This document shows, one piece after another, positions 1 to 64,000 of a DNA stretch of 64,000 nucleotides (position 1 is its first letter; the number at the start of each line of letters is the position of its first letter). Position numbers and translations under genes: made by a program. The notes beneath the pieces were generated by a model. That model saw only the letters and a list, made by a program, of their open reading frames with translations, did not search any database and was not told the origin of the DNA. The DNA is from Mycolicibacterium aichiense (GTDB taxonomy: Bacteria > Actinomycetota > Actinomycetes > Mycobacteriales > Mycobacteriaceae), in assembly GCF_010726245.1 (NCBI RefSeq), contig NZ_AP022561.1, positions 682,001 to 746,000 of the forward strand. The letters are read 5' to 3'.

Positions 1-117
1 GGCGGTGCTGCGATGCGGCACGTCGCCGCCGTGCTGCCAGTAGCCGATGTAGTCGATGTAGTCGCACAGCGGAGGCCCCGGTCGGTACAAGGCTGGACCC
101 GCTGGTTGCACGATCAC
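1..117 (-). CDS. AraC-type transcriptional regulator, N-terminal fragment
   Basis: The first 117 bases read on the minus strand as the beginning of a protein that runs off the window. GTG starts are possible at 117 or 111. The visible residues include RPGPPLCDYIDYIGYW followed by HG and PHRST. This resembles the N-terminal DUF6597-type segment of AraC-like regulators, where a proline-rich turn leads into an aromatic strand and a PxH motif. The DNA-binding part would lie outside the window. The gene is divergent from the YCII/sigma pair that follows, a common arrangement for these regulators. Only about 37 codons are visible, so the call is tentative. Confidence 0.45.
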   Translation of the reverse strand, partial: MIVQPAGPALYRPGPPLCDYIDYIGYWQHGGDVPHRSTA

Positions 118-221
118 CAGGGTATGCCCGACCGAGTGTCGGATTCCCGGAGCGTTGTTCGTCGTAGAGGTAGAGAGTGAGACCAGCAGGGTTTCACGCC
201 CTACTCTGGGAGGACGTCGTC

Positions 222-920
222 ATGTACTACTTCGCACTGCTGCAAACCCCTGAGCGCACCCTCAGCGCCGATGACGCAGGCCGGGAAATGCAGGCTTATG
301 CCGAGTTCCACGCCCGCGAGTCGGCGGCGATCCGTGAGGGTGATGCGTTGGGTCCGGCCGCCGAGGCGGTCCGGATCACCGGCGGACCGGATGCGCCGGT
401 GATCACCGACGGTCCGTACGCCGAGGGCGCCGAGGTGGCCGGTGGTTACTACATGTTCGAGGCCGACAACCTCGACGAGGCACTGCAGCTGGCCCGGCAG
501 ATTCCAGCGGCGCAATACGGAGCGATCGAGGTGTGGCCGGTGGTGCACTGGAATGCGGTGGGGCGGCCGACGACCGATTCCGATTGGCTGGCACTGCTTC
601 TCGAACCCGCCGATGAGGTGAACGTGCCCGGCACGCCCGAATGGGATCGAGGGTTGGCTCAGCACGCCGAGTTCGGGGCCGCGGCGGGATCGCACATCCT
701 CGGCGGGGCGCCGCTGCACCCGCCGACGACGGCGACGACGGTGCGCGTGCGGGACGGTGACGTGGTGTTGACCGACGGTCCCTACGCGGAGGCCGCCGAA
801 GTCGCCAACGGGTTCTACGTGCTGTCGGCCGCCGACCGTGACGAGGCGACGAAGATCGCGTCGATGATCCCGGCGTCGGTCGTCGAACTGCGCCGGCTGG
901 CAGGAGTGTCTGGGCTGTAA
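222..920 (+). CDS. Tandem YCII/DGPF-domain protein
   Basis: A 232-residue protein made of two YCII-related (DGPF) domains. Each copy carries the hallmark ITDGPYAEGAEVAGGYY or LTDGPYAEAAEVANGFY, followed by an acidic helix that ends in a QIP or MIP turn. The start at 222 is chosen because a GGGAGG ribosome site lies about eight bases upstream; a longer reading from 177 has no such signal. DGPF proteins are typical genomic partners of ECF42 sigma factors, and one starts at the next base after this stop codon, so the pair is almost certainly co-transcribed. The biochemical role of DGPF proteins is unknown. Confidence 0.9.
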   Translation: MYYFALLQTPERTLSADDAGREMQAYAEFHARESAAIREGDALGPAAEAVRITGGPDAPVITDGPYAEGAEVAGGYYMFEADNLDEALQLARQIPAAQYGAIEVWPVVHWNAVGRPTTDSDWLALLLEPADEVNVPGTPEWDRGLAQHAEFGAAAGSHILGGAPLHPPTTATTVRVRDGDVVLTDGPYAEAAEVANGFYVLSAADRDEATKIASMIPASVVELRRLAGVSGL

Positions 921-2141
921 ATGGGTTCGCTGGATGGTGTCTTCCGGCGGGAGTGGGGTCCCGCGGTGGCCGCGCTCGCGCGGTGGTCCGGTGATCTGGA
1001 CATCGCCGAGGACGCCGTCCAGGAAGCCTGCGCGGAGGCACTGCGGAGCTGGCCTCGCGACGGGATACCCGACAATCCCGGCGCGTGGCTGGTCACCGTC
1101 GGCCGTAATCGGGCCAGGGATCGCCTGCGTCGCGAATTGGTGCGCCCGGGAAAGGAATTGCTGGCCGTGCAGGGTGATGGACGCGCCGATGACCGGGTTG
1201 TGCACGGTGTGCGCGACGACGAGCTTCGGATGATGTTCACCTGCGCGCATCCCGCCCTCGAACGGGCGTCACAACTCGCGCTGACCTTGCGGCTGATATC
1301 GGGTCTGACGGTGCCGGAGATCGCCCGCGCGCTTCTGCTCAGCGAAACTGCTGTGGGACAGCGCATCACCCGCGCCAAGAGCAAGATCCGGCACGCCAAC
1401 ATCCCGCTACGGGTGCCCCCGCCCGAGCTGTTGGCTGAACGCACCCCGCACGTGCTGTCGTGTATCTACTCGGTGTTCACCGAGGGGTACTGGTCCACCG
1501 CCGGACCGTCTGCGATCCGTGACGAGCTGTGCGACGAAGGTGTCCGGCTGGCCGGCGAGCTGTGCCTGTTGATGCCTGCCGAACCGGACGCCCGCGCGTT
1601 GTATGCGCTTGTTCTGCTGCATGATTCGCGACGATCGACGCGCGTCGACGCCGACGGTGCGCTGGTGCCGCTCGAGGAGCAGGACCGGTCCCGGTGGGAT
1701 CGCGGCCGGATCTCCCGCGGGCTCGACCGGCTACGCCGTGCGGAAGGTGCGAGCGGGCCCTACCTTCCGCAGGCGGTGATCGCCGCCGCGCACGCGACCG
1801 CGCCGAGCTGGGAGCAGACCGACTGGCGGACCATCTGCCGGGCGTATGACCAGCTGCTGCGTCAGACGGACTCACCGGTGGTGCGGGCGAACCGGGCGCT
1901 CGCGATCGGGCTGCGCGACGGACCGGATGCCGGGTTGGCGGCTCTGGACCAGGTGGCGCACGATCCGCGATTGGCCCGATCCGCGCTCGTACCCACGGTG
2001 CGGGCCGACTTGTTGCGCCGAGCGGGAAGGCGCGCGGATGCGGTGCGCTGGTATCGCGACGCGATCGATCTCAACGGCTCCGAACCGGGCAAGGCGTTTC
2101 TGCGCCGTCGGATTGCCGAATGCGGCGGGGCAATCGCATAA
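921..2141 (+). CDS. ECF42-type RNA polymerase sigma factor with C-terminal extension
   Basis: A 406-residue extracytoplasmic-function sigma factor. Region 2 (about residues 5-75) contains IAEDAVQEACAEAL and the promoter-melting helix. Region 4 (about 110-155) contains GLTVPEIARALLLSETAVGQ. The remaining 200 or more residues form the DUF6596/TPR-like C-terminal domain that defines group ECF42 and makes it longer than ordinary ECF factors. No anti-sigma factor lies next to it. In this group the extension is thought to control activity, and target promoters usually drive DGPF genes such as the upstream neighbour. The ATG directly follows the neighbour's TAA, which indicates translational coupling. 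Confidence 0.92.
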   Translation: MGSLDGVFRREWGPAVAALARWSGDLDIAEDAVQEACAEALRSWPRDGIPDNPGAWLVTVGRNRARDRLRRELVRPGKELLAVQGDGRADDRVVHGVRDDELRMMFTCAHPALERASQLALTLRLISGLTVPEIARALLLSETAVGQRITRAKSKIRHANIPLRVPPPELLAERTPHVLSCIYSVFTEGYWSTAGPSAIRDELCDEGVRLAGELCLLMPAEPDARALYALVLLHDSRRSTRVDADGALVPLEEQDRSRWDRGRISRGLDRLRRAEGASGPYLPQAVIAAAHATAPSWEQTDWRTICRAYDQLLRQTDSPVVRANRALAIGLRDGPDAGLAALDQVAHDPRLARSALVPTVRADLLRRAGRRADAVRWYRDAIDLNGSEPGKAFLRRRIAECGGAIA

Positions 2142-2204
2142 CAAAGAGGTCGGTAAGACAACGATAAGGAAACGCGCAGATCGCAAACGGTTATCGCGCC
2201 GTGT

Positions 2205-2223
2205 CACAAATGTGACATTTGTG
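2205..2223. promoter_or_regulatory. Palindromic operator candidate upstream of a small membrane gene
   Basis: Perfect inverted repeat CACAAATG-TGA-CATTTGTG. It overlaps a second palindrome, GTCACA-AA-TGTGAC, at 2203-2216. It lies 63 bases before the proposed GTG start at 2287, in a 145-bp gap after the sigma gene. There is no T-run, so a repressor site is more likely than a terminator. Which protein binds it is not shown by the sequence. Confidence 0.55.
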
Positions 2224-2286
2224 CACCAGTGTTACCGAAGTGAAATCGAGCGCCGCGGGCCTCGATGAGGGATGGGAGGAGTGGCC

Positions 2287-2568
2287 GTGACTTCTATGAC
2301 GATGTACGACCAGTCGTGGACGGCCCCGACCATGCTGAGCCTGTGGACGGAGCCGCTGACCAAGCGCGGCAGGGTCGTTCGTCAGGCATCCAAGTGGGCC
2401 GGCGTCATCGACACGACCGTGACGGTGCTCTGCCCGCCGGTGGTGTCGGTGTGCGCGATCTTCGCCGCCGTGGTGTGGCCTGCACATGATCCGAGCGAGA
2501 TGGTGGGCCACGCGGCGACCTCCGCGCCGGTCAACGCCCTGGTGCAGGAGAGCGCACCGGCTCCCTAG
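2287..2568 (+). CDS. Small hypothetical protein with one hydrophobic segment
   Basis: A reading frame of about 93 residues. GTG at 2287 is preferred because GGGAGGAG lies a few bases upstream; GTG 2281 and ATG 2296 are alternatives. A central hydrophobic stretch (around TVLCPPVVSVCAIFAAVVW) could cross the membrane once, and the rest is polar. No family is recognised. The 3' end overlaps the convergent TetR gene by 38 bases, which is a reason for caution. The palindrome at 2205-2223 and the good ribosome site support it being real. Confidence 0.5.
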   Translation: MTSMTMYDQSWTAPTMLSLWTEPLTKRGRVVRQASKWAGVIDTTVTVLCPPVVSVCAIFAAVVWPAHDPSEMVGHAATSAPVNALVQESAPAP

Positions 2569-3163
2569 CCGGCGCGTGCAATGCCGCGCCGACCCAGCGG
2601 CGCAGATACTGGCGCAAGTCGTCACCCTGTCGCGGCGGCCGGCCCGGATCGAGCACGAACGACTGGATGATCCGCAGCAGGTGTTCGCCGAGCTCGTCGA
2701 GATCACTGTCACTGAAACCCGCTGCGCCCCAATCGACGTCGAAGCGGCGCAGCATCGAACCCGCGAACGTCAGCGCGACATCCGAGGTGACCTCGGCGCT
2801 GAACGTGCTCGAGCGCTCGGGTCCTAGCAGCAACCCCATGTGCTTGTCGTGAGGCAACCATTCCACCGCCGCGGCTATGCCTTCGGTCACCGCGTCGGCC
2901 GGGTCGGTGATGCCGGCCAGGTGATCGGCCAGCCGGTCGAGGAACCCGGTCGCCGCCACCATGGCCGAGGCCTGCAACAGCGCGTCGGTGCTGGGGAAGT
3001 AGCGATAGACGGTCTGGCGGGTGACACCCAGCGTGCGAGCGACGTCGGCGATGCTGAGGTCGGCACCGTGTGAGTCGATGGCCTTGTTGGCCGCCGCCAG
3101 GATTCTGGCGACGGCTTCCTCGTCGGTGGCGGGCGCGGCTCCTGACCATCCGTGTGTCCGCAT
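2531..3163 (-). CDS. TetR/AcrR-family transcriptional regulator
   Basis: A 210-residue regulator with an N-terminal helix-turn-helix domain. The segment LSIADVARTLGVTRQTVYRY (about residues 35-54) is the recognition-helix region followed by the conserved FP turn. The remaining helical domain would bind a ligand and dimerise. The gene starts one base after the stop of the membrane-protein gene at 3165-3557, so the two form an operon. A 7-bp-arm inverted repeat in front of that operon (3569-3586) is a plausible autoregulatory site. Ligand unknown. Confidence 0.88.
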   Translation of the reverse strand: MRTHGWSGAAPATDEEAVARILAAANKAIDSHGADLSIADVARTLGVTRQTVYRYFPSTDALLQASAMVAATGFLDRLADHLAGITDPADAVTEGIAAAVEWLPHDKHMGLLLGPERSSTFSAEVTSDVALTFAGSMLRRFDVDWGAAGFSDSDLDELGEHLLRIIQSFVLDPGRPPRQGDDLRQYLRRWVGAALHAPAREPVRSPAPGR

Positions 3164-3164
3164 G

Positions 3165-3557
3165 TCAGCCGCCCACCGCGGAGTAGTAGGCGACGCCGCC
3201 GAAGAGCAGAACGGTCAAGCACAGCACCAACGTCCCAACGGCGAAGGGCCACGCTGGTTTGCGTCGAGCGAGCTGGACGATCGCGACGACGATTCCGACC
3301 ACACCGAGCGCCGCGGCAACCGCCACCGAGGTCATCACCGCGGTCACCGCACCCTCGACACTGCATGTCGCCGGCGGGCAGTAGTCCAGGAAGGCCAGCG
3401 AGAACAGGCCGAGAAAAGCCGCGCCGGCGCCGACCACCACCGTCAGGACCATGAAGATGATCGAGATCGTCAGGTCGGCCGCTGACCGTGGCGGTTTGGC
3501 CGGAAGTACCGGATATGCCGGATATGCCGGGTGGGGCGGATAGCCCGGGTAGCCCAT
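3165..3557 (-). CDS. Proline/tyrosine-rich small membrane protein
   Basis: A 130-residue protein with an N-terminal Pro-Tyr-Gly segment (GYPGYPPHPAYPAYP) followed by about three hydrophobic helices near residues 28-52, 68-92 and 100-122. Two cysteines (DYCPPATC) sit in the first loop and may form a disulfide. The layout is common among mycobacterial membrane proteins of unknown function. It is the first gene of a two-gene operon with the TetR at 2531-3163, so it may be that regulator's target. Confidence 0.7.
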   Translation of the reverse strand: MGYPGYPPHPAYPAYPVLPAKPPRSAADLTISIIFMVLTVVVGAGAAFLGLFSLAFLDYCPPATCSVEGAVTAVMTSVAVAAALGVVGIVVAIVQLARRKPAWPFAVGTLVLCLTVLLFGGVAYYSAVGG

Positions 3558-3568
3558 GACCCGGGATG

Positions 3569-3586
3569 CTATCGCGCTAGCGATAG
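3569..3586. promoter_or_regulatory. Inverted repeat ahead of the membrane protein/TetR operon
   Basis: CTATCGC-GCTA-GCGATAG, 7-bp arms with a 4-base spacer. It sits 11 bases upstream of the ATG at 3557 and covers the stop codon of the P450 gene. There is no T-run, so an operator for the downstream TetR operon is favoured over a terminator. Confidence 0.4.
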
Positions 3587-4815
3587 GCGACCGGCAAATG
3601 CTTGACGCCGTTGAGCCAGCCCGACCGGAGTCGCTCCGGGTCGCCGAGCTTGCTGATGTCCGGGATCTGGTTGGCGATCTCGTTGAAGATCAGCTTGATC
3701 TCCATCCGCGCGAGGTTGGCGCCGATGCAGAAGTGCGCGCCGTTGCCGCCGAAACCGAGGTGGGGGTTCGGGTCACGCAAAATGTTGAATCCGAACGGGT
3801 TGTCGAAGACTTCCTCGTCATAGTTGGCCGAGCTGTAGAACAGGCCGGCCCGCTGGCCCTTGCGGATCGTCACGCCGCCGAGTTCGACGTCGGCGGTGGC
3901 GGTGCGCTGGAAGCAGTGCACCGGGGTGGCCCACCGAACGATCTCGTCGGCCGTCGTCTCCGGGCGTTCCCGCTTGAAAAGCTCCCACTGGTCCGGGTTT
4001 TCGAAGAACGCGTTCATACCGTGGGTCATGGCGTTACGGGTGGTCTCGTTGCCGGCCACCGCGAGCAGGATCACGAAGAACGCGAACTCGACCTCGGAGA
4101 GTGACTCGCCATCCAAGTCCGCCTCCACCAGGCGGGTGACGATATCGTCGGCCGGGCACTGCCTGCGCTGCTCGGCCATCGAGTACGCGTAGCCCATCAG
4201 CTCGGCGTTCGCCTCGATCGGGTCGACGTCGTTGAATTCCGGATCGTCGGTGTTCATGATGCTGTTGGTCCAGTGGAAGAGCTTCTGTCGATCGTCTTCC
4301 GGAACGCCGAGCAGATCGGCGATCGCCAGCAGCGGAAGCTGCATCGCGATGTCGTCGACGAAATCGCCGGTGTTTTTCGCGGCGGCCGCGGCCACGATGT
4401 CACGTGCGGCGTCGGCCAGCTTCTCCTCCAGCTTGGCCACCGCGCGCGGGGTGAACAGTCGCGAGACCAGCTTGCGCAGCCGGGTGTGCTCGGGTGCGTC
4501 GTGATTGATCAGCAGCGCTTTGGTGATCTCCACCTGGTCTGCGGTCATGTCGTCGGCGAAACGCATGACGACGCCCTTCTGGTTGGTCGACCACAGGTCG
4601 CCGTCGCGGGAGATATCCCGGATGTCGCGGTGCTTGCTGATCACCCAGTACCCGCCGTCGTCGAAGACCGTGCCGCCGAGCGGCTGCTCGTTCCACCAGA
4701 CCGGGGCGGTCTGGCGCAATTGCGCGAACTGGGCGACGGGCATGCCCTCTTTGATCAGGTCCGGATCGGTGAAGTCGAAGCCCGCTCCGAACGGACACAC
4801 GCTGGCGGCGGTCAT
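3577..4815 (-). CDS. Cytochrome P450, CYP125-like
   Basis: A 412-residue heme monooxygenase. The oxygen-binding helix reads AVAGNETTRN. The heme loop FGGNGAHFCIGANLAR places the thiolate ligand at Cys363. The N-terminus (GFDFTDPDL, then PVAQFAQLRQTAPVWWN) and C-terminus (ERLRSGWLNGVKH) resemble M. tuberculosis CYP125, the steroid C26 hydroxylase, but the overall divergence suggests another subfamily. Substrate is therefore inferred to be a sterol or branched lipid. It is divergent from an acyl-CoA carboxyltransferase across an 87-bp gap that holds a palindrome. No ferredoxin gene is adjacent. Confidence 0.9.
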   Translation of the reverse strand: MTAASVCPFGAGFDFTDPDLIKEGMPVAQFAQLRQTAPVWWNEQPLGGTVFDDGGYWVISKHRDIRDISRDGDLWSTNQKGVVMRFADDMTADQVEITKALLINHDAPEHTRLRKLVSRLFTPRAVAKLEEKLADAARDIVAAAAAKNTGDFVDDIAMQLPLLAIADLLGVPEDDRQKLFHWTNSIMNTDDPEFNDVDPIEANAELMGYAYSMAEQRRQCPADDIVTRLVEADLDGESLSEVEFAFFVILLAVAGNETTRNAMTHGMNAFFENPDQWELFKRERPETTADEIVRWATPVHCFQRTATADVELGGVTIRKGQRAGLFYSSANYDEEVFDNPFGFNILRDPNPHLGFGGNGAHFCIGANLARMEIKLIFNEIANQIPDISKLGDPERLRSGWLNGVKHLPVAYR

Positions 4816-4860
4816 GGTCTACCTCGCTGTAGTTGTGATGTAGCGCACCTGTGCAATGAC

Positions 4861-4885
4861 CATACACCGCGAGGCTGAGTGTATG
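4861..4885. promoter_or_regulatory. Inverted repeat in the P450/carboxyltransferase divergent promoter
   Basis: CATACAC and GTGTATG arms, 7 bp each and separated by 11 bases, midway between the P450 start (4815) and the carboxyltransferase start (4903). Its position lets one bound dimer control both genes. Regulator not identified. Confidence 0.4.
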
Positions 4886-4902
4886 CCCGTTAGGTTCGAT
4901 CG

Positions 4903-6441
4903 ATGACGGATCGTCCAGACCTCGCGGAGTTGCTGCGTCGGCGAGCGCTGACCGAAGACGCAGCCCGCCCCGACGCGGTCGAGCGCCGCCACGCCGCCGG
5001 CGGCCGGACCGCCCGCGAGAACATCGACGACCTGGTGGACGCCGATTCGTTCGTGGAGTACGGGCGGTTCGCGATCGCCGCGCAGCGCCGCCGCCGCGAT
5101 CTCGACGACCTGATCGCCCGCACCCCCGCCGACGGGCTGATCGCCGGCACCGCACAGGTCAACGGCAAACCGTGCGCGGTGTTGTCCTACGACTACACGG
5201 TGCTGGCCGGCACCCAGGGCTACGTCGGGCATCGCAAGAAAGACCGGCTCTTCGAGCTCATCGAGCGGATGCGGCTGCCCACGATCTTCTTCGCCGAGGG
5301 CGGCGGCGGCCGGCCCGGCGATACCGATTACCCGGCGGTCTCACAGCTCGAGACTCGGGCCTTCAAACTGTGGGCGGCGCTCTCAGGAGTGGTGCCGCGC
5401 ATCGCAATCGTCAAAGGCCGCTGCTTCGCGGGCAACGCCGTGATCGCCGGCTGTTCGGACCTCATCGTCGCCACCGCCGACACCTCGATCGGGATGGGCG
5501 GCCCGGCGATGATCGCCGGCGGCGGACTGGGCGAGGTCGAATCCGACGCCGTCGGCCCGATTTCGGTACAGGCGCCCAACGGTGTCGTCGACGTCGTCGT
5601 GGCCGACGAGGCCGAGGCCGTCGCGGTCGCCAAACGGCTCCTCGGCTACTTTCAGGGTGTCGCCGAGCCGGGGGCCGTCGCCGACCAAAACACTTTGCGC
5701 ACAGTCATTCCCGAACGCGCCCGGCGCGCCTACCCGATCAAGCCGGTCATCGAAACCATCGCCGACCAAGGTTCGGTGACGTTCCTGCGGGAGAAGTTCG
5801 CCGCGGAGATGGTCACCGCGCTGGCGCGGGTCGACGGCCGCCCCGTCGGTGTGATCGCCAACAACACCATGGTGATGGCCGGGGCGATCACCGCCGCGGC
5901 GGCCGACAAAGCCGCGCGCTTCCTGCAACTGTGCGACACCTTCGGCTTGCCGGTCGTCTCGCTGATCGACTGCCCGGGCTACATGGTCGGGCCGGCCGCC
6001 GAGGCAGAGGCATTGGTGCGGCGGGCGTCGCGGATGCTGGTCGCCGGCGCGGCTCTGCGGGTGCCGTTGGTGGCGGTCGTGCTGCGCCGCGGCTACGGGC
6101 TGGGCGCGCAGGCGATGACCGGCGGCAGCCTGCACGAGCCCCTGCTGACCGTGGCCTGGTCGAGCGCGCACCTCGGGCCGATGGGTCTGGAGGGCGCGGT
6201 GCGCCTGGGAATGCGCAAGGAGCTGGAAGCCATCTCCGACGACCCCGAGCGGGAACAGCGGGTCGCCGAGGCGACCGCGGCGATGGAGGAGAACGCCAAA
6301 GCGCTCAACGCCGCCCAGATCTTCGAAGTCGACGACGTCATAGACCCGGCGGAGACCCGCGGCCTGATCGTCGCGACCCTGGCCGCCGCCGCTGCGCGCG
6401 GCGAACTCCCGCCACCGAGGCGGTTCGTCGACACCTGGTAG
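4903..6441 (+). CDS. Acyl-CoA carboxylase, carboxyltransferase (AccD-like) subunit
   Basis: A 512-residue protein with the two crotonase-fold halves of biotin-dependent carboxyltransferases. The first half includes FFAEGGGGRPGDTD and the oxyanion region GRCFAGNAVIAGCSD. The second includes SLIDCPGYMVGP and the RRGYGLGAQAMTGGS segment. It would transfer CO2 from carboxybiotin to an acyl-CoA. Length and motifs match propionyl-CoA/geranyl-CoA carboxylase beta subunits. No biotin carboxylase or BCCP gene lies nearby, so it must use an alpha subunit encoded elsewhere. Acyl specificity cannot be read from the sequence. purD follows after a short gap. Confidence 0.88.
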   Translation: MTDRPDLAELLRRRALTEDAARPDAVERRHAAGGRTARENIDDLVDADSFVEYGRFAIAAQRRRRDLDDLIARTPADGLIAGTAQVNGKPCAVLSYDYTVLAGTQGYVGHRKKDRLFELIERMRLPTIFFAEGGGGRPGDTDYPAVSQLETRAFKLWAALSGVVPRIAIVKGRCFAGNAVIAGCSDLIVATADTSIGMGGPAMIAGGGLGEVESDAVGPISVQAPNGVVDVVVADEAEAVAVAKRLLGYFQGVAEPGAVADQNTLRTVIPERARRAYPIKPVIETIADQGSVTFLREKFAAEMVTALARVDGRPVGVIANNTMVMAGAITAAAADKAARFLQLCDTFGLPVVSLIDCPGYMVGPAAEAEALVRRASRMLVAGAALRVPLVAVVLRRGYGLGAQAMTGGSLHEPLLTVAWSSAHLGPMGLEGAVRLGMRKELEAISDDPEREQRVAEATAAMEENAKALNAAQIFEVDDVIDPAETRGLIVATLAAAAARGELPPPRRFVDTW

Positions 6442-6468
6442 TGGGGCAGGGCGATAGGGTGTGAACCT

Positions 6469-7740
6469 GTGCGCGTCCTCGTGATCGGATCCGGTGCCCG
6501 CGAACACGCCCTGTTGTTGGGCCTGCGCAGAGACCCCAGTGTGGACTTCCTGGCCGTCGCGCCGGGCAACGCCGGCACAGCGGCCGTTGCCGAACAGCAC
6601 GAGGTGGACGTCACCTCAGCCGAAGCCGTCACCGCCCTTGCTCGCAAGCTCGCGGTGGACCTGGTGATCATCGGGCCCGAGGTGCCGCTGGTTCTCGGCG
6701 TCGCCGATGCGGTGCGGGCTGCGGGGATCGCCTGCTTCGGCCCGTCGAAGGACGCCGCCCGGATCGAGGGTTCCAAGGCGTTCGCCAAAGACGTGATGGC
6801 GGCCGCCGGCGTCCGTACCGCGGGCAGCGAGACCGTCGACAACCCGGCCCACCTTGATGCCGCGCTGGATCGCTTCGGTCCCGCTGCAGCCCAGCCCGCC
6901 TGGGTGGTCAAGGATGACGGGCTGGCCGCGGGCAAGGGTGTGGTGGTCACCGACGACCGCGACGTGGCCCGCGCGCACGCCGCCTCGCTACTCGACTCGG
7001 GCCACCCGGTGCTGCTGGAGTCCTTCCTCGACGGACCCGAGGTGTCGCTGTTCTGTCTGGTCGACGGTGAAACGGTGGTCCCGCTGCTGCCCGCCCAGGA
7101 CTTCAAGCGGGTCGGCGACGACGACGCCGGGCCCAATACCGGCGGGATGGGCGCTTATTCGCCACTGCCGTGGCTGCCGTCCGACGTGCTGTCGGCGATC
7201 GTCAGCGGTGTCGTCGAACCCGTTGCCGCCGAACTGGTCCGCCGTGGCTGTCCGTTCTCCGGGCTGCTGTATGCGGGGCTGGCGATCACCTCGACCGGCC
7301 CTGCCGTCATCGAATTCAATTGCCGCTTTGGCGATCCCGAGACCCAAGCGGTGTTGGCGCTGCTGGAATCGCCGCTGGGGCAGCTGTTGCATGCCACCGC
7401 CACCGGAACGCTGGCCGACGCAGGCCCGCTCGAATGGCACGACGGATACGCGGTCACCGTGGTGGTGGCCGCCGAGAACTACCCCGGCCGTCCTCGGGTC
7501 GGCGATGTGATCACCGGGTCGGAGGCCGACGGCGTTCTGCATGCCGGCACCGCCCGGCGCGACGACGGAACCATCGTGTCCTCCGGCGGGCGGGTGCTCT
7601 CGATCGTCGGCACCGGAGCCGACCTGGCGGCCGCCCGCGAGGAGGCCTACCAGATCGTGTCCTCGATCCGGTTGCCGGGCAGCCACTTCCGCAGTGACAT
7701 CGGGCTGGCGGCCGCCGAGGGGCGCATTACACTAGCTTGA
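6469..7740 (+). CDS. purD: Phosphoribosylamine-glycine ligase
   Basis: GAR synthetase, 423 residues, the second step of de novo purine synthesis. It joins phosphoribosylamine and glycine using ATP. The N-terminal nucleotide fold begins [14 protein letters not shown]. The ATP-grasp part contains [18 protein letters not shown], and the conserved [10 protein letters not shown] and [12 protein letters not shown] segments are present. GTG at 6469 gives the expected N-terminus. The 3' end overlaps the convergent P450 gene by 14 bases. It is the first of eight pur genes in this window. Confidence 0.98.
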
Positions 7741-8998
7741 CCGGTAGCCGCTTCACGCCGTGAATCACGTTGCTGTGCAGGTACTCCGGCTCGCCGACCT
7801 GAACGTCCGGTAGCCGGGTGAGCAGCTGGTGGAACAGCTGGCGCAGCTCGGTTCTCGCGAGGTTCGCGCCAAGGCAGAAGTGCGGCCCGCCGCCACCGAA
7901 ACCGAAGTGCGGGTTCGGCGATCGGGACATGTCGAATTCGCCGGGCCGGTCGAACACCGCGTCGTCGCGGTTGGCCGAACAATAGAACAGCGCGATCTTC
8001 TCGCCGGCCTTGATCTGGGTGCCTGCCAGCTCGGTGTCGGCGGTGGCATGGCGGGCGAAGTTCAGCACCGGGGTGGCCCAGCGGATGAACTCCTCGACCG
8101 CCGGGGCGATGCGAGCGTCGAAATCCTTTATCAGCCAGGACTTTTGGTCGGGGTTGTCGGCCAGCGCCTTGAACGCATGTGAGGTGGTCTGCTTGGTGGT
8201 GTCGTTTCCTGCGGAGGCCAGCAGCACCATGAACGACCCGATCTGGACATCGGTGAGCTGGTGGCCGTCGACCTCGGCGTTGACGATGTTGGTCATCAGG
8301 TCGTCGTGCGGCTCGCGGCGGCGCAGCTGGGCCAGCTCGATTCCCGAACTGGTGAGGATCCCGATCTGGGTCAGCGCATGCGTGGCGCGTTCTTCGAATG
8401 AGGCGTAGTCGTCATCGGTGGCGCTGAACAGGCTTTCGGCCGCGTAGGCCACCGCCTGCTGGTCTTCGGGGGCGATGCCGATCATGTCCGAGACCGTGCG
8501 CATCGGCAGCTTCGCCGAGCATTCGGCGACGAAGTCGATTTCCCCGCCGTCGCGCAGCCGTTCGATCAGCCGGTCGACGATCTCGGCGGCGTTGGCCTGG
8601 ATCTGGGCCTCGATGCGGCGGACCTGCTTGGGAGTGAACGTCCCACTGATCAACCGCCGATACAGGGTGTGCTCCGGCGGATCCATGGCCAGGAAGAAGC
8701 TGGTGGCCTGTTGAACCTCGGCGGGCAGCGGGTCGACGCTCATGCCCAGCGCCGAGCTGAAGATGTCGGTGTGCTGGCTGACGTACTTGATGTCGGCGTG
8801 GCGGGTGATCGCCCAGTACCCGGTCTCCGAATGGGGGAACACCGAGGACACCGGCGGATGCCACGACAGCCCGTCGGCAGCTCGCAGCTGCGCGAACGTG
8901 CGGTCCCGGGTGGCGAAGTCGGCGGTCCAGAAGTCCGGCGCGGAGATGTCGAGCGGGTGGTACGGCCGCGGGGACAGCGGTGGGCTTTCGACGGTCAT
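7727..8998 (-). CDS. Cytochrome P450
   Basis: A 423-residue heme monooxygenase. The start is set at ATG 8998, where GGCGAGGAG forms a ribosome site; a longer frame to 9112 lacks one. Hallmarks are the oxygen-binding [11 protein letters not shown] helix, an [10 protein letters not shown] segment of the K-helix, and the heme loop [16 protein letters not shown] with Cys375 as ligand. It belongs to the same broad group as the CYP125/CYP142-like enzymes, and the exact family is not assigned. It converges with purD, overlapping by 14 bases. No redox partner is adjacent. Confidence 0.9.
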
Positions 8999-9169
8999 GA
9001 TCTCCTCGCCGGGGCTGTCGAGAGACTTATCGAATGGTTGACAGTAACTGCGACTGTAGACAATTCCACAACGGGAGACAATCAACCGCGGGCAGTGCGC
9101 CGAAACCGACACATCGCCGCGAAAGTGCGAGTGCCGGGCGCCGTAACGTCGATCTCGGCCTGCCGTGGC

Positions 9170-10081
9170 TCAGGCCGTGAGCAGCGGCGCCATCCAGGCG
9201 ATTTCGCCGGGCAGCTGCGAACTCCAGTAACCGCCGTCGTGGCCGCCGGGCGAGAACCCGCCGGCAGGCGGGTTGGGCAGCTGGGCGATGAACTGCTTGG
9301 TTGCTGAATAAAACGGATCGCTGTTGCCGCAGTCGATCCGGATCGGGATCGACGCCAGTGCCGGCAGGCCGAACACGGTGTTGGCGGCGAAGTCGTCGGG
9401 ACCGTCGAACGCACCGGGTGCCGCCGCGCCCGACGACAGCCACAGGGCCGGGCTGACCGCGGTGATCGCGGCCGTGCGGGCCGGACCGAGGCGCGCCCCC
9501 AGCAGCAGGGCCCCGTAGCCGCCCATCGACCAGCCAAGAAACGCCACCCGAGAGGTGTCCAGGCCTTGGCTGCCGAGCATCGGGATCAGCTCGTCGAGCA
9601 CCATTTTCCCGGAATCCTCACCCGAGGCCCGTTGGTGCCAGTAGCTGCCGCCACCGTCGACGGCGACCACCGCGAACGGCGGCAACCCAGCCTGAACTGC
9701 TTGCGCCAGGCCCTGTTCGACGCCACCGGCCATCACCCCGGCGGCGTCCTGCCCCTTGCCGTGCAACGCGATGACCGGCCGCAACGGCGTGGTCTGCCCG
9801 GGCGGGCGGGCGATCGCCCAGTTGGTGTTGACCCCGCCGCGCGCGGCCGAGACGAACGACCCGGTGACCATCGTGGGGGCGGCGGCGCCCGCCGCGGGCG
9901 GCTCCAGCGGGGCGGGCGGTGCCAGGGGAGCGCCGACGCCGGTCATCGCGACGTCCGGCCGTACGAGCGCAGTCGCGGGATCCAGGGCACGGCCGGCAGC
10001 GAAGGCACCCGCGGCACCCGCAACGGCTCCGGCGCCGAGTCGCAGAACTGCGCGACGGCTCAGGTTCGCCATGCGGGCCAT
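9170..10081 (-). CDS. Tat-exported esterase, alpha/beta hydrolase (Rv0774c-like)
   Basis: A 303-residue secreted hydrolase. The N-terminus has a twin-arginine signal (NLSRRAVLRLGAGA, arginines at 9-10) followed by an alanine-rich hydrophobic segment. The mature part has the esterase fold with the nucleophile elbow GWSMGGYGA, and a late SPGGHDGGYW with the probable catalytic His. It resembles the exported esterase at the same position in M. tuberculosis (Rv0774c) and antigen-85/esterase-D-type folds. Substrate is unknown but likely an acyl ester at the envelope. It is divergent from a TetR gene across about 125 bases. Confidence 0.85.
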   Translation of the reverse strand: MARMANLSRRAVLRLGAGAVAGAAGAFAAGRALDPATALVRPDVAMTGVGAPLAPPAPLEPPAAGAAAPTMVTGSFVSAARGGVNTNWAIARPPGQTTPLRPVIALHGKGQDAAGVMAGGVEQGLAQAVQAGLPPFAVVAVDGGGSYWHQRASGEDSGKMVLDELIPMLGSQGLDTSRVAFLGWSMGGYGALLLGARLGPARTAAITAVSPALWLSSGAAAPGAFDGPDDFAANTVFGLPALASIPIRIDCGNSDPFYSATKQFIAQLPNPPAGGFSPGGHDGGYWSSQLPGEIAWMAPLLTA

Positions 10082-10206
10082 CTTGCCATCGCGCCATGGA
10101 GTGGGCGATCGAGCCTAATGGCACCGCGATGCCAGGTGATGATTCTTCTCCAAAGAGCGATGTCCCGTTGACGCTGCTGGCAGCATTGCTGAACGTGACG
10201 GCAGCG

Positions 10207-10815
10207 ATGACGCCCAAAGGCGAGCGGCGACGGTATGCGCTGATCAGCGCTGCCGCCGAGCTGCTTCGCGAGGGCGGATTCGAAGCGGTGCGCCATCGTT
10301 CGGTGGCGCGTCGGGCAGGGTTGCCGCTGGCGTCCACCACCTACTACTTCTCCTCGCTGGACGACCTCGTGCTCAAAGCCGTCGAATACATCTGTGCGGT
10401 GGAAACCGCGCAGCTGCGGGCCCGGGTGGACGCGCTCCCACGTCGGCGGCGCGGTGCGGAGGCGATTGCCGACGTGTTGGTCGACCTGCTGGTCGGCGAT
10501 CCCGACGGGGAGGCGAGCAGCGAAAAACTGATCTCGCGATACGAGCGCTACATTGCCTGCGCCCGGCACCCGGAACTGCGCGAAATCCAGCACCGGCTGG
10601 CTCGGCAGCGGGTCGACGCCGTGCTGTCGGCCATGGCACGCTCGGGCCGCAATGTGCGGACCGATCTGGTGACCGCTCTGGTCAACGCGGTCGACGGGTC
10701 GGTGGTCTCGGCTCTGGTCAGCGACGGCGACGGTCCGCGAGAGGTGGCCAGGGCCACGGTCATGGACGTGATCGACGTGTTGGTCCCGATCGACGAGCGC
10801 ACCGTCCGGGTCTGA
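10207..10815 (+). CDS. TetR-family transcriptional regulator (Rv0775-like)
   Basis: About 202 residues from ATG 10207; a GTG at 10195 is an alternative. The open frame extends far upstream, but only through sequence antisense to the esterase gene. The N-terminal DNA-binding domain reads RYALISAAAELLREGGFEAV and then HRSVARRAGLPLASTTYYF, a typical TetR recognition helix with its YYF ending. The C-terminal domain is helical and unassigned. It is divergent from the esterase and closely followed by an SDR gene, and either could be its target. Confidence 0.85.
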   Translation: MTPKGERRRYALISAAAELLREGGFEAVRHRSVARRAGLPLASTTYYFSSLDDLVLKAVEYICAVETAQLRARVDALPRRRRGAEAIADVLVDLLVGDPDGEASSEKLISRYERYIACARHPELREIQHRLARQRVDAVLSAMARSGRNVRTDLVTALVNAVDGSVVSALVSDGDGPREVARATVMDVIDVLVPIDERTVRV

Positions 10816-10833
10816 GCGATTACGTTCGAAGAC

Positions 10834-11832
10834 ATGGATCTCTCCGGGCTTGCCCGGCCGGCTACCGAACTGCTCGACGGCGTGATGGACCGGGCGCTGG
10901 TCGTGGGTTACACCAAGATCGGCTCGGGCCTGCGAAGGCACTGGTGGGCTGCGGATGCCGACCCGCAGGCTCTGCTGGGCAAACGGGTGGTGGTCGCAGG
11001 CGCGACGGCAGGAATCGGTCTGGCGATGGCGCGCTCGTTCGCCGCGCTGGGTGCGACGGTCCACCTGCTGGGCCGCAATCCCGAGAAGGTGGAGACGTCG
11101 TGCGCCGCGATCCGGGAATCGGTGGCAGGCGCCCACGTGGTCGGCGAGGTGTGCGACGTCTCGGACCTCGATGCGGTGCGGGACTGGACAACCGACTTCG
11201 CCAACCGGGTCCCTGCGCTCAACGGCCTGGTCCACAACGCCGGCCTCATGCCCAAGGACCGCGTCCTCACGCGTGAGGGCCATGAGGTGCAGCTGGCCAC
11301 GCACGTGCTCGGTCCGCATCTGATGACCGAGCGGCTGCTGCCGCTGCTGCGGGCGGCAGGCGGGGCGTCGGTGGTGTGGGTGTCCTCGGGCGGCATGTAC
11401 AGCTCGCCGCTGGTGGTCGACGATCTGGAGTTCCGGCGCGGCTACAACGGGGTGCGGGCGTACGCGCGGACCAAGAAAATGCAAGTGGTGCTTGCCGACT
11501 CGTGGGCGCGCCGGCTGGCAGGCACCGACATCCGGGTGGAGAGCATGCATCCCGGCTGGGTGGACACCCCAGGTGTGGCCGAGTACCTGCCGCGGTTTCG
11601 GGTCCTCACCCGGCCGCTGCTGCGCGACGTGGCCGACGGCGCCGACACCGCGGTCTGGCTGGTCGCCACCCGGCCGGAGTCCAAGCCCGGGCATTTCTGG
11701 CATGACCGCCGCCAGCGGCCGACCACATTCGGCTGGCAACGCCACGAAAACCCGGTGACGGTGCGGCGCCTGCTGGAACAGGTGAGCAGGCTGACCGGGA
11801 CGCCGGACGAGTGGACCGGCCTGCGGGCCTGA
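10834..11832 (+). CDS. Short-chain dehydrogenase, DHRS12-like
   Basis: A 332-residue NAD(P)-dependent oxidoreductase. The cofactor loop is AGATAGIG (residues 55-62), the NAG motif is at about 135-137, Ser184/185 precedes the active site, and the catalytic pair is Tyr210 and Lys214 (YARTK). About 45 residues precede the Rossmann fold. That extension and the GWVDTPGV segment match DHRS12-like dehydrogenases. Substrate unknown. It starts 18 bases after the TetR gene and is probably co-transcribed with it. Confidence 0.87.
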   Translation: MDLSGLARPATELLDGVMDRALVVGYTKIGSGLRRHWWAADADPQALLGKRVVVAGATAGIGLAMARSFAALGATVHLLGRNPEKVETSCAAIRESVAGAHVVGEVCDVSDLDAVRDWTTDFANRVPALNGLVHNAGLMPKDRVLTREGHEVQLATHVLGPHLMTERLLPLLRAAGGASVVWVSSGGMYSSPLVVDDLEFRRGYNGVRAYARTKKMQVVLADSWARRLAGTDIRVESMHPGWVDTPGVAEYLPRFRVLTRPLLRDVADGADTAVWLVATRPESKPGHFWHDRRQRPTTFGWQRHENPVTVRRLLEQVSRLTGTPDEWTGLRA

Positions 11833-11850
11833 GAAGCGTTCCGCAGGGAC

Positions 11851-12585
11851 CTAATTCGACGGCGGCGTGGGCGTGACGATGCAACCGGTGTCCGGATCGC
11901 CGTAGATCGTGGCGTCGCCCGGTCGGGTCGAGAAGAACAGCGCGACATAGGCGCACACCACGGCATCGATCGGGTCCTCGGCCCGGCGCAACTCGGACTT
12001 GCGGGTGGCGGTGCGCACCGACTCGGCGAGGCGGAGCCAACCGTCGTCGTCGCGGACCATCAGCGGCGGGCTGGCGTCGTGCAGGCTTTCGATGAAGCCG
12101 ACCAGCCGGTGAAGCTCTGCCTGCAACTGCGTGAAATCGCGGCCCGGCTTGTGCTTGTACTTCAGCGTGCGTTCCAGTCCGAACAACACCACGCCCGCCG
12201 CATGCGGGAACACCTCCAACGCCTTTCGCGGCGAGGACGAGCGAGGGTCGAGATCCAGGTCCAATGCCCGGCACAGTCGCGCACCGCGCCCGCCGTCGGC
12301 GAACCAGGCCAGCCCGGTGTTCGCCGGATAGGCGCCGGCCTCGAAGCGGCGGAAGTCCCGGTTCAACTGTGTCTCGCCCGGCCGCGTGCCGGTCGGATTC
12401 GTCACCACCAGCGGGGCGTCGACGGCGACCACGCACGGACCGGCGGTGAAGGGCGCCAGCTGGGCCAGGATGTCGGCGTCGTCGCCGGCCGCCGCAACGT
12501 GCCGCAGCGACCCTCCTGCGTCGACGACGGCAACCCCGGTCGGATTGCGGTCACCCCAGGCTAGGTCGACGCCGGCGAAGTACAC
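11851..12585 (-). CDS. DUF429-family protein (Rv0776c-like)
   Basis: A protein of about 244 residues that begins YFAGVDLAWGDRNPTGVAV after a GTG at 12585, which is the DUF429 RNase-H-like opening with an early acidic residue. Later conserved parts include AVDAPLVVTN, TRPGETQLNRDFRRF and RRAEDPIDAVVCAYVA. An upstream start at 12630 would overlap purB, so the shorter form is preferred. The family may be a nuclease-fold protein, but no activity is established. It is divergent from purB. Confidence 0.8.
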   Translation of the reverse strand: MYFAGVDLAWGDRNPTGVAVVDAGGSLRHVAAAGDDADILAQLAPFTAGPCVVAVDAPLVVTNPTGTRPGETQLNRDFRRFEAGAYPANTGLAWFADGGRGARLCRALDLDLDPRSSSPRKALEVFPHAAGVVLFGLERTLKYKHKPGRDFTQLQAELHRLVGFIESLHDASPPLMVRDDDGWLRLAESVRTATRKSELRRAEDPIDAVVCAYVALFFSTRPGDATIYGDPDTGCIVTPTPPSN

Positions 12586-12623
12586 GCAGGCCAGCTTGCC
12601 CGACGACCGTAAGCTAATGCGTT

Positions 12624-14042
12624 GTGACAATCCCCAATGTGCTGGCCGGCCGGTACGCCAGCGCGGACATGGTGGCGATCTGGTCGCCCGAAGCCAAGAT
12701 CGTCGCCGAGCGCCGGCTGTGGCTGGCGGTGCTGCGCGCCCAGTCCGAACTCGGTGTGGACGTGCCCGAAGGCGTGGTCGAGGACTACGAGCGGGTGCTC
12801 GATCAGGTCGACCTCGCGTCGATCGCGGCGCGTGAACGGGTCACCCGCCACGACGTGAAGGCCCGCATCGAGGAATTCAATGCCCTGGCCGGACATGAGC
12901 ACGTGCACAAGGGCATGACCAGCCGTGACCTCACCGAGAACGTCGAGCAGTTGCAGATCCGCCGCTCGCTGGAACTGGTGCATGCCCACGGGGTTGCCGT
13001 GGCGGCACGCCTGGCCGAGCGCGCGGTGCTCTACCGCGATGTGGTGATGGCCGGCCGCAGCCACAACGTCGCCGCGCAGGCCACCACGCTGGGCAAGCGG
13101 TTCGCGTCGGCCGCCGAGGAAACCCTGATCGCTCTGGAACGGGTTCGTGAGCTGATCGACCGCTATCCGCTGCGTGGCATCAAAGGCCCGATGGGCACCG
13201 CGCAGGACATGCTCGACCTGTTCGACGGCGACGCCGTCCGGCTGGCCGAACTGGAACGCCGAGTCGCCGAATTCCTGGGCTTCAACGCCGTTTTCACCAG
13301 CGTCGGCCAGGTCTACCCGCGGTCGCTGGACCACGATGTGGTCTCGGCGCTGGTTCAGCTGGGTGCCGGCCCGTCGTCGTTCGCGCACACCGTGCGGTTG
13401 ATGGCCGGACACGAGTTGGTCACCGAGGGCTTCGCGCCCGGACAGGTCGGCTCGTCGGCGATGCCGCACAAGATGAACACCCGCAGCTGTGAGCGGGTCA
13501 ACGGGCTGCAGGTGGTGCTGCGCGGCTACGCGTCGATGGCCGCGGAACTGGCAGGCGCGCAATGGAATGAGGGCGACGTCTTCTGTTCGGTGGTGCGCCG
13601 GGTGGCGCTGCCGGACGCGTTCTTCGCCATCGACGGGCAGATCGAGACGTTCCTGACTGTGCTCGATGAGTTCGGTGCCTATCCCGCGGTGATCCAGCGG
13701 GAGCTGGATCGCTACCTGCCGTTCCTGGCCACCACCAAGGTGCTGATCGCGGCGGTGCGGGCCGGTGTGGGCCGCGAGACCGCGCACGAGGTCATCAAGG
13801 AACACGCGGTGGCGGTCGCGCTGGCGATGCGGGAGAAGGGTGCCGAACCCGACCTGCTGGATCGGTTGGCCGCCGACGAGCGACTGCCGCTGGACCGGGC
13901 AGCACTGGACGCCGCGCTGGCCGACAAGGCGGCGTTCACCGGGGCGGCGGGAAGTCAGGTCGACCAGGTGATCGTCGCGGTGGACCGCGTGGTCAGCGAC
14001 TATCCCGACGCCGCCAGATACTCGCCCGGCGCGATTCTGTAG
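12624..14042 (+). CDS. purB: Adenylosuccinate lyase
   Basis: A 472-residue enzyme that removes fumarate from SAICAR and from adenylosuccinate in purine synthesis. The fumarase-superfamily signature [10 protein letters not shown] (residues 276-285) carries the catalytic serine loop. [12 protein letters not shown] (about 95-106) binds substrate, and His147 in GRSHNV is the probable general acid. The GTG start at 12624 gives the standard N-terminus. Five bases separate it from cyp126, so the two are likely one transcript, as in M. tuberculosis (Rv0777-Rv0778). Confidence 0.98.
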
Positions 14043-14046
14043 ACCA

Positions 14047-15273
14047 ATGTTGCTGCGCGACATCGACTTCACCGACCTCGACAACTTCGCCGAGGGTTTT
14101 CCGCACCACTTGTTCGCGATTCACCGCCGCGACGCGCCGGTGTACTGGCACTCACCGACTGACAACACGCCGGACGGCGAAGGGTTCTGGTCGGTGGCCA
14201 CCCATCCGGAAACCCTTGCCGTGCTGCGAGATCAGGACACCTACTCGTCGGTGACCGGCGGTGACCGCCCGTTCGGTGGCACGCTGCTGCAGGATCTGTC
14301 GATCGCCGGTCAGGTGCTCAACATGATGGACGACCCGCGGCACACCCGCATCAGGCGCCTGGTCAGCTCGGGCCTGACCCCGCGGATGATCGGCCGGGTC
14401 GAGGACGACCTGCGCCAGCGCACCCGGGTGCTGCTGGACGCGGTTCAGCCCGGGGTGCCCTTCGATTTCCTGGTTGAGGTGGCCGCCGAACTACCCATGC
14501 AGATGATCTGCATCCTGCTGGGAGTGCCGGAGAGCGAACGGCATTGGCTGTTCCGTGCCATCGAACCGAGCTTCGACTTCGGGGATTCCCGCAAGGGTGA
14601 GATCGGCACCATGTCGATCGAAGAGGCGGGATCACGGATCTACGCCTACGGCTCTGAGCTCATCGCGAAGAAACGTGCCGAGCCCGGTGACGACATGCTG
14701 TCGGTGGTGGCCAACGCCACCGTCGACGATCCGGATGCGCCGTCGCTCAGCGACATCGAGCTCTACCTGTTCTTCAACCTGTTGTTCAGCGCGGGTGCGG
14801 AAACCACCCGCAACGCGGTCGCCGGTGGGCTGCTGGCGCTGGCGCAGCACCCCGACCAGCGCGCGCGACTGCGGGCGGATCCCGCGCTGTTGCCGACGGC
14901 GGTGGAGGAGATCGTCCGGTGGACCTCGCCGTCACCGTCCAAGCGGCGCACCGCAACCCGGGACACCGAGCTCGGAGGGTGCTCGATCCGGGCGGGCGAC
15001 AAGGTATTGGTGTGGGAGGGCTCGGCCAACCGCGACGGCTCGGTGTTCGACGACCCCGACTCTTTCGACGTTGGGCGTAAGCGCAACCCGCACTTGGGTT
15101 TCGGTCAAGGTGTGCACTACTGCCTGGGCGCCAACCTGGCCCGACTGGAGCTGCGCGTGCTCTACGAGGAACTGCTGACCCGCTTCGCGGAGATCAACGT
15201 GGTCAAGCCGGTCGAGTGGGCTCGCAGCAACCGGCACACCGGCATTCGGCACCTGTACGTCGAGCTTGGCTGA
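14047..15273 (+). CDS. cyp126: Cytochrome P450 CYP126
   Basis: A 408-residue P450. It closely resembles M. tuberculosis CYP126 throughout: [19 protein letters not shown] at the start, [20 protein letters not shown], the oxygen helix [10 protein letters not shown], and [11 protein letters not shown]. The heme loop [19 protein letters not shown] places the ligand at Cys359. The physiological substrate of CYP126 is unsettled. It follows purB by four bases, a linkage kept across mycobacteria that has never been explained functionally. Confidence 0.95.
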
Positions 15274-15274
15274 C

Positions 15275-16216
15275 ATGCGGCCGCCGCCCGACGTGTTCGC
15301 GGCGGTGATGGCCACCGGCATCGTGTCGATCGCTGCCGCCGACCACGGGTATCGCCGGCTCAGCGTGGCGCTGGCCGTGATCGCCGTGGCTGCGTTGCCG
15401 GTGCTCGTCGTGGCTTGCGCGTCGTCGTGGCGGCGGTCGGCGCCGGAATTCGGCGACCCCGACGTGCTGCTGCGGCTGTTCACCTACGTCGCGGCGTGCG
15501 CGGTACTGGGTGCGCGACTGGCCGAATACCGCACTGTGCTGTGGATCCTGGCCGGTCTGTCATTGCAGTTCTGGCTCACGCTGACGCCGCTGGTGGTCCG
15601 GCGGATGTGGCGGATCCGCTGGATCGGGTTGCGCGACCGTTCGCATGGCGCGTGGGAGCTGGCCAGTGTGGCCACCTCGGGGCTGGCCATCCTGTCGGCG
15701 GATCTGGACTGGCTGTTCGGTGCGCTGTTGTTCTGGGCGCTGGCGCTGGCGGCGTACGTTGCGATGACCGCGCTGATCCTCTGGCGGGCCTTCCACGAGC
15801 GGTTCACCCCGGGTGGGTTCGAACCCGACGGCTGGATCCTGATGGGCGCCCTGGCGATCGCGACCCTGGCCGGCGATCGGATCCACCGCATCTGGCCGTC
15901 GGACGCCGCCGTCGCGGTCACCGTGCTCACCTGGGTGCTTGCGACACTGTGGATTCCGGTGCTGGCCTACTTCGCGATCCGGCGACTCAGTCTTCCCGCA
16001 GCGTGGGGGTTTCGGGCAGTGTGGTGGGCGATGGTGTTCCCGCTCGGCATGTACTCGGCGGCAACGTTCGCGATGGCTGCCGAAACGAGGTGGCGCGGAC
16101 TGCACACCGTCTCGCTGGTGTTCTTCTGGGTGGCGTTGGCCGCGTGGGTCATTGTGGCCGCGGGCGGGCTGCTCTATCTGCGGTCACATCACCGCGTGAC
16201 CGGCATCGACCGGTAG
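15275..16216 (+). CDS. TDT-family carrier (TehA/SLAC1-like membrane protein)
   Basis: A 313-residue integral membrane protein with about ten hydrophobic helices. The opening MATGIVSIAA and the late segment WWAMVFPLGMYSAATFAMA are characteristic of the tellurite-resistance/dicarboxylate transporter family, which includes TehA, SLAC1 and sulfite exporter Ssu1. The transported anion is not predictable. ATG 15275 begins two bases after the cyp126 stop; a TTG at 15266 would overlap it. The 3' end overlaps the convergent SDR gene by 33 bases. It marks the left edge of an accessory segment. Confidence 0.82.
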   Translation: MRPPPDVFAAVMATGIVSIAAADHGYRRLSVALAVIAVAALPVLVVACASSWRRSAPEFGDPDVLLRLFTYVAACAVLGARLAEYRTVLWILAGLSLQFWLTLTPLVVRRMWRIRWIGLRDRSHGAWELASVATSGLAILSADLDWLFGALLFWALALAAYVAMTALILWRAFHERFTPGGFEPDGWILMGALAIATLAGDRIHRIWPSDAAVAVTVLTWVLATLWIPVLAYFAIRRLSLPAAWGFRAVWWAMVFPLGMYSAATFAMAAETRWRGLHTVSLVFFWVALAAWVIVAAGGLLYLRSHHRVTGIDR

Positions 16217-17005
16217 CGCGACGCCGGTGATATAGCGGGCCTTGGGGCCGGCCAGGAAAACCACCACGTTGGTGACGTCCTCGGCATCGACGAACGGGAC
16301 CGGCAACAGGTTGGCCGACAGCGCGGCGCCGTTCGGGTTCTCCTGGAACGTCTTGAGCGTGTGATCGTTGAGGATCATCGGGGTGCCGACGCCGCTGGGG
16401 TGGACCGTGTTGACCCGGATGTTGTGCTGGGCATAGGCATTGGCCGCGGAGCGCATCAGTCCGACGACGCCGTGCTTGGCCGCGGCATAGGCGAACATCG
16501 CCGCGCTGCCGTCACCGCCCTTGCCGACCAGACCCTGCGCCGAACTCGTCAAGATGATCGAGCCGCCGCGGCCCTTGCGGATGATCGAGGGCACGGTCGC
16601 AACGATGGTGTGCCACACCCCGGTGAGGTTGGTCTCGACGATGTCGCGGTACACCTCGGTGTCGAGCGGGTCCTTGCGACCGATCGCCACCACCCCTGCG
16701 TTGGCCACCACGATGTCGATCTCTCCGAGCGCGTCCACCCCGCCGCGCACCCCGGCCGCCACGGCGTCGAGGTCGCGCACATCGGCGACGACCGGAACGA
16801 TGCGCCTGCCCTGGGCCTCCACGAGGCGGACGGTCTCGTCGAGGTCGTCCTTGGTGGCCAGCGGGTAGGGGATCGAGTCGATGTCCGCACAGCGATCGAT
16901 CGCGATGATGTCGGCCCCCTCGGCGGCCAGGGCGACGGCGTGACTGCGGCCCTGCCCGCGGGCAGCGCCGGTGACGACTGCGACGGTGTCGTTGAGGTCT
17001 CCCAC
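16184..17005 (-). CDS. Mycofactocin-type short-chain dehydrogenase
   Basis: A 273-residue SDR starting at GTG 17005. It carries the cofactor loop VTGAARGQGRSHAV, the NAG motif (VVANAGVVAIG), and catalytic Tyr/Lys in FAYAAAKHGVVG. The insertion after the second beta strand, DSIPYPLATKDDLDETVRLV, marks the subfamily that co-occurs with mycofactocin and holds its nicotinamide non-exchangeably. Known members oxidise alcohols such as carveol. It is divergent from a TetR gene 51 bases away, with a 20-bp palindrome between them. It probably belongs with the Rieske operon beyond the TetR gene. Confidence 0.87.
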   Translation of the reverse strand: MGDLNDTVAVVTGAARGQGRSHAVALAAEGADIIAIDRCADIDSIPYPLATKDDLDETVRLVEAQGRRIVPVVADVRDLDAVAAGVRGGVDALGEIDIVVANAGVVAIGRKDPLDTEVYRDIVETNLTGVWHTIVATVPSIIRKGRGGSIILTSSAQGLVGKGGDGSAAMFAYAAAKHGVVGLMRSAANAYAQHNIRVNTVHPSGVGTPMILNDHTLKTFQENPNGAALSANLLPVPFVDAEDVTNVVVFLAGPKARYITGVALPVDAGHAVM

Positions 17006-17034
17006 GACGCGGACTCTAACCGATCGGCTCGCGA

Positions 17035-17054
17035 CTGTGAGAAGCTTCTGACAG
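17035..17054. promoter_or_regulatory. Near-perfect 20-bp palindrome, likely TetR operator
   Basis: CTGTGAGAAG followed directly by CTTCTGACAG; nine of ten base pairs are symmetric. It lies just before the ATG of the TetR gene (17057) and 30 bases from the divergent SDR start, an ideal site for repression of both. Confidence 0.6.
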
Positions 17055-17056
17055 CG

Positions 17057-17710
17057 ATGGCGAAACCCAAAGGTGCAGCGTCGGCCAATTCCTCGCTCCT
17101 CGGCCGGCCGGTGGGCGCCAACAGCGAGGAGACGAGGCAGCGCATCCTCGAGGCGACCATGCGCTGTGTCGCGGCGGTTGGCTACTCGCGGACGACGATC
17201 CGCGAGATCGCCCGCGAGGCGAACATGACCAGCGGCAGTCTCTATCACTACTTTCCGAACAAGGCCGAACTCGTCAAGGCCACCTTCGACGAGGTCGCGA
17301 CCATCGCCGTACCGCGGCTGGAGCAGGCCGCCGAAGACAACGCCGCCACCCTGGACAAACTGATGGCGGTGCTCGACGAAAGCGTTCGGGTGATGCAGGA
17401 CTACCCGCTCGCCGTCGCCTTCGACCGGGCCATCCGCGCCGAGAGCCCGCAGCACCTGCACCTCGCCGAGAACAGCGACACCCGATTCGTCGCGCTGCGC
17501 AACCTGATCCGCGACATCCTCTCCCAGGGTGCCCGGGAGAAGGTGTTGAGCCGCGGGGTGGACGTGGAGAGCGCGGCCAACGCGGTGTACATGATCTTCC
17601 GGGGTCTGAACGAATACGCCGCCAGCACACCGCCGCCCGAGGAGTACCACGCGACGGTGGCTGCACTCAAACAGCTGCTGCGGGGCCAGCTCTTCGGTCA
17701 GAGCCGGTAG
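17057..17710 (+). CDS. TetR-family transcriptional regulator
   Basis: A 217-residue regulator. About 22 polar residues precede the DNA-binding domain: EETRQRILEATMRCVAAVGY, then TTIREIAREANMTSGSLYHY with the FPNK ending. The ATG at 17057 is chosen because the upstream open frame is antisense to the SDR gene. The C-terminal helical domain is of the kind that binds acyl-type or aromatic effectors, which is inference. Operator candidates are the 20-bp palindrome directly upstream and the 28-bp one in front of the Rieske operon, although their sequences differ. The 3' end overlaps the amidohydrolase gene by 13 bases. Confidence 0.88.
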   Translation: MAKPKGAASANSSLLGRPVGANSEETRQRILEATMRCVAAVGYSRTTIREIAREANMTSGSLYHYFPNKAELVKATFDEVATIAVPRLEQAAEDNAATLDKLMAVLDESVRVMQDYPLAVAFDRAIRAESPQHLHLAENSDTRFVALRNLIRDILSQGAREKVLSRGVDVESAANAVYMIFRGLNEYAASTPPPEEYHATVAALKQLLRGQLFGQSR

Positions 17711-18444
17711 AGGTTCCGCGCGTTCGCCGCCAGCACCGCATCGACGTGGTCGGCGCCGACCGCATCGACTATCCGCGTGATATCGCTGTCCTGGAACGGA
17801 ATTGGCGCCCGGGTTGAGGGCAGGTCACTGCCGAAGACGAGCGCTGCGGGATTCGCGGTCACGATGTCGCGCATCAGGGCGTCGGGATCGGTGACGGTGA
17901 TCCGGCCGAAGCCGGTGGCCTTCACCACGGCGCCGGACTCGACCAGCCGCAGCAGCGCTCCGCCGGTGTCGTCCGACATGGCCAGGTGGTCGATGCTGAT
18001 CTGGGGCAGGGCGGCCAGGATGGGCTCCAGCTCGGTGAGATCAGCGGCGTCGAGGTAGAACTCGCAATGCCAGCCGGCGACCTCGTGCACCCGGCGGGCG
18101 AGGCTGTCGACGTCGTCGAGTGTCGCCGATCCGCCGCGGTACAGGTTGAACCGGACGGCGCGCACGCCGAAGCGGTCCAGCGTCAGGATTTTGTCGTCGG
18201 TGCAGTCACCGCGGATCTGGGTGACGCCGACGAATCCCGGACCGAGTTGTGCCAGAGCATCTTTGAGGTAACTCTGGTCGAAAGCCTGGAAGGATCCGCT
18301 GACCACGGCACCACCGGTGATGTCGAGCGGATCGACGCGCATGCGGTAGTCGGCGACGGTGAATGCTTCCGGCAGGTAGCCGTTGTTGGGTACCAGCGGA
18401 AACCGGGGATCGATGATGTGAAAATGCGCATCAAAGACGGTCAT
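17698..18444 (-). CDS. Amidohydrolase, TIM-barrel metal-dependent hydrolase
   Basis: A 248-residue amidohydrolase-2-type protein. The N-terminal FDAHFHIID supplies metal-binding His7 and His9. ISIDHLAMSD and LVFGSDLPSTRAP carry the later His and Asp ligands. Relatives hydrolyse lactones or decarboxylate aromatic acids. It is the last gene of a minus-strand catabolic operon, and its ATG overlaps the TGA of the GMC oxidoreductase gene, so it is translationally coupled. It may open a ring lactone produced by the upstream enzymes, which is inference. Confidence 0.82.
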   Translation of the reverse strand: MTVFDAHFHIIDPRFPLVPNNGYLPEAFTVADYRMRVDPLDITGGAVVSGSFQAFDQSYLKDALAQLGPGFVGVTQIRGDCTDDKILTLDRFGVRAVRFNLYRGGSATLDDVDSLARRVHEVAGWHCEFYLDAADLTELEPILAALPQISIDHLAMSDDTGGALLRLVESGAVVKATGFGRITVTDPDALMRDIVTANPAALVFGSDLPSTRAPIPFQDSDITRIVDAVGADHVDAVLAANARNLYRL

Positions 18445-20003
18445 CGGTCCGCCTTGATGAAGTCGGCGCACCGCTCACCGACCAGGATCGCCGGCGCGTT
18501 GGTGTTGGCCCGCGGGATACGGGGGAACACCGACGCGTCGGCCACGCGCAGGCCGGTGACGCCACGCACATTCAGCTTCTCGTCCAGTACGCTGCCGGCG
18601 TCGGTGCCCATCGCCGCCGAGCAGGCGGGGTGCCCGGTCGTGGCGATCGAACTACGCAGCCACGCCTCGATCTGGGCGTCGGTGACGGTGTCCGAGCCGG
18701 GGTGCAATTCGGTGGAGATCACCGAGGAGAACGGCTCGGTGCTGACGATCTCCCGGGTGCGTCGCACGATACGGATGAACGCCTGCACGTCGTCCGGGTG
18801 GGCCAGTGTGTTGAGCCGAATCTCCGGCGGCACACGAGGATCGGCGGACTGCGCCAGCACGGTACCGCGGCTTTTCGGGGTCCAGTAGGACTGCAGCACC
18901 GACGAGGCGCGGCGAAGTTCTTGCTCCATCGCGATCAGGTTGACGTAGCTGGGGGAGTGGATCAGCTGGAAGTCCGGGGCAGGCAGGTCGGGGTGCGACC
19001 GGACCTGCGCGATCGCCTCCATCGCATTGCTGGTGAGTTTTCCGGTGCGGCGAAACAACCAGCGGAGCAACCATTGTGGCTTCTGAGCATCCGAGAGGCC
19101 GACGAAGCCGGGGTGTACGTCCCAGCTCATCGCCGCCGCGGGGTGATCGGTGAGGTTGGTTCCCACCCGGGGGCTTTCGACGACCGGCGTGATCCCCGCC
19201 GCGCTGAGGTGGTCGGCCGCGCCGATGCCGGAGAGCTGTAGCAGCTGTGGCGTTCCGTATGCCCCGGCCGACAGGACGATCTCGCGGGCGGCGGAGACGA
19301 TGTGCCGGCGTCCATTGCGTTCGTACTCCACGGCCACCGCGCGCCCGTCCCGGATCACCACCCGGTGCACCAGGGCTCCCGTCACGACACGGAAGTTCGA
19401 ACGACGCCGCACCGCAGGAAGATACGCCCGAGCAGTGTTCCAGCGCTGCCCCTTCCAGATCGTCACCGGAGCAATGGACGACCCGTCGAGATCAGGCCCG
19501 CCGATGTCCTCGTTGGCGCTGACACCGGCGGCCCGGGCGGCGTCCACCCATCGGACGGAGGTCACGTCGGGCTCGGCCAGCCGGGTGATTCGGACCGGCC
19601 CGGTGGTGCCGTGCGACGGGCCGCCCAGATGGTGCGACTCGATACGGCGGAACACCGGCTCGACATCGGACCACCCCCAGCCGGGCAGGTCCCAGCCGTC
19701 GTAGTCGAGTCGGGTACCGCGGATCCACACCATCGCGTTCATCGAGCTGGTCCCGCCGAGCACGCGACCCCGGGGTTGCGGGATGGTCCGGCCGTCGCAC
19801 GCCGGTTCGGGTGCCGTGCGGTAGTCCCAGTCGGTTGCGCTACCCATCTGCGCGGCGAAGGCCAGCGGCGCCCGCACCGTCAGGCGCCGGTCCGAACCGC
19901 CGGCTTCCAGCAGCAGGACGCGCGAATGTCCTTCTGCCACGCGCGCGGCCACAGCACAGCCCGCCGACCCTGCGCCGATGACGACGTAGTCGAATGCGGC
20001 CAC
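18441..20003 (-). CDS. GMC-family FAD-dependent oxidoreductase
   Basis: A 520-residue flavoenzyme. The start is GTG 20003, which shares a base with the ferredoxin stop codon. The FAD dinucleotide fold opens FDYVVIGAGSAGCAVAARV. The family signatures RGRVLGGTSSMNAMVWIRG and the later LSAGAYGTPQLLQLSGIG are present. The C-terminal GHPACSAAMG segment and N-P region match choline dehydrogenase/alcohol oxidase relatives. It would oxidise an alcohol to an aldehyde or ketone in the pathway initiated by the Rieske oxygenase. The substrate is not known. Confidence 0.9.
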   Translation of the reverse strand: MAAFDYVVIGAGSAGCAVAARVAEGHSRVLLLEAGGSDRRLTVRAPLAFAAQMGSATDWDYRTAPEPACDGRTIPQPRGRVLGGTSSMNAMVWIRGTRLDYDGWDLPGWGWSDVEPVFRRIESHHLGGPSHGTTGPVRITRLAEPDVTSVRWVDAARAAGVSANEDIGGPDLDGSSIAPVTIWKGQRWNTARAYLPAVRRRSNFRVVTGALVHRVVIRDGRAVAVEYERNGRRHIVSAAREIVLSAGAYGTPQLLQLSGIGAADHLSAAGITPVVESPRVGTNLTDHPAAAMSWDVHPGFVGLSDAQKPQWLLRWLFRRTGKLTSNAMEAIAQVRSHPDLPAPDFQLIHSPSYVNLIAMEQELRRASSVLQSYWTPKSRGTVLAQSADPRVPPEIRLNTLAHPDDVQAFIRIVRRTREIVSTEPFSSVISTELHPGSDTVTDAQIEAWLRSSIATTGHPACSAAMGTDAGSVLDEKLNVRGVTGLRVADASVFPRIPRANTNAPAILVGERCADFIKADR

Positions 20004-20194
20004 TAGCCTTGTGCGCTGATCGCGTGTTCTGGGCAGTCCTGCACGGCCTCGGCGACGAGATCCTGGTACTGGTGCGGTATCTCGTCGAGCACCACCTCGG
20101 CGTAGCCGTCGGCGGTCCACGCGAACACGTCCGGGCACGTCGACACGCAGTCGCCGTGCCCGGCGCAGCGGTCGGGATCCACCGAAGCCTTCAT
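20003..20194 (-). CDS. Small [3Fe-4S]-type ferredoxin
   Basis: A 63-residue ferredoxin. Cys10, Cys16 and Cys54 (the last followed by Pro) fit the single-cluster pattern used by mycobacterial P450 and oxygenase ferredoxins. His13 occupies the position of the missing second cysteine (CAGHGDC), so a [3Fe-4S] cluster is likely. An additional Cys20 (TCPDVF) is unusual, since an alanine is common there. It would pass electrons to the Rieske oxygenase. No ferredoxin reductase is in the operon. It begins 14 bases after the NTF2-like gene. Confidence 0.85.
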   Translation of the reverse strand: MKASVDPDRCAGHGDCVSTCPDVFAWTADGYAEVVLDEIPHQYQDLVAEAVQDCPEHAISAQG

Positions 20195-20208
20195 CGGTTC
20201 CCTATCCG

Positions 20209-20634
20209 TCAGATCTCGACACCTTGATAGCTCGCGAGCATATCGGGATCGGGCAGCGCCATCTGGAGGTATACGTCGATACGGGTGATCTTTCCGCTCT
20301 GGTCGAACTCATAGACCGACACCGAGTTGACCGAGTTGCTGAAGTCGCCGATTCTGCTGCGCTCCTCGAGTTCGAGGAACACGACGTCGCCGGCCTCGGT
20401 GACCCGCTTGAATTCCGACTCCCACTCCGACGATGTCGCCCAGTTGGTCAGGAACGCGATGTAGGTGTCCCAGTTCATCACCTCTTTGAAATTGCCGACC
20501 CGCACGAAGTTCTGCGTGTCGATGAGCTCGGCCAGCGGCGCCCAGCTCTCGGTGCTGAAGCCCGGCTGTTTGGCCTCGTCGACCAGACGCTTCATCAGGG
20601 CGCTGTAGTCCAGTACGGTCTGCGACAACGTCAT
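20209..20634 (-). CDS. SnoaL/NTF2-like protein
   Basis: A 141-residue protein with the small cone-shaped NTF2/SnoaL pattern: an N-terminal helix pair, then beta strands including DVVFLELEERSRIGD and SVYEFDQSGKITRIDVYLQ. The last motif is typical of SnoaL-like proteins. In ring-hydroxylating systems this fold serves either as the small (beta) subunit or as an isomerase/hydratase. Its ATG overlaps the stop of the upstream gene by one base. With its neighbour it gives two NTF2-like proteins in one operon. Confidence 0.7.
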   Translation of the reverse strand: MTLSQTVLDYSALMKRLVDEAKQPGFSTESWAPLAELIDTQNFVRVGNFKEVMNWDTYIAFLTNWATSSEWESEFKRVTEAGDVVFLELEERSRIGDFSNSVNSVSVYEFDQSGKITRIDVYLQMALPDPDMLASYQGVEI

Positions 20635-21161
20635 CAGACGGTCAATCCCTCCTCGGCCAGCCGGCGATCCAAGGCGTCGGTGTATTCGTGGGTTCCGTGG
20701 AACGGTCCGTGCACACCGATCGCGACATCCAGGAAGTCGCTGTACTCGCTGTTGACGTGGGTCTCCCAGCGCACCACGTCACCGTTGTCGTCGGTGTCAA
20801 TGAAACTGTAAGAGTAGAAACCCATTACGGCACCGGTGTCTTTGTTGGTGCCCTGCCAGCGGGTCTTCATCACGAATCCGTTGTCGGCCGGCCAGTGCTT
20901 GAAGTCGACGGGCTTCCAGTCCGGGAACCGCAGTGAGTAGACCTTGGCCTCCATGGTCGAGGCACGAGCGGACTCCTCCGGAAACTCGCTGAGCTTGAAA
21001 GCCTCGTCGCCGGTGAAGTACGGCGAGGCATACATGCAGTCCGGGTGGAATTTCCAGACGTCGACGAACTGTTCGCCGTCCTGCACACCCTGGCGCAGGT
21101 AGGCGTCGCCGTAGGCCCGGGCCATCCGATTGTGCAGCGAGATGCGGTCTTCGAGGTTCAC
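20634..21161 (-). CDS. NTF2-like protein, possible oxygenase small subunit
   Basis: About 175 residues from GTG 21161, which overlaps the Rieske alpha stop codon as GTGA. An upstream in-frame ATG at 21185 is less likely. Aromatic-rich strands such as FVMKTRWQG, GFYSYSFIDTDDNGDVVRWE and an N-terminal helical region resemble NTF2-like or ring-hydroxylating dioxygenase beta-type folds, but no family signature is decisive. Tight coupling to the alpha subunit suggests the two products form a complex. Confidence 0.65.
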   Translation of the reverse strand: MNLEDRISLHNRMARAYGDAYLRQGVQDGEQFVDVWKFHPDCMYASPYFTGDEAFKLSEFPEESARASTMEAKVYSLRFPDWKPVDFKHWPADNGFVMKTRWQGTNKDTGAVMGFYSYSFIDTDDNGDVVRWETHVNSEYSDFLDVAIGVHGPFHGTHEYTDALDRRLAEEGLTV

Positions 21162-22510
21162 TGTGCGGCCTTTCCTGCCATCCATCGATCCATGGTGTCG
21201 TGAAACTTTGCGACGACGATCTCCTCGTTCACCAGCATCAGGTGATCGAGGCTGTCGTTGCGCAGCCCTGCCTGCTGACGCTGCATCTGCTCATAATCCT
21301 GTTGCAGCGCTTCGAAATACTTGTAGCTGCCTGGTTCGTCGACCTCGGTCAGGTCCACCGAGAACTGGTCGGCTATCTCCTTGGGCAGATACATGTAGCT
21401 CGCGACTTGCCAGATGCACCGGTTGGGGTCCCCGTCGGGGTGCGGCCTCGCTACGATCACGTGGCACTCGCCGGCCCTGATGGTCATCATGAAGTTGGGG
21501 AAGAGGAACCAGCCGTGGTTGTCGCTCATCTGGGCGTCGGTCAGGCCGCTGACGTCCAAGCCCATCTCGGTGAGGTGCGCACGGGTCGCCTTCTGCAGCA
21601 GCGTGCGCGCCGTGACACCGTCGGGGAAGTCGATGGAGCCGTCGTCCGCGGTGTACTCCTTGACGAGTTCTTGGAATCGAGGGATCACCGCAACCGTGCC
21701 TGGGAAGGTCTCGGGCAGCGAGAGCGTGCCCTCGACCTGTTTTTCGGGGGTGGCCCCCACGACGTCGAACGGGGCCATCGCGATGGTGTGGTTCTCGAAG
21801 AACTTGTAGCGCGTGGTCTCGGGCGCAATGTTGAGCACTGCCAGCAGTTGTGGGTGGACTCCATTGACGTGATAGCCCTCGTTGAAGGCGTCCATCACGA
21901 CCTTCCAGTTGCAATCCAGCGCTTCTCGGACGTTCATCACCGTCGACATCAGTTCGAGGTGATACGGCTGCAGAGTCGCCATCGCCTCCGCACCGATCCA
22001 CTCCCCAAGCGGCTGGGCGCCGGGATCGGGGTTGATGAAGATGAAGCCGCCGAAGGTGTCCACCGGAACCGTGATCAGCGAGTTGTCGTTCTTGTCGATG
22101 CCGCCGCTCTGTTCCCGCAGCAGTCCCTTGAGCCGCCCGTCGGGGTCGTAAGACCAGAGGTGGTATTGGCACAGAAAGCCGCGCTTGGCGTTGCCGGTGC
22201 GGCCCTGGCAGATGGCATTTCCGCGATGCCGGCAGGCGTTGACGAAACCGCGTAGTTTCTCGTCCTTGCCCCGCACGATGAGGAAGGACTGGTCGTAGAT
22301 CTTGTATTCCATCCAGTCGCCGACTCTGGGAAGGTCGTCCACCCGGCCGGCGATCTGCCACGTTTTCATCCAGATCGCCGCACGCTCGCGTTCGGCGTAC
22401 TCCCGCGACCGGTAGCGGTCCGTGGAGACCCGAGATGCGAAGCTGCCCGCCAGATCGTCGAGTCCGGGAGCGTGGTCGACCCATTCGCCGGGCAGGGCTG
22501 TAGACGTCAT
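21158..22510 (-). CDS. Rieske non-heme iron oxygenase, alpha subunit
   Basis: A 450-residue oxygenase subunit. The Rieske [2Fe-2S] site is C93-x-H95 (CRHRGN) and C114-x2-H117 (CQYHLW). The mononuclear iron site is Asp207 and the histidines of EGYHVNGVHP (His214, His219), plus an acidic ligand further on. These define aromatic ring- or terpene-hydroxylating oxygenases of the phenylpropionate dioxygenase alpha type. It is the first gene of a six-gene operon with overlapping starts and stops, and a strong palindrome sits 30 bases before its ATG. The substrate is unknown. The mycofactocin-type SDR nearby hints at an alcohol intermediate. Confidence 0.92.
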   Translation of the reverse strand: MTSTALPGEWVDHAPGLDDLAGSFASRVSTDRYRSREYAERERAAIWMKTWQIAGRVDDLPRVGDWMEYKIYDQSFLIVRGKDEKLRGFVNACRHRGNAICQGRTGNAKRGFLCQYHLWSYDPDGRLKGLLREQSGGIDKNDNSLITVPVDTFGGFIFINPDPGAQPLGEWIGAEAMATLQPYHLELMSTVMNVREALDCNWKVVMDAFNEGYHVNGVHPQLLAVLNIAPETTRYKFFENHTIAMAPFDVVGATPEKQVEGTLSLPETFPGTVAVIPRFQELVKEYTADDGSIDFPDGVTARTLLQKATRAHLTEMGLDVSGLTDAQMSDNHGWFLFPNFMMTIRAGECHVIVARPHPDGDPNRCIWQVASYMYLPKEIADQFSVDLTEVDEPGSYKYFEALQQDYEQMQRQQAGLRNDSLDHLMLVNEEIVVAKFHDTMDRWMAGKAAQ

Positions 22511-22540
22511 CGATGAACCCCTCTCTTGGCCTGCTGGCGA

Positions 22541-22568
22541 TAGTAATCAATCGTTTGATTGATTACTA
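22541..22568. promoter_or_regulatory. Perfect 12-bp-arm palindrome, operator of the Rieske operon
   Basis: TAGTAATCAATC-GTTT-GATTGATTACTA. The arms are fully symmetric, AT-rich against a GC-rich background, and 31 bases upstream of the Rieske start. The form is typical of TetR-family operators. The nearest candidate regulator is the TetR gene at 17057, whose own promoter carries a different palindrome. Confidence 0.75.
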
Positions 22569-22578
22569 GTGCAGAGTT

Positions 22579-22616
22579 GGCGCGGTTTCCGGGATGCAGC
22601 CCCGGTTATCGCGCCG
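22579..22616. repeat. 38-bp hairpin repeat, copy A
   Basis: Begins GGCGCGGTTTCCGGG and ends CCCGGTTATCGCGCCG. It matches copy B (23512-23549) at 34 of 38 bases, and all four differences fall in the central loop. The repeat is self-complementary: GGCGCG pairs with CGCGCC, and CCGGG with CCCGG. It contains the stop codon of the DUF559 pseudogene. Confidence 0.8.
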
Positions 22617-23465
22617 AGATGGCGGCCCGCACCTGAGCCAGCACCTGATCCGGATACTGCGTCAGGTCCAGCCAGGTGAATCGCAACACCTGCCAGCCCT
22701 GCAGTGCGAGCCGGTTCTGTCGCGCACGGTCGTTCTGGAAGGCGGCCTGATCGCTGTGGAATGCCCAGCCATCGATCTCGATGGCCACGCGATGAGCCGG
22801 AAAGGCAATGTCCACAACGTATTGCCGACCGGGAAGTTGGCCCGCCAGCCGGTGATATTCGCCTGATCGAGCAGCCGAATGATCAGGCGCTCGGCCTCGG
22901 AGCGCGCGCCGCCAGCGGCCGCGTCCAGCAGGCGCCTGCACGCGGTGGATCCGCGGCGGCCGCGGTTACGGGCGTGTGCGCGTTCGAGGGCGGGCAGTTC
23001 GACGCGCCGTTGCAGGGCGGTGTCCATGATGGCCGGTCCGCCGCCGCGCGATACGGCCGCTTCGATCACGGTCAGCTCGGGTGCGGTGACCCGCAGCGAC
23101 CGGTGCTCGACGACATCGACCTCGGCGAGATCCCGCCGGCGCACCCGAGTTCCCGGGGCCGCGCGACCGTGGCTGTTGCGCGGCACGGTGATCTCCACGA
23201 CGTCGGGGGCTGTCGCAGTCAGCCCCAACCACCACGCGGCGGCCAGCCCACTCGCCGTGGCGCGGTGCCCGCGACTCCATACCGCTGCGCGAATTCTGGC
23301 CGCCGGCGTGAACGGCCGATCGTCGGCGAAGTACACCGCGGGACCGCAACGTCGCCATAACCCGGCGCTGACCCGGTGTCGTACCGCATCCTCGCTGAGC
23401 CCTGAGCGACGTGCTTGCGCCAGCGTGACGACCCCGTCCTGGCGGCGAAGGTGATCTTCGAGCAC
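22606..23465 (-). pseudogene. AbiEi-type/DUF559 protein, broken by a frameshift
   Basis: An N-terminal winged-helix AbiEi antitoxin-like region (DGVVTLAQARRSGLSEDAV) leads into a C-terminal DUF559 endonuclease-like domain. The first part is open up to ANFPVG. The rest, from QYVVDIAFPAHRVAIEIDGW to LRFTWLDL, lies in another minus-strand frame. Between the Val codon (22827-22829) and the Gln codon (22822-22824) there are only two bases, so one base appears lost near 22825-22826. Start GTG 23465 is approximate. Such genes are scattered in mycobacteria as remnants of, or relatives of, type IV toxin-antitoxin systems. A sequencing error is not excluded. Confidence 0.75.
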
Positions 23466-23511
23466 ATCAGATCGGACGCAGGCAGCTGCACGCCGGTTCC
23501 CTCGCGAATCC

Positions 23512-23549
23512 GGCGCGGTTTCCGGGGTAGGGCCCCGGTTATCGCGCCG
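23512..23549. repeat. 38-bp hairpin repeat, copy B
   Basis: Second copy of the 22579-22616 repeat, with identical flanking arms and a different central loop. It covers the stop codon of the membrane-protein gene at 23539 exactly where copy A covers the stop of the DUF559 gene (offset 27 in both). The two copies bracket the broken gene. Confidence 0.8.
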
Positions 23550-24177
23550 GATTCCGCCAATAGCGCGGGGCGGCGATACCTGCCGAGCGCATTTCGAGGG
23601 TGGCCAGCCCGCGGATTGCATACGGGTCCTCACGCCGCCAGGCACCGACCGGGTCGAAGCTCACTTCGGTGAGCTTGCGCAGCGGCCGGTTGGCCAGGGC
23701 GCGCAGCGCCAGCAACTGCTCCCCGGCGGGGGTGCGGGCCAGCGCGATGACCGTCCACTTGCGGCGGAAGAAACGGATCCGCAGGAACAGCCACGGCATG
23801 CCGACCGCCAGGATCGGTGGTGCCGCCACCGCGAATGCCAGCACCACCGCCAGCCAGCTGGCCGTGGTGTCCAGGTTGTGGCCTGCACCCGCGACATCGA
23901 GGGCGGCCTCGCTGGCAGCCCGCAGCGGCTTGGCGACGGTGTCGCCGACCAGCGGGATCTTGTGCGCGCTGTCACCGGCGGAATGCAGATTGTCCGAGAT
24001 CCCGGTGGCGCCGTCTTTGACCTGACGACCGACGTCGGCGATCGTCGTGACCGCGGTGTGCACCGCCAGCCCGACCACGACCCACACGGTGATCCACGAG
24101 GCGACCAGCAAGTCGCTGACCAACTGCGCCAGCAGCCGGCCCGGGGTGGTGGCGTATGGCAGGAACCGCGATCTCAT
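23539..24177 (-). CDS. Conserved membrane protein (Rv0779c-like)
   Basis: A 212-residue protein with two hydrophobic segments: about residues 22-45 (DLLVASWITVWVVVGLAVHT) and 115-140 (SWLAVVLAFAVAAPPILAVG). Between them is a soluble stretch that ends DTVAKPLRAASEAALDVAGA. The C-terminal part (ALARTPAGEQLLALRALANR) is cytoplasmic by charge. It occupies the position of M. tuberculosis Rv0779c, divergent from purC. Function unknown. The start is ATG 24177; the longer open frame upstream is antisense to purC. Confidence 0.8.
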   Translation of the reverse strand: MRSRFLPYATTPGRLLAQLVSDLLVASWITVWVVVGLAVHTAVTTIADVGRQVKDGATGISDNLHSAGDSAHKIPLVGDTVAKPLRAASEAALDVAGAGHNLDTTASWLAVVLAFAVAAPPILAVGMPWLFLRIRFFRRKWTVIALARTPAGEQLLALRALANRPLRKLTEVSFDPVGAWRREDPYAIRGLATLEMRSAGIAAPRYWRNPAR

Positions 24178-24225
24178 GGCTCGATCCCAGCACAGTCGAG
24201 CCAAGTCAGCGGCCGTTAGGCTGAC
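24178..24225. promoter_or_regulatory. Two inverted repeats in the purC divergent promoter
   Basis: GGCTCGA (24178-24184) pairs with TCGAGCC (24196-24202). GTCAGC (24205-24210) pairs with GCTGAC (24220-24225). Together they fill the 51-bp gap between the membrane-protein gene and purC. They may be operators or 5' hairpins; nothing in the sequence decides between these. Confidence 0.35.
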
Positions 24226-24228
24226 GCG

Positions 24229-25125
24229 ATGTCCCGCCCCGCTCTGAGCGACTATCAACACCTGGCCAGCGGCAAGGTCCGCGAGATCTTTTCCGTCGAC
24301 GACGAACACCTGTTGTTTGTCGCCAGCGACCGGATCTCGGCCTACGACCACATCCTGGACAGCCTGATTCCCGACAAGGGCCGCATCCTCACCGCGATGA
24401 GCGTGTTCTTCTTCGATTTCATTGACGCGCCCAACCATCTGGCCGGCCCGCCCGACGACCCAAGGATCCCGGAGGAGGTCCTGGGCCGCGCGTTGGTGGT
24501 GCGCAAGCTCGAGATGGTGCCCATCGAATGCGTGGCCCGCGGCTACCTGACCGGCTCCGGCCTGCTGGATTACCAGCGCCACGGAAAGGTCTGCGGCATC
24601 GCGTTGCCACCGGGCCTGGTCGAGGCGAGCAGGTTCGACGAGCCGCTGTTCACCCCGGCGACCAAGGCTGAACTCGGCGAGCATGACGAGAACATCTCGT
24701 TCGACCGGGCCATCGAGCTGGTCGGTCCGGTGCGCGCCAACCAGCTTCGCGAGCGCACGCTGCAGATCTATCTCCAGGCCGCCGACCACGCGCTGACGAA
24801 GGGCATCATCATCGCTGACACCAAATTCGAGTTCGGTGTGGACGCCGACGACCGGGTGGTGCTGGCCGACGAGGTCTTCACCCCGGACTCGTCGCGGTAC
24901 TGGCCCGCCGACACCTACCAGGCGGGTGTGGTGCAGCCCAGCTTCGACAAGCAGTTCGTCCGCAACTGGCTCACCGGGCCCGAATCAGGTTGGGACCGCT
25001 ACGGTTCGGCACCGCCGCCACCTCTGCCCGACGAGATCGTCGAGGCCACCCGCGCCCGTTACATTGAGGCATACGAACGCATTTCGGGACTGTCGTTCGA
25101 CGACTGGATCGGAGCAGGCGCATGA
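24229..25125 (+). CDS. purC: SAICAR synthetase
   Basis: Phosphoribosylaminoimidazole-succinocarboxamide synthase, 298 residues, which couples aspartate to CAIR with ATP. Diagnostic segments are [47 protein letters not shown], and [12 protein letters not shown] with the later [12 protein letters not shown]. The ATG overlaps nothing upstream. Its stop overlaps the oligopeptidase start as ATGA, so the two are coupled. The order Rv0779c-purC-ptrB matches M. tuberculosis. Confidence 0.98.
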
Positions 25126-27233
25126 ACCCACCCGTCGCGAAGAGGGTCGACACCCGGCGCGTCTTCCACGACGACGTCTTCGTCGACCCCTACGAATGGT
25201 TGCGTGAGAAGGCCGATCCGGAGGTCATCGCCCACCTCGAAGCGGAGAACGCCTACGCCGATCAGGCCACCGCTCACCTGGAACCACTGCGGCAGAAGAT
25301 CTTCGACGAGATCAAGGCGCGGACCAAAGAAACCGACATGTCGATTCCGACCCGCCGCGGTGACTGGTGGTACTACGGCCGCAGCTTCGAAGGCAAGCAG
25401 TACGGGGCGCACTGCCGCTGCCCGGTCGCCGGTCCGGACGACTGGGATCCGCCGGTGTTCGACGAGGACACCGCCGTCCCCGGCGAGCAGGTACTGCTCG
25501 ACGAGAACGCCGAAGCCGACGGGCACGAGTTCTTCTCCCTCGGTGCCAGCAGCGTGAGCCTCGACGGCCACCTGCTGGCCTATTCGGTCGACACCGTCGG
25601 CGATGAGCGATACACACTGCGGTTCAAGGACTTACGGACCGGTGAGTTGTACGCCGACGAGATCGCCGGGATCTCGTCCGGGGTGACCTGGGCGGCCGAC
25701 AACGCCACGGTGTACTACACCACCGTTGACGAGGCGTGGCGGCCCGACACCGTCTGGCGGCACCGGCTCGGCTCAGGCCAGCCCGACGAGCAGGTGTTCC
25801 ACGAACCGGACGAACGGTTCTGGGTCGGCATGGGCCGCACCCGCAGCAATAAGTACGTGATCATCGCGGCCGGGTCGGCGATCACCTCACAGGTGTGGGT
25901 GGGCGACGCCGCCGATCCGAACGCGGAGTTCACCTCGGTACTGCCGCGCCGCGACGGTATCGAGTACTCGGTGGAGCACGCCGTGATCGGGGGCGAGGAC
26001 CGCTTCCTGATCCTGCACAACGACGGTGCGGTCAACTTCACCCTGGTGGAGGCCCCGGTCAGCGACCCCACCGACCAGCGCACCCTGATCGCCGCACGCG
26101 ACGACGTCCGCCTGGACGGGGTGGACGCCTTCGCCGACCATCTGGTGGTCAGCTACCGGCGAGAGGCGTTGCCGCGGATTCAGTTGTGGCCCATCGGCGC
26201 CGACGGCTACGGAGCGCCGGAGGAGATCGCGTTCGACTCCGAGCTGGCCTCAGCGGGTCTGGCAGGCAACCCCAACTGGGCGACAGCCAAACTGCGGGTC
26301 GGCACCACTTCGTTCGTGACTCCGCTGCGCATCTACGATCTCGATCTCGCCACCGGGGAGCGCACCCTGCTGCGCGAGCAGCCGGTGCTGGGGGGCTACC
26401 GCAGCGAGGACTACGTGGAGCGCCGCGACTGGGCGGTCGCCGAAGACGGCACCAGGGTCCCGATCTCGATCGTCCACAAAGCGGGCATCGAATTCCCTGC
26501 TCCCACAGTGTTGTACGGGTACGGCGCGTACGAGTCTTCGGAAGATCCGCGATTCTCGGTGGCGCGCTTGTCGCTACTCGACCGGGGAATGGTCTTCGCG
26601 GTCGCGCACATTCGGGGTGGCGGCGAGATGGGCCGGCTCTGGTACGAGGACGGCAAGCTGCTGCAGAAGCGCAACACGTTCACCGACTTCATCGCGGTCG
26701 CACAACATCTGGTCGACACCGGGCTGACCCGGCCGCAGAATCTGGTGGCACTCGGCGGCAGTGCGGGCGGCCTGTTGATGGGTGCGGTGGCGAACCTGGC
26801 GCCGCACCTGTTCGCCGGCATCCTGGCTCAGGTGCCGTTCGTGGACCCGCTCACCTCGATCCTCGACCCGTCGCTGCCACTGACGGTGACCGAATGGGAC
26901 GAGTGGGGAAACCCGTTGGAGAACAAGGACGTCTACTTCTACATGAAGTCCTATTCGCCGTACGAGAACGTCGAAGCCAAGGAGTACCCGGCGATCCTGG
27001 CGATGACATCGCTGAACGACACCCGCGTTCTCTACGTCGAACCCGCGAAGTGGGTTGCCGCACTTCGGCACACCAAGACCGACGAGCATCCGGTGCTGCT
27101 GAAGACACAGATGGCCGCGGGCCACGGTGGCATCAGCGGCCGCTACGAGCGGTGGAAGGAAGCGGCGTTCCAGTACGCCTGGCTGCTGGCCACCGCAGGC
27201 GCCGAGCAGCACGAGGTAACCTCACCGGCATGA
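25122..27233 (+). CDS. ptrB: Oligopeptidase B, prolyl-oligopeptidase family (intact)
   Basis: A 703-residue serine peptidase that cleaves small peptides after basic residues. The N-terminal beta-propeller spans about residues 1-410. The catalytic domain has Ser547 in [12 protein letters not shown], Asp633 in SLNDTRV, and His668 in [10 protein letters not shown]. In M. tuberculosis this gene is split into two frames (ptrBa/ptrBb), but here it is a single uninterrupted frame. It overlaps purC upstream and the peroxidase gene downstream by four bases each, giving a tight three-gene unit. Confidence 0.95.
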
Positions 27234-27718
27234 GTCTGACCGACATCCCGCTCACCACCCTCGACGGCAAAGCCACCTCGCTGGCCGACTACGCCGACCG
27301 GGCGATCCTGCTGGTCAACGTCGCGTCCAAATGCGGGCTCACCCCGCAGTACGGGGCGCTGGAAAAGCTGGCCCGCGATTACGGTGACCGCGGCCTGACC
27401 GTGATCGGGGTGCCCTGCAACCAGTTCATGGGTCAGGAGCCGGGGACCGCGGAGGAGATCCAGACGTTCTGCTCCACCACCTACGGGGTGACGTTTCCGC
27501 TGTTGGCGAAGACCGACGTCAACGGCGACGACCGGCACCCGCTGTACGCCGAGCTCACCACCTTCGCCGACGGTGACGGCAAGGCCGGCGACATCGCGTG
27601 GAACTTCGAGAAGTTCGTGATCGCGCCTGGCGGGACGGTGGTGAACCGGTTCCGGCCGCAGACCGAGCCCGACGCCCCTGAAGTGATAGCCGCGATCGAG
27701 GCGGTCCTGCCGGGCTGA
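27230..27718 (+). CDS. Glutathione peroxidase family (Cys-type, thioredoxin-dependent) peroxidase
   Basis: A 162-residue peroxidase. The peroxidatic residue is Cys35 in NVASKCGLTPQY. Family motifs GVPCNQFMGQEPG (Cys63) and IAWNFEKFVI (with the active-site Trp and Asn) are present. Cys81 lies where the resolving cysteine of thioredoxin-using members sits. Since mycobacteria make mycothiol rather than glutathione, thioredoxin is the likely reductant. The ATG overlaps the ptrB stop. Confidence 0.92.
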   Translation: MSLTDIPLTTLDGKATSLADYADRAILLVNVASKCGLTPQYGALEKLARDYGDRGLTVIGVPCNQFMGQEPGTAEEIQTFCSTTYGVTFPLLAKTDVNGDDRHPLYAELTTFADGDGKAGDIAWNFEKFVIAPGGTVVNRFRPQTEPDAPEVIAAIEAVLPG

Positions 27719-27740
27719 CCTCAATGGTCGCCTGACCTCA

Positions 27741-27766
27741 AGGTGGCAGACACCGTCTGGACACCT
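27741..27766. promoter_or_regulatory. Interrupted inverted repeat between gpx and DUF2334 genes
   Basis: AGGTG-g-CAGAC-acc-GTCTG-ga-CACCT forms a 10-bp stem with small bulges. It lies 23 bases after the peroxidase stop and 21 before the next start. No T-run follows. It may act as an operator or a rho-assisted terminator. Confidence 0.4.
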
Positions 27767-27786
27767 GGAGTTGCCAGACTGCGAGG

Positions 27787-28491
27787 GTGGCTGGACAACT
27801 CATCGTGTCGGTGTCCGGGATCAGCGATCGAACGCGCGGCGACGTCGACGAGTTCTGTGCCGCGCTCGACAGTCGCGCGGTTCCGCTGTCGCTGCTCGTC
27901 GCCCCTCGACTGAAGGACGGGTACCGGCTGGAATCCGACTCCCGCACCATCGGCTGGCTGGCGGACCGGCGATCCGGCGGTGATGCGGTGGTGCTGCACG
28001 GATTCGACGCCGCCGCCACCAAGAAGCGCCGCGGCGAGTTCGGTGCGCTGCCCGCGCACGAGGCGAACCTGCGGCTCATGGGCGCCGATCGGGTCCTCGA
28101 ACACGTCGGTCTGCGGAGTCGGCTGTTCGCTGCGCCGGGCTGGACGGTTTCGGCCGGAACGGCACTGGCGTTGCCGCGCAACGGCTTCCGTCTGCTCGTC
28201 GACCTGCATGGCATCACCGATCTGGTCACCGGCACGACAACGCGCTCACGGGTGGTCGGAATCGGCGAAGGATTCGTCACCGAACCGTGGTGGTGCCGCA
28301 CGCTGGTGCTGTCCGCGGAACGCACCGCGCGCCGTGGCGGGATGGTCCGATTGGCCGTCACCGCAAAGCAATTGCGCAAGGTCGGGCCCCGTCAGGCCAT
28401 GCTCGACGCGATCGATCTGGCCCTGTTGCACGGCTGCACGCCGACGGTGTACCGCTGGGACCCGCAGGTCCCCGCGACATCCGCCGCCTGA
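27787..28491 (+). CDS. DUF2334-like, polysaccharide deacetylase-fold protein (Rv0784-like)
   Basis: A 234-residue protein starting with GTG. The pattern is LIVSVSGISDRTRGDVDEFC, then PLSLLVAPRL, then DAVVLHGFD, then LFAAPGWTVSAGTALALP. This is the order of strands in DUF2334/NodB-related barrels, with the His and the APGW loop near the presumed metal site. The classical HxxxH pair of active deacetylases is not obvious, so activity is uncertain. It occupies the position of M. tuberculosis Rv0784. Its stop abuts the stop of the convergent SDR gene. Confidence 0.75.
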   Translation: MAGQLIVSVSGISDRTRGDVDEFCAALDSRAVPLSLLVAPRLKDGYRLESDSRTIGWLADRRSGGDAVVLHGFDAAATKKRRGEFGALPAHEANLRLMGADRVLEHVGLRSRLFAAPGWTVSAGTALALPRNGFRLLVDLHGITDLVTGTTTRSRVVGIGEGFVTEPWWCRTLVLSAERTARRGGMVRLAVTAKQLRKVGPRQAMLDAIDLALLHGCTPTVYRWDPQVPATSAA

Positions 28492-29298
28492 CTAGCTGCG
28501 TGAGCTGGACCCGCTCGCCGTCGTCGCCATCCCGCCGTCGACCGGGATGATCGCCCCGTTCACATAGGACCCGGCCCGGCTGGCCAGGAACACCGCGATA
28601 CCGGCCATGTCGTCGTCGCGGCCGATCCGCCCCAGCGGCGACGAGGCCGCGATGGCGTCTCCGAACGCGTCCAGCGTGGCGGCCATCATCTTCGACTGGA
28701 ACGGGCCCGGCGCCACCGCATTCACCGTGATGTGTTGAGGGCCAAGCTCTTTGGCCAGCACACGAGTCAACTGGTGCACAGCCGCCTTGCTGGCCGAGTA
28801 CGAGTAGGTGTTCATTACCGGCACCTGGATCCCGTCGATGCTGCCGATGTTGATCACCCGTGCTGGATCGTCAGCGGTCGCGGCATTGCGCAACGCGCCG
28901 ACCAGTTCCTGCACCAGCCAGAACGGCGACTTCACATTGAGGTCGAGCACCTTGTCCCAGGCCGAGGTCGGAAACGATTCCAGCGGTTCGCCCCACGTCG
29001 CCCCGGCGTTGTTGACCAGGATGTCGAGCTTGTCGGTGCCGGCCAGGACCTCGGCGGCCAGCCGCTTGCATTCGTCTTGACGGGACAGATCGGCCGGGAT
29101 GGCACGGATGGTGCCGAACTGCGACAACTCGGCGACAACCTGATCGCACTTGTCGGCCTTGCGGGAACTGATGATCACCTCGGCGCCGGCCTGCAGCAGG
29201 CCGCGGGAGATCATCACCCCGATGCCGCTGCTGCCGCCGGTGACCAGCGCGGTCTTGCCGGACAGTCCGAACAGCCTGGTCAGGTCGGCTTCACTCAT
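28492..29298 (-). CDS. Short-chain dehydrogenase/reductase
   Basis: A 268-residue NAD(P)-dependent oxidoreductase with the full classical SDR set: TGGSSGIG (20-27), NNAG (96-99), Ser153, Tyr167 and Lys171 (YSASK), and a PGPFQSKM segment after the active site. It is like gluconate 5-dehydrogenase/3-oxoacyl-ACP reductase relatives, and the substrate is not predictable. It starts with a clear AAAGGA ribosome site. It lies 25 bases downstream of the metallo-hydrolase gene and is probably in the same transcript. Confidence 0.9.
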   Translation of the reverse strand: MSEADLTRLFGLSGKTALVTGGSSGIGVMISRGLLQAGAEVIISSRKADKCDQVVAELSQFGTIRAIPADLSRQDECKRLAAEVLAGTDKLDILVNNAGATWGEPLESFPTSAWDKVLDLNVKSPFWLVQELVGALRNAATADDPARVINIGSIDGIQVPVMNTYSYSASKAAVHQLTRVLAKELGPQHITVNAVAPGPFQSKMMAATLDAFGDAIAASSPLGRIGRDDDMAGIAVFLASRAGSYVNGAIIPVDGGMATTASGSSSRS

Positions 29299-29323
29299 GG
29301 AACATCCTTTACGGCAAGCGGTT

Positions 29324-29962
29324 TCAGAACCGGAACGAACTCTCCTCCGGCAGCACCCGGAAATCCGTGTCGGTCATCTCGGTGAGCCGACCGTAATAGA
29401 TGCCGCGCGCCTCCGGGGCCACCACCCCCTGATGGATCGGCACGGCGTGCTCCGGTGCGACCGCCCGCAGATAATCCACCGCCTCGGAGATCTTCATCCA
29501 CGGCGCGGCCGCCGGGGTGGCCAGTACATCCACCGGCTCGCCGGGTACGAACAGCGCGTCACCGGGGTGCATCAGCCGGGCCGGGTGCTCGGCGTCGCCC
29601 ACCAGATACGAGATGTTGTCGATGACCGGAATCTCCGGATGGATGACGGCGTGGCGGCCGCCGACCCCGCGGATGCACAGGCCGGCCACACTCAGTTCGT
29701 CGCCGACGTGCACGGCGCGCCAGGGTTCGCCGAGCTCGGCCGCGGTGGCCGGATCGGCGTAGAGCACCGCGTTCGGGTTGGCCTCCACCAGCGCGGGCAG
29801 CCGTTCGCGGTCGGCGTGGTCGGGATGCTGGTGGGTGATCAGGATCGCCGACAGGCCGGTCACGCCCTCGAAGCCGTGCGAGAAATTACCCGGATCGAAC
29901 AGCAAGGTGGCGCCGTCGAACTCGGCGAGAAGACATGAATGCCCGAAATGCGTCAGCTCCAT
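29324..29962 (-). CDS. Metallo-beta-lactamase-fold hydrolase (Rv0786c-like)
   Basis: A 212-residue protein of the UlaG/YycJ-like group. The metal motif THQHPDHAD gives His44, His46, Asp48 and His49, preceded by HFGHSCLLAEFDGATLLFDP. Later histidines occur in GGRHAVIH and RLMHPGDAL. The enzyme probably cleaves a phosphoester or lactone bond with two metal ions. A longer frame to 30100 overlaps the divergent gene, so ATG 29962 is used. It corresponds to M. tuberculosis Rv0786c by order. Confidence 0.85.
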   Translation of the reverse strand: MELTHFGHSCLLAEFDGATLLFDPGNFSHGFEGVTGLSAILITHQHPDHADRERLPALVEANPNAVLYADPATAAELGEPWRAVHVGDELSVAGLCIRGVGGRHAVIHPEIPVIDNISYLVGDAEHPARLMHPGDALFVPGEPVDVLATPAAAPWMKISEAVDYLRAVAPEHAVPIHQGVVAPEARGIYYGRLTEMTDTDFRVLPEESSFRF

Positions 29963-29999
29963 GCTTACGATTGTGCGCGCACTGGAAGGCGTCGAATAC

Positions 30000-30650
30000 A
30001 TGCGGTTGGTCATCGCGGTGATGCTGGTGGCCTGCGGGCTCGCCGTACCGCCGCGCGCTGCCGCCGACCCGGACACCTGCCCGCCCAACTGCGACCGCAT
30101 TCCCGACGCGGCGTGGGTGGCCCCCTGGGCGATACCGCTGAACGCGCGCTACGCCTGGCCCCGGCTGGCCGGGGTGGCGGTCACCGCCGTCGCACCCCGG
30201 TTCCGGTTCGAGGAGCTGTGCGGCACCCCGCCGGTGGCCCAGGATCCACGGGCCTACGCCGTCGCCGAACGCGCCACCGTCGTCAACCCCGACGGGCAGT
30301 GGCAGTTGCAGGCACAGGTCATGCACTGGCGCGGAGAGACCTGGCGCGGCGGCCAACTGGCGCAGGACGTCTTCCACGCCGCGGTGGCGGCGTTGCGCTC
30401 CTGCCAACGCACCAACGTGACAGCCTCGCCGTCGCTGACCGTCAACGAGCCGGACCGGATGGCCGCGGTGATCAGCGGTCCGGTGATCCTGCGCCAGTAC
30501 GTGGTGGCCAATCCGGCCAACAGCACGGTGACCGAGCTGGCGATGTGGTCAACCGCACCGCCGCAGACGCCGTGGCCGATGGCCAGCGACGACAACCTGC
30601 TCGACGCGCTCGGCGCGCCGCTGTGCACGGCCTACATCGGGTCCTGCTGA
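30000..30650 (+). CDS. Conserved exported protein (Rv0787-like)
   Basis: A 216-residue protein with a signal peptide (MRLVIAVMLVACGLAVPPRA, cleavage probably after ARAAA) and a mature part containing CPPNCDRIPDAAWV and several further cysteines that may form disulfides. No catalytic family is recognised. It is the gene just before purS, as in M. tuberculosis (Rv0787), and may share its transcript. An extra upstream start is possible because the frame is open into the divergent gene. Confidence 0.72.
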   Translation: MRLVIAVMLVACGLAVPPRAAADPDTCPPNCDRIPDAAWVAPWAIPLNARYAWPRLAGVAVTAVAPRFRFEELCGTPPVAQDPRAYAVAERATVVNPDGQWQLQAQVMHWRGETWRGGQLAQDVFHAAVAALRSCQRTNVTASPSLTVNEPDRMAAVISGPVILRQYVVANPANSTVTELAMWSTAPPQTPWPMASDDNLLDALGAPLCTAYIGSC

Positions 30651-30704
30651 TGAGCCGCCGGTAGAGTTACACCGCAACATTCCCCGACGTCAGCAGGAGC
30701 GCCT

Positions 30705-30944
30705 GTGGCCCGAGTAGTGGTCAACGTGATGCCCAAAGCCGAGATCCTCGACCCGCAAGGTCAGGCGATCGTCGGTGCACTGGGCCGTCTGGGACACACC
30801 GGTATCTCGGATGTCCGACAGGGCAAGCGATTCGAGCTCGAGGTCGACGATTCGATCAGCGACTCGGCGCTCGCCGAAATCGCCGAATCCCTGCTGGCGA
30901 ACACGGTGATCGAGGACTGGTCGGTCACCCGGGAGCAGCAGTGA
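30705..30944 (+). CDS. purS: FGAM synthase subunit PurS
   Basis: A 79-residue subunit of phosphoribosylformylglycinamidine synthase. The ferredoxin-like fold is visible in [20 protein letters not shown], then [15 protein letters not shown]. It bridges PurQ and PurL in the three-part enzyme used by Gram-positive bacteria. GTG start with a GCAGGAG ribosome site. It overlaps purQ by four bases (GTGA). Confidence 0.95.
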
Positions 30945-31615
30945 GCGCCCGGATCGGGGTCATCACCTTCCCCGGCACGCTCGACGACGTCGACGCCGCC
31001 CGCGCGGTCCGGCTCGCCGGCGCGGAGGCGGTCAATCTCTGGCACGGCGACGCCGATCTCAAGGGCGTCGACGCCGTGGTGGTGCCGGGCGGCTTCTCCT
31101 ACGGCGACTACCTGCGCTGCGGTGCGATCGCGAAGTTCGCGCCGGTGATGGGCGAGGTGATCACCGCCGCCAAGGCTGGTCTGCCCGTACTGGGCATCTG
31201 CAACGGCTTCCAGGTGCTCTGCGAGGCCGGTCTGCTGCCCGGTGCGCTGACCCGCAACGCCGGGCTGCACTTCATCTGCCGCGACGTCTGGCTGCGGGTG
31301 GACTCGATCACCAGCGCATGGACGTCGCGGTACGAATCCGGCGCCGAACTGCTGGTGCCGCTGAAGTCCGGCGAAGGCCGCTACGTGGCCAGCGAGGCCG
31401 TGCTCGACGAACTCGAAGGCGAAGGCCGGGTGGTGTTCCGCTACGCCGAGAACCTCAACGGCTCGATGCGCGACATCGCCGGGATCAGCTCCGCCAATGG
31501 CCGGGTGGTCGGGCTGATGCCGCATCCCGAACACGCCACCGAAGCGCTGACCGGCCCGTCCGACGACGGGCTCGGCATCTTCTACTCCGCGCTGGACGCG
31601 GTCCTCGCCGCCTGA
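30941..31615 (+). CDS. purQ: FGAM synthase glutaminase subunit PurQ
   Basis: A 224-residue class-I glutamine amidotransferase that supplies ammonia to PurL. The nucleophile is Cys87 in [11 protein letters not shown], and the catalytic His lies in [25 protein letters not shown] is the family signature. It overlaps purS. The partner purL is encoded about 4 kb downstream, on the other side of the encapsulin and peptidase genes. It converges on the encapsulin gene with a seven-base gap. Confidence 0.97.
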
Positions 31616-31622
31616 TAAATCG

Positions 31623-32420
31623 TCAGGCGGTCAGCGCGACCGATGCCTCAGCGGTGTAGCACAGGAACGTCAGCGTCTCCTCCAGATACAGCTGCACCGT
31701 CTCCGCGTCGTGGCTCAGGTAGCCGATCGCCACGTCGGTGCCCAGCTGCAGGTCGAAGTCGCCGCCGCGGGTGCTCAGCAGGAACGCACCGTCGATCGCG
31801 GGCGCCCAGATGATCTCGCCGTCCACCAGCCGGTTGAGGTGCTCGCGGATCGGATAGCCGTGCTCGGTGGTCTCGCTGACCTTGGTGTAGGCGTCGGCGG
31901 ACAGCAGCACCGAGTAGGGACCGTCGACACCGGCCAGCCGCAGCTCCGACAGCGCCTGGGCGAACACGTCGGGATACTCGCGGGCGTCCTCCGGCAACGC
32001 CAGCGCCGGGTTGGAGCTGCACATCCGGATGCCGTCGATCGACGCCTCCTTGTAGCCCTCGAAGATCGCGCGGTCCTCGATGAACGCCAGCTTCTTGGCC
32101 GCGGCCTTGACCGGATCCCAGTCCGAGTCCTGCGCGCCGCGCTCCACGTCGTCGATTGCGGTGCGCGACACCGTGAACGGCACCCGCAGCCGAACCAGCG
32201 GCTTGGATTCTCGAAGGTGTGCCAGCACACCGTCGGCCGGTGCCGCCACGTCGCGCAGATGACCAGTGCTCACCCCGGCCGTCACCGGACCGCCCGGCTC
32301 GCTGACGTCGACGACGCGACGGCCGGCGATATGCCGCTTGAACGTCCGGCTGGCCTCCAATTCGATTTCGCTCCAAGCCGATTCGGTGATAGGAGCGAGC
32401 TCGCGGTAGAGGTTGTTCAT
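31623..32420 (-). CDS. enc: Encapsulin nanocompartment shell protein (Cfp29-like)
   Basis: A 265-residue family-1 encapsulin (linocin/Cfp29 type) with the HK97 fold. It opens [20 protein letters not shown] and includes GRRVVDVSEPGGPVTAGVST and the late LSADAYTKVSE region. The subunits assemble into a roughly 24-nm shell that packs cargo bearing a C-terminal tag. The ATG overlaps the TGA of the DyP peroxidase gene, so shell and cargo are translationally linked. In M. tuberculosis the same pair is Rv0798c/Rv0799c. Confidence 0.96.
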   Translation of the reverse strand: MNNLYRELAPITESAWSEIELEASRTFKRHIAGRRVVDVSEPGGPVTAGVSTGHLRDVAAPADGVLAHLRESKPLVRLRVPFTVSRTAIDDVERGAQDSDWDPVKAAAKKLAFIEDRAIFEGYKEASIDGIRMCSSNPALALPEDAREYPDVFAQALSELRLAGVDGPYSVLLSADAYTKVSETTEHGYPIREHLNRLVDGEIIWAPAIDGAFLLSTRGGDFDLQLGTDVAIGYLSHDAETVQLYLEETLTFLCYTAEASVALTA

Positions 32421-33442
32421 CAGGACTGTCCTTTCAGGCTGCCGATCGCCAATGAGCCGTCGGAAGTGGGGGCGGGTGCCGGGGGAGCTGCGTCGACGTC
32501 GCCGAAGCCCGGCCTCGGCGGCGGATCGTTGAGGAAATCGGTGATCGGGGTGAAGAACAGGGTGCCTGTGACGGCGGTGGAGAAATCCAGGATCCGGTCG
32601 GTGTTCCCGGGCGGGTCGCCGATGAACATGTTCTCCAGCATCTTCTCGGTGACGGCCGGGGAGCGCGAGTAGCCGATGTAGTACGTGCCGAACTCGTCCT
32701 TGCCGATCTCCCCGAACGGCATGTTGTGCCGCAGGATCTTGAGCTCGTTGCCGTCGGCGTCTTCGATCACGTTGAGGGCGATGTGGGAATTCGACGGCTT
32801 CACGTCGTCGGGCATCTCGATGTCCTCGAGCTTGGTACGGCCGATGACGCGCTCCTGTTCGGTCACCGACAGCGACTCCCACGACGTCATATCATGCAGG
32901 TACTTCTGCACGTGCACGTAGCAGCCGCCGGCGAAATCCGGGTCCTCGTCCCCGATTTGGCTGGCGCTCACCGCAAGTGGGCCGTCCGGATTCTCGGTGC
33001 CGTCGACGAAGCCGAGCAGATCGCGGTTGTCGAAGAACTTGAAGCCGTGCACCTCGTCGACGATCGTGATCGCGCCGGCCATCGCCTTGGCGACCCGCCC
33101 AGCCAGCTCGAAGCAGACGTCGAGCACCTCGGCGCGGATGTGGAACAACAAGTCACCCGGAGTGGACGGGGCGTGGTGGCGGGCACCGTGCAGCTCGACG
33201 AACGGATGCAGATCCTTCGGGCGCGGCCCGGAGAACAGGCGATCCCATGCGTCGGATCCGATCGACGTCACCATCGAGAGGTGCTTGGACGGATCGCGAA
33301 AGCCGATCGCCCGGACCAGCCCGGCCAGGTCGGGCAGCGCGTCGTGCACCGCGGCTTCGCCGCCGTCGTTGATCGTGGCCACCAAGAAGATGGCGGCAGG
33401 GGTCAGGGGAGCCAGTACCGGTTGCGGTAGCGGGGTGGGCAC
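32420..33442 (-). CDS. dyp: Dye-decolorizing peroxidase, encapsulin cargo
   Basis: A 340-residue heme peroxidase. The DyP motif is GFVDGTENP with catalytic Asp147, and a conserved Arg and proximal His follow. The last residues, [12 protein letters not shown], form the encapsulation tag (L-x-IGSLKG) preceded by a flexible Pro/Ala linker. It therefore acts inside the encapsulin shell encoded next. The role is inferred to be peroxide-dependent oxidation in defence. The start is GTG 33442, divergent from the M18 peptidase 42 bases away. Confidence 0.96.
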
Positions 33443-33484
33443 CGTCTGACCCTAACGAAAATGACGTCGGCGATGATGGTGATC

Positions 33485-34771
33485 ATGTCCACAGCTGCCA
33501 GCGCGCGGGGATTGTGCGAATTCATCGACGCGTCGCCGTCGCCCTTCCACGTCTGCCAGACGGCGGCGCAGCGGCTACGCGACGCGGGCTACACCGAACT
33601 GGCCGAGACCGATCGATGGCCCGAGGTGGGCGGACGGTACTTCACCGTGCGGGCCGGCTCGCTGGTGGCGTGGAAAAGTCCCCAGCATTCGGGCGGGGAT
33701 CCGGGCCGGCCGTTCCGCATCGTCGGCGGCCACACCGACAGCCCGAATCTGCGCGTCAAGCAGCATCCGGACCGGGTGGTGGCCGGCTGGCAGGTGGTGG
33801 CCCTGGAGCCGTACGGCGGGGCGTGGCTCAACTCCTGGCTGGACCGCGACCTCGGGATCAGCGGCCGTCTGTCGGTTCGGGACCGCGGCGCCGACGGCGG
33901 GGTGTCGCACCGGCTGGTACGCATCGACGACCCGATCCTGCGGGTGCCGCAGCTGGCCATCCACCTGGCCGAAGACCGCGCGGCGGTGAAACTCGACCCG
34001 CAGCGCCATGTGAACGCGGTGTGGGGTCTGGGGGACACGCCGCGGTCGTTCCTGGCCTACGTCGCCGAGCACGCCGGCGTGAACCCGGCCGACCTGTTGT
34101 CAGCGGATCTGATGACCCACGATCTGACCCCGTCGGCGCTGATCGGTGTGGCCGGCGAGTTCGTCAGCGCACCCAGGCTGGACAACCAGGGCACCTGCTA
34201 CGCCGGGCTGGAAGCGTTCCTGGCCGCGGAGCCCAGCGGCTACCTGCCGGTGCTGGCCCTGTTCGACCACGAGGAGGTCGGTTCGACGTCGGATCACGGC
34301 GCCCAGTCTGATCTGCTGCTGACCACGCTGGAGCGCATCGTGCTGGCAGCCGGCGGCGACCGCGAGGATTTCCTGCGCCGGCTCACCGGGTCGATGGTGG
34401 CCTCCGGCGACATGGCGCATGCCACGCATCCCAACTATCCCGACCGCCACGAACCCGGGCACCTGATCGCCGTCGATGGCGGCCCGGTGCTCAAGGTGCA
34501 ACCGAACCTGCGCTACGCCACCGACGGCCGGACCGCGGCCGCGTTCGAACTGGCCTGCCGGCAGGCGGGCGTGCCGCTGCAACGGTACGAGCATCGTGCC
34601 GACCTGCCGTGCGGCTCGACGATCGGGCCGATGACATCGGCGCGGACCGGCATCCCCACCGTCGACGTCGGAGCGGCCCAGCTGGCCATGCACTCCGCCC
34701 GCGAACTGATGGGCGCGGCCGACATCATCGCGTATGCCGCTGCGCTGCAAGCGTTTCTGGCGCCGCAGTAA
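33485..34771 (+). CDS. pepC: M18-family aminopeptidase
   Basis: A metallo-aminopeptidase of about 428 residues. Zinc-site segments include [32 protein letters not shown] and, near the C-terminus, [16 protein letters not shown]. It cleaves neutral or acidic N-terminal residues from peptides in the cytoplasm. ATG 33485 is preferred over starts from 33461 because it aligns with the family's short N-terminus ([14 protein letters not shown]). It corresponds to M. tuberculosis pepC (Rv0800). It converges with the DUF4436 gene with three bases between. Confidence 0.93.
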
Positions 34772-34774
34772 AGC

Positions 34775-35620
34775 TCACAGCTTGTTGTACGCCGGGTCGA
34801 GGTGGCGCCACCAGCACACGATGTAGAGCGCCATCGACGCCACCAACGCCACGACGACCCACAAGATCACGGTCACGTCGATCCATGTTCCGATCGTCGG
34901 TGCGTCGGGAAGCGCGTTGCGCAGCGGCACCACGGCGAACAGCATCGCCGCGAACCAGGTTGTCATCGGCGGCTGGAACTTGCGCCGATCGCGCACCGTC
35001 TGCACCGCCACCGTGATGCCCAACACCGCGATCGTGACCAGCGCCGCCAGCAGCATCGCCACCACCGCGGCAGTGCTGGGCGACCGGTGGAGGTCCACTA
35101 GGTAGGCGCTCGGCCGGCTGCCCTCCTCACTCGGCTGAGCCCGGAACTGCCAGCCGGGAGTCCGGTCGTAGATCGACGGCGACACCCGGGTTACCGCGTG
35201 ACTGTCACCCACCGTGACCTCGATGGTCAGCGGGCCTGCTTGGTAACGATCGAAGGGATAGGTGCCGGGGTCGCCTGTCATCGCCAGCGTCACCGGCACG
35301 GTGCCCGGTGTCGAGCCCTTGGTCCATGTCCTGATGGTCGGTGTGATCCCCGAGTCAACTGTGAGGCCGAGATCTTCGACGAGCCCATGCGTCACCGGAT
35401 CCACCAGTTTGGGACCCGGGACCACCGTCACGTTGACGACCAATTCGCCCCTGGCGGAATGAACCTCGACAAGGTCGGCGGTCACGGTGGTCCCGTCCGT
35501 CGTGGCGGTTCCCTGAACGAGCCGCGACGGCTCGCCCAGACCGGTCCCCGCATACAGCGAGATTGTCGCGATGTACGCGCCGATGAGGACTACCACAATT
35601 GCGACGAGGCGAACCTTCAT
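34775..35620 (-). CDS. DUF4436-family membrane protein
   Basis: A 281-residue protein: one N-terminal membrane helix (KVRLVAIVVVLIGAYIATI), an extracytoplasmic beta-rich domain of about 150 residues, then three hydrophobic helices (AAVVAMLLAALVTIAVLGIT and two more). The motif RRKFQPPMTTWFAAMLFAVV is typical of DUF4436. Function unknown. The start at 35620 follows a GGGGAAGG ribosome site. The 240-bp gap between it and the divergent purL holds promoter sequence and no convincing gene. Confidence 0.82.
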   Translation of the reverse strand: MKVRLVAIVVVLIGAYIATISLYAGTGLGEPSRLVQGTATTDGTTVTADLVEVHSARGELVVNVTVVPGPKLVDPVTHGLVEDLGLTVDSGITPTIRTWTKGSTPGTVPVTLAMTGDPGTYPFDRYQAGPLTIEVTVGDSHAVTRVSPSIYDRTPGWQFRAQPSEEGSRPSAYLVDLHRSPSTAAVVAMLLAALVTIAVLGITVAVQTVRDRRKFQPPMTTWFAAMLFAVVPLRNALPDAPTIGTWIDVTVILWVVVALVASMALYIVCWWRHLDPAYNKL

Positions 35621-35860
35621 ACTCAGCCTTCCCCAAAGTTGCTGCGCGTAACGCACATAGCGTGGCACAGGCGGACAGCCGCGGTGCTGGGCCCATCAGC
35701 CGGGCCGTTGCGGTGACGCTCGACGGGCGCCGAGGTGGACCGGTCCGCACAGCGGGCACGGGTGGTGACCGTGGTGCTGATGAGGTAGCGCAGCGTCGGC
35801 GTTTACGCCTGCAGGTACAAGGACGCGGCATCACGCAGCTGCGCCACTAGACTGTCTGGC

Positions 35861-38155
35861 GTGACATCTGGGCTCTCTGGAGCAGTCGATACCGTCGACC
35901 ACGCGTCAACCACCCCCGAGCACCCGCAGCCGTATCGCGAACTCGGGCTCAAAGACGACGAATATCAGCGGATCCGGGACATCCTCGGCCGCAGGCCCAC
36001 TGACGCCGAGCTCGCCATGTACTCGGTCATGTGGAGCGAACACTGCTCGTACAAGTCCTCCAAGGTGCACCTGCGCTACTTCGGTGAGACCACGACGGAG
36101 GCCATGCGGTCCTCGATGCTGGCCGGTATCGGCGAGAACGCCGGCGTGGTGGACATCGGCGACGGCTGGGCGGTCACGTTCAAGGTCGAGTCGCACAACC
36201 ACCCGTCCTACGTCGAGCCCTACCAGGGCGCGGCCACCGGTGTGGGCGGCATCGTGCGCGACATCATGGCCATGGGTGCGCGCCCGGTGGCGGTGATGGA
36301 CCAGCTGCGGTTCGGTGCGGCCGACGCCCCCGACACCCGCCGGGTGCTCGACGGTGTGGTCCGCGGCATCGGCGGCTACGGCAACTCCCTCGGCCTGCCG
36401 AATATCGGCGGCGAGACGGTGTTCGACGCCTCCTACGCCGGCAACCCCCTGGTGAACGCGCTGTGCGTGGGTGTGCTGCGCAAGGAGGACCTGCACCTGG
36501 CGTTCGCCTCCGGAACCGGCAACAAGATCATCCTGTTCGGCGCGCGCACCGGCCTCGACGGCATCGGCGGGGTGTCGGTGCTGGCTTCGGACACCTTCTC
36601 CGGCGACGAGTCCGGTGCGGGCCGCAAGAAGCTGCCGAGCGTTCAGGTCGGGGACCCCTTCACCGAGAAGGTGCTCATCGAATGCTGCCTGGAGCTGTAC
36701 GCCGCCGGCCTGGTGGTCGGGATCCAGGACCTCGGCGGGGCCGGATTGTCCTGTGCGACATCCGAACTCGCGTCCGCCGGCGATGGCGGCATGCGCATCG
36801 AGCTGGACCGGGTGCCGCTGCGGGCGAAAGACATGACCCCGGCCGAGGTGCTCTCCAGCGAGTCGCAGGAACGCATGTGCGCGGTGGTTACCCCGGACAA
36901 CGTCGACGCGTTCCTGGCGGTGTGCCGCAAATGGGATGTGCTGGCCACCGTCATCGGCGAGGTCACCGACGGCGACCGCCTGCAGATCACCTGGCAGGGC
37001 GAGACCGTCGTCGACGTGCCGCCGCGGACCGTGGCCCACGAGGGGCCGGTCTACGAACGGCCGGTGCAACGGCCCGACACCCAGGACGCGCTGATCGCCG
37101 ACACGTCGGCCAAGCTGCCGCGCCCGCAGACCGGTGCCGAACTGCGCGCGACTGTGCTTGCGCTGGTTGGCAGTCCGCATCTGTGCAGCCGCGCGTTCAT
37201 CACCGAGCAGTACGACCGCTACGTGCGCGGTAATACCGTGCTGGCCGAACATGCCGACGGCGGCGTGCTGCGCATCGACGAAGCCACCGGCCGCGGAATC
37301 GCATTGTCCACCGACGCGTCAGGCCGCTATACCCAACTCGATCCGTACACCGGCGCACAGCTGGCGCTGGCCGAGGCCTACCGCAATGTCGCCGTCACCG
37401 GTGCGACGCCCGTCGCGGTGACCAATTGCCTCAACTTCGGCTCACCCGAAGACCCCGGGGTGATGTGGCAGTTCTCGCAGGCCGTCCGCGGATTGGCGGA
37501 TGGCTGTGCAGCCCTTGGCATTCCGGTCACCGGCGGCAACGTCAGCTTCTACAACCAGACCGGGGCGACGCCTATCCTGCCGACCCCGGTAGTGGGTGTG
37601 CTCGGCGTCCTCGACGACGTGACGCGCCGGCTGCCCACCGGTCTCGGAAACGAGCCGGGGGAGAGCCTTCTGCTGCTGGGTGACACCCGCGACGAGTTCG
37701 ACGGCTCGATCTGGGCTCAGGTCACCGGTGACCATCTCGGTGGCGTGCCGCCGCAGGTGGACCTGGAGCGGGAGAAGCTGCTGGCCGAGGTGCTGGTCGC
37801 CGCGTCCCGCGACGGGCTTGCCTCGGCAGCCCACGACCTGAGCGAAGGCGGACTCATCCAGGCCGTCATCGAAGCGGCGCTGGCCGGTGAAACCGGTTGC
37901 CGCATCGTGCTTCCCGAGCAGGCTGACCCGTTCGTCACGCTGTTCTCCGAGTCCGCAGGCCGTGCCCTGGTCGCCGTGCCGCGGACCGAAGAGAGCCGGT
38001 TGGTGTCGATGTGCGAGGCCCGCGGGCTGCCGGTCACCCGGATCGGGGTGTCGGACCCCGGCTCGGATTCCGTTGAGGTGCAAGGCTTGTTCACCGTGAC
38101 GCTGGCGGAGCTGCGCGCCACCTCCGAGAAAGTGCTGCCCGGGCTGTTCGGATGA
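35861..38155 (+). CDS. purL: FGAM synthase large subunit PurL
   Basis: A 764-residue short-form PurL, the synthetase subunit of phosphoribosylformylglycinamidine synthase, which works with PurS and PurQ from the unit at 30.7-31.6 kb. Motifs are [49 protein letters not shown] and a second repeat with [18 protein letters not shown] start at 35861. The stop overlaps the next gene's ATG. Confidence 0.98.
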
Positions 38156-39936
38156 CCAGTGCGGTCGACGATGTCACCGGTGAGGCTCAGTCCCCGACCG
38201 GGACACAGCGTCGCCGCGAGTCGCTGATCGAGTGGACGTGGAGCCTGGTCCGGCTGGACTTCGTCGGGGTGGCGGTCGGTGCGCTGTTCTTCTGCCTGTC
38301 CCTGACGCCGTCGCTGGTTCCGCGCGACTGGGTGCTGGCCGGTGTGATCGGCGGGATCAACGCCGCCATCGGGTACGGCATCGGGGTGTTGGCGGGCAAG
38401 GCGGTTCGCCGGCTCTTCCTCGACCACCAGCCGTGGTGGCCGCCGAGCGGGCGGATTGCCTTCCGTCTCAAGGCTGCGACCGTGGTGCTGTCGATCGGTG
38501 CCAGCGTGCTGATGCTCGTGCCTGCCGCCGCCTGGCAGCGCGAGATCGCGGCCGTCATGGGTATCGAAGGTCCCTCCACGCTGATCTACCTGCGCACGCT
38601 GGCCGTCGCGCTGGTCGCCGGCGGACTGTTCGTCGGTGCCGCGCGGGTGATCAAGGACGCCATCAAGTTCTTGGCGCGGCTGATGATCCGGCGGTGGCAC
38701 ATCAACGACGAAGTCGCGATGTTCATCGGCACCGCGATCGTCGTGGTGCTGATCATCACCCTCGTCAACGGGGTGCTCTACCGAGGCTTCATCGCCGGTG
38801 CCAGTGCGGTGTTCCAGCCCCAGAACGACACCACCCGTCCCGGCGTCGAACAACCTGTCCGGCCCGAAAGATCGGGCAGCTCGGCATCATTCGCCCCGTG
38901 GGACACCCTGGGGTTCCAGGGGCGCAACTTTGTCGGCACCGGGCCGGACGCCACCGAGCTCACCGAGCTCAACGGGCGGCCCGCGAAGGAGCCGATCCGG
39001 ATCTACGCCGGCCTGGAAACGGCGGACACCACCGAGGGCCGGGTGGCCGTCCTGCTCTCGGAGTTGCAGCGCACCAAGGCTTTTGAGCGCAAAATTCTGG
39101 TCATCATCCCCACCACCGGCACCGGCTGGGTCGACCCGGTGGCGGCCAGGGCCATCGAGTCGATGTACAACGGCGACACTGCGCTGGTCGCCATGCAGTA
39201 CTCCTACCTGCCGAGCTGGATCTCGTTCCTTGCCGACCGCGACAAGTCGGTGGAGGCGGGCCGGGCGATGATCAACGGCATCCAGCGCCGATGGCTGCAG
39301 TGGCCGGAGGCCGGCCGCCCCAAGCTGATGCTCTACGGCGAAAGCCTGGGGTCGCTGGCCGGTCAGGGCGCGTTCGGATACCTTCCCGACGTCGTCGACA
39401 AGGGGTTCTCGTCGGTGCTGTGGGTCGGGCCACCCAACGCCAGCGTGTTGTGGAAGGCACTGACCGTGCGGCGTGATCCGGGCAGCCCGGAATACCAACC
39501 GCGCTACGACGGCGGGCGCACCGTGCGGTTCGCGCAGGCCGCCGGGCCCGAACAGATCGCCGGGATCGCGGCATCCCCGACCTGGAAGGGCACCCGGGTG
39601 CTCTACCTGCAGCACCCGTCGGACCCGGTGGTGTGGTGGTCACCGCGGCTGTTGTTCACCCGGCCCGACTGGCTGCGGGAGCCGCCGGGCTTCGACCGCA
39701 GCCCCGCCATGCAGTGGTATCCCATCGTCACGTTCTGGCAGGTCAGTGCCGATATGGCGGGTAACGTCACCAGCTCACAGGCGGCGCCGAACGGGCACGG
39801 CCACAACTACGGCGACAGCCCGCTCGACGGCTGGGTCGCGGTCGCCGCACCCGACGGCTGGACACCCGCCGACACCGACCGGGTCCGGCGTTCCCTCGAC
39901 AAGCTCATCGCGGCAGGCGGACCCGAATTCCAATGA
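38152..39936 (+). CDS. Membrane alpha/beta-hydrolase (PF10081-like)
   Basis: A 594-residue protein. The N-terminal half has about five membrane helices within residues 35-220. The C-terminal half is an alpha/beta hydrolase domain with nucleophile elbow [15 protein letters not shown] and flanking segments [11 protein letters not shown] and [14 protein letters not shown] (probable acid). The late NGHGHNYGD probably carries the catalytic His. The family is typical of actinomycetes, and its substrate is not known. It is coupled to purL by a four-base overlap and to the CPBP gene downstream in the same way. Confidence 0.85.
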
Positions 39937-40481
39937 TCACCAAGGATTCCGGTGCACCGGCCGTACGTGCGATCGTCAGCACCGGGTTGGCGGCGGCCGT
40001 CGGTGCGCCGCTGGGATTGTGGCCGCCACGGCTATGGTCGGGCCTGCGAACCGGAGGGGTCGCGGGCGGGTTTGTGGTGCTGACCGTCGCGGCGCTGACC
40101 AGAGTGCCGCGGGTGCGCCAGGGGATGGTCGACCGCACGGTCCCGCCGAATCCCGTCCGGTGGCTGGCGCTGGACATTCCGATTGCGACGGCGTGGACGG
40201 AAGAGATGCTGTTTCGGGGCCTGTTTCAGACCGTCGCGGTTCGGGCGCTCGGGCCGACATTCGGCCCGCTGGCGCAAGCGGCCGCCTTCGGGCTCTGGCA
40301 CATCCCCGACGCGCGCCGGGTCGGCGACCCGGTGCTGGGCACCGTGGTGGTGACCGGGGTGGCCGGCTGGGTGTTCGGCTGGCTCGCCAGACGGTCGGGC
40401 AGCGTGCTGGCACCGGTGCTGGCGCACACGGCGTTCAACGAGTCCGCCGCGGTGGCCGCGATCGTGCTGCAGCGGCGCTAG
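39933..40481 (+). CDS. CPBP-family intramembrane metalloprotease (Rv0804-like)
   Basis: A 182-residue membrane protein with the three CPBP/Rce1 motifs: EE at residues 90-91 with Arg95 (WTEEMLFRGLF), His123 in FGLWHIPDA, and a final His/Asn in LAHTAFNES. Four or more hydrophobic helices surround them. Members cleave peptides within the membrane. The target here is unknown. It sits where M. tuberculosis has Rv0804. The 3' end overlaps the convergent F420-type gene by four bases. Confidence 0.88.
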   Translation: MITKDSGAPAVRAIVSTGLAAAVGAPLGLWPPRLWSGLRTGGVAGGFVVLTVAALTRVPRVRQGMVDRTVPPNPVRWLALDIPIATAWTEEMLFRGLFQTVAVRALGPTFGPLAQAAAFGLWHIPDARRVGDPVLGTVVVTGVAGWVFGWLARRSGSVLAPVLAHTAFNESAAVAAIVLQRR

Positions 40482-40888
40482 TCGCCCGTCGTCGGCACGT
40501 CCCGGCTGTCCGGCACCAGTTCGTGCGGTTCGGTCTCGGTGTCGTCGATGCCGAAGCTGATGATCCGTTTGGGCGTGATCCGGATGATCGCATCCCCGTC
40601 GGGCGCCTCGGCCTGTTCGGCGGTGCCGCGGATCTCCAGACATCGCACCCGCCACGGGCTGCGCGAGGCGATGTCGTCGACGACGAACGCAACGGTGTTG
40701 TTGGTGGCCAGGTTGCGGAACTTGCGGCTCTTGGCCATGTTGTAGCCGACGACGTCGAGGGTGCCCAGTGCGTCGTTGTAGGTGAAGCCGACCGGACTGT
40801 TCTGCAGCGTGCCGTCCGGTGCGATGGTGGCCAGCCTGCCGAGATCCGCCGACTTCAGGTATTCGATTTCGTGCGGTTTGAACGCCAT
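40478..40888 (-). CDS. PPOX-class F420-dependent protein (MSMEG_5819-like family)
   Basis: A 136-residue split-barrel flavin/F420-binding protein. Visible motifs are YLKSADLGRLATIAPDGTLQ, NSPVGFTYND, and SRKFRNLATNNTVAFVVDDI. It fits the family typified by the M. smegmatis protein MSMEG_5819, which would make this its counterpart. Such proteins bind F420 or a flavin and reduce unknown substrates. ATG 40888 is used; an upstream start at 40909 is less likely. Confidence 0.85.
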   Translation of the reverse strand: MAFKPHEIEYLKSADLGRLATIAPDGTLQNSPVGFTYNDALGTLDVVGYNMAKSRKFRNLATNNTVAFVVDDIASRSPWRVRCLEIRGTAEQAEAPDGDAIIRITPKRIISFGIDDTETEPHELVPDSRDVPTTGD

Positions 40889-40942
40889 CACGTCACGGTA
40901 GGACCTCAACTTCGGTTGACGTCAATACCGCATACTCGACTG

Positions 40943-41335
40943 GTGCCCGCCCGCAGCAGCGCCGACCCCGAAGCCACCGTCGCCGCGGTTCGGGCCGTCT
41001 CGGACTGGCTCCGCGACGACACCGCACCCGCCCCTGACCGACCGGCGATCGCCGCGGCCGTCCGGTTGACCGCCCGCACCCTGGCCGCGGTCGCGCCAGG
41101 CGCGAGCGTGGAGGTGCGCGTGCCACCTTTTGTTGCGGTCCAATGCATCTCCGGGCCCCGCCACACCCGCGGTACACCCCCCAATGTGGTGGAGGCCGAT
41201 CCGCGGACCTGGCTGCGGCTGGCGACCGGCCTGCTGGGCGTCGACGAGGCCTCCCGGGGCGGGGGGCTGCGGCTGTCGGGATCCCGGGCGGGCGAGGTGG
41301 AGTCCTGGCTCCCCGTCGTGACACTGACCGACTGA
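40943..41335 (+). CDS. Sterol-carrier-family small protein (Rv0807-like)
   Basis: A 130-residue protein starting at GTG 40943, which is where the family's N-terminus (EATVAAVRAVSDWL) begins. The frame is open far upstream but only as antisense of other genes. Core strands ASVEVRVPPFVAVQCISG and RGTPPNVVEADPRTWLRL match actinobacterial small sterol-carrier/SCP-2-like proteins that lie immediately before purF. The ligand is not known. It is divergent from the F420-type gene. Confidence 0.78.
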   Translation: MPARSSADPEATVAAVRAVSDWLRDDTAPAPDRPAIAAAVRLTARTLAAVAPGASVEVRVPPFVAVQCISGPRHTRGTPPNVVEADPRTWLRLATGLLGVDEASRGGGLRLSGSRAGEVESWLPVVTLTD

Positions 41336-41427
41336 GGCCCCGACACTCGGCGTTGGGTTCCGTGTTTGGAGCCGATGCCCGTAAACTGGCTTACGTCACC
41401 AACCTGCGCCAGGGAGCAGCCCATATC

Positions 41428-42957
41428 GTGACCGAACACGTGGAGAACGACCCTCGGGAAGAGTGCGGCGTCTTCGGCGTATGGGCTCCAGGCGAGGATG
41501 TAGCCAAACTCACTTATTACGGTCTCTATGCCCTGCAGCACAGGGGTCAGGAAGCCGCAGGCATCGCCGTCGCCGACGGATCGCAGGTCCTGGTTTTCAA
41601 GGATCTGGGTCTGGTCAGCCAGGTATTCGACGAGCAGACGCTGGCCGCCATGCCCGGCCACGTCGCCATCGGTCACTGCCGGTACTCGACCACCGGGTCC
41701 ACGACCTGGGAAAATGCCCAACCGGTGTTCCGTAACACCGCGGCGGGCACCGGAATCGCGTTGGGACACAACGGAAACCTGGTCAACACCACCGATCTGG
41801 CCGCCCGCGCCCGGGATGCCGGGCTGATCAACCCGAACATGCCGGGTGCGGCGACCACCGACTCCGACATCCTCGGCGCTCTGCTGGCCCACGGCGCGGC
41901 CGACTCCAGCATCGAGCAAGCAGCCCTGGAATTGCTGCCCAGCGTGCGCGGGGCGTTCTGCCTGACCTTCATGGACGAGAACACGCTCTACGCCGCGCGC
42001 GACCCGTACGGCGTGCGCCCGCTGTCGCTGGGCCGGCTCGACCGCGGCTGGGTGGTGGCCTCCGAGACCGCCGCCCTCGACATCGTCGGCGCCTCGTTCG
42101 TCCGCGACATCGAGCCCGGTGAACTGCTGGCCATCGACGCCGACGGCGTGCGTTCCACCCGGTTCGCAAACCCGACCCCCAAGGGTTGCGTGTTCGAGTA
42201 CGTCTATCTCGCCCGGCCCGACAGCGTCATCGGCGGCCGGTCCGTGCACGCCACCCGCGTCGACATCGGCCGCCGGCTCGCCGCCGAGCAGCCCGTCGAC
42301 GCCGACCTGGTCATCGGCGTTCCGGAATCGGGAACACCCGCCGCGGTCGGATACGCCCAAGGGTCCGGCATCCCGTTCGGCCAGGGCCTGATGAAGAACG
42401 CCTACGTCGGGCGCACGTTCATCCAGCCGTCGCAGACCATCCGTCAGCTCGGCATCCGGCTCAAGCTCAATCCGCTCAAGGAAGTGATCCGCGGCAAGCG
42501 GCTCATCGTCGTCGACGACTCGATCGTGCGCGGCAACACCCAGCGCGCGCTGGTGCGCATGCTGCGTGAGGCGGGTGCGGTCGAGGTACACGTGCGCATC
42601 GCGTCGCCACCGGTGAAGTGGCCGTGCTTCTACGGCATCGACTTCGCCACCCCGGCCGAGCTGATCGCCAACGCGGTGGACAAAGAGGGCGAGATGCTCG
42701 AAGCGGTGCGGCATGCGATCGGCGCCGACACCCTGGGTTACATCTCCAAGCAGGGCATGATCGCGGCGACCGAACAGCCCGCCACGCGGCTGTGCTGCGC
42801 CTGCTTCGACGGCACCTACCCGATCGAACTGCCCGGCGAGACCGCGCTCGGCAAGAACGTCGTCGAGCACATGCTGGCCACCGCCGCCCGCACCGGGCTT
42901 CCGATCCAGCCGGTGTCAGTCGACAACGACAACGTCTCGGCGCTCAGCAGGCCCTGA
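41428..42957 (+). CDS. purF: Amidophosphoribosyltransferase
   Basis: A 509-residue enzyme of the first committed purine step, making phosphoribosylamine from PRPP and glutamine. A short propeptide ends before the nucleophile Cys13 (EECGVFGVW), which becomes N-terminal after cleavage. The glutaminase domain contains IGHCRYSTTGS. The phosphoribosyltransferase domain has the PRPP loop LIVVDDSIVRGNT. Cysteines in GCVFEYVYLA and LCCACFDGTY fit the [4Fe-4S]-bearing B. subtilis type. The start is GTG 41428 with GGGAG upstream. Confidence 0.98.
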   Translation: MTEHVENDPREECGVFGVWAPGEDVAKLTYYGLYALQHRGQEAAGIAVADGSQVLVFKDLGLVSQVFDEQTLAAMPGHVAIGHCRYSTTGSTTWENAQPVFRNTAAGTGIALGHNGNLVNTTDLAARARDAGLINPNMPGAATTDSDILGALLAHGAADSSIEQAALELLPSVRGAFCLTFMDENTLYAARDPYGVRPLSLGRLDRGWVVASETAALDIVGASFVRDIEPGELLAIDADGVRSTRFANPTPKGCVFEYVYLARPDSVIGGRSVHATRVDIGRRLAAEQPVDADLVIGVPESGTPAAVGYAQGSGIPFGQGLMKNAYVGRTFIQPSQTIRQLGIRLKLNPLKEVIRGKRLIVVDDSIVRGNTQRALVRMLREAGAVEVHVRIASPPVKWPCFYGIDFATPAELIANAVDKEGEMLEAVRHAIGADTLGYISKQGMIAATEQPATRLCCACFDGTYPIELPGETALGKNVVEHMLATAARTGLPIQPVSVDNDNVSALSRP

Positions 42958-42959
42958 GG

Positions 42960-44282
42960 CTACCCGGCGGCCTCGCTGACCTTGCGCATCTGCGCGCCCA
43001 GCGTGGCCGAATGCAATGGGCGTCCGGCCAGCCAGTACAACCGGCCCAGCAGCCCGCGCGGATAGAAGATCGCCTGCTGGTCATATCGGCTGCCGCCCTG
43101 GTCGGGTGCGACCCGCATCTCCAGCCAACGCACCCCCGGGCTGCGGTCGTCGGCCCGCAGCCGTAGCAGCGCACCCTCGTCGCGGCTCTCCACGTGCCAG
43201 CGCGGCGGAACGGAATGCTCGACCGCCTCCCACAGCCGCTCCGGGCTTGCCGTCGTGCGCAACGACCGGGTGTCGGTGTAAACGATGGCGCCGGCCCAGT
43301 CCGGGTCGTTCGGCAGCGGCGCGGCGGTGCCGGTGTCCCACGTGGTCTCCACCTCGCCGCGGGCGATCCGGGCCAAGGCGAGCGAGACCGCCCGCCGGTA
43401 GGGGGTGAGGCCGGCGGCCGGCCGGTCGATGACGGTGTCGATGTCGTGGTTGTTCATGACGGCATCGCAATGCAGGGATTCGACCAGCGGGCGGGCCAGA
43501 CCGGACGGGATGGGCGTCACGAATCCCACCCACAGTGCGGCGATCCGCGGGGTCAGCACCGGCAGCACGATGATGCGGCGTTGGCTCAGCCCGGCGACCT
43601 CGGCGTAGATCTGCATCATGTCGCCGTACTCGAGGACGTCCGGCCCACCGATGTCCCAGGCCCGCGACTTCGGCACGTCGGCGGTGGCCGCGGCGGCGAG
43701 ATAGTGCAACACGTCGCGGATCGCGATCGGCTGAATCTTGTTGTGCACCCACTTCGGTGTCGTCATCACCGGCAGGCGGTCGGTGAGGTGACGGATCATC
43801 TCGAACGACGCCGATCCCGAGCCCACCACCACCCCGGCCTGCAACACCACCGTCTCGATGCCCGATGCGATGAGGATCTCACCGACCGTGGTGCGCGACG
43901 CCAGGTGCGTGGACAGCTCGGCGCCCTCCGGGTGCAGGCCGCTGAGGTAGACGATGCGCTTCACGCCCGCGCTTCGGGCGGCGGTGACGACGTTCTGGGC
44001 CGCGCGCCGCTCGTCGGCGGCGAAATCCGCCGACGTGCCCATGGAGTGCACCAGGTAGTAGACGACGTCGATGTCGGTGAAAGCCTCGGCGAGCGAGTCG
44101 GCGTCGGTGAGGTCACCGCGAGCGATCTCGATCTGGTCGCGCCACGGCACGTTCGCGAGTTTGTCCGGGTTTCGCGCCAGCGCCCGCACGGCGAAACCGT
44201 CCTCCAGCAGTCGCGGCACCAGGCGGCCGCCGACGTAACCGGTGGCACCGGTCACCAAGCATCGGATCTGCTTCGCCGACAT
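42960..44282 (-). CDS. Extended SDR (NAD(P)-binding) fused to a DUF2867 domain
   Basis: A 440-residue two-domain protein. Residues 1 to about 290 form an atypical extended SDR/NmrA-like fold (IRCLVTGATGYVGGRLVPRL, VVYYLVHSMGTS, RIVYLSGLHPEG). The C-terminal 150 or so residues (RSLRTTASPERLWEAVEHS, then GRLYWLAGRPLHSATLG) belong to DUF2867, a START-like lipid-binding fold. A role in quinone or polyketide-like chemistry is possible but unproven. The start at 44282 has GGAGGATCC before it. It is one of three genes lying between purF and purM here. Confidence 0.85.
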   Translation of the reverse strand: MSAKQIRCLVTGATGYVGGRLVPRLLEDGFAVRALARNPDKLANVPWRDQIEIARGDLTDADSLAEAFTDIDVVYYLVHSMGTSADFAADERRAAQNVVTAARSAGVKRIVYLSGLHPEGAELSTHLASRTTVGEILIASGIETVVLQAGVVVGSGSASFEMIRHLTDRLPVMTTPKWVHNKIQPIAIRDVLHYLAAAATADVPKSRAWDIGGPDVLEYGDMMQIYAEVAGLSQRRIIVLPVLTPRIAALWVGFVTPIPSGLARPLVESLHCDAVMNNHDIDTVIDRPAAGLTPYRRAVSLALARIARGEVETTWDTGTAAPLPNDPDWAGAIVYTDTRSLRTTASPERLWEAVEHSVPPRWHVESRDEGALLRLRADDRSPGVRWLEMRVAPDQGGSRYDQQAIFYPRGLLGRLYWLAGRPLHSATLGAQMRKVSEAAG

Positions 44283-44338
44283 GGATCCTCCGTTCGTCGC
44301 CCCCGTAATTCGGAGCCGAGGACCGGTTGGATTGCCAC

Positions 44339-44773
44339 TTATTCGAACGGGCAACCCGGATTCGGCGCATCGACTGCCAGCGGGCTGCCCGCGGGCTTGA
44401 TGTAGAGCACCCACATCACCACCGGGACCGGGCCCTCATTGCGGCCCTCGTGGATATAACCGGTGCCGCTGCCCTCGCTGATCGAGTCGCCCGCGTTGTA
44501 CACACCGTCGACCGAGCAGTCGCCCTTGTAGTGGGTCAAGGTGCCCTGCTTGATCACCCCGAACACCTGGCCCGGGTGGTAGTGCCAGCCGGTGGTGCCG
44601 CCGGGGGCGATGGTGAGCTCCCGGGTCACGAAGTCCCTGCCGTCCAGAGTGGACTGCACCAAGGTGTCCGCCTCGATGCCCGAGTTGGGCGTCGCCGCAG
44701 CCGATGCGGGGAACAACACCGCACCGGTGATCGCGATGGTCAACGCCGCAGGGAAACACCGCACTGGTTTCAT
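44339..44773 (-). CDS. Secreted cupin-domain protein
   Basis: A 144-residue protein: signal peptide (MKPVRCFPAALTIAITGAVL, cleavage near ASA-A), then a single cupin barrel with the first metal motif GWHYHPGQVFGVIKQG and the second GYIHEGRNEGP. Exported cupins of this type are common in mycobacteria, and their activity is unassigned. It lies 56 bases upstream of the SDR-DUF2867 gene and is likely co-transcribed with it. A start at 44803 is possible but lacks a ribosome site. Confidence 0.82.
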   Translation of the reverse strand: MKPVRCFPAALTIAITGAVLFPASAAATPNSGIEADTLVQSTLDGRDFVTRELTIAPGGTTGWHYHPGQVFGVIKQGTLTHYKGDCSVDGVYNAGDSISEGSGTGYIHEGRNEGPVPVVMWVLYIKPAGSPLAVDAPNPGCPFE

Positions 44774-44802
44774 CGCGCACCAGAGTGTCACACAATGTCG
44801 CA

Positions 44803-45420
44803 ATGGCGTTTCGGGGCTGGCCGATCGAGGCTGTGGAGTTCTACGAGGGGCTGGAGGCTGACAACTCCAAGGTCTATTGGACCGCGCATCGCGGTGTCTA
44901 CGACCGCCAGGTGAAAGCCCCGATGGAGGAGCTGCTCGCCGAGCTGGCCGGCGAGTTCGGCGAGGGCACGCTGTTCCGGCCGCACCGTGACGTGCGGTTC
45001 AGCGCCGACAAATCCCCGTACAAAACCAACTGCGCAGCCAGGCTCGGCTCGGGCTACGTGTCGTTCTCGGCCGACGGCCTGTCGGTGGGCAGTGGTCTGT
45101 ACATGCCCGACGCCGCGGCGCTGGCCCGGTACCGGGCGGCGGTCGACGCCGAGAAGTCCGGCGCCGAGCTGGCCGGCATCGTCGACGCGCTGCGCGCGGG
45201 CGGCTACGAGACGATGGCCCATGACGTCCTCAAGACCGCGCCGAGGGGCTACCCGAAGGATCATCCGCGCATCGACCTACTGCGCCATAAAGGCATCGCG
45301 ATGATGAAGACCTGGCCGGTCGGCGCCTGGCTGGGTACGGCGAAGGCCAAGGACCGCGTGGTCACCACGTTGCGCGCCGGGGCGCCGTTGCGCGACTGGC
45401 TGGCCCGGCACGTCGGCTGA
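44803..45420 (+). CDS. DUF2461-family protein
   Basis: A 205-residue protein of the DUF2461/TIGR02453 family, recognised by FYEGLEADNSKVYWTAHRGV, FRPHRDVRFSADKSPYKTNC and the later GYPKDHPRIDLLRHKG. Function unknown. ATG 44803 is chosen; a GTG at 44785 would give six extra residues. Divergent from the cupin gene and 48 bases before purM. Confidence 0.88.
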   Translation: MAFRGWPIEAVEFYEGLEADNSKVYWTAHRGVYDRQVKAPMEELLAELAGEFGEGTLFRPHRDVRFSADKSPYKTNCAARLGSGYVSFSADGLSVGSGLYMPDAAALARYRAAVDAEKSGAELAGIVDALRAGGYETMAHDVLKTAPRGYPKDHPRIDLLRHKGIAMMKTWPVGAWLGTAKAKDRVVTTLRAGAPLRDWLARHVG

Positions 45421-45468
45421 CGACTGCTACGTTTCTCCCGCGGACGTCGACCGGTAGCCTTATGCCCG

Positions 45469-46539
45469 ATGACGGATCGCGAGGAAGACAACCAGATTTC
45501 CTACGCATCGGCCGGGGTGGATATCGAGGCCGGTGACCGCGCGGTCGAGCTGTTCAAGCCGCTTGCGAAGCGGGCCACCAGGCCCGAGGTGCGGGGCGGG
45601 CTTGGCGGCTTCGCCGGGCTGTTCGCGCTGCGCGGGGACTACCGGGAGCCGCTGCTGGCCGCGTCGACCGACGGGGTCGGCACCAAGCTCGCGGTGGCGC
45701 AGGCGATGGACAAGCACGACACCGTCGGCTTGGACCTGGTCGCGATGGTGGTCGACGACCTCGTGGTGTGTGGCGCCGAGCCGTTGTTCCTGCAGGACTA
45801 CATCGCCGTCGGACGTACGGTTCCGGAGCGTGTCGCCGCGATCGTCTCGGGTATCGCCGAGGGCTGTGTGATCGCCGGATGCGCGTTGTTGGGCGGGGAG
45901 ACGGCAGAACATCCCGGGCTGATGGAACCCGACCATTACGACATCTCCGCCACCGGCGTGGGCGTCGTCGAGGCCGACGACGTGCTGGGGCCCGACCGGG
46001 TGCGCCCCGGTGACGTGATCATCGCGATGGGATCGTCCGGTCTGCATTCCAACGGCTACTCGCTGGCCCGCAAGGTCCTGCTCGAGATCGACCGGATGAA
46101 CCTCGCCGGGCACGTCGAAGAGTTCGGCCGCACGCTCGGGGAGGAATTGCTCGAGCCCACCCGGATCTACGCCAAGGACTGCCTGGCGCTGGCTGCCGAG
46201 ACGCAGGTGCGCACGTTCTGCCATGTCACCGGTGGTGGGCTTGCCGCCAATCTCGAGCGCGTCATCCCGCACGGTCTGGTCGCCGAACTGGATCGCGGGA
46301 CGTGGACGCCCGCACCGGTGTTCGCGATGATCGCGCAGCGTGGCCGCATCGACCGCCCGGAGATGGAGAAGACGTTCAACATGGGCGTCGGGATGGTCGC
46401 CGTCGTCGCGCCGGAGGACACCGACCGCGCGCTGGCGATTCTGACTGCACGCCATCTGAACTGCTGGACACTGGGCACTGTGACCAAGGGCAAGGATGGC
46501 CCGAGAGCGAAGCTGGTAGGACTACATCCTCGCTTCTAG
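45469..46539 (+). CDS. purM: Phosphoribosylformylglycinamidine cyclo-ligase (AIR synthetase)
   Basis: A 356-residue enzyme that closes the imidazole ring of FGAM using ATP. Signatures are ASAGVDIEAGDRAVELFKP, STDGVGTKLAVAQAMDKHDT, GGETAEHPGLM and MGSSGLHSNGYSL. In M. tuberculosis purM follows purF directly, but here three unrelated genes lie between. DUF3073 converges 51 bases downstream. Confidence 0.98.
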   Translation: MTDREEDNQISYASAGVDIEAGDRAVELFKPLAKRATRPEVRGGLGGFAGLFALRGDYREPLLAASTDGVGTKLAVAQAMDKHDTVGLDLVAMVVDDLVVCGAEPLFLQDYIAVGRTVPERVAAIVSGIAEGCVIAGCALLGGETAEHPGLMEPDHYDISATGVGVVEADDVLGPDRVRPGDVIIAMGSSGLHSNGYSLARKVLLEIDRMNLAGHVEEFGRTLGEELLEPTRIYAKDCLALAAETQVRTFCHVTGGGLAANLERVIPHGLVAELDRGTWTPAPVFAMIAQRGRIDRPEMEKTFNMGVGMVAVVAPEDTDRALAILTARHLNCWTLGTVTKGKDGPRAKLVGLHPRF

Positions 46540-46590
46540 ATCCTCGCTTTAGCGGATCGAGGCCCAGCGCATGTGAGGAGGGGCGGCGGC

Positions 46591-46782
46591 TCAGCGCCGC
46601 CAGCTACCCTCGTCGGCCCACGGGTCCTCGCCGAACCCGTTGTCTACGGTGTCAGGCTCATCCGACTCAGACTCCGACCCCGACAGCTCCTGTTGGAGCC
46701 GACTGAAATCGGTCTGTGGGGAGCTGTATTTCAACTCCCGAGCAACCTTGGTCTGCTTTGCCTTTGCCCGGCCGCGGCCCAT
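46591..46782 (-). CDS. DUF3073 small protein (Rv0810c-like)
   Basis: A 63-residue protein: MGRGRAKAKQTKVARELKY, then an acidic tail with SESESDEPD and DPWADE. The basic N-terminus and acidic C-terminus are the constant features of actinobacterial DUF3073, usually found next to purM. Function unknown. ATG 46782 aligns with the family start; an open frame continues upstream but lacks family sequence. Confidence 0.9.
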   Translation of the reverse strand: MGRGRAKAKQTKVARELKYSSPQTDFSRLQQELSGSESESDEPDTVDNGFGEDPWADEGSWRR

Positions 46783-46919
46783 GGGGGAACCCCCTCGCGC
46801 AATAACGGAGCGGCCCGGGATGCAGGCGGCTCCGATCTGTGTGTTCGTTATTGTCCTGTCCACACCTTACCGTGCCCCGGTGCGATGTGCTGGCAGGCCC
46901 GTTCGGCCGTGGGAGAACG

Positions 46920-48011
46920 TCAGTTCGCGCCGCGACGCAAACGCTCAACCGCGAGCCGCCCGGCTCCCACGGCATCGGTCGGCGGCAGCGATTCCGGGTC
47001 GATCTCGGCGGCCACCGCATGCTCTCCGCCCGTGGTCAGAGCCGTATCGGCCGGAATACCCCGCTTGACCAGAGCCAAGGCGATCGGCCCGAGATCGACA
47101 TGGTCGACGACGGTGCCGAGCCGGCCCACGACACGCCCACCGGCCAGCAGCGGATCACCGGTGACCGGCCGCTCACCCGATCCGTCGAGATGCACCAGGA
47201 CCAGCATCCGGGGCGGCTTTCCCAAGTTGTGAACCCGCGCGACCGTCTCCTGGCCGCGATAGCAACCCTTGTCCAGGTGCACGGCTCCTTGCCCGGGGCC
47301 GCCGATCCATCCGACCTCGTGCGGGATCGTCCGCTCGTCGGTATCCACGCCCAGCCTTGGGCGCTGCGCCGCGACCCGCAGCGCCTCGTACGCCCACACC
47401 CCGGCACGGCGCACCCCTGCCGCGTCCAGCCTGCCCAGCCAGGTCGTCACATCGGCGCGGGGAATCACCAGGTCGAGTTCGATCTGACCGAGCCGGGCGG
47501 GCATCCGACGCAGGAAACCACCGCCGGCGAGGGAAACGGCCGCCGACTCCGCGGGCAGCTCGTCGAGGCCCAGCGCGCCGAGCACCGCCGCGTCGGCGAG
47601 GCGCGGCCCGAGCAGGGAGAGAACAGCCAGGTCAGCGGCCTCCGGAGCGACATCGGCCCAGAACACCATCTTGCGCAGGTAGGCCAGCAGCGGTTCACCG
47701 CGCTCGCGTTCGGTGTCGAGATAGGTGACGTCACCCAACTCGGTCTGCACCCAGTGGTCTTCGACACGGCCTTGGCCGTCGAGGCTCAGGTTCTCGGTGG
47801 AGGCGCCGTCGGACAGCTCACTGACGTGCTGCGAGGAGATCGAGTGCAGCCAGCTGCGCCGGTCGGGCCCGGTGAGTGTGATGACCGCGCGGTGCGAGCG
47901 ATCGACGACGACGGCATCCTGCTCGGCGCTGCGCTGCTCACCGAACGGATCGCCATAGTGCCAGATCGCGCCGGCATCGGGGGAACTGTCAGGTGCGGGG
48001 ACTGCTGACAC
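46920..48011 (-). CDS. ygfZ: YgfZ-like folate-binding protein (Rv0811c-like)
   Basis: A 363-residue GcvT-fold protein. The YgfZ signature is KGCYRGQETVARVHNLGK, with the conserved cysteine, and the preceding IPHEVGWIGG is typical. These proteins use tetrahydrofolate to help build or repair iron-sulfur clusters. Divergent from pabC, a folate-pathway gene, with 38 bases between the starts, which suits a shared promoter region. Confidence 0.9.
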   Translation of the reverse strand: MSAVPAPDSSPDAGAIWHYGDPFGEQRSAEQDAVVVDRSHRAVITLTGPDRRSWLHSISSQHVSELSDGASTENLSLDGQGRVEDHWVQTELGDVTYLDTERERGEPLLAYLRKMVFWADVAPEAADLAVLSLLGPRLADAAVLGALGLDELPAESAAVSLAGGGFLRRMPARLGQIELDLVIPRADVTTWLGRLDAAGVRRAGVWAYEALRVAAQRPRLGVDTDERTIPHEVGWIGGPGQGAVHLDKGCYRGQETVARVHNLGKPPRMLVLVHLDGSGERPVTGDPLLAGGRVVGRLGTVVDHVDLGPIALALVKRGIPADTALTTGGEHAVAAEIDPESLPPTDAVGAGRLAVERLRRGAN

Positions 48012-48049
48012 ACATCAACTCTACGGGGCTGCCACTACGCTCATGCTCC

Positions 48050-48937
48050 ATGCTTGGAATGCCCGGCCGCCCCTCGGTGCTCGTCACTCTCGACGGCGAG
48101 GTGCGCGACCCGGCGCAGCCGCTGTTGTTCGCCGACGACCTCGCGGCTGTCCGGGGCGACGGCGTGTTCGAGACCCTGTTGGTGCGCGACGGACGCGCGT
48201 GCCTGGTGGACGCGCATCTGCGCCGGCTTACCCAGTCGGCCAAGATGATGGACCTTCCGGAACCGGACCTGTCGGCCTGGCGGCGGGCCATCGGCGTCGC
48301 GGTGGGGCAGTGGACGTCGTCGACGGCGGCCGAGGGCGCGCTGCGGCTGGTGTACAGCCGCGGTCGGGAAAGTGGCTCGGCGCCGACCGCCTACCTGACG
48401 GTCAATCCCGTGCCGGACCGCGTCGTCGCCACCCGCCGCGACGGTATCGCCGCGGTGCTGCTCGATCGCGGGCTGCCGTCCAGCGGAGTGGATGCCATGC
48501 CGTGGCTGGTGGCGGGCGCCAAGACGCTGTCGTACGCGGTGAACATGGCCGCGCTGCGGCACGCCGCCGACAAAGGCGCCGGTGACGTGATCTTCGTCAG
48601 CTCCGACGGGTACCTGCTCGAGGGTCCTCGCTCGACGGTGGTGATCGCCACCGACGAGGGGACGGGCACGACCTTGCTCAGCCCGCCGCCGTGGTACCCG
48701 ATCCTGCGCGGCACCACGCAGCAGGCGCTGTTCGAGGTCGCCCGTGATAAGGGCTACGACTGCGACTTTCGTGCGCTGAGACCGTCCGACTTGTATGCCG
48801 CACAAGGGGTTTGGCTGGTGTCCAGCATGACGCTCGCGGCTCGGGTGCACACTCTCGACGGGCAGGCGCTGCCGCCCACCCGGTTGGCCGCCGAGGTGGC
48901 CGCGCTGGTCGACGCCGCGATCGTCTGTGATCGCTGA
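48050..48937 (+). CDS. pabC: Aminodeoxychorismate lyase (class-IV PLP enzyme)
   Basis: A 295-residue fold-type-IV PLP enzyme that makes p-aminobenzoate for folate. It includes RGDGVFETLLVRDGRACLVD, the Schiff-base lysine in VAGAKTLSYAVNM, and LEGPRSTVVIA. It is very similar to M. tuberculosis Rv0812. ATG 48050 is used; GTG codons a few residues on are alternatives. The gene ends about 50 bases before a structured RNA region on the same strand. Confidence 0.9.
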   Translation: MLGMPGRPSVLVTLDGEVRDPAQPLLFADDLAAVRGDGVFETLLVRDGRACLVDAHLRRLTQSAKMMDLPEPDLSAWRRAIGVAVGQWTSSTAAEGALRLVYSRGRESGSAPTAYLTVNPVPDRVVATRRDGIAAVLLDRGLPSSGVDAMPWLVAGAKTLSYAVNMAALRHAADKGAGDVIFVSSDGYLLEGPRSTVVIATDEGTGTTLLSPPPWYPILRGTTQQALFEVARDKGYDCDFRALRPSDLYAAQGVWLVSSMTLAARVHTLDGQALPPTRLAAEVAALVDAAIVCDR

Positions 48938-49033
48938 TCGCGAAAATGTGTTGGCACAACCTTTCTGACGCGGGTACTTTCGTCGGTACACAAGAAGGGA
49001 GGTGGTCCGGAAAATTGATAGCTTCTAGGACAT

Positions 49034-49138
49034 GTGAGGTGGCTGCCCGCTAGCAGCACCAGGTGCCGGGATTTCACCTGCGCTCTGAGCGCGCTGGCGA
49101 ATTCCAGGCAGCTACCCGGCCCCCGAGCTCTTGGTTAG
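49034..49138 (+). CDS. Possible 34-residue small ORF inside the structured RNA
   Basis: GTG at 49034 preceded by AGGA, with 34 codons to TAG at 49136-49138. The product is cysteine- and arginine-containing (MRWLPASSTRC, then RDFTCALSAL and SRQLPGPRALG). The frame runs through all four helices and stops inside the terminator loop, so translation would interfere with the fold. It overlaps a 12-codon TTG frame (49015-49053) that sits behind the strong ribosome-site-like sequence. Whether either is translated cannot be decided from one sequence. Confidence 0.3.
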   Translation: MRWLPASSTRCRDFTCALSALANSRQLPGPRALG

Positions 49139-49176
49139 TCCGACCAGGGAACAACGGCTCGGGGGCCGCCCCTTTT
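49118..49176 (+). terminator. Strong intrinsic terminator of the structured RNA
   Basis: GGCCCCCGAGC (49118-49128) pairs perfectly with GCTCGGGGGCC (49157-49167), enclosing a smaller TGGT/ACCA hairpin. It is followed by GCCCC and a TTTT run at 49173-49176 on the plus strand. The direction fits transcripts coming from pabC or from a promoter in the gap after pabC. Confidence 0.75.
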
Positions 49177-49187
49177 CTGACGGCCCC

Positions 49188-49544
49188 TCAGCGCTGCTGA
49201 GGCGGCGCGGGCGCCAATGACGCGCACGCCTGAAGACCCTTGTCCCACACCGATTGATCGACACCCGGCGGCGCCGGCGGCGGCCCGCCCGCCGCGCCGG
49301 GGTTGGGCTGCCCGCCTGGACCGCCTTGTGGCGGGGGCCCGCTCGGCTGGCCGCCCGGTGCGCCGGGACCGCCCTGAGGCGGTGCGGGCACACCGTTGTC
49401 GGTCATACACGTCGCGAACGGGTCATTCGGCCCGGGCGGGTTGCCCGGCGCGGCGTCGCTCGAGGGCGCACACGCCACCACCGCGCCGATCAGGCCCGCG
49501 CTGATGGTGCCCATGGCTGCGGCATGCAACAGTCGCAGAGTCAT
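49188..49544 (-). CDS. Proline/glycine-rich putative lipoprotein
   Basis: A 118-residue protein with a signal peptide and lipobox VVAC (lipidated Cys25), then a low-complexity Pro/Gly/Gln middle. It ends with GVDQSVWDKGLQACASLAP. The C-terminal motif and an internal DPFATCMTDNGVPAP recur in the neighbouring lipoprotein (GVDPSIWDQAMKACSPLEP, ARCLHEHGVPDS), so the two are paralogues. A 17-base hairpin (CCTCAGC-GCT-GCTGAGG, 49186-49202) covers the stop codon. Function unknown. Confidence 0.75.
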   Translation of the reverse strand: MTLRLLHAAAMGTISAGLIGAVVACAPSSDAAPGNPPGPNDPFATCMTDNGVPAPPQGGPGAPGGQPSGPPPQGGPGGQPNPGAAGGPPPAPPGVDQSVWDKGLQACASLAPAPPQQR

Positions 49545-49684
49545 CTCGTCGTCTCCATCTGTAGGGGAAGACCGACCGTATGCACGGCGCGTAGGCACTG
49601 ATTAGCTCCCGGCTGTGCGAGGGCTGTGAGTGATCGCGGGGGCGGACGTCGAGACAATCCGTTGTCGGCCCAGCGGTTCGGGCG

Positions 49685-50002
49685 TCAGCCCGCCGGGCCC
49701 GGCTCCAGCGGCGAGCACGCTTTCATCGCTTGATCCCAGATGCTTGGGTCGACACCCGGCGGCGGACCCAACACCGCGGTACCGGCCGAGTCGGGGACAC
49801 CGTGCTCGTGCAGGCAGCGTGCCAGCGAACCGTGCTCGGCCGGCCCGGGTGTCGTGCTGCCCGGGGATGTGGTGTCAGGCAGGGGACTGGTGGTGCTCGG
49901 CGCCGGGCTGATCGCGGTCGGCTGCGACGGGGACGGGGCCGGGACGCACCCGGCGAGGAGCGCGGTGGCCGCCGTGGCGACCCCGAGGGCAACGCGGCGC
50001 AT
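49685..50002 (-). CDS. Putative lipoprotein, paralogue of the next gene
   Basis: A 105-residue protein with a classic lipobox LLAGC (Cys19) after [14 protein letters not shown], a Ser/Thr/Pro linker, and a C-terminal domain of about 50 residues with two cysteines (ARCLHEHG and MKACSP). The same domain ends the downstream lipoprotein. The ATG overlaps the stop of the nitrobindin gene (TGATG), so it is translationally coupled. Possible export of a small heme- or redox-related factor is inference only. Confidence 0.78.
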   Translation of the reverse strand: MRRVALGVATAATALLAGCVPAPSPSQPTAISPAPSTTSPLPDTTSPGSTTPGPAEHGSLARCLHEHGVPDSAGTAVLGPPPGVDPSIWDQAMKACSPLEPGPAG

Positions 50003-50646
50003 CAGCCGACGTGTCGCGTGAGCCGCGCGGACAGGTGCGGAACCAGTCCGCCGTCGGCGTCGACCCGCTCCTCGACGTAGGCCAGGTCGCCCTCGACGAT
50101 TCCGTAGAGCCGCTTGGCCCCGCCGACCAGCACACCGGACTTGCTGCGCGCCAGTGCATCGGTCACCAGCTCCCAGGACGACTGGTTGCGCGGATGGCCG
50201 TAGAACAACTCGACATACCCGGCGGAGTGGGCCAGCAGCAGCTCGATGGCCTGCGATTCGTCCGGGTCGGCAGGATCTGTGACGAACCGCCAGAAACCGG
50301 TCTCGCGCAGTCCGGGGGAGTGATAGTCGCCACCCTCGTCGAGGCGCCAGGACCGGGACTCCCAGTTCAGATAGTCGCCGCCGTCGTGAGAAACGACGAT
50401 CTGCTGCCCGAAGTGGTAGTCGCCGTGCGCGCCGCGGCCTTCGCCCTCGCCGCGCCAGACCCCGACCAGCGGCAGCAACGCCAGCAGTGCGTCGTTGAGG
50501 TTGGCGCCCAGACGCAAATTGGCGGTGTCGGCGGGAACCGGCAGGTCGTCGAAAACCGGGATGTTGCGGACCGCCGTTTCCTTCGCCCGCTCGACCGCAG
50601 CCGCCACGGCGCGATCGCCGCTACCGGAGATGTCTGGAGAACTCAC
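50002..50646 (-). CDS. Nitrobindin-like heme protein (THAP4/DUF1794; Rv0813c-like)
   Basis: A 214-residue protein with the ten-strand barrel pattern of nitrobindins. [11 protein letters not shown] near residue 60 is the family GxWxGxG motif. Strands [27 protein letters not shown] and a late [17 protein letters not shown] follow. Nitrobindins bind ferric heme and react with NO or peroxynitrite. Its GTG overlaps the stop of a 32-codon membrane ORF and its stop overlaps a lipoprotein start, so it lies in a tight operon with sseC/cysA2. Confidence 0.9.
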
Positions 50647-50741
50647 GACTCGTCGGTGATCAGTCGATACAGCGCGTACAACGCGAACCAGGTGATCAAC
50701 ACGACTGTCGCAACCAGCAGGATCTCGTAGAAAAGAACCAC
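50643..50741 (-). CDS. 32-residue single-helix membrane protein
   Basis: GTG at 50741 to TGA at 50643-50645. The product begins [18 protein letters not shown] and ends with FALYALYR plus an acidic LITDES tail, i.e. one membrane helix with aromatic borders. Its TGA overlaps the nitrobindin GTG (GTGA), the same coupling used throughout this operon. It fills most of the 147-bp gap after sseC. It is short enough to be missed by standard gene callers. Function unknown; a membrane anchor or partner for nitrobindin is inference. Confidence 0.6.
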
Positions 50742-50793
50742 GGTGACAGTCTATCTGGGGCCCGGGCGAAGGTCCCGCCCGAGCCGCCCTCGA

Positions 50794-51096
50794 TCAAGCG
50801 ACCTTGATGTCGACTTCGTGGATCCCGGCACCGGTCGGCGCGACGGTGGCGTCGCCGTTGCCCACCTTGGACAGCGCACGCACCGTCCAGGTGCCCGGAG
50901 CCGCGAAGAACCGGAAGTCACCGGTCGCCGAGGCCACCACCTCGGCGGTGAACTCGTCGCTCGAGTCCAGCAGACGAACGAAGGCGCCACCCACCGTCTG
51001 ACCCGAGTCGTCCACCACGCGGCCCGTGATCACGGTCTCCTTCTCGAGGTCGACACCGGCGGGCAGAGTCTGTCCTTGTTTAGGTGCAGAGCACAT
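50794..51096 (-). CDS. sseC: SseC-family protein (DUF1416)
   Basis: A 100-residue protein nearly identical in pattern to M. tuberculosis SseC: MCSAPKQGQTLPAGVDLEKE, then GGAFVRLLDSSDEFTAEVVA and FFAAPGTWTVRAL. It is thought to act in sulfur metabolism because it is always next to the thiosulfate sulfurtransferase. The fold is an Ig/carboxypeptidase-regulatory-like beta sandwich. It starts two bases after the cysA2 stop. Confidence 0.95.
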   Translation of the reverse strand: MCSAPKQGQTLPAGVDLEKETVITGRVVDDSGQTVGGAFVRLLDSSDEFTAEVVASATGDFRFFAAPGTWTVRALSKVGNGDATVAPTGAGIHEVDIKVA

Positions 51097-51098
51097 GA

Positions 51099-51932
51099 TC
51101 AACTTCCCAACTCGATCGGGGCCCCCACCAGGGAGCCATATTCGGTCCAACTACCGTCGTAGTTCTTGACGTTCTTGTGCCCCAACAGTTCCTGTAGCAC
51201 GAACCAGGTGTGCGACGACCGCTCGCCGATCCGGCAGTACGCGATCGTCTCCTTCTCGCCGTCCAGGCCGGCCGCGGCGTAGAGCTTGGCCAGGTCCTCG
51301 TCGGACTTGAAAGTGCCGTCCTCGTTCGCAGCCCTGCTCCACGGAACGTTGATGGCGCCGGGGATATGCCCGGGGCGCTGGCTCTGCTCCTGCGGCAGGT
51401 GAGCCGGCGCGAGGATCTTGCCGGAGAACTCGTCGGGGGACCGCACATCCACCAGGTTCTTGGCGTTGATCGCGGCGATCACCTCGTCGCGGAACGCACG
51501 GATGGTGTTGTCGGGGGCCTTCGCGGCGTACGACGTGGCGGGCCGGTCGGGCACCTCGGTCACCAGCGGGCGTCCGTCGAGTTCCCACTTCTTGCGGCCG
51601 CCGTCGAGCAGCTTGACGTTCTCGTGGCCGTAGAGCTTGAAGTACCAGTAGGCGTAGGCGGCGAACCAGTTGTTGTTGCCGCCGTACAGGATCACGGTGT
51701 CGTCATTGCTGATTCCCTTGTCGGACAACAGCTTCGAGAATTGCTCCTGATCGACGAAGTCACGCTTGACCTGGTCCTGCAGTTCGGTCTTCCAGTCCAG
51801 CCGGATGGCGCCGGCGATGTGGCCGTCTTCGTAAGCCGAGGTGTCCTCGTCGACCTCGACGAAGACGACGTTCGGCGCATCGAGATTGCTCTCGGCCCAG
51901 TCGGTGGAGACCAGGACGTCGGAGCGTGCCAT
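51099..51932 (-). CDS. cysA2: Thiosulfate sulfurtransferase (rhodanese)
   Basis: A 277-residue two-domain rhodanese. The inactive N-terminal domain includes HIAGAIRLDW. The active C-terminal domain has nucleophile Cys233 in the loop CRIGERS. It transfers the sulfane sulfur of thiosulfate to an acceptor such as a thiol or cyanide. It corresponds to M. tuberculosis CysA2 (Rv0815c). A poly-cysteine leader ORF about 600 bases upstream in the same transcription unit suggests cysteine-responsive attenuation. Confidence 0.96.
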   Translation of the reverse strand: MARSDVLVSTDWAESNLDAPNVVFVEVDEDTSAYEDGHIAGAIRLDWKTELQDQVKRDFVDQEQFSKLLSDKGISNDDTVILYGGNNNWFAAYAYWYFKLYGHENVKLLDGGRKKWELDGRPLVTEVPDRPATSYAAKAPDNTIRAFRDEVIAAINAKNLVDVRSPDEFSGKILAPAHLPQEQSQRPGHIPGAINVPWSRAANEDGTFKSDEDLAKLYAAAGLDGEKETIAYCRIGERSSHTWFVLQELLGHKNVKNYDGSWTEYGSLVGAPIELGS

Positions 51933-51967
51933 GAAGTAGTTCCTTTCGGTTGCGTGTCTGGGAAAGC

Positions 51968-52438
51968 TCAGGTGGTGGCCGGCGTGCGCAGCCTGGCCAC
52001 GAGAGGGTAGAGCTGGCAGCCCAGGCAGATGCCGAAGGCGGCGTTGAGGAAAGCGGCGAACAGGGCGAACGCGGTGGCGACGGTGCCGAGCAGCGGCGCA
52101 CCCAGAGCGAAGCCGGCGGTGCCGGCGATGGCGAACACGAAGCCCACCAACTGGGCGAACTTCAACGGCGGCACGGGTTCCCGCTCGGAGACGGGGCTCA
52201 GCCGCGGTGCGATGACGTTGGCGAAGATCAATCCGTAGGGGTGCTGACGCGGGCCGCGTAGCGCCCCGACCGCGAACACCAGGGCCTGCAGCCCAAGGAG
52301 CACAGCTGCCGCAATGGTGCTGAATCCCGAGACGACGAGGACCGCGACCAGAACGGCCGTGGTGACCCAGGCCGCAAAGCGCGGCCCGCGGACATCCACC
52401 TGGGCGACGGCCGGGGTGGTGGTGATGCTTGTTGGCAT
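51968..52438 (-). CDS. DUF4395 membrane protein
   Basis: A 156-residue protein with four hydrophobic helices and a C-terminal CxxC-like GICLGCQLYPLV, the DUF4395 signature. Such proteins are often next to rhodaneses and thioredoxins, which suggests thiol or sulfur transfer at the membrane. It has a good AGGAAAG ribosome site that lies close to a leader hairpin. It is the first full-length gene behind the poly-cysteine ORF. Confidence 0.85.
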   Translation of the reverse strand: MPTSITTTPAVAQVDVRGPRFAAWVTTAVLVAVLVVSGFSTIAAAVLLGLQALVFAVGALRGPRQHPYGLIFANVIAPRLSPVSEREPVPPLKFAQLVGFVFAIAGTAGFALGAPLLGTVATAFALFAAFLNAAFGICLGCQLYPLVARLRTPATT

Positions 52439-52477
52439 GATTTTCTTTCCTGTTGCTGATCGGGCTGGGCGGAGACG

Positions 52478-52491
52478 GGCCGCAGACGGCC
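52478..52491 (-). promoter_or_regulatory. Leader hairpin between poly-Cys ORF and DUF4395 gene
   Basis: GGCCG-TCTG-CGGCC on the transcribed strand, 37 bases after the leader stop codon and 39 before the DUF4395 start. In cysteine attenuators, ribosome stalling on the Cys codons remodels the leader structure. Longer alternative pairings involving the Cys-codon run were not worked out. Confidence 0.4.
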
Positions 52492-52528
52492 GCTCCAGAG
52501 TGGCGGCGCGAACGAAAGGCGCGGCGAC

Positions 52529-52630
52529 TCAGCAGCTACAGCAACAACAGCAACAACCCGCTACGCGGCACAGATCAACTGCGCGGCGCTTGGTGAGCGC
52601 GAGCTCGAGGCGGGTCGACACGGCAGTCAT
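52529..52630 (-). CDS. Poly-cysteine leader peptide (cysteine attenuator)
   Basis: A 33-codon ORF, ATG 52630 to TGA 52529. It contains KRRAVDLCRVAG and then six consecutive cysteine codons, a serine and a final cysteine. This is the pattern of the leaderless polycysteine ORFs described in mycobacteria upstream of cysA2 (Rv0815c) and other sulfur operons, where they act as cysteine-responsive attenuators. No ribosome site precedes the ATG, consistent with a leaderless transcript starting at or near it. The downstream unit is DUF4395-cysA2-sseC and onward. It is too short for standard gene callers. Confidence 0.88.
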   Translation of the reverse strand: MTAVSTRLELALTKRRAVDLCRVAGCCCCCCSC

Positions 52631-52650
52631 GGTACCCAATGAGAGGGCCC

Positions 52651-53070
52651 TCAGGCCAACAGAGGTTCGAGGGCTGCGCGCAGGTCAGCGGCCTTGGGGA
52701 CCCCCGCCGTCCGGTACCGCTGCCGGCCGTCGGCATCGAAGATGAACGTCGTCGGCAACGACAGCACCGAAAGCTTGCGTGCGGCAGCCGGATCGGCATC
52801 CATGTCGATCTCGACGTGGGCGACGTCACGAAGCTCGGCACAGACCTGGTTGACCACCCGCCGGACGCCGCTGCAGGGTCCGCACCACACTGCGCTGAAA
52901 TGCACGACGGTTGGACCGGTCCGGGATAAACCCAGGTCGCTGACGTCGACGTCCTGCGATTCGGCTTCCCGTACCACTCCGGACCGCCGGTTGTGCAGCG
53001 CGCCTGCGACGATCGCCACGCCCAGCGCGGCGGCGATCGCGACGATCGCGGTGATCAATGCGGGGCTCAT
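52651..53070 (-). CDS. thiX: Membrane-anchored thioredoxin-like protein
   Basis: A 139-residue protein with one N-terminal membrane helix (ITAIVAIAAALGVAIVAGAL) and a thioredoxin domain. The active site is W62-CGPC (Cys63, Cys66), the strand VVHFSAVW precedes it, and the cis-proline loop is LSLPTTFIF. It would face the periplasm or cytoplasm depending on topology and reduce disulfides. It matches M. tuberculosis ThiX (Rv0816c). The leader ORF promoter of the cysA2 unit must lie within or just after its 3' end. It overlaps the DUF2993 gene by four bases. Confidence 0.92.
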   Translation of the reverse strand: MSPALITAIVAIAAALGVAIVAGALHNRRSGVVREAESQDVDVSDLGLSRTGPTVVHFSAVWCGPCSGVRRVVNQVCAELRDVAHVEIDMDADPAAARKLSVLSLPTTFIFDADGRQRYRTAGVPKAADLRAALEPLLA

Positions 53071-53864
53071 GACTGTGTGAACCCGTCGAGCCGGATGGTT
53101 ACTCCCTCGGCGATGCCTTCGATGATGATGTCCGAGCCGCGGGCACCCTCGGTGGTCGGGCGCACCCCGAACGGCAACTTCTGACCGGGCAGGCTGCCGC
53201 TGAACGCCGCCAGCACCGCCGCCTTCTTGTCGTCGGGTACCGGCTGGTCAGCGGTGCCGGGACCGGTTTGCACATCCGTCGCGGTGAAAACCAGCGTGGT
53301 CTGCTCCGGGCCTGCCACCGACAGGTCGACGGCAACGCTGACCGGTTTGTCGAAGTCGGCCTTCTTCGGCGTCCCGGTGAAGACCAGGCCCTTGCTGCCG
53401 GAGATACCCGACTCGGTGGTCCCGCCGGTGGCGTCGTTGGTCTCCTTCGACGGGGCCTCGACCATCAGGTCGGTCATGCCGACGAACCGGCCGAGGTGGA
53501 GCGAGTCGATGATGATCCGGCTCTCGAGCTTGCCGACCGGCAGGTTCGCATCGGGTCTGATCAGCCACGATGCCTGCGTGAGGTCGATGTTGTGCATGGT
53601 CGCCTCCAGTGAGGCCTTGCCGATCACGGGGTGGCGCACTCCGTTGGCCTTGATCTCGATCTCGTCGAAGTGCTGCTGCATCGCCTGACGGATGAACGGA
53701 AAGCCCAGGATCGCCACCGACGGGTCGAACGACAGCCCGGCTGCGTTGCGCACGGTGCGCGCGAGCCGGTACTCGGCGTAGATCGTCGCCCCGAAATCGA
53801 CGCCGACCGCCCCGACGACCACGGCGAGCAGCGTCGCTCCGAGAGTGATCAGCAGCTTTCGCAC
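53067..53864 (-). CDS. DUF2993 (LmeA-like) exported protein (Rv0817c-like)
   Basis: A 265-residue protein starting at GTG 53864 with an uncleaved or cleaved hydrophobic N-terminus (KLLITLGATLLAVVVGAVGV). The body resembles the TULIP-like DUF2993 fold: SVAILGFPFIRQAMQQHFDE, then NGVRHPVIGKASLEATMHNI. The best-studied relative, LmeA, is a periplasmic protein needed for lipomannan elongation. This gene occupies the Rv0817c position, a separate paralogue, so its role is uncertain. The 195-bp divergent gap to glnR holds a TGGCCG-GGTAA-CGGCCA hairpin at 53980-53996. Confidence 0.83.
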   Translation of the reverse strand: MRKLLITLGATLLAVVVGAVGVDFGATIYAEYRLARTVRNAAGLSFDPSVAILGFPFIRQAMQQHFDEIEIKANGVRHPVIGKASLEATMHNIDLTQASWLIRPDANLPVGKLESRIIIDSLHLGRFVGMTDLMVEAPSKETNDATGGTTESGISGSKGLVFTGTPKKADFDKPVSVAVDLSVAGPEQTTLVFTATDVQTGPGTADQPVPDDKKAAVLAAFSGSLPGQKLPFGVRPTTEGARGSDIIIEGIAEGVTIRLDGFTQS

Positions 53865-54059
53865 CTGCACATTCTGGCGTACAACCGGTGCGCAACCACC
53901 GTCGCGCACCCCCTCGACGGCAGGTGGAGTCGTTCAAATCAGCTAAATAGCAGGTAGCGGGTTAAAGTTAGATGACCCGTGGCCGGGTAACGGCCATATG
54001 TCGCCCATGAGTCTGGTGGGTCACCGCGACGGCGCTGTCGACGATGAGTATCCGGGGCA

Positions 54060-55837
<1,778 letters not shown>

Positions 55838-55860
55838 TTCGCGGCTGCCCGCAATGCGTC

Positions 55861-55890
55861 GTTCATCAACCTGTTCACCTTCCGTTCATA
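55861..55890 (+). promoter_or_regulatory. Pho-box-like direct repeats upstream of pstS
   Basis: Three GTTCAYM units: GTTCATC (55861), GTTCACC (55873) and GTTCATA (55884). The last two are 11 bases apart, the PHO-box period; the first is 12 away. They lie about 100 bases before pstS, where a SenX3-RegX3-controlled promoter is expected. Confidence 0.6.
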
Positions 55891-55988
55891 TTCCGGGTGG
55901 GTTCCGTCCACTACCAACGCCTAACTTCCGGGGTGGTGCATGTGCCCCTACCGGGGCGAACAGGGCAACACTGGAGAAAGTGGGATAG

Positions 55989-57116
55989 GTGAATCTGAAC
56001 AGGTTTGGCAAGGCGTTCCTCGTGACTGCGTCAGCAACGGCCATCACCGGCCTGACGCTCACCGCCTGCGGAAGCGACAACAACGCCGGGACGTCGTCCT
56101 CGACCAACGCGTCCGGCTCGTCGAGCGCTTCTGCCGACTGCGGTGGCAAGAACGCCGTGACCGCCGAGGGCTCGACCGCGCAGCAGAACGCCGTGGCGGT
56201 GTTCAACCAGGTGTGGGGCCAGAAGTGCCCGGGCAAGAACCTCTCGTACAACCCGACCGGATCCGGCGCAGGTGTCACCCAGTTCATCGCCGGTCAGGTC
56301 GACTTCGCCGGCTCCGACTCGCCGCTGTCCAAGGATCAGGTCGACCCGGCCGCCAAGCGCTGCGGCGGCAACCCGGCGTGGAACCTGCCGATGGTGTTCG
56401 GCCCGGTCGCCCTGGGATACAACCTGCCCGGCGTCGACAAGCTCGTCGTCAACGCCGATGTGCTGGCCAAGATCTTCACCGGCGCCATCACCAACTGGAA
56501 CGACCCGGCGATCGCGGCACTCAACAGCGGTGCCTCGCTTCCCGACCAGAAGATCACCCCGATCTATCGTTCCGACTCCTCGGGTACCACCGACAACTTC
56601 CAGAAGTACCTGACCGCCGCCGCGCCGCAGACCTGGACCAAGGGTGCAGGTAAGGAGTTCCAGGGTGGTGCCGGCGAGGGTGCCCAGAAGACGGCCGGCG
56701 TCGTGCAGGCCGTGCAGGCCACCCCGGGTGCGATCGGCTACGTCGAGAAGGGCTTCGCCGATCAGGCCAAGCTGAGCATGGCTCAGATCGACACCGGCAG
56801 CGGCCCCGTCGAACTCACCGATGACTCGGCCAAGGCCGCCATCGACTCCGCGAAGTTCGCGGCCGACGGCAACGACCTGGTGCTGGACCTCAACTCGCTG
56901 TACTCCACCAAGGCGGCCGGTGCCTACCCGCTGATGCTGGCGACCTACGAGATCGTCTGCTCCAAGGGCTACGACGCCGACACCGCCGCGGCGGTCAAGT
57001 CGTTCCTGACGGTGGCGGCCAACGACGGTCAGTCGGGCCTGCCGGCTGCGGGCTATGTTCCGCTGCCCGATGCCTTCAAGCAGCGACTGCTCACCTCCGT
57101 CAAAGCAATTTCCTAA
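55989..57116 (+). CDS. pstS: Phosphate-binding lipoprotein PstS
   Basis: A 375-residue solute-binding lipoprotein. The signal peptide ends at lipobox LTAC (Cys27), followed by a Ser/Thr/Asn linker. Phosphate-contact regions are AEGSTAQQNAVAVF, GSGAGVTQFI, and YRSDSSGTTDNFQKYL. It captures phosphate outside the membrane and delivers it to PstC/PstA. GTG start. First gene of pstSCAB, behind Pho-box-like repeats. Confidence 0.97.
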   Translation: MNLNRFGKAFLVTASATAITGLTLTACGSDNNAGTSSSTNASGSSSASADCGGKNAVTAEGSTAQQNAVAVFNQVWGQKCPGKNLSYNPTGSGAGVTQFIAGQVDFAGSDSPLSKDQVDPAAKRCGGNPAWNLPMVFGPVALGYNLPGVDKLVVNADVLAKIFTGAITNWNDPAIAALNSGASLPDQKITPIYRSDSSGTTDNFQKYLTAAAPQTWTKGAGKEFQGGAGEGAQKTAGVVQAVQATPGAIGYVEKGFADQAKLSMAQIDTGSGPVELTDDSAKAAIDSAKFAADGNDLVLDLNSLYSTKAAGAYPLMLATYEIVCSKGYDADTAAAVKSFLTVAANDGQSGLPAAGYVPLPDAFKQRLLTSVKAIS

Positions 57117-57143
57117 CAGCGCTGGCGAGGCAGGTCGATTGCG

Positions 57144-58217
57144 GTGACGATGGAGAGATCAGTGAGCGATGGGGTGGATGTGACCCAAGACATGCCCGGG
57201 CCCAATCCAGCTGAGTCTGGCGCGGGCGAGGTCGTGGCCGAGCCCTTCCCCGAGAAGCCTTCGATCCCGACGAACCCGTCCGGAACAGCCAAGGTGCGCC
57301 TGGGCGACCGGATTTTCCGGGGGTTGTCCGAAGGTTCCGGCATTCTCGTCATCGCGCTGATCGCCGCGATCGGCCTGTTCCTCGTCTGGCGTGCGGTACC
57401 GGCGCTGGGCCGAAACGACGCCAACTTCTTCACCTACGGCGGAAACTGGCTCACCACCGACACCGCCCACATGAAGTTCGGCATCCTGGATCTGCTGCAG
57501 GTGACGGTGTTCGTCTCGCTGTTCGCCTTGGTCCTGGCCATGCCGGTGGCGCTCGGTATCGCGATCTTCTTGACGCAGTACGCCCCGCGCCGGGTGTCCG
57601 GGCCGTTGGGCTACATGGTGGACCTGCTGGCGGCCGTGCCGTCGATCATCTACGGCGTCTGGGGCCTGTACGTGCTGGCCCCGGTGCTCAAACCGCTGGC
57701 GATGTGGCTCAACGGCAACCTCAGCTGGCTGTTCTTGTTCGACACCGGGAATGCGTCGGTGGCCGGCGGTGGCACCATCTTCACCGCCGGCATCGTGTTG
57801 GCGGTGATGATCCTTCCGATCATCACCGCCGTCAGCCGCGAGGTGTTCGTCCAGACGCCACGAGGACAGATCGAGGCCGCCCTGGCGCTCGGCGCGACCC
57901 GCTGGGAGGTTGTCCGGACGACGGTCTTGCCGTTCGGTCTCTCCGGCTACATCAGCGGCGCGATGCTCGGTCTCGGCCGCGCCCTTGGCGAGACGATCGC
58001 GCTGCTGATCATCCTGCGCGGCACGCAGAAGGCGTTCGGGTGGTCGCTGTTCGACGCCGGGTACACCTTTGCCAGCAAGATCGCTTCGGCGGCTTCGGAA
58101 TTCAATGACCAGTACAAGGCGGGGGCCTACATCGCCGCCGGCCTGGTCCTGTTCATCCTGACGTTTGTGGTCAACTCGGCGGCCCGCGCCGCGGTGGCCG
58201 GAAGGGGTGCCCGATGA
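57144..58217 (+). CDS. pstC: Phosphate ABC transporter permease PstC
   Basis: A 357-residue permease with a long, proline-rich cytoplasmic N-terminus (about 60 residues) and six membrane helices. The EAA-loop segment is [20 protein letters not shown], and [15 protein letters not shown] follows. It forms the channel with PstA. GTG 57144 is used, although a GTG at 57162 behind GGAGAG is equally plausible. The stop overlaps the pstA ATG. Confidence 0.96.
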
Positions 58218-59128
58218 CCTCGACCCTCGACCAGCCGGTCAAGGCGCCGACCTTCCAGGCGGTCAGCCTGCGGCGCAAGCTGACCAACAACACCGCCACC
58301 GTTCTGGTGACGCTGTCGGTGTTCGTCGCTGTGGTGCCGCTGATCTGGGTGCTGTACTCGGTGATCAGCAAGGGTTTGAAGATCGTCCTCGACAGCGGCT
58401 GGTGGACGCATTCGCAGTCCGGTATGACCGCGTTCATGCCCGGCGGAGGTGTCTACCACGCATTGGTGGGAACGCTGCTGCAGGGCTTGTTCTGCGCGGT
58501 GATCTCCATTCCGGTCGGCGTTTTCGTCGGCATCTATCTGGTGGAGTACGGCGGCGGAACCCGGCTGGGCAAGCTCACCACATTCATGGTGGACATTCTG
58601 ACCGGCGTACCGTCGATCGTCGCCGCGCTGTTCATTTACGCACTCTGGGTGGCCACGTTGGGCTTTCAGCGTTCCGGCTTCGCGGTGTCGCTGGCCCTGG
58701 TGTTGCTGATGATCCCGGTGATCGTGCGGTCCACCGAGGAGATGTTGCGCATCGTTCCGATGGATCTGCGCGAGGCCAGCTATGCGCTCGGTGTGCCGAA
58801 GTGGAAAACCATTGCGCGCATTGTCATTCCGACTGCGCTGTCGGGCATCGTCACGGGCGTGATGCTGGCGCTGGCCCGCGTCATGGGCGAGACCGCGCCG
58901 CTGCTGATCCTGGTCGGCTACTCGCAGGCGATGAACTTCGACATGTTCAACGGATTCATGGGCTCGCTGCCCGGCATGATGTACGACCAGACATCAGCCG
59001 GTGCGGGTGCCAACCCCGTCCCCACCGACCGACTGTGGGGCGCCGCACTGACACTGATCGTGCTGATCGCGATCCTCAACGTCGGTGCGCGCTTCATCGC
59101 CAAATTCTTTGCCCCGAAAAAGGTTTAG
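58214..59128 (+). CDS. pstA: Phosphate ABC transporter permease PstA
   Basis: A 304-residue permease with six membrane helices. The EAA loop is [20 protein letters not shown], followed by [18 protein letters not shown], the partner of the PstC helix motif. It overlaps pstC by four bases (ATGA) and is followed after nine bases by pstB with AGGAG ahead of it. Confidence 0.96.
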
Positions 59129-59137
59129 GAGCCTCCG

Positions 59138-59914
59138 ATGGCCAAGCGGCTGGATCTCAAAGACGTCAACATCTATTACGGCGCATTCCACGCTGTCGCC
59201 GACGTATCGCTGGCGGTGCCGCCGCGCAACGTGACCGCCTTCATCGGTCCGTCGGGTTGCGGCAAGTCCACGGTGCTCCGCACGCTCAACCGCATGCACG
59301 AGGTCATTCCCGGCGCTCGCGTCGAGGGTTCGGTGCTCCTCGACGGCGAGAACATCTACGGATCCGGCGTCGACCCGGTCGGTGTGCGCAAGACCATCGG
59401 GATGGTCTTCCAGCGGCCGAATCCGTTCCCCACCATGTCGATTCGCGACAACGTGGTGGCCGGCCTGAAGCTGCAGGGCGTCCGCAACAAGAAGATGCTC
59501 GACGAGACCGCCGAGCGGTCCCTCAAGGGCGCCAACCTGTGGAACGAGGTCAAGGACCGGCTCGAGAAGCCCGGCGGCGGCCTGTCCGGCGGTCAGCAGC
59601 AGCGGCTGTGCATTGCCCGCGCCATCGCCGTGCAGCCCGACGTGCTGCTGATGGACGAGCCGTGTTCGGCGCTGGACCCGATCTCCACGCTGGCCATCGA
59701 GGATCTGATCGGTGAGCTCAAGCAGGAATTCACGATCGTGATCGTCACGCACAACATGCAGCAGGCTGCCCGCGTCAGCGACCAGACCGCCTTCTTCAAC
59801 CTGGAGGCCACCGGCAAGCCCGGCAAGCTCGTCGAGATCGACGACACCGAGAAGATCTTCTCCAACCCGAGCCAGAAGGCCACCGAGGACTACATCTCGG
59901 GCCGGTTCGGGTAG
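59138..59914 (+). CDS. pstB: Phosphate ABC transporter ATPase PstB (PhoT)
   Basis: A 258-residue ATPase. Walker A is GPSGCGKST (37-45), the Q-loop is in [14 protein letters not shown], the signature is LSGGQQQR, and Walker B is [13 protein letters not shown]. The H-loop is IVTHNM. It powers phosphate uptake. In M. tuberculosis the corresponding gene phoT (Rv0820) is separated from the other pst genes, but here the whole importer is contiguous. The operon ends at a strong terminator. Confidence 0.98.
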
Positions 59915-59929
59915 GCCTCCGAAACCGAC

Positions 59930-59964
59930 AAAAATCCGGTATCGCCAAGCGATACCGGATTTTT
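59930..59964. terminator. Bidirectional intrinsic terminator between pstB and phoY2
   Basis: AAAAATCCGGTATCGC-CAA-GCGATACCGGATTTTT. The stem is a perfect 16 bp with a 3-base loop and is flanked by an A-run and a T-run. It therefore terminates both the plus-strand pst operon and the minus-strand phoY2 gene, which converge here. Confidence 0.92.
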
Positions 59965-59991
59965 GGTGCCTTGGTGCCTTGGGGCCGCGGC

Positions 59992-60657
59992 TCAGGTCGC
60001 GGCGATTTCCTCTTCTTCGGGCAGCCGGCCGGTGACCTGGAAGATCACTCGCCGGGAGATCTCGACGGCATGGTCGGCGAAACGCTCGTAGAAGCGGCCC
60101 AGCAGCGTCACGTCGACCGCGGCGGCCACGCCGTGCTTCCACTCGCGGTCCATCAGCACGGTGAACAAATGCCGGTGCAGGTCGTCCATCGCGTCGTCTT
60201 CTTCGCGGATGCGACGCGCCTTCTCCGGATCCCGGGACAGCAGTACCTCACGCGCACTGTTGCCCAAATCGACTGCAACACGGCCCATTTCGGCGAAGTA
60301 GCCGTTGACTTCCTCGGGCAGCGTGTGCTGGGGATGCCGGCGACGGGCGATCTTGGCGACGTGCAGCGCCAGCGCTCCCATCCGGTCGACGTCGGCGACG
60401 ATCTGAATGGAGCTGACGATCGCCCGCAGATCGCCGGCGACCGGCGCCTGCAACGCCAGCAGCACAAAGGCCGCCTCCTCGGCGCGCGCACTGGCCGCCG
60501 AGATCTGCTCGTGGTCGGTGATGACCTGTTCGGCCAGCACCAGGTCGGCTTGAAGCAGTGACTGGGTGGCTCGTTCCATCGCGACTCCGGCCATCCGGCA
60601 CATCTCGGCCAGCTGGTTGGTCAGCGCATCAAGCTGCTCGTGGTATGCGGTCCGCAT
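59992..60657 (-). CDS. phoY2: PhoU-family phosphate regulator
   Basis: A 221-residue protein with two PhoU three-helix bundles. The metal-binding repeats are visible in [33 protein letters not shown] and the later [16 protein letters not shown]. PhoU represses the Pho response when the importer is active, by linking Pst to the sensor kinase SenX3. ATG 60657 aligns with the family start; the longer frame upstream does not. It converges on the pst operon. Confidence 0.95.
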
Positions 60658-60703
60658 GGCGTCCACCCTACTTTCTGCCAGTGCACCCAGTATGCCGAGG
60701 TGG

Positions 60704-60725
60704 AGTGAACGACGGGTGAATGAAC
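60704..60725 (-). promoter_or_regulatory. Pho-box-like pair upstream of phoY2
   Basis: On the minus strand GTTCATT (60725-60719) and GTTCACT (60710-60704), 15 bases apart and 47-68 bases before the phoY2 ATG. The units match those at pstS, but the spacing is not the usual 11, so this is a weak candidate RegX3 site. Confidence 0.3.
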
Positions 60726-60752
60726 GCAAACACCCGTCATGCTCGGCCCTGC

Positions 60753-62744
60753 TTATTCGCAGGTGACGTCGGCGGCGTTGGTGACTGTGAGATCTTCTGG
60801 CAGCTCGGTGGGAGTGCTCTTGGAATTGTGGCTGACCTGCACGCTGACCGCCGATCCGCTTGGCGGCGGGGCGGCAACACTGCTGAAGTCAGGTCCGAGC
60901 ACAACCTGGACGGTCTCGCCAAGGCCGTCCATGCGCTCCATCTGCGCGGCCGGGAACGCCGCTGCGACGGTGGCGGCCGCCTGCTCGTTGCCCGCGGAGA
61001 ACATCACCGTGGTCGCGGTGACGGTGCCGGTGTAATCGTCCGGAGCCAGCACGTGGAAGCCGTGTTGTCTGAGCGCGGTGGCGGCGGTGGAGCCCAGCCC
61101 GTCCTGGCCGGTGGAGTTCGACACCTGCACCGTGATGTCCTGCGGGTCGGTGGTGACGGCGTTGACCAATTCAGTCTGGGGCGTTTGTCCCGATTGCTCG
61201 ACCGGGCTGGGTTTGGCGGCCTGAATGGCATTCTGCGAGGCCGTCATCGGGCTCGTCGTCGCGTTGGTGTCGTTCTCGCCGGGCAGCGGATCGTCGTTGA
61301 TGATCGCGTCGAACAGCGCGCGGATGTCCTGGGTGCGGGGCGGTTCGTTGCCGTCGGCGTCGGTGATTCCGGTGGTGGGCACGGTGACGAAGGTGATCCG
61401 GCCGGCGTTGACGCCCTGCAGCGACTGGCCGAGGTCGACCAGGTCCTTGGTCCGGACGTTGTCGACGTAGGTGTCGTCGATGAATTCGTTGACCACGTTG
61501 TTCAGCTTGGTGAGGCTGAACAACGTGTCCTTGGAGATGATCGAGCGCAGCAGTGAGGACAGGAACAGCTGCTGGCGCTTGATCCGGCCGTAATCGCCGT
61601 TGAGCTCGGTGGTGACCTGGCGGGCGCGGACGTAGTTCAGCGCGGTGTGCCCGTCGAGCGTCTGGCGGCCCGCGTTCTCCAGCACGGTGCCCAGCTCGTA
61701 GTCCTTCAGCGGGGTGGTGCTGCACACCTCGACGCCGCCGACCGCGTCGACCATCTTGGAGAAGCCCGCGAAGTCGACGGCCATGAACCGGTTGATCGAC
61801 AGCCCCGACATCTTCTGGATGACCTTGACCAGGCATTTCGGCCCGCCATAGGCGTATGCGGAGTTCAGCTTCGTCTCGGTGTAGCGGTAGTCGTCGCTCA
61901 TCTCGCCGGTGGCCTTGTCAGCGACCGGGCCGTACTTGCCGGTGTCGGGGTCCCAGGCCTGACAGTAGGCGGGAGTGATGGCCAGGTCCCGGGGGAACGA
62001 CACCACGACGACGCGCTTGCGGTCGGCGGGGACGTTGACCAGCATCACGGTGTCCGACCGGGCGCCGCCGGCGTCTTCGGTGGTGCCTGCCCCGATCTCG
62101 CCGTTGGCGCCGGTGCGGCTGTCGACGCCGACGATCAGGAAGTTCTCGTCGCCGAATTGTGCGTTCGGATCGATGATGTCGCGCGAATTGGTGTCCAGCG
62201 CCGCGACATTGCGCAGCAGATCGTTCTTGGTGGACTGCCACTGCCAGGCGCCGCCGGTCAGCACCAGGGCGGACACCGCGAACAGCGCTGCCGCGGATCG
62301 TCCGGCCAGCAGCACGGGCTTGCGGCGCGACTTGGGTTTCTTCTTTTCTGTGCTCGACGGCGCCGCATCGGGGTCGGCGGCCAGCGGACCGCGCGCGCGT
62401 CGGATCGCCTCGAGGTCGGGCACTTCGTCGGCGTAGGCGGCGGTGACGACCGGAATGGGTTCGGTGAGGTCGGTCAGGCCGGCGACGCCGGTGGCGTCGT
62501 CGGCACGCTCGTCGTCGTCCTCGGCCCGGTGCCGGGTGGGCTCGGTCGCGGGGCGGGAGCCGGACACCTTCGCGATCAGGTCGGCGACGGTGACGCCTTG
62601 GGTGTGATTGCCGCTCGGGGGAGCGGGTGCTGTGACCCGTTCCCAGGGCGCGGCGCGGGCCGCTGCACGAGGCGTCCTGGTCACCCGCTCGCCCTCGTCG
62701 GAGGCGCCGTGCTGGCCAGGAGTGGCGTTGCCGCCGTCACTCAT
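60753..62744 (-). CDS. LytR-CpsA-Psr-family cell-wall glycopolymer ligase (Rv0822c-like)
   Basis: A 663-residue protein. Residues 1-142 are a charged cytoplasmic region, and a membrane helix spans about 143-167. The LCP domain begins near 200 ([12 protein letters not shown] with Asp208 and Arg210). Key catalytic residues sit in ARSDTVMLV and SFPRD (Arg252, Asp253). A LytR_C-type domain follows near the C-terminus ([16 protein letters not shown]). LCP proteins transfer arabinogalactan-type polymers to peptidoglycan. The ATG at 62744 is supported by the nearby AGGCGAC sequence. The 235-bp gap upstream shows no gene. Confidence 0.92.
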
Positions 62745-62979
62745 GTTCCAGTCGCCTCCGACTCTAGGTCGTGCGCATCGACGCGCGTGCACATTGATGG
62801 TCCGGTTGTACCGACACCTCGGCCGGCATCGATGCGCGGCCGTCTCAACTGTCCTATGTCTTGTAGCAGCAGTCGGTGGCTGTCCGCCACTCCAGGGCCC
62901 CACGACAAGACAAGATCACCATCGTACTGAGACAAGCCGTCGACCCGCCAGCTCGCACAGGTGTCGGGACCGTCTCGGT

Positions 62980-64000
62980 TCAGCCTCCGGAGTTCATCAC
63001 ATCAGCCCCCGCGGGCACCGTGCAGTCGTCGGGGTCGTCGAGCCAGCCCTCCGGCAGAGTGACCGACGATGCCGACCCCTGACGTCCTCGCGGTCCTGTC
63101 GCGGCGTCCGGAAACGGGATGTCGCGATCGAGGCGGTCGAGCAGGCTGTCCAGCTCCGCCAGGGTCTTGACCAGCGCCAACGCTCGCCGTATGTCGGCAC
63201 CCGCGGGAAAGCCGTGCAGATACCAGGCGACGTGCTTGCGGATATCGCGCATGCCCTTGTCCTCGCCGAAGTGATCGGCGAGCAGCTCGCCGTGGCGGCG
63301 GATGATGTCGGTGACTTCACCGAGCGTCGGCGGGGTCGGCGTCGGCGAGCCGGTGAACGCCGCTGAGAGCTCGGCGAACAGCCAGGGCCTGCCAAGGCAA
63401 CCGCGGCCGATGACGACTCCGTCACATCCGGTCGACGCCATCATCGCCAGGGCGTCGTTGGCCTCGAAGATGTCGCCGTTGCCGAGCACCGGGATCGTCG
63501 TCACCGCTTCTTTGAGTCGGGCGATCTCGTCCCAGTCGGCGGTTCCGGAGTAGCGCTGGGCCGCGGTGCGCGCGTGCAGCGCTACCGCGGCGGCACCCTC
63601 CTGCTCGGCGATCCGGCCCGCATCGAGGTGGGTGCGGTGATCGTCGTCGATGCCGATCCGGAATTTGACGGTCACCGGCACCGAGGTGCCTTCGGTGGCG
63701 CGGACAGCGGCGGCCACTATTTGGCCGAAGAGCCGTCGCTTGTAGGGCAGTGCGGCACCGCCGCCGCGACGGGTGACCTTGGGTACCGGGCAGCCGAAGT
63801 TCATGTCGATGTGGTCGGCGAGATCCTCGGTGACGATCATCCGGGCGGCCGCATAGGTGGTCGCCGGATCGACCGTGTAGAGCTGCAACGAACGCGGCGA
63901 CTCCTGTGGAGCGAACGTCGTCATGTGCATGGTGACCGGGTGGCGTTCGACGAGCGCTCGGGCGGTCACCATCTCACAGACATAGAGGCCGGACACGGTT
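62980..64000 (-). CDS. dusB: tRNA-dihydrouridine synthase, truncated by the window edge
   Basis: The C-terminal 340 or so residues of an FMN-dependent enzyme that reduces uridines in tRNA. Visible motifs are TVSGLYVCEM, the Dus signature DHIDMNFGCPVPKVTRRGGG with the catalytic Cys, VKFRIGIDDD, LHARTAAQRYSG and GVVIGRGCLGRPW. The N-terminal FMN-binding start lies beyond base 64000. It matches M. tuberculosis Rv0823c by position next to the LCP gene. Confidence 0.95.
   Translation of the reverse strand, partial: TVSGLYVCEMVTARALVERHPVTMHMTTFAPQESPRSLQLYTVDPATTYAAARMIVTEDLADHIDMNFGCPVPKVTRRGGGAALPYKRRLFGQIVAAAVRATEGTSVPVTVKFRIGIDDDHRTHLDAGRIAEQEGAAAVALHARTAAQRYSGTADWDEIARLKEAVTTIPVLGNGDIFEANDALAMMASTGCDGVVIGRGCLGRPWLFAELSAAFTGSPTPTPPTLGEVTDIIRRHGELLADHFGEDKGMRDIRKHVAWYLHGFPAGADIRRALALVKTLAELDSLLDRLDRDIPFPDAATGPRGRQGSASSVTLPEGWLDDPDDCTVPAGADVMNSGG

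Follow-up and report, generated by a model that had tools for sequence, protein, structure and literature searches.

RNAIII/hld and SgrS/SgrT are dual-function small RNAs (sRNAs), the peptide of which has a function of its own, and the trp and erm leaders are leader-peptide attenuators. The closest described relative of the RNA considered here is the actinobacterial Ms_IGR-5. Published work presents it as an sRNA validated by RNA-seq in Streptomyces lividans (PMC8079986), as a transcription unit in Streptomyces avermitilis (PMC8780764) and, in Mycobacterium smegmatis, as the IGR-5 sRNA overlapping ncMSMEG15794c (PMC10454040). Ribosome reads are also reported on homologues in M. abscessus and M. 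smegmatis; the authors of the M. abscessus work speak of ribosome-protected non-coding RNAs without clear evidence of translation (PMC4974804). No function of Ms_IGR-5 was found in the literature searched. We also found no mention of the 12-codon open reading frame (ORF) described below, and five of its peptide strings gave no paper; supplements and preprints lay outside this search, and earlier notice is possible.

Here we describe the Ms_IGR-5 locus of Mycolicibacterium aichiense, within a stretch of 64,000 nucleotides of contig NZ_AP022561.1 (hereafter the window), and compare it with its relatives. The comparison suggests that Ms_IGR-5 is probably an RNA worked by ribosomes and not a plain non-coding RNA.

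Identity, setting and distribution of the RNA

The RNA lies in a gap between a homologue of pabC (47993-48937, Aminotran_4, PF01063) and convergent downstream genes. It is, practically beyond doubt, a member of Rfam family RF02471 (Ms_IGR-5), which it matches at full length with 175.8 bits against a gathering cut-off of 45 (E 4.5e-41, model positions 1-184 of 184). This is the single RF02471 match in the whole genome and the sole Rfam match in the window at the gathering cut-off. A preliminary description of the locus had placed an RNA at 48990-49178, in agreement with the Rfam match (Table 1). The terminator that it listed is present at the position given, as are its two frames of 12 and 34 codons and its ribosome-binding sequence. 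Its view that the gap holds an sRNA rather than spacer is upheld by the Rfam match and by published reports of homologues as small RNAs in the two Streptomyces species and in M. smegmatis, while its statement that the RNA could not be matched to a named family has to be withdrawn. Downstream, two small ORFs without a Pfam match (49188-49544 and 49685-50002, both on the minus strand) have a common C-terminal motif (13 of 23 residues identical) and resemble a tandem pair of secreted or lipoprotein-like paralogues; a gene for a THAP4/nitrobindin-like heme-binding protein (50002-50646) adjoins them.

Table 1. Features of the Ms_IGR-5 locus, in window coordinates.
Feature	Position	Strand	Basis or remark
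Candidate promoter: TTGGCA (48951-48956), 18-nt spacer, TACTTT (48975-48980)	48951..48980	+	Consensus match
Ms_IGR-5 small RNA, full length	48988..49174	+	Rfam RF02471 match
Shine-Dalgarno (SD) sequence, 16 contiguous pairs with the 16S rRNA 3' tail, two of them G-U	48993..49008	+	Complementarity, kept in relatives
12-codon ORF, TTG start, TAG stop, MIASRTCEVAAR followed by stop	49015..49053	+	Kept in relatives
Predicted pseudoknot, 5' half, GGAC, ORF codons 5-6	49028..49031	+	Pairs with 49138-49141
GAGGTG, second SD-like element within the ORF	49036..49041	+	At 130/130 loci by pattern; 9 nt to the stop codon
Helix P2, 5' strand, codons 8-11	49038..49047	+	95.4% of cells paired; double changes in 6/10 pairs
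Helix P2, 3' strand, just before the terminator	49107..49116	+	In the model, freed when a ribosome occupies the stop codon
Intrinsic terminator stem, 49117-49128 with 49157-49168, inner hairpin in the loop	49117..49168	+	94.1% of cells paired; 10/12 pairs double-changed
Predicted pseudoknot, 3' half, GTCC, loop of the terminator's inner hairpin	49138..49141	+	Pairs with 49028-49031

Most comparisons below rest on 130 loci, a non-random sample made up of the 30 best-scoring loci listed, all from the genus of the window, and 100 others picked for spread among the matches listed. Alignment A1 holds 96 of them; it omits 25 closely related loci of the genus as well as L032, L041, L043, L049, L050, L058, L063, L067 and L070. 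A second set was built from at least 120 pattern matches, 80 of which are listed with names. The 96-row and 119-row sets may share genomes and are thus not independent, and the shuffle controls leave the relatedness of the sequences in place.

The candidate promoter of Table 1 has counterparts elsewhere. In 98 of 100 relatives, a TANNNT motif precedes the RNA start by 12-14 nt; its combination with a -35 match occurs in 75 of the 100, compared with a mean of 1.0 and a maximum of 4 in shuffled upstream regions; an A-rich stretch is found 41-45 nt before the RNA start. The neighbours, counted as conserved ORFs of at least 90 codons and not as annotated genes, vary. The nearest upstream ORF is pabC at 33 of the 130 loci, and another or none elsewhere. 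A conserved downstream ORF was found at 115 of the 130 loci and none at the other 15; the nearest one lies on the opposite strand at 87 of the 115 and on the same strand at 28, where the genes are various. Since the RNA has its own predicted promoter and terminator and is mostly followed by an ORF on the opposite strand, it is freestanding, and the attenuator offered as an option by the preliminary description is not supported.

Of 397 genomes of the order, 332 carry RF02471 above its cut-off, and 71 of 85 genera have a match at E <= 0.001; in the class, 191 of the 296 genomes sampled carry it above the cut-off. Among the matches listed, carriers include Streptomyces, Nocardia, Nocardioides, Geodermatophilus, Cellulomonas, Actinomadura and Mycobacterium, and nearly every carrier genome has one match. 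Of 396 genomes of the phylum, 28 contain a strict exact pattern, which would miss diverged forms, and these 28 are all among the 38 class members drawn; the pattern gave no match in the 358 genomes of other classes, where diverged forms would likewise escape it, and the reversed pattern gave none. The plasmid collection yielded a single match, in a 2.66-Mb Nocardia record. Phage copies were considered and rejected, as the two viral contigs matching the pattern share one stretch, in which the frame continues past codon 13. Another record, MT835602.1 (L289, 1440-1760), named 'Bacteriophage sp.', marked UNVERIFIED, unannotated and derived from human faeces, holds by eye a copy with the 12-codon ORF; it is probably a bacterial contig rather than a phage.

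Five genomes of the genus of the window (L152-L156) have no Ms_IGR-5, neither the RF02471 model (best E 0.07) nor the pattern finding a copy elsewhere in them, and the RNA is therefore dispensable. In these genomes, pabC is separated by 12 to 96 nt from the convergent gene for the homologue of the window's heme-binding protein. The family is also broader than its Rfam model, because a divergent copy from another genus of the family Mycobacteriaceae (L132, G238:C1:3671761-3671896), at 22.8 bits and thus below the cut-off, retains the SD and a 12-codon ORF, MVNFRIKEVADR followed by a stop. Its middle region is shortened; it has a short P2 on reading and, by eye, a different terminator. At L032 (G301:C7:40673-40847), in a genome with two matches, the 5' end lacks the SD while the remainder is recognisable; this copy is perhaps a decaying duplicate.

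The ribosome-binding site and the 12-codon reading frame

The SD pairs with the 16S tail at -29.5 kcal/mol. This is the best value among the 78,300 18-mers scanned in the window, a set restricted to sites of 9 or more purines among the roughly 128,000 window positions, and the next is -22.1 kcal/mol. The 3' end of the genome's own 16S rRNA was found at two places. In the relatives, 15 contiguous nucleotides (columns 8-22 of A1) complement the 16S tail in 94 of 96 rows, and the same complementarity is seen in 108 of the 119 rows of the second set among the matches listed. Columns 9-11 and 19 are A or G, with four exceptions in the 96 and 119 rows listed (three T at column 19, one T at column 10), and column 21 is C or T. 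Changes are thus nearly all A/G opposite U or C/T opposite G, so that pairing with the 16S tail is preserved. Complementarity fades past column 23, at a point that we take to be close to the start of 16S helix 45.

The SD is followed, after a spacer of 4, 5 or 6 nt, by the 12-codon ORF. In a scan anchored on GAGGTG, which is present at all 130 loci, the frame is kept at 128, with 12 codons in 125 and 13 in 3, and length differences within it stay in frame. It starts with TTG (70), ATG (39) or GTG (19) and stops with TAG (116), TGA (7) or TAA (5). The two loci without it are L047, which has CTG in place of a start, and L032. In the 96-row alignment, the first base of the start codon is T in 40 rows, A in 38, G in 17 and C in 1, and the following TG is invariant; the stop is TAG in 83, TGA in 7 and TAA in 5. 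The remaining row (L101) has CAG, with TAG at the next codon, giving a copy of 13 codons; in the other copies of this length, L065 and L067, 3 nt are inserted. Among the matches listed for a pattern blind to the stop, 119 of 120 have a stop exactly at codon 13 (TAG 96, TGA 13, TAA 10); the exception, L280, has none there, sits in a 110-codon frame and looks like a chance match. Start, length and stop are therefore kept while TAG is exchanged for TGA, which would not be expected of an RNA motif, and the 12-codon ORF is very probably under selection to be translated.

The 34-codon frame of the preliminary description (49034-49138) behaves otherwise. Across the 130 relatives the same frame spans from 2 to 129 codons, and its start position reads GCG in 12 of them. 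With so erratic a length and a start that is lost in relatives, it was rejected as a conserved ORF and is a trait of few copies. The proposal that its translation competes with termination is thus not supported; a competition between translation and RNA structure is supported for the 12-codon frame, which the preliminary description had also listed.

Within the 12-codon ORF, codons 2-4 are highly variable. Codon 5 is CGG, AGG, TGG or GGG (R, W or G), and codon 7 encodes R, C, S, G, H, E or K. In contrast with these, the E-V codons (GAGGTG) are identical at every locus; the first G and the A of GAG are invariant in the 96 rows, with no pairing partner found. On alignment evidence, many of the fixed bases of the ORF are accounted for by predicted pairing, and its position, length and stop are better kept than its amino acids.

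At column 49 of A1, the third base of codon 6, C is seldom found (2 of 96 rows), although GC-rich genomes commonly use codons ending in C. A C there would extend the pairing of GGAC with the end of the SD (GGUCC), and its avoidance may keep the SD open.

Terminator, helix P2 and pseudoknot

The predicted folding energy of the RNA is -94 kcal/mol (z = -4.63), which none of 200 shuffles equals. The fold contains nested helices, one of which, P2, has 10 bp. The terminator is, as the preliminary description had stated, a perfect stem with a T-run; the stem has 12 pairs and not 11, and is followed by CCCCTTTT. In the 96-sequence alignment, a structure of 39 pairs is formed in 89.5% of cells, compared with at most 46% for slid versions. 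Covariation bears this structure out, with double changes in 28 of the 39 pairs and 326 double-changed cells against 100 in shuffles that ignore kinship; the preliminary description thus withstands the covariation test that it had named for itself. For a third stem, which encloses the stop codon, support is partial (74.9% of cells).

Codons 5-6 of the ORF (GGAY) form, in the aligned sequences, a covarying pseudoknot with the loop of the inner hairpin of the terminator (RUCC). Its variable pair is C-G in 85 of the 96 rows, U-A in 8 and U-G in 3, without a mismatch. There are 8 double changes against 1.0 in shuffles (kinship uncorrected), spread over three families (f1, f33 and f41), and they fall in one pair, the other three of the four barely varying. 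Among the matches listed for the second set, the same pair is C-G in 105, U-A in 11, U-G in 2 and a gap in 1, and the RUCC loop stands at the aligned columns in 113 of 119 rows. Of the six exceptional rows, five have GTCC or ATCC nearby and one (L229) has no RUCC motif in the stretch shown.

Two other pairings of the 5' region were considered. A hairpin between the SD end (GGUCC) and GGAC shows up in single folds and in RNAalifold; it was rejected, as the pair of columns 19 and 45 is broken in 8 of 96 rows, its double changes number 3 against 1.1 in shuffles, with 38 of 500 shuffles as high, and the same GGAC covaries with the terminator loop instead. The 5' pairing of the Rfam model (positions 14-19 with 55-60, which joins the SD to codons 9-11) can form in 93.8% of cells, with no double change among the 96 sequences, and shuffles give equal values.

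Two observations concern the 3' end. In many relatives, a weakly conserved CAUGUCCGG (A1 columns 301-309) follows the terminator stem and replaces the long T-run. On the minus strand, the terminator (49117-49168) scores 23.9 bits to RF02471, below the cut-off; being palindromic, it may serve the convergent genes as well.

Possible functions and comparison with known systems

Promoter, 16S-tail complementarity, ORF, pseudoknot, P2 and terminator make up the conserved anatomy of Ms_IGR-5, as read from the alignments. The mechanism that we propose starts with the SD, which would pair with the entire free tail of the 16S rRNA, capture a 30S subunit and thereby direct initiation on the 12-codon ORF. 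Without a ribosome, the RNA would adopt a closed form, in which codons 5-6 make a kissing contact with the inner hairpin loop of the terminator and P2 holds codons 8-11. Because the ORF runs through both elements, translation must open the fold: a translating ribosome would disrupt pseudoknot and P2, and one standing at the stop codon would hold P2 open. With the stop codon in the A site, the internal GAGGUG would be at about SD distance from the P site and may hold the ribosome there. In this way, the position of the ribosome would decide whether the RNA is closed or open. The likely output is the freed 3' strand of P2 (GRCAGYCACC), which would pair in trans or fold back on the SD; in the latter case, one ribosome would load at a time.

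In constrained folding with a ribosome at the stop codon, for which the footprint size was assumed and the pseudoknot left out, the probability that the 3' strand of P2 is unpaired rises from 0.11 to 0.40. In the same fold, the freed strand pairs partly with the SD (mean 0.34), and the SD core is unpaired at 0.43, compared with 0.50 in the free RNA (model without pseudoknot). The effect is moderate, and in this model the SD receives little feedback.

We infer that gating by ribosomes could well be the function of Ms_IGR-5, a reading that we hold tentatively, somewhat short of thinking it probable. The best reading of the comparison is that passage and parking of the ribosome, more than the peptide, would be the feature kept by selection. 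We are distinctly doubtful about a bolder version, in which Ms_IGR-5 would act as a class-wide, housekeeping-like 'ribosome meter'. The full-length complement would read the intact 16S tail and a single ribosome would pass through the 12-codon track; its position would open the pseudoknot and the helix, exposing an anti-SD-like GUCACC that closes its own start or the starts of other mRNAs.

Other functions have to be weighed against gating. Capture of the 30S subunit could be an end in itself: the RNA, as decoy for or reader of the intact 3' tail of the 16S rRNA, would hold small subunits or distinguish intact from trimmed ribosomes, with the ORF letting the ribosome clear. The extent of the complementarity, which spans the free tail and stops near the presumed base of helix 45, its energy relative to the next scanned site and a promoter with -35, -10 and upstream A-rich stretch all agree with such a role. 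A stop fixed at codon 13 and a pseudoknot to ORF codons are, however, of no need to it, and we find it unlikely. A 12-residue peptide (consensus MxxxRTREVAVR) acting in trans or stalling its own ribosome is improbable. The constant E-V, the sequence of the divergent copy L132 and a third base of codon 6 that is mostly T, G or A, and therefore free, speak for it. On the other side, codons 5 and 7 change residue, codons 2-4 vary widely, CGN at codon 7 is limited to CGT and CGC (80 of 125), which indicates a constraint on bases, and most bases of the E-V codons sit in P2. The peptide was rejected as the main product, since its residues vary while place, length and stop of the ORF persist.

Rfam lists the family as an sRNA, and the M. 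smegmatis IGR-5 is credited to a study with heterologous Hfq in PMC10454040, as would suit an ordinary antisense sRNA acting in trans with an incidental ORF. That 128 of 130 loci keep start, length and stop alike, and 119 of the 120 pattern matches listed the stop, is unlike an incidental frame. It largely refutes that part of the explanation, and leaves the whole with very little likelihood. We consider it almost certainly wrong that Ms_IGR-5 controls a downstream gene in cis by means of a leader peptide: leader-like ORF, competing helix and terminator do follow each other in the order of an attenuator, but neighbours differ between taxa and the downstream ORF is mostly on the opposite strand. 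The attenuator was rejected on this ground, a same-strand conserved gene following at just 28 of 115 loci and being varied.

Compared with what is described, the window locus has the same sequence, length and strand as Ms_IGR-5. What was known is an RNA catalogued as an sRNA, RF02471 being entered as a gene for a plain sRNA. To this we add the 12-codon ORF, the long complement to the 16S tail and the pseudoknot; what is new is that the RNA appears to be organised about a fixed translation unit of 12 codons and a 16S-tail complement of great length. For an RNA filed as a plain sRNA and present in 191 of the 296 class genomes sampled, this anatomy points to ribosome assays before target hunts. 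6C RNA (RF01066) is also an actinobacterial small RNA, reported with ribosome reads (PMC4974804), and belongs to a different family. Like RNAIII/hld and SgrS/SgrT, Ms_IGR-5 is a small structured RNA with a short ORF, here very probably under selection; the peptide is functional in those systems, whereas that of Ms_IGR-5 varies while the place and length of its ORF are kept. With the trp and erm attenuators it shares a short ORF that overlaps half of a helix and precedes a terminator, but it differs from them in having no conserved downstream gene on the same strand. If gating is correct, Ms_IGR-5 would be a freestanding RNA switch with the ribosome as its ligand, in the class to which Streptomyces and the mycobacteria belong.
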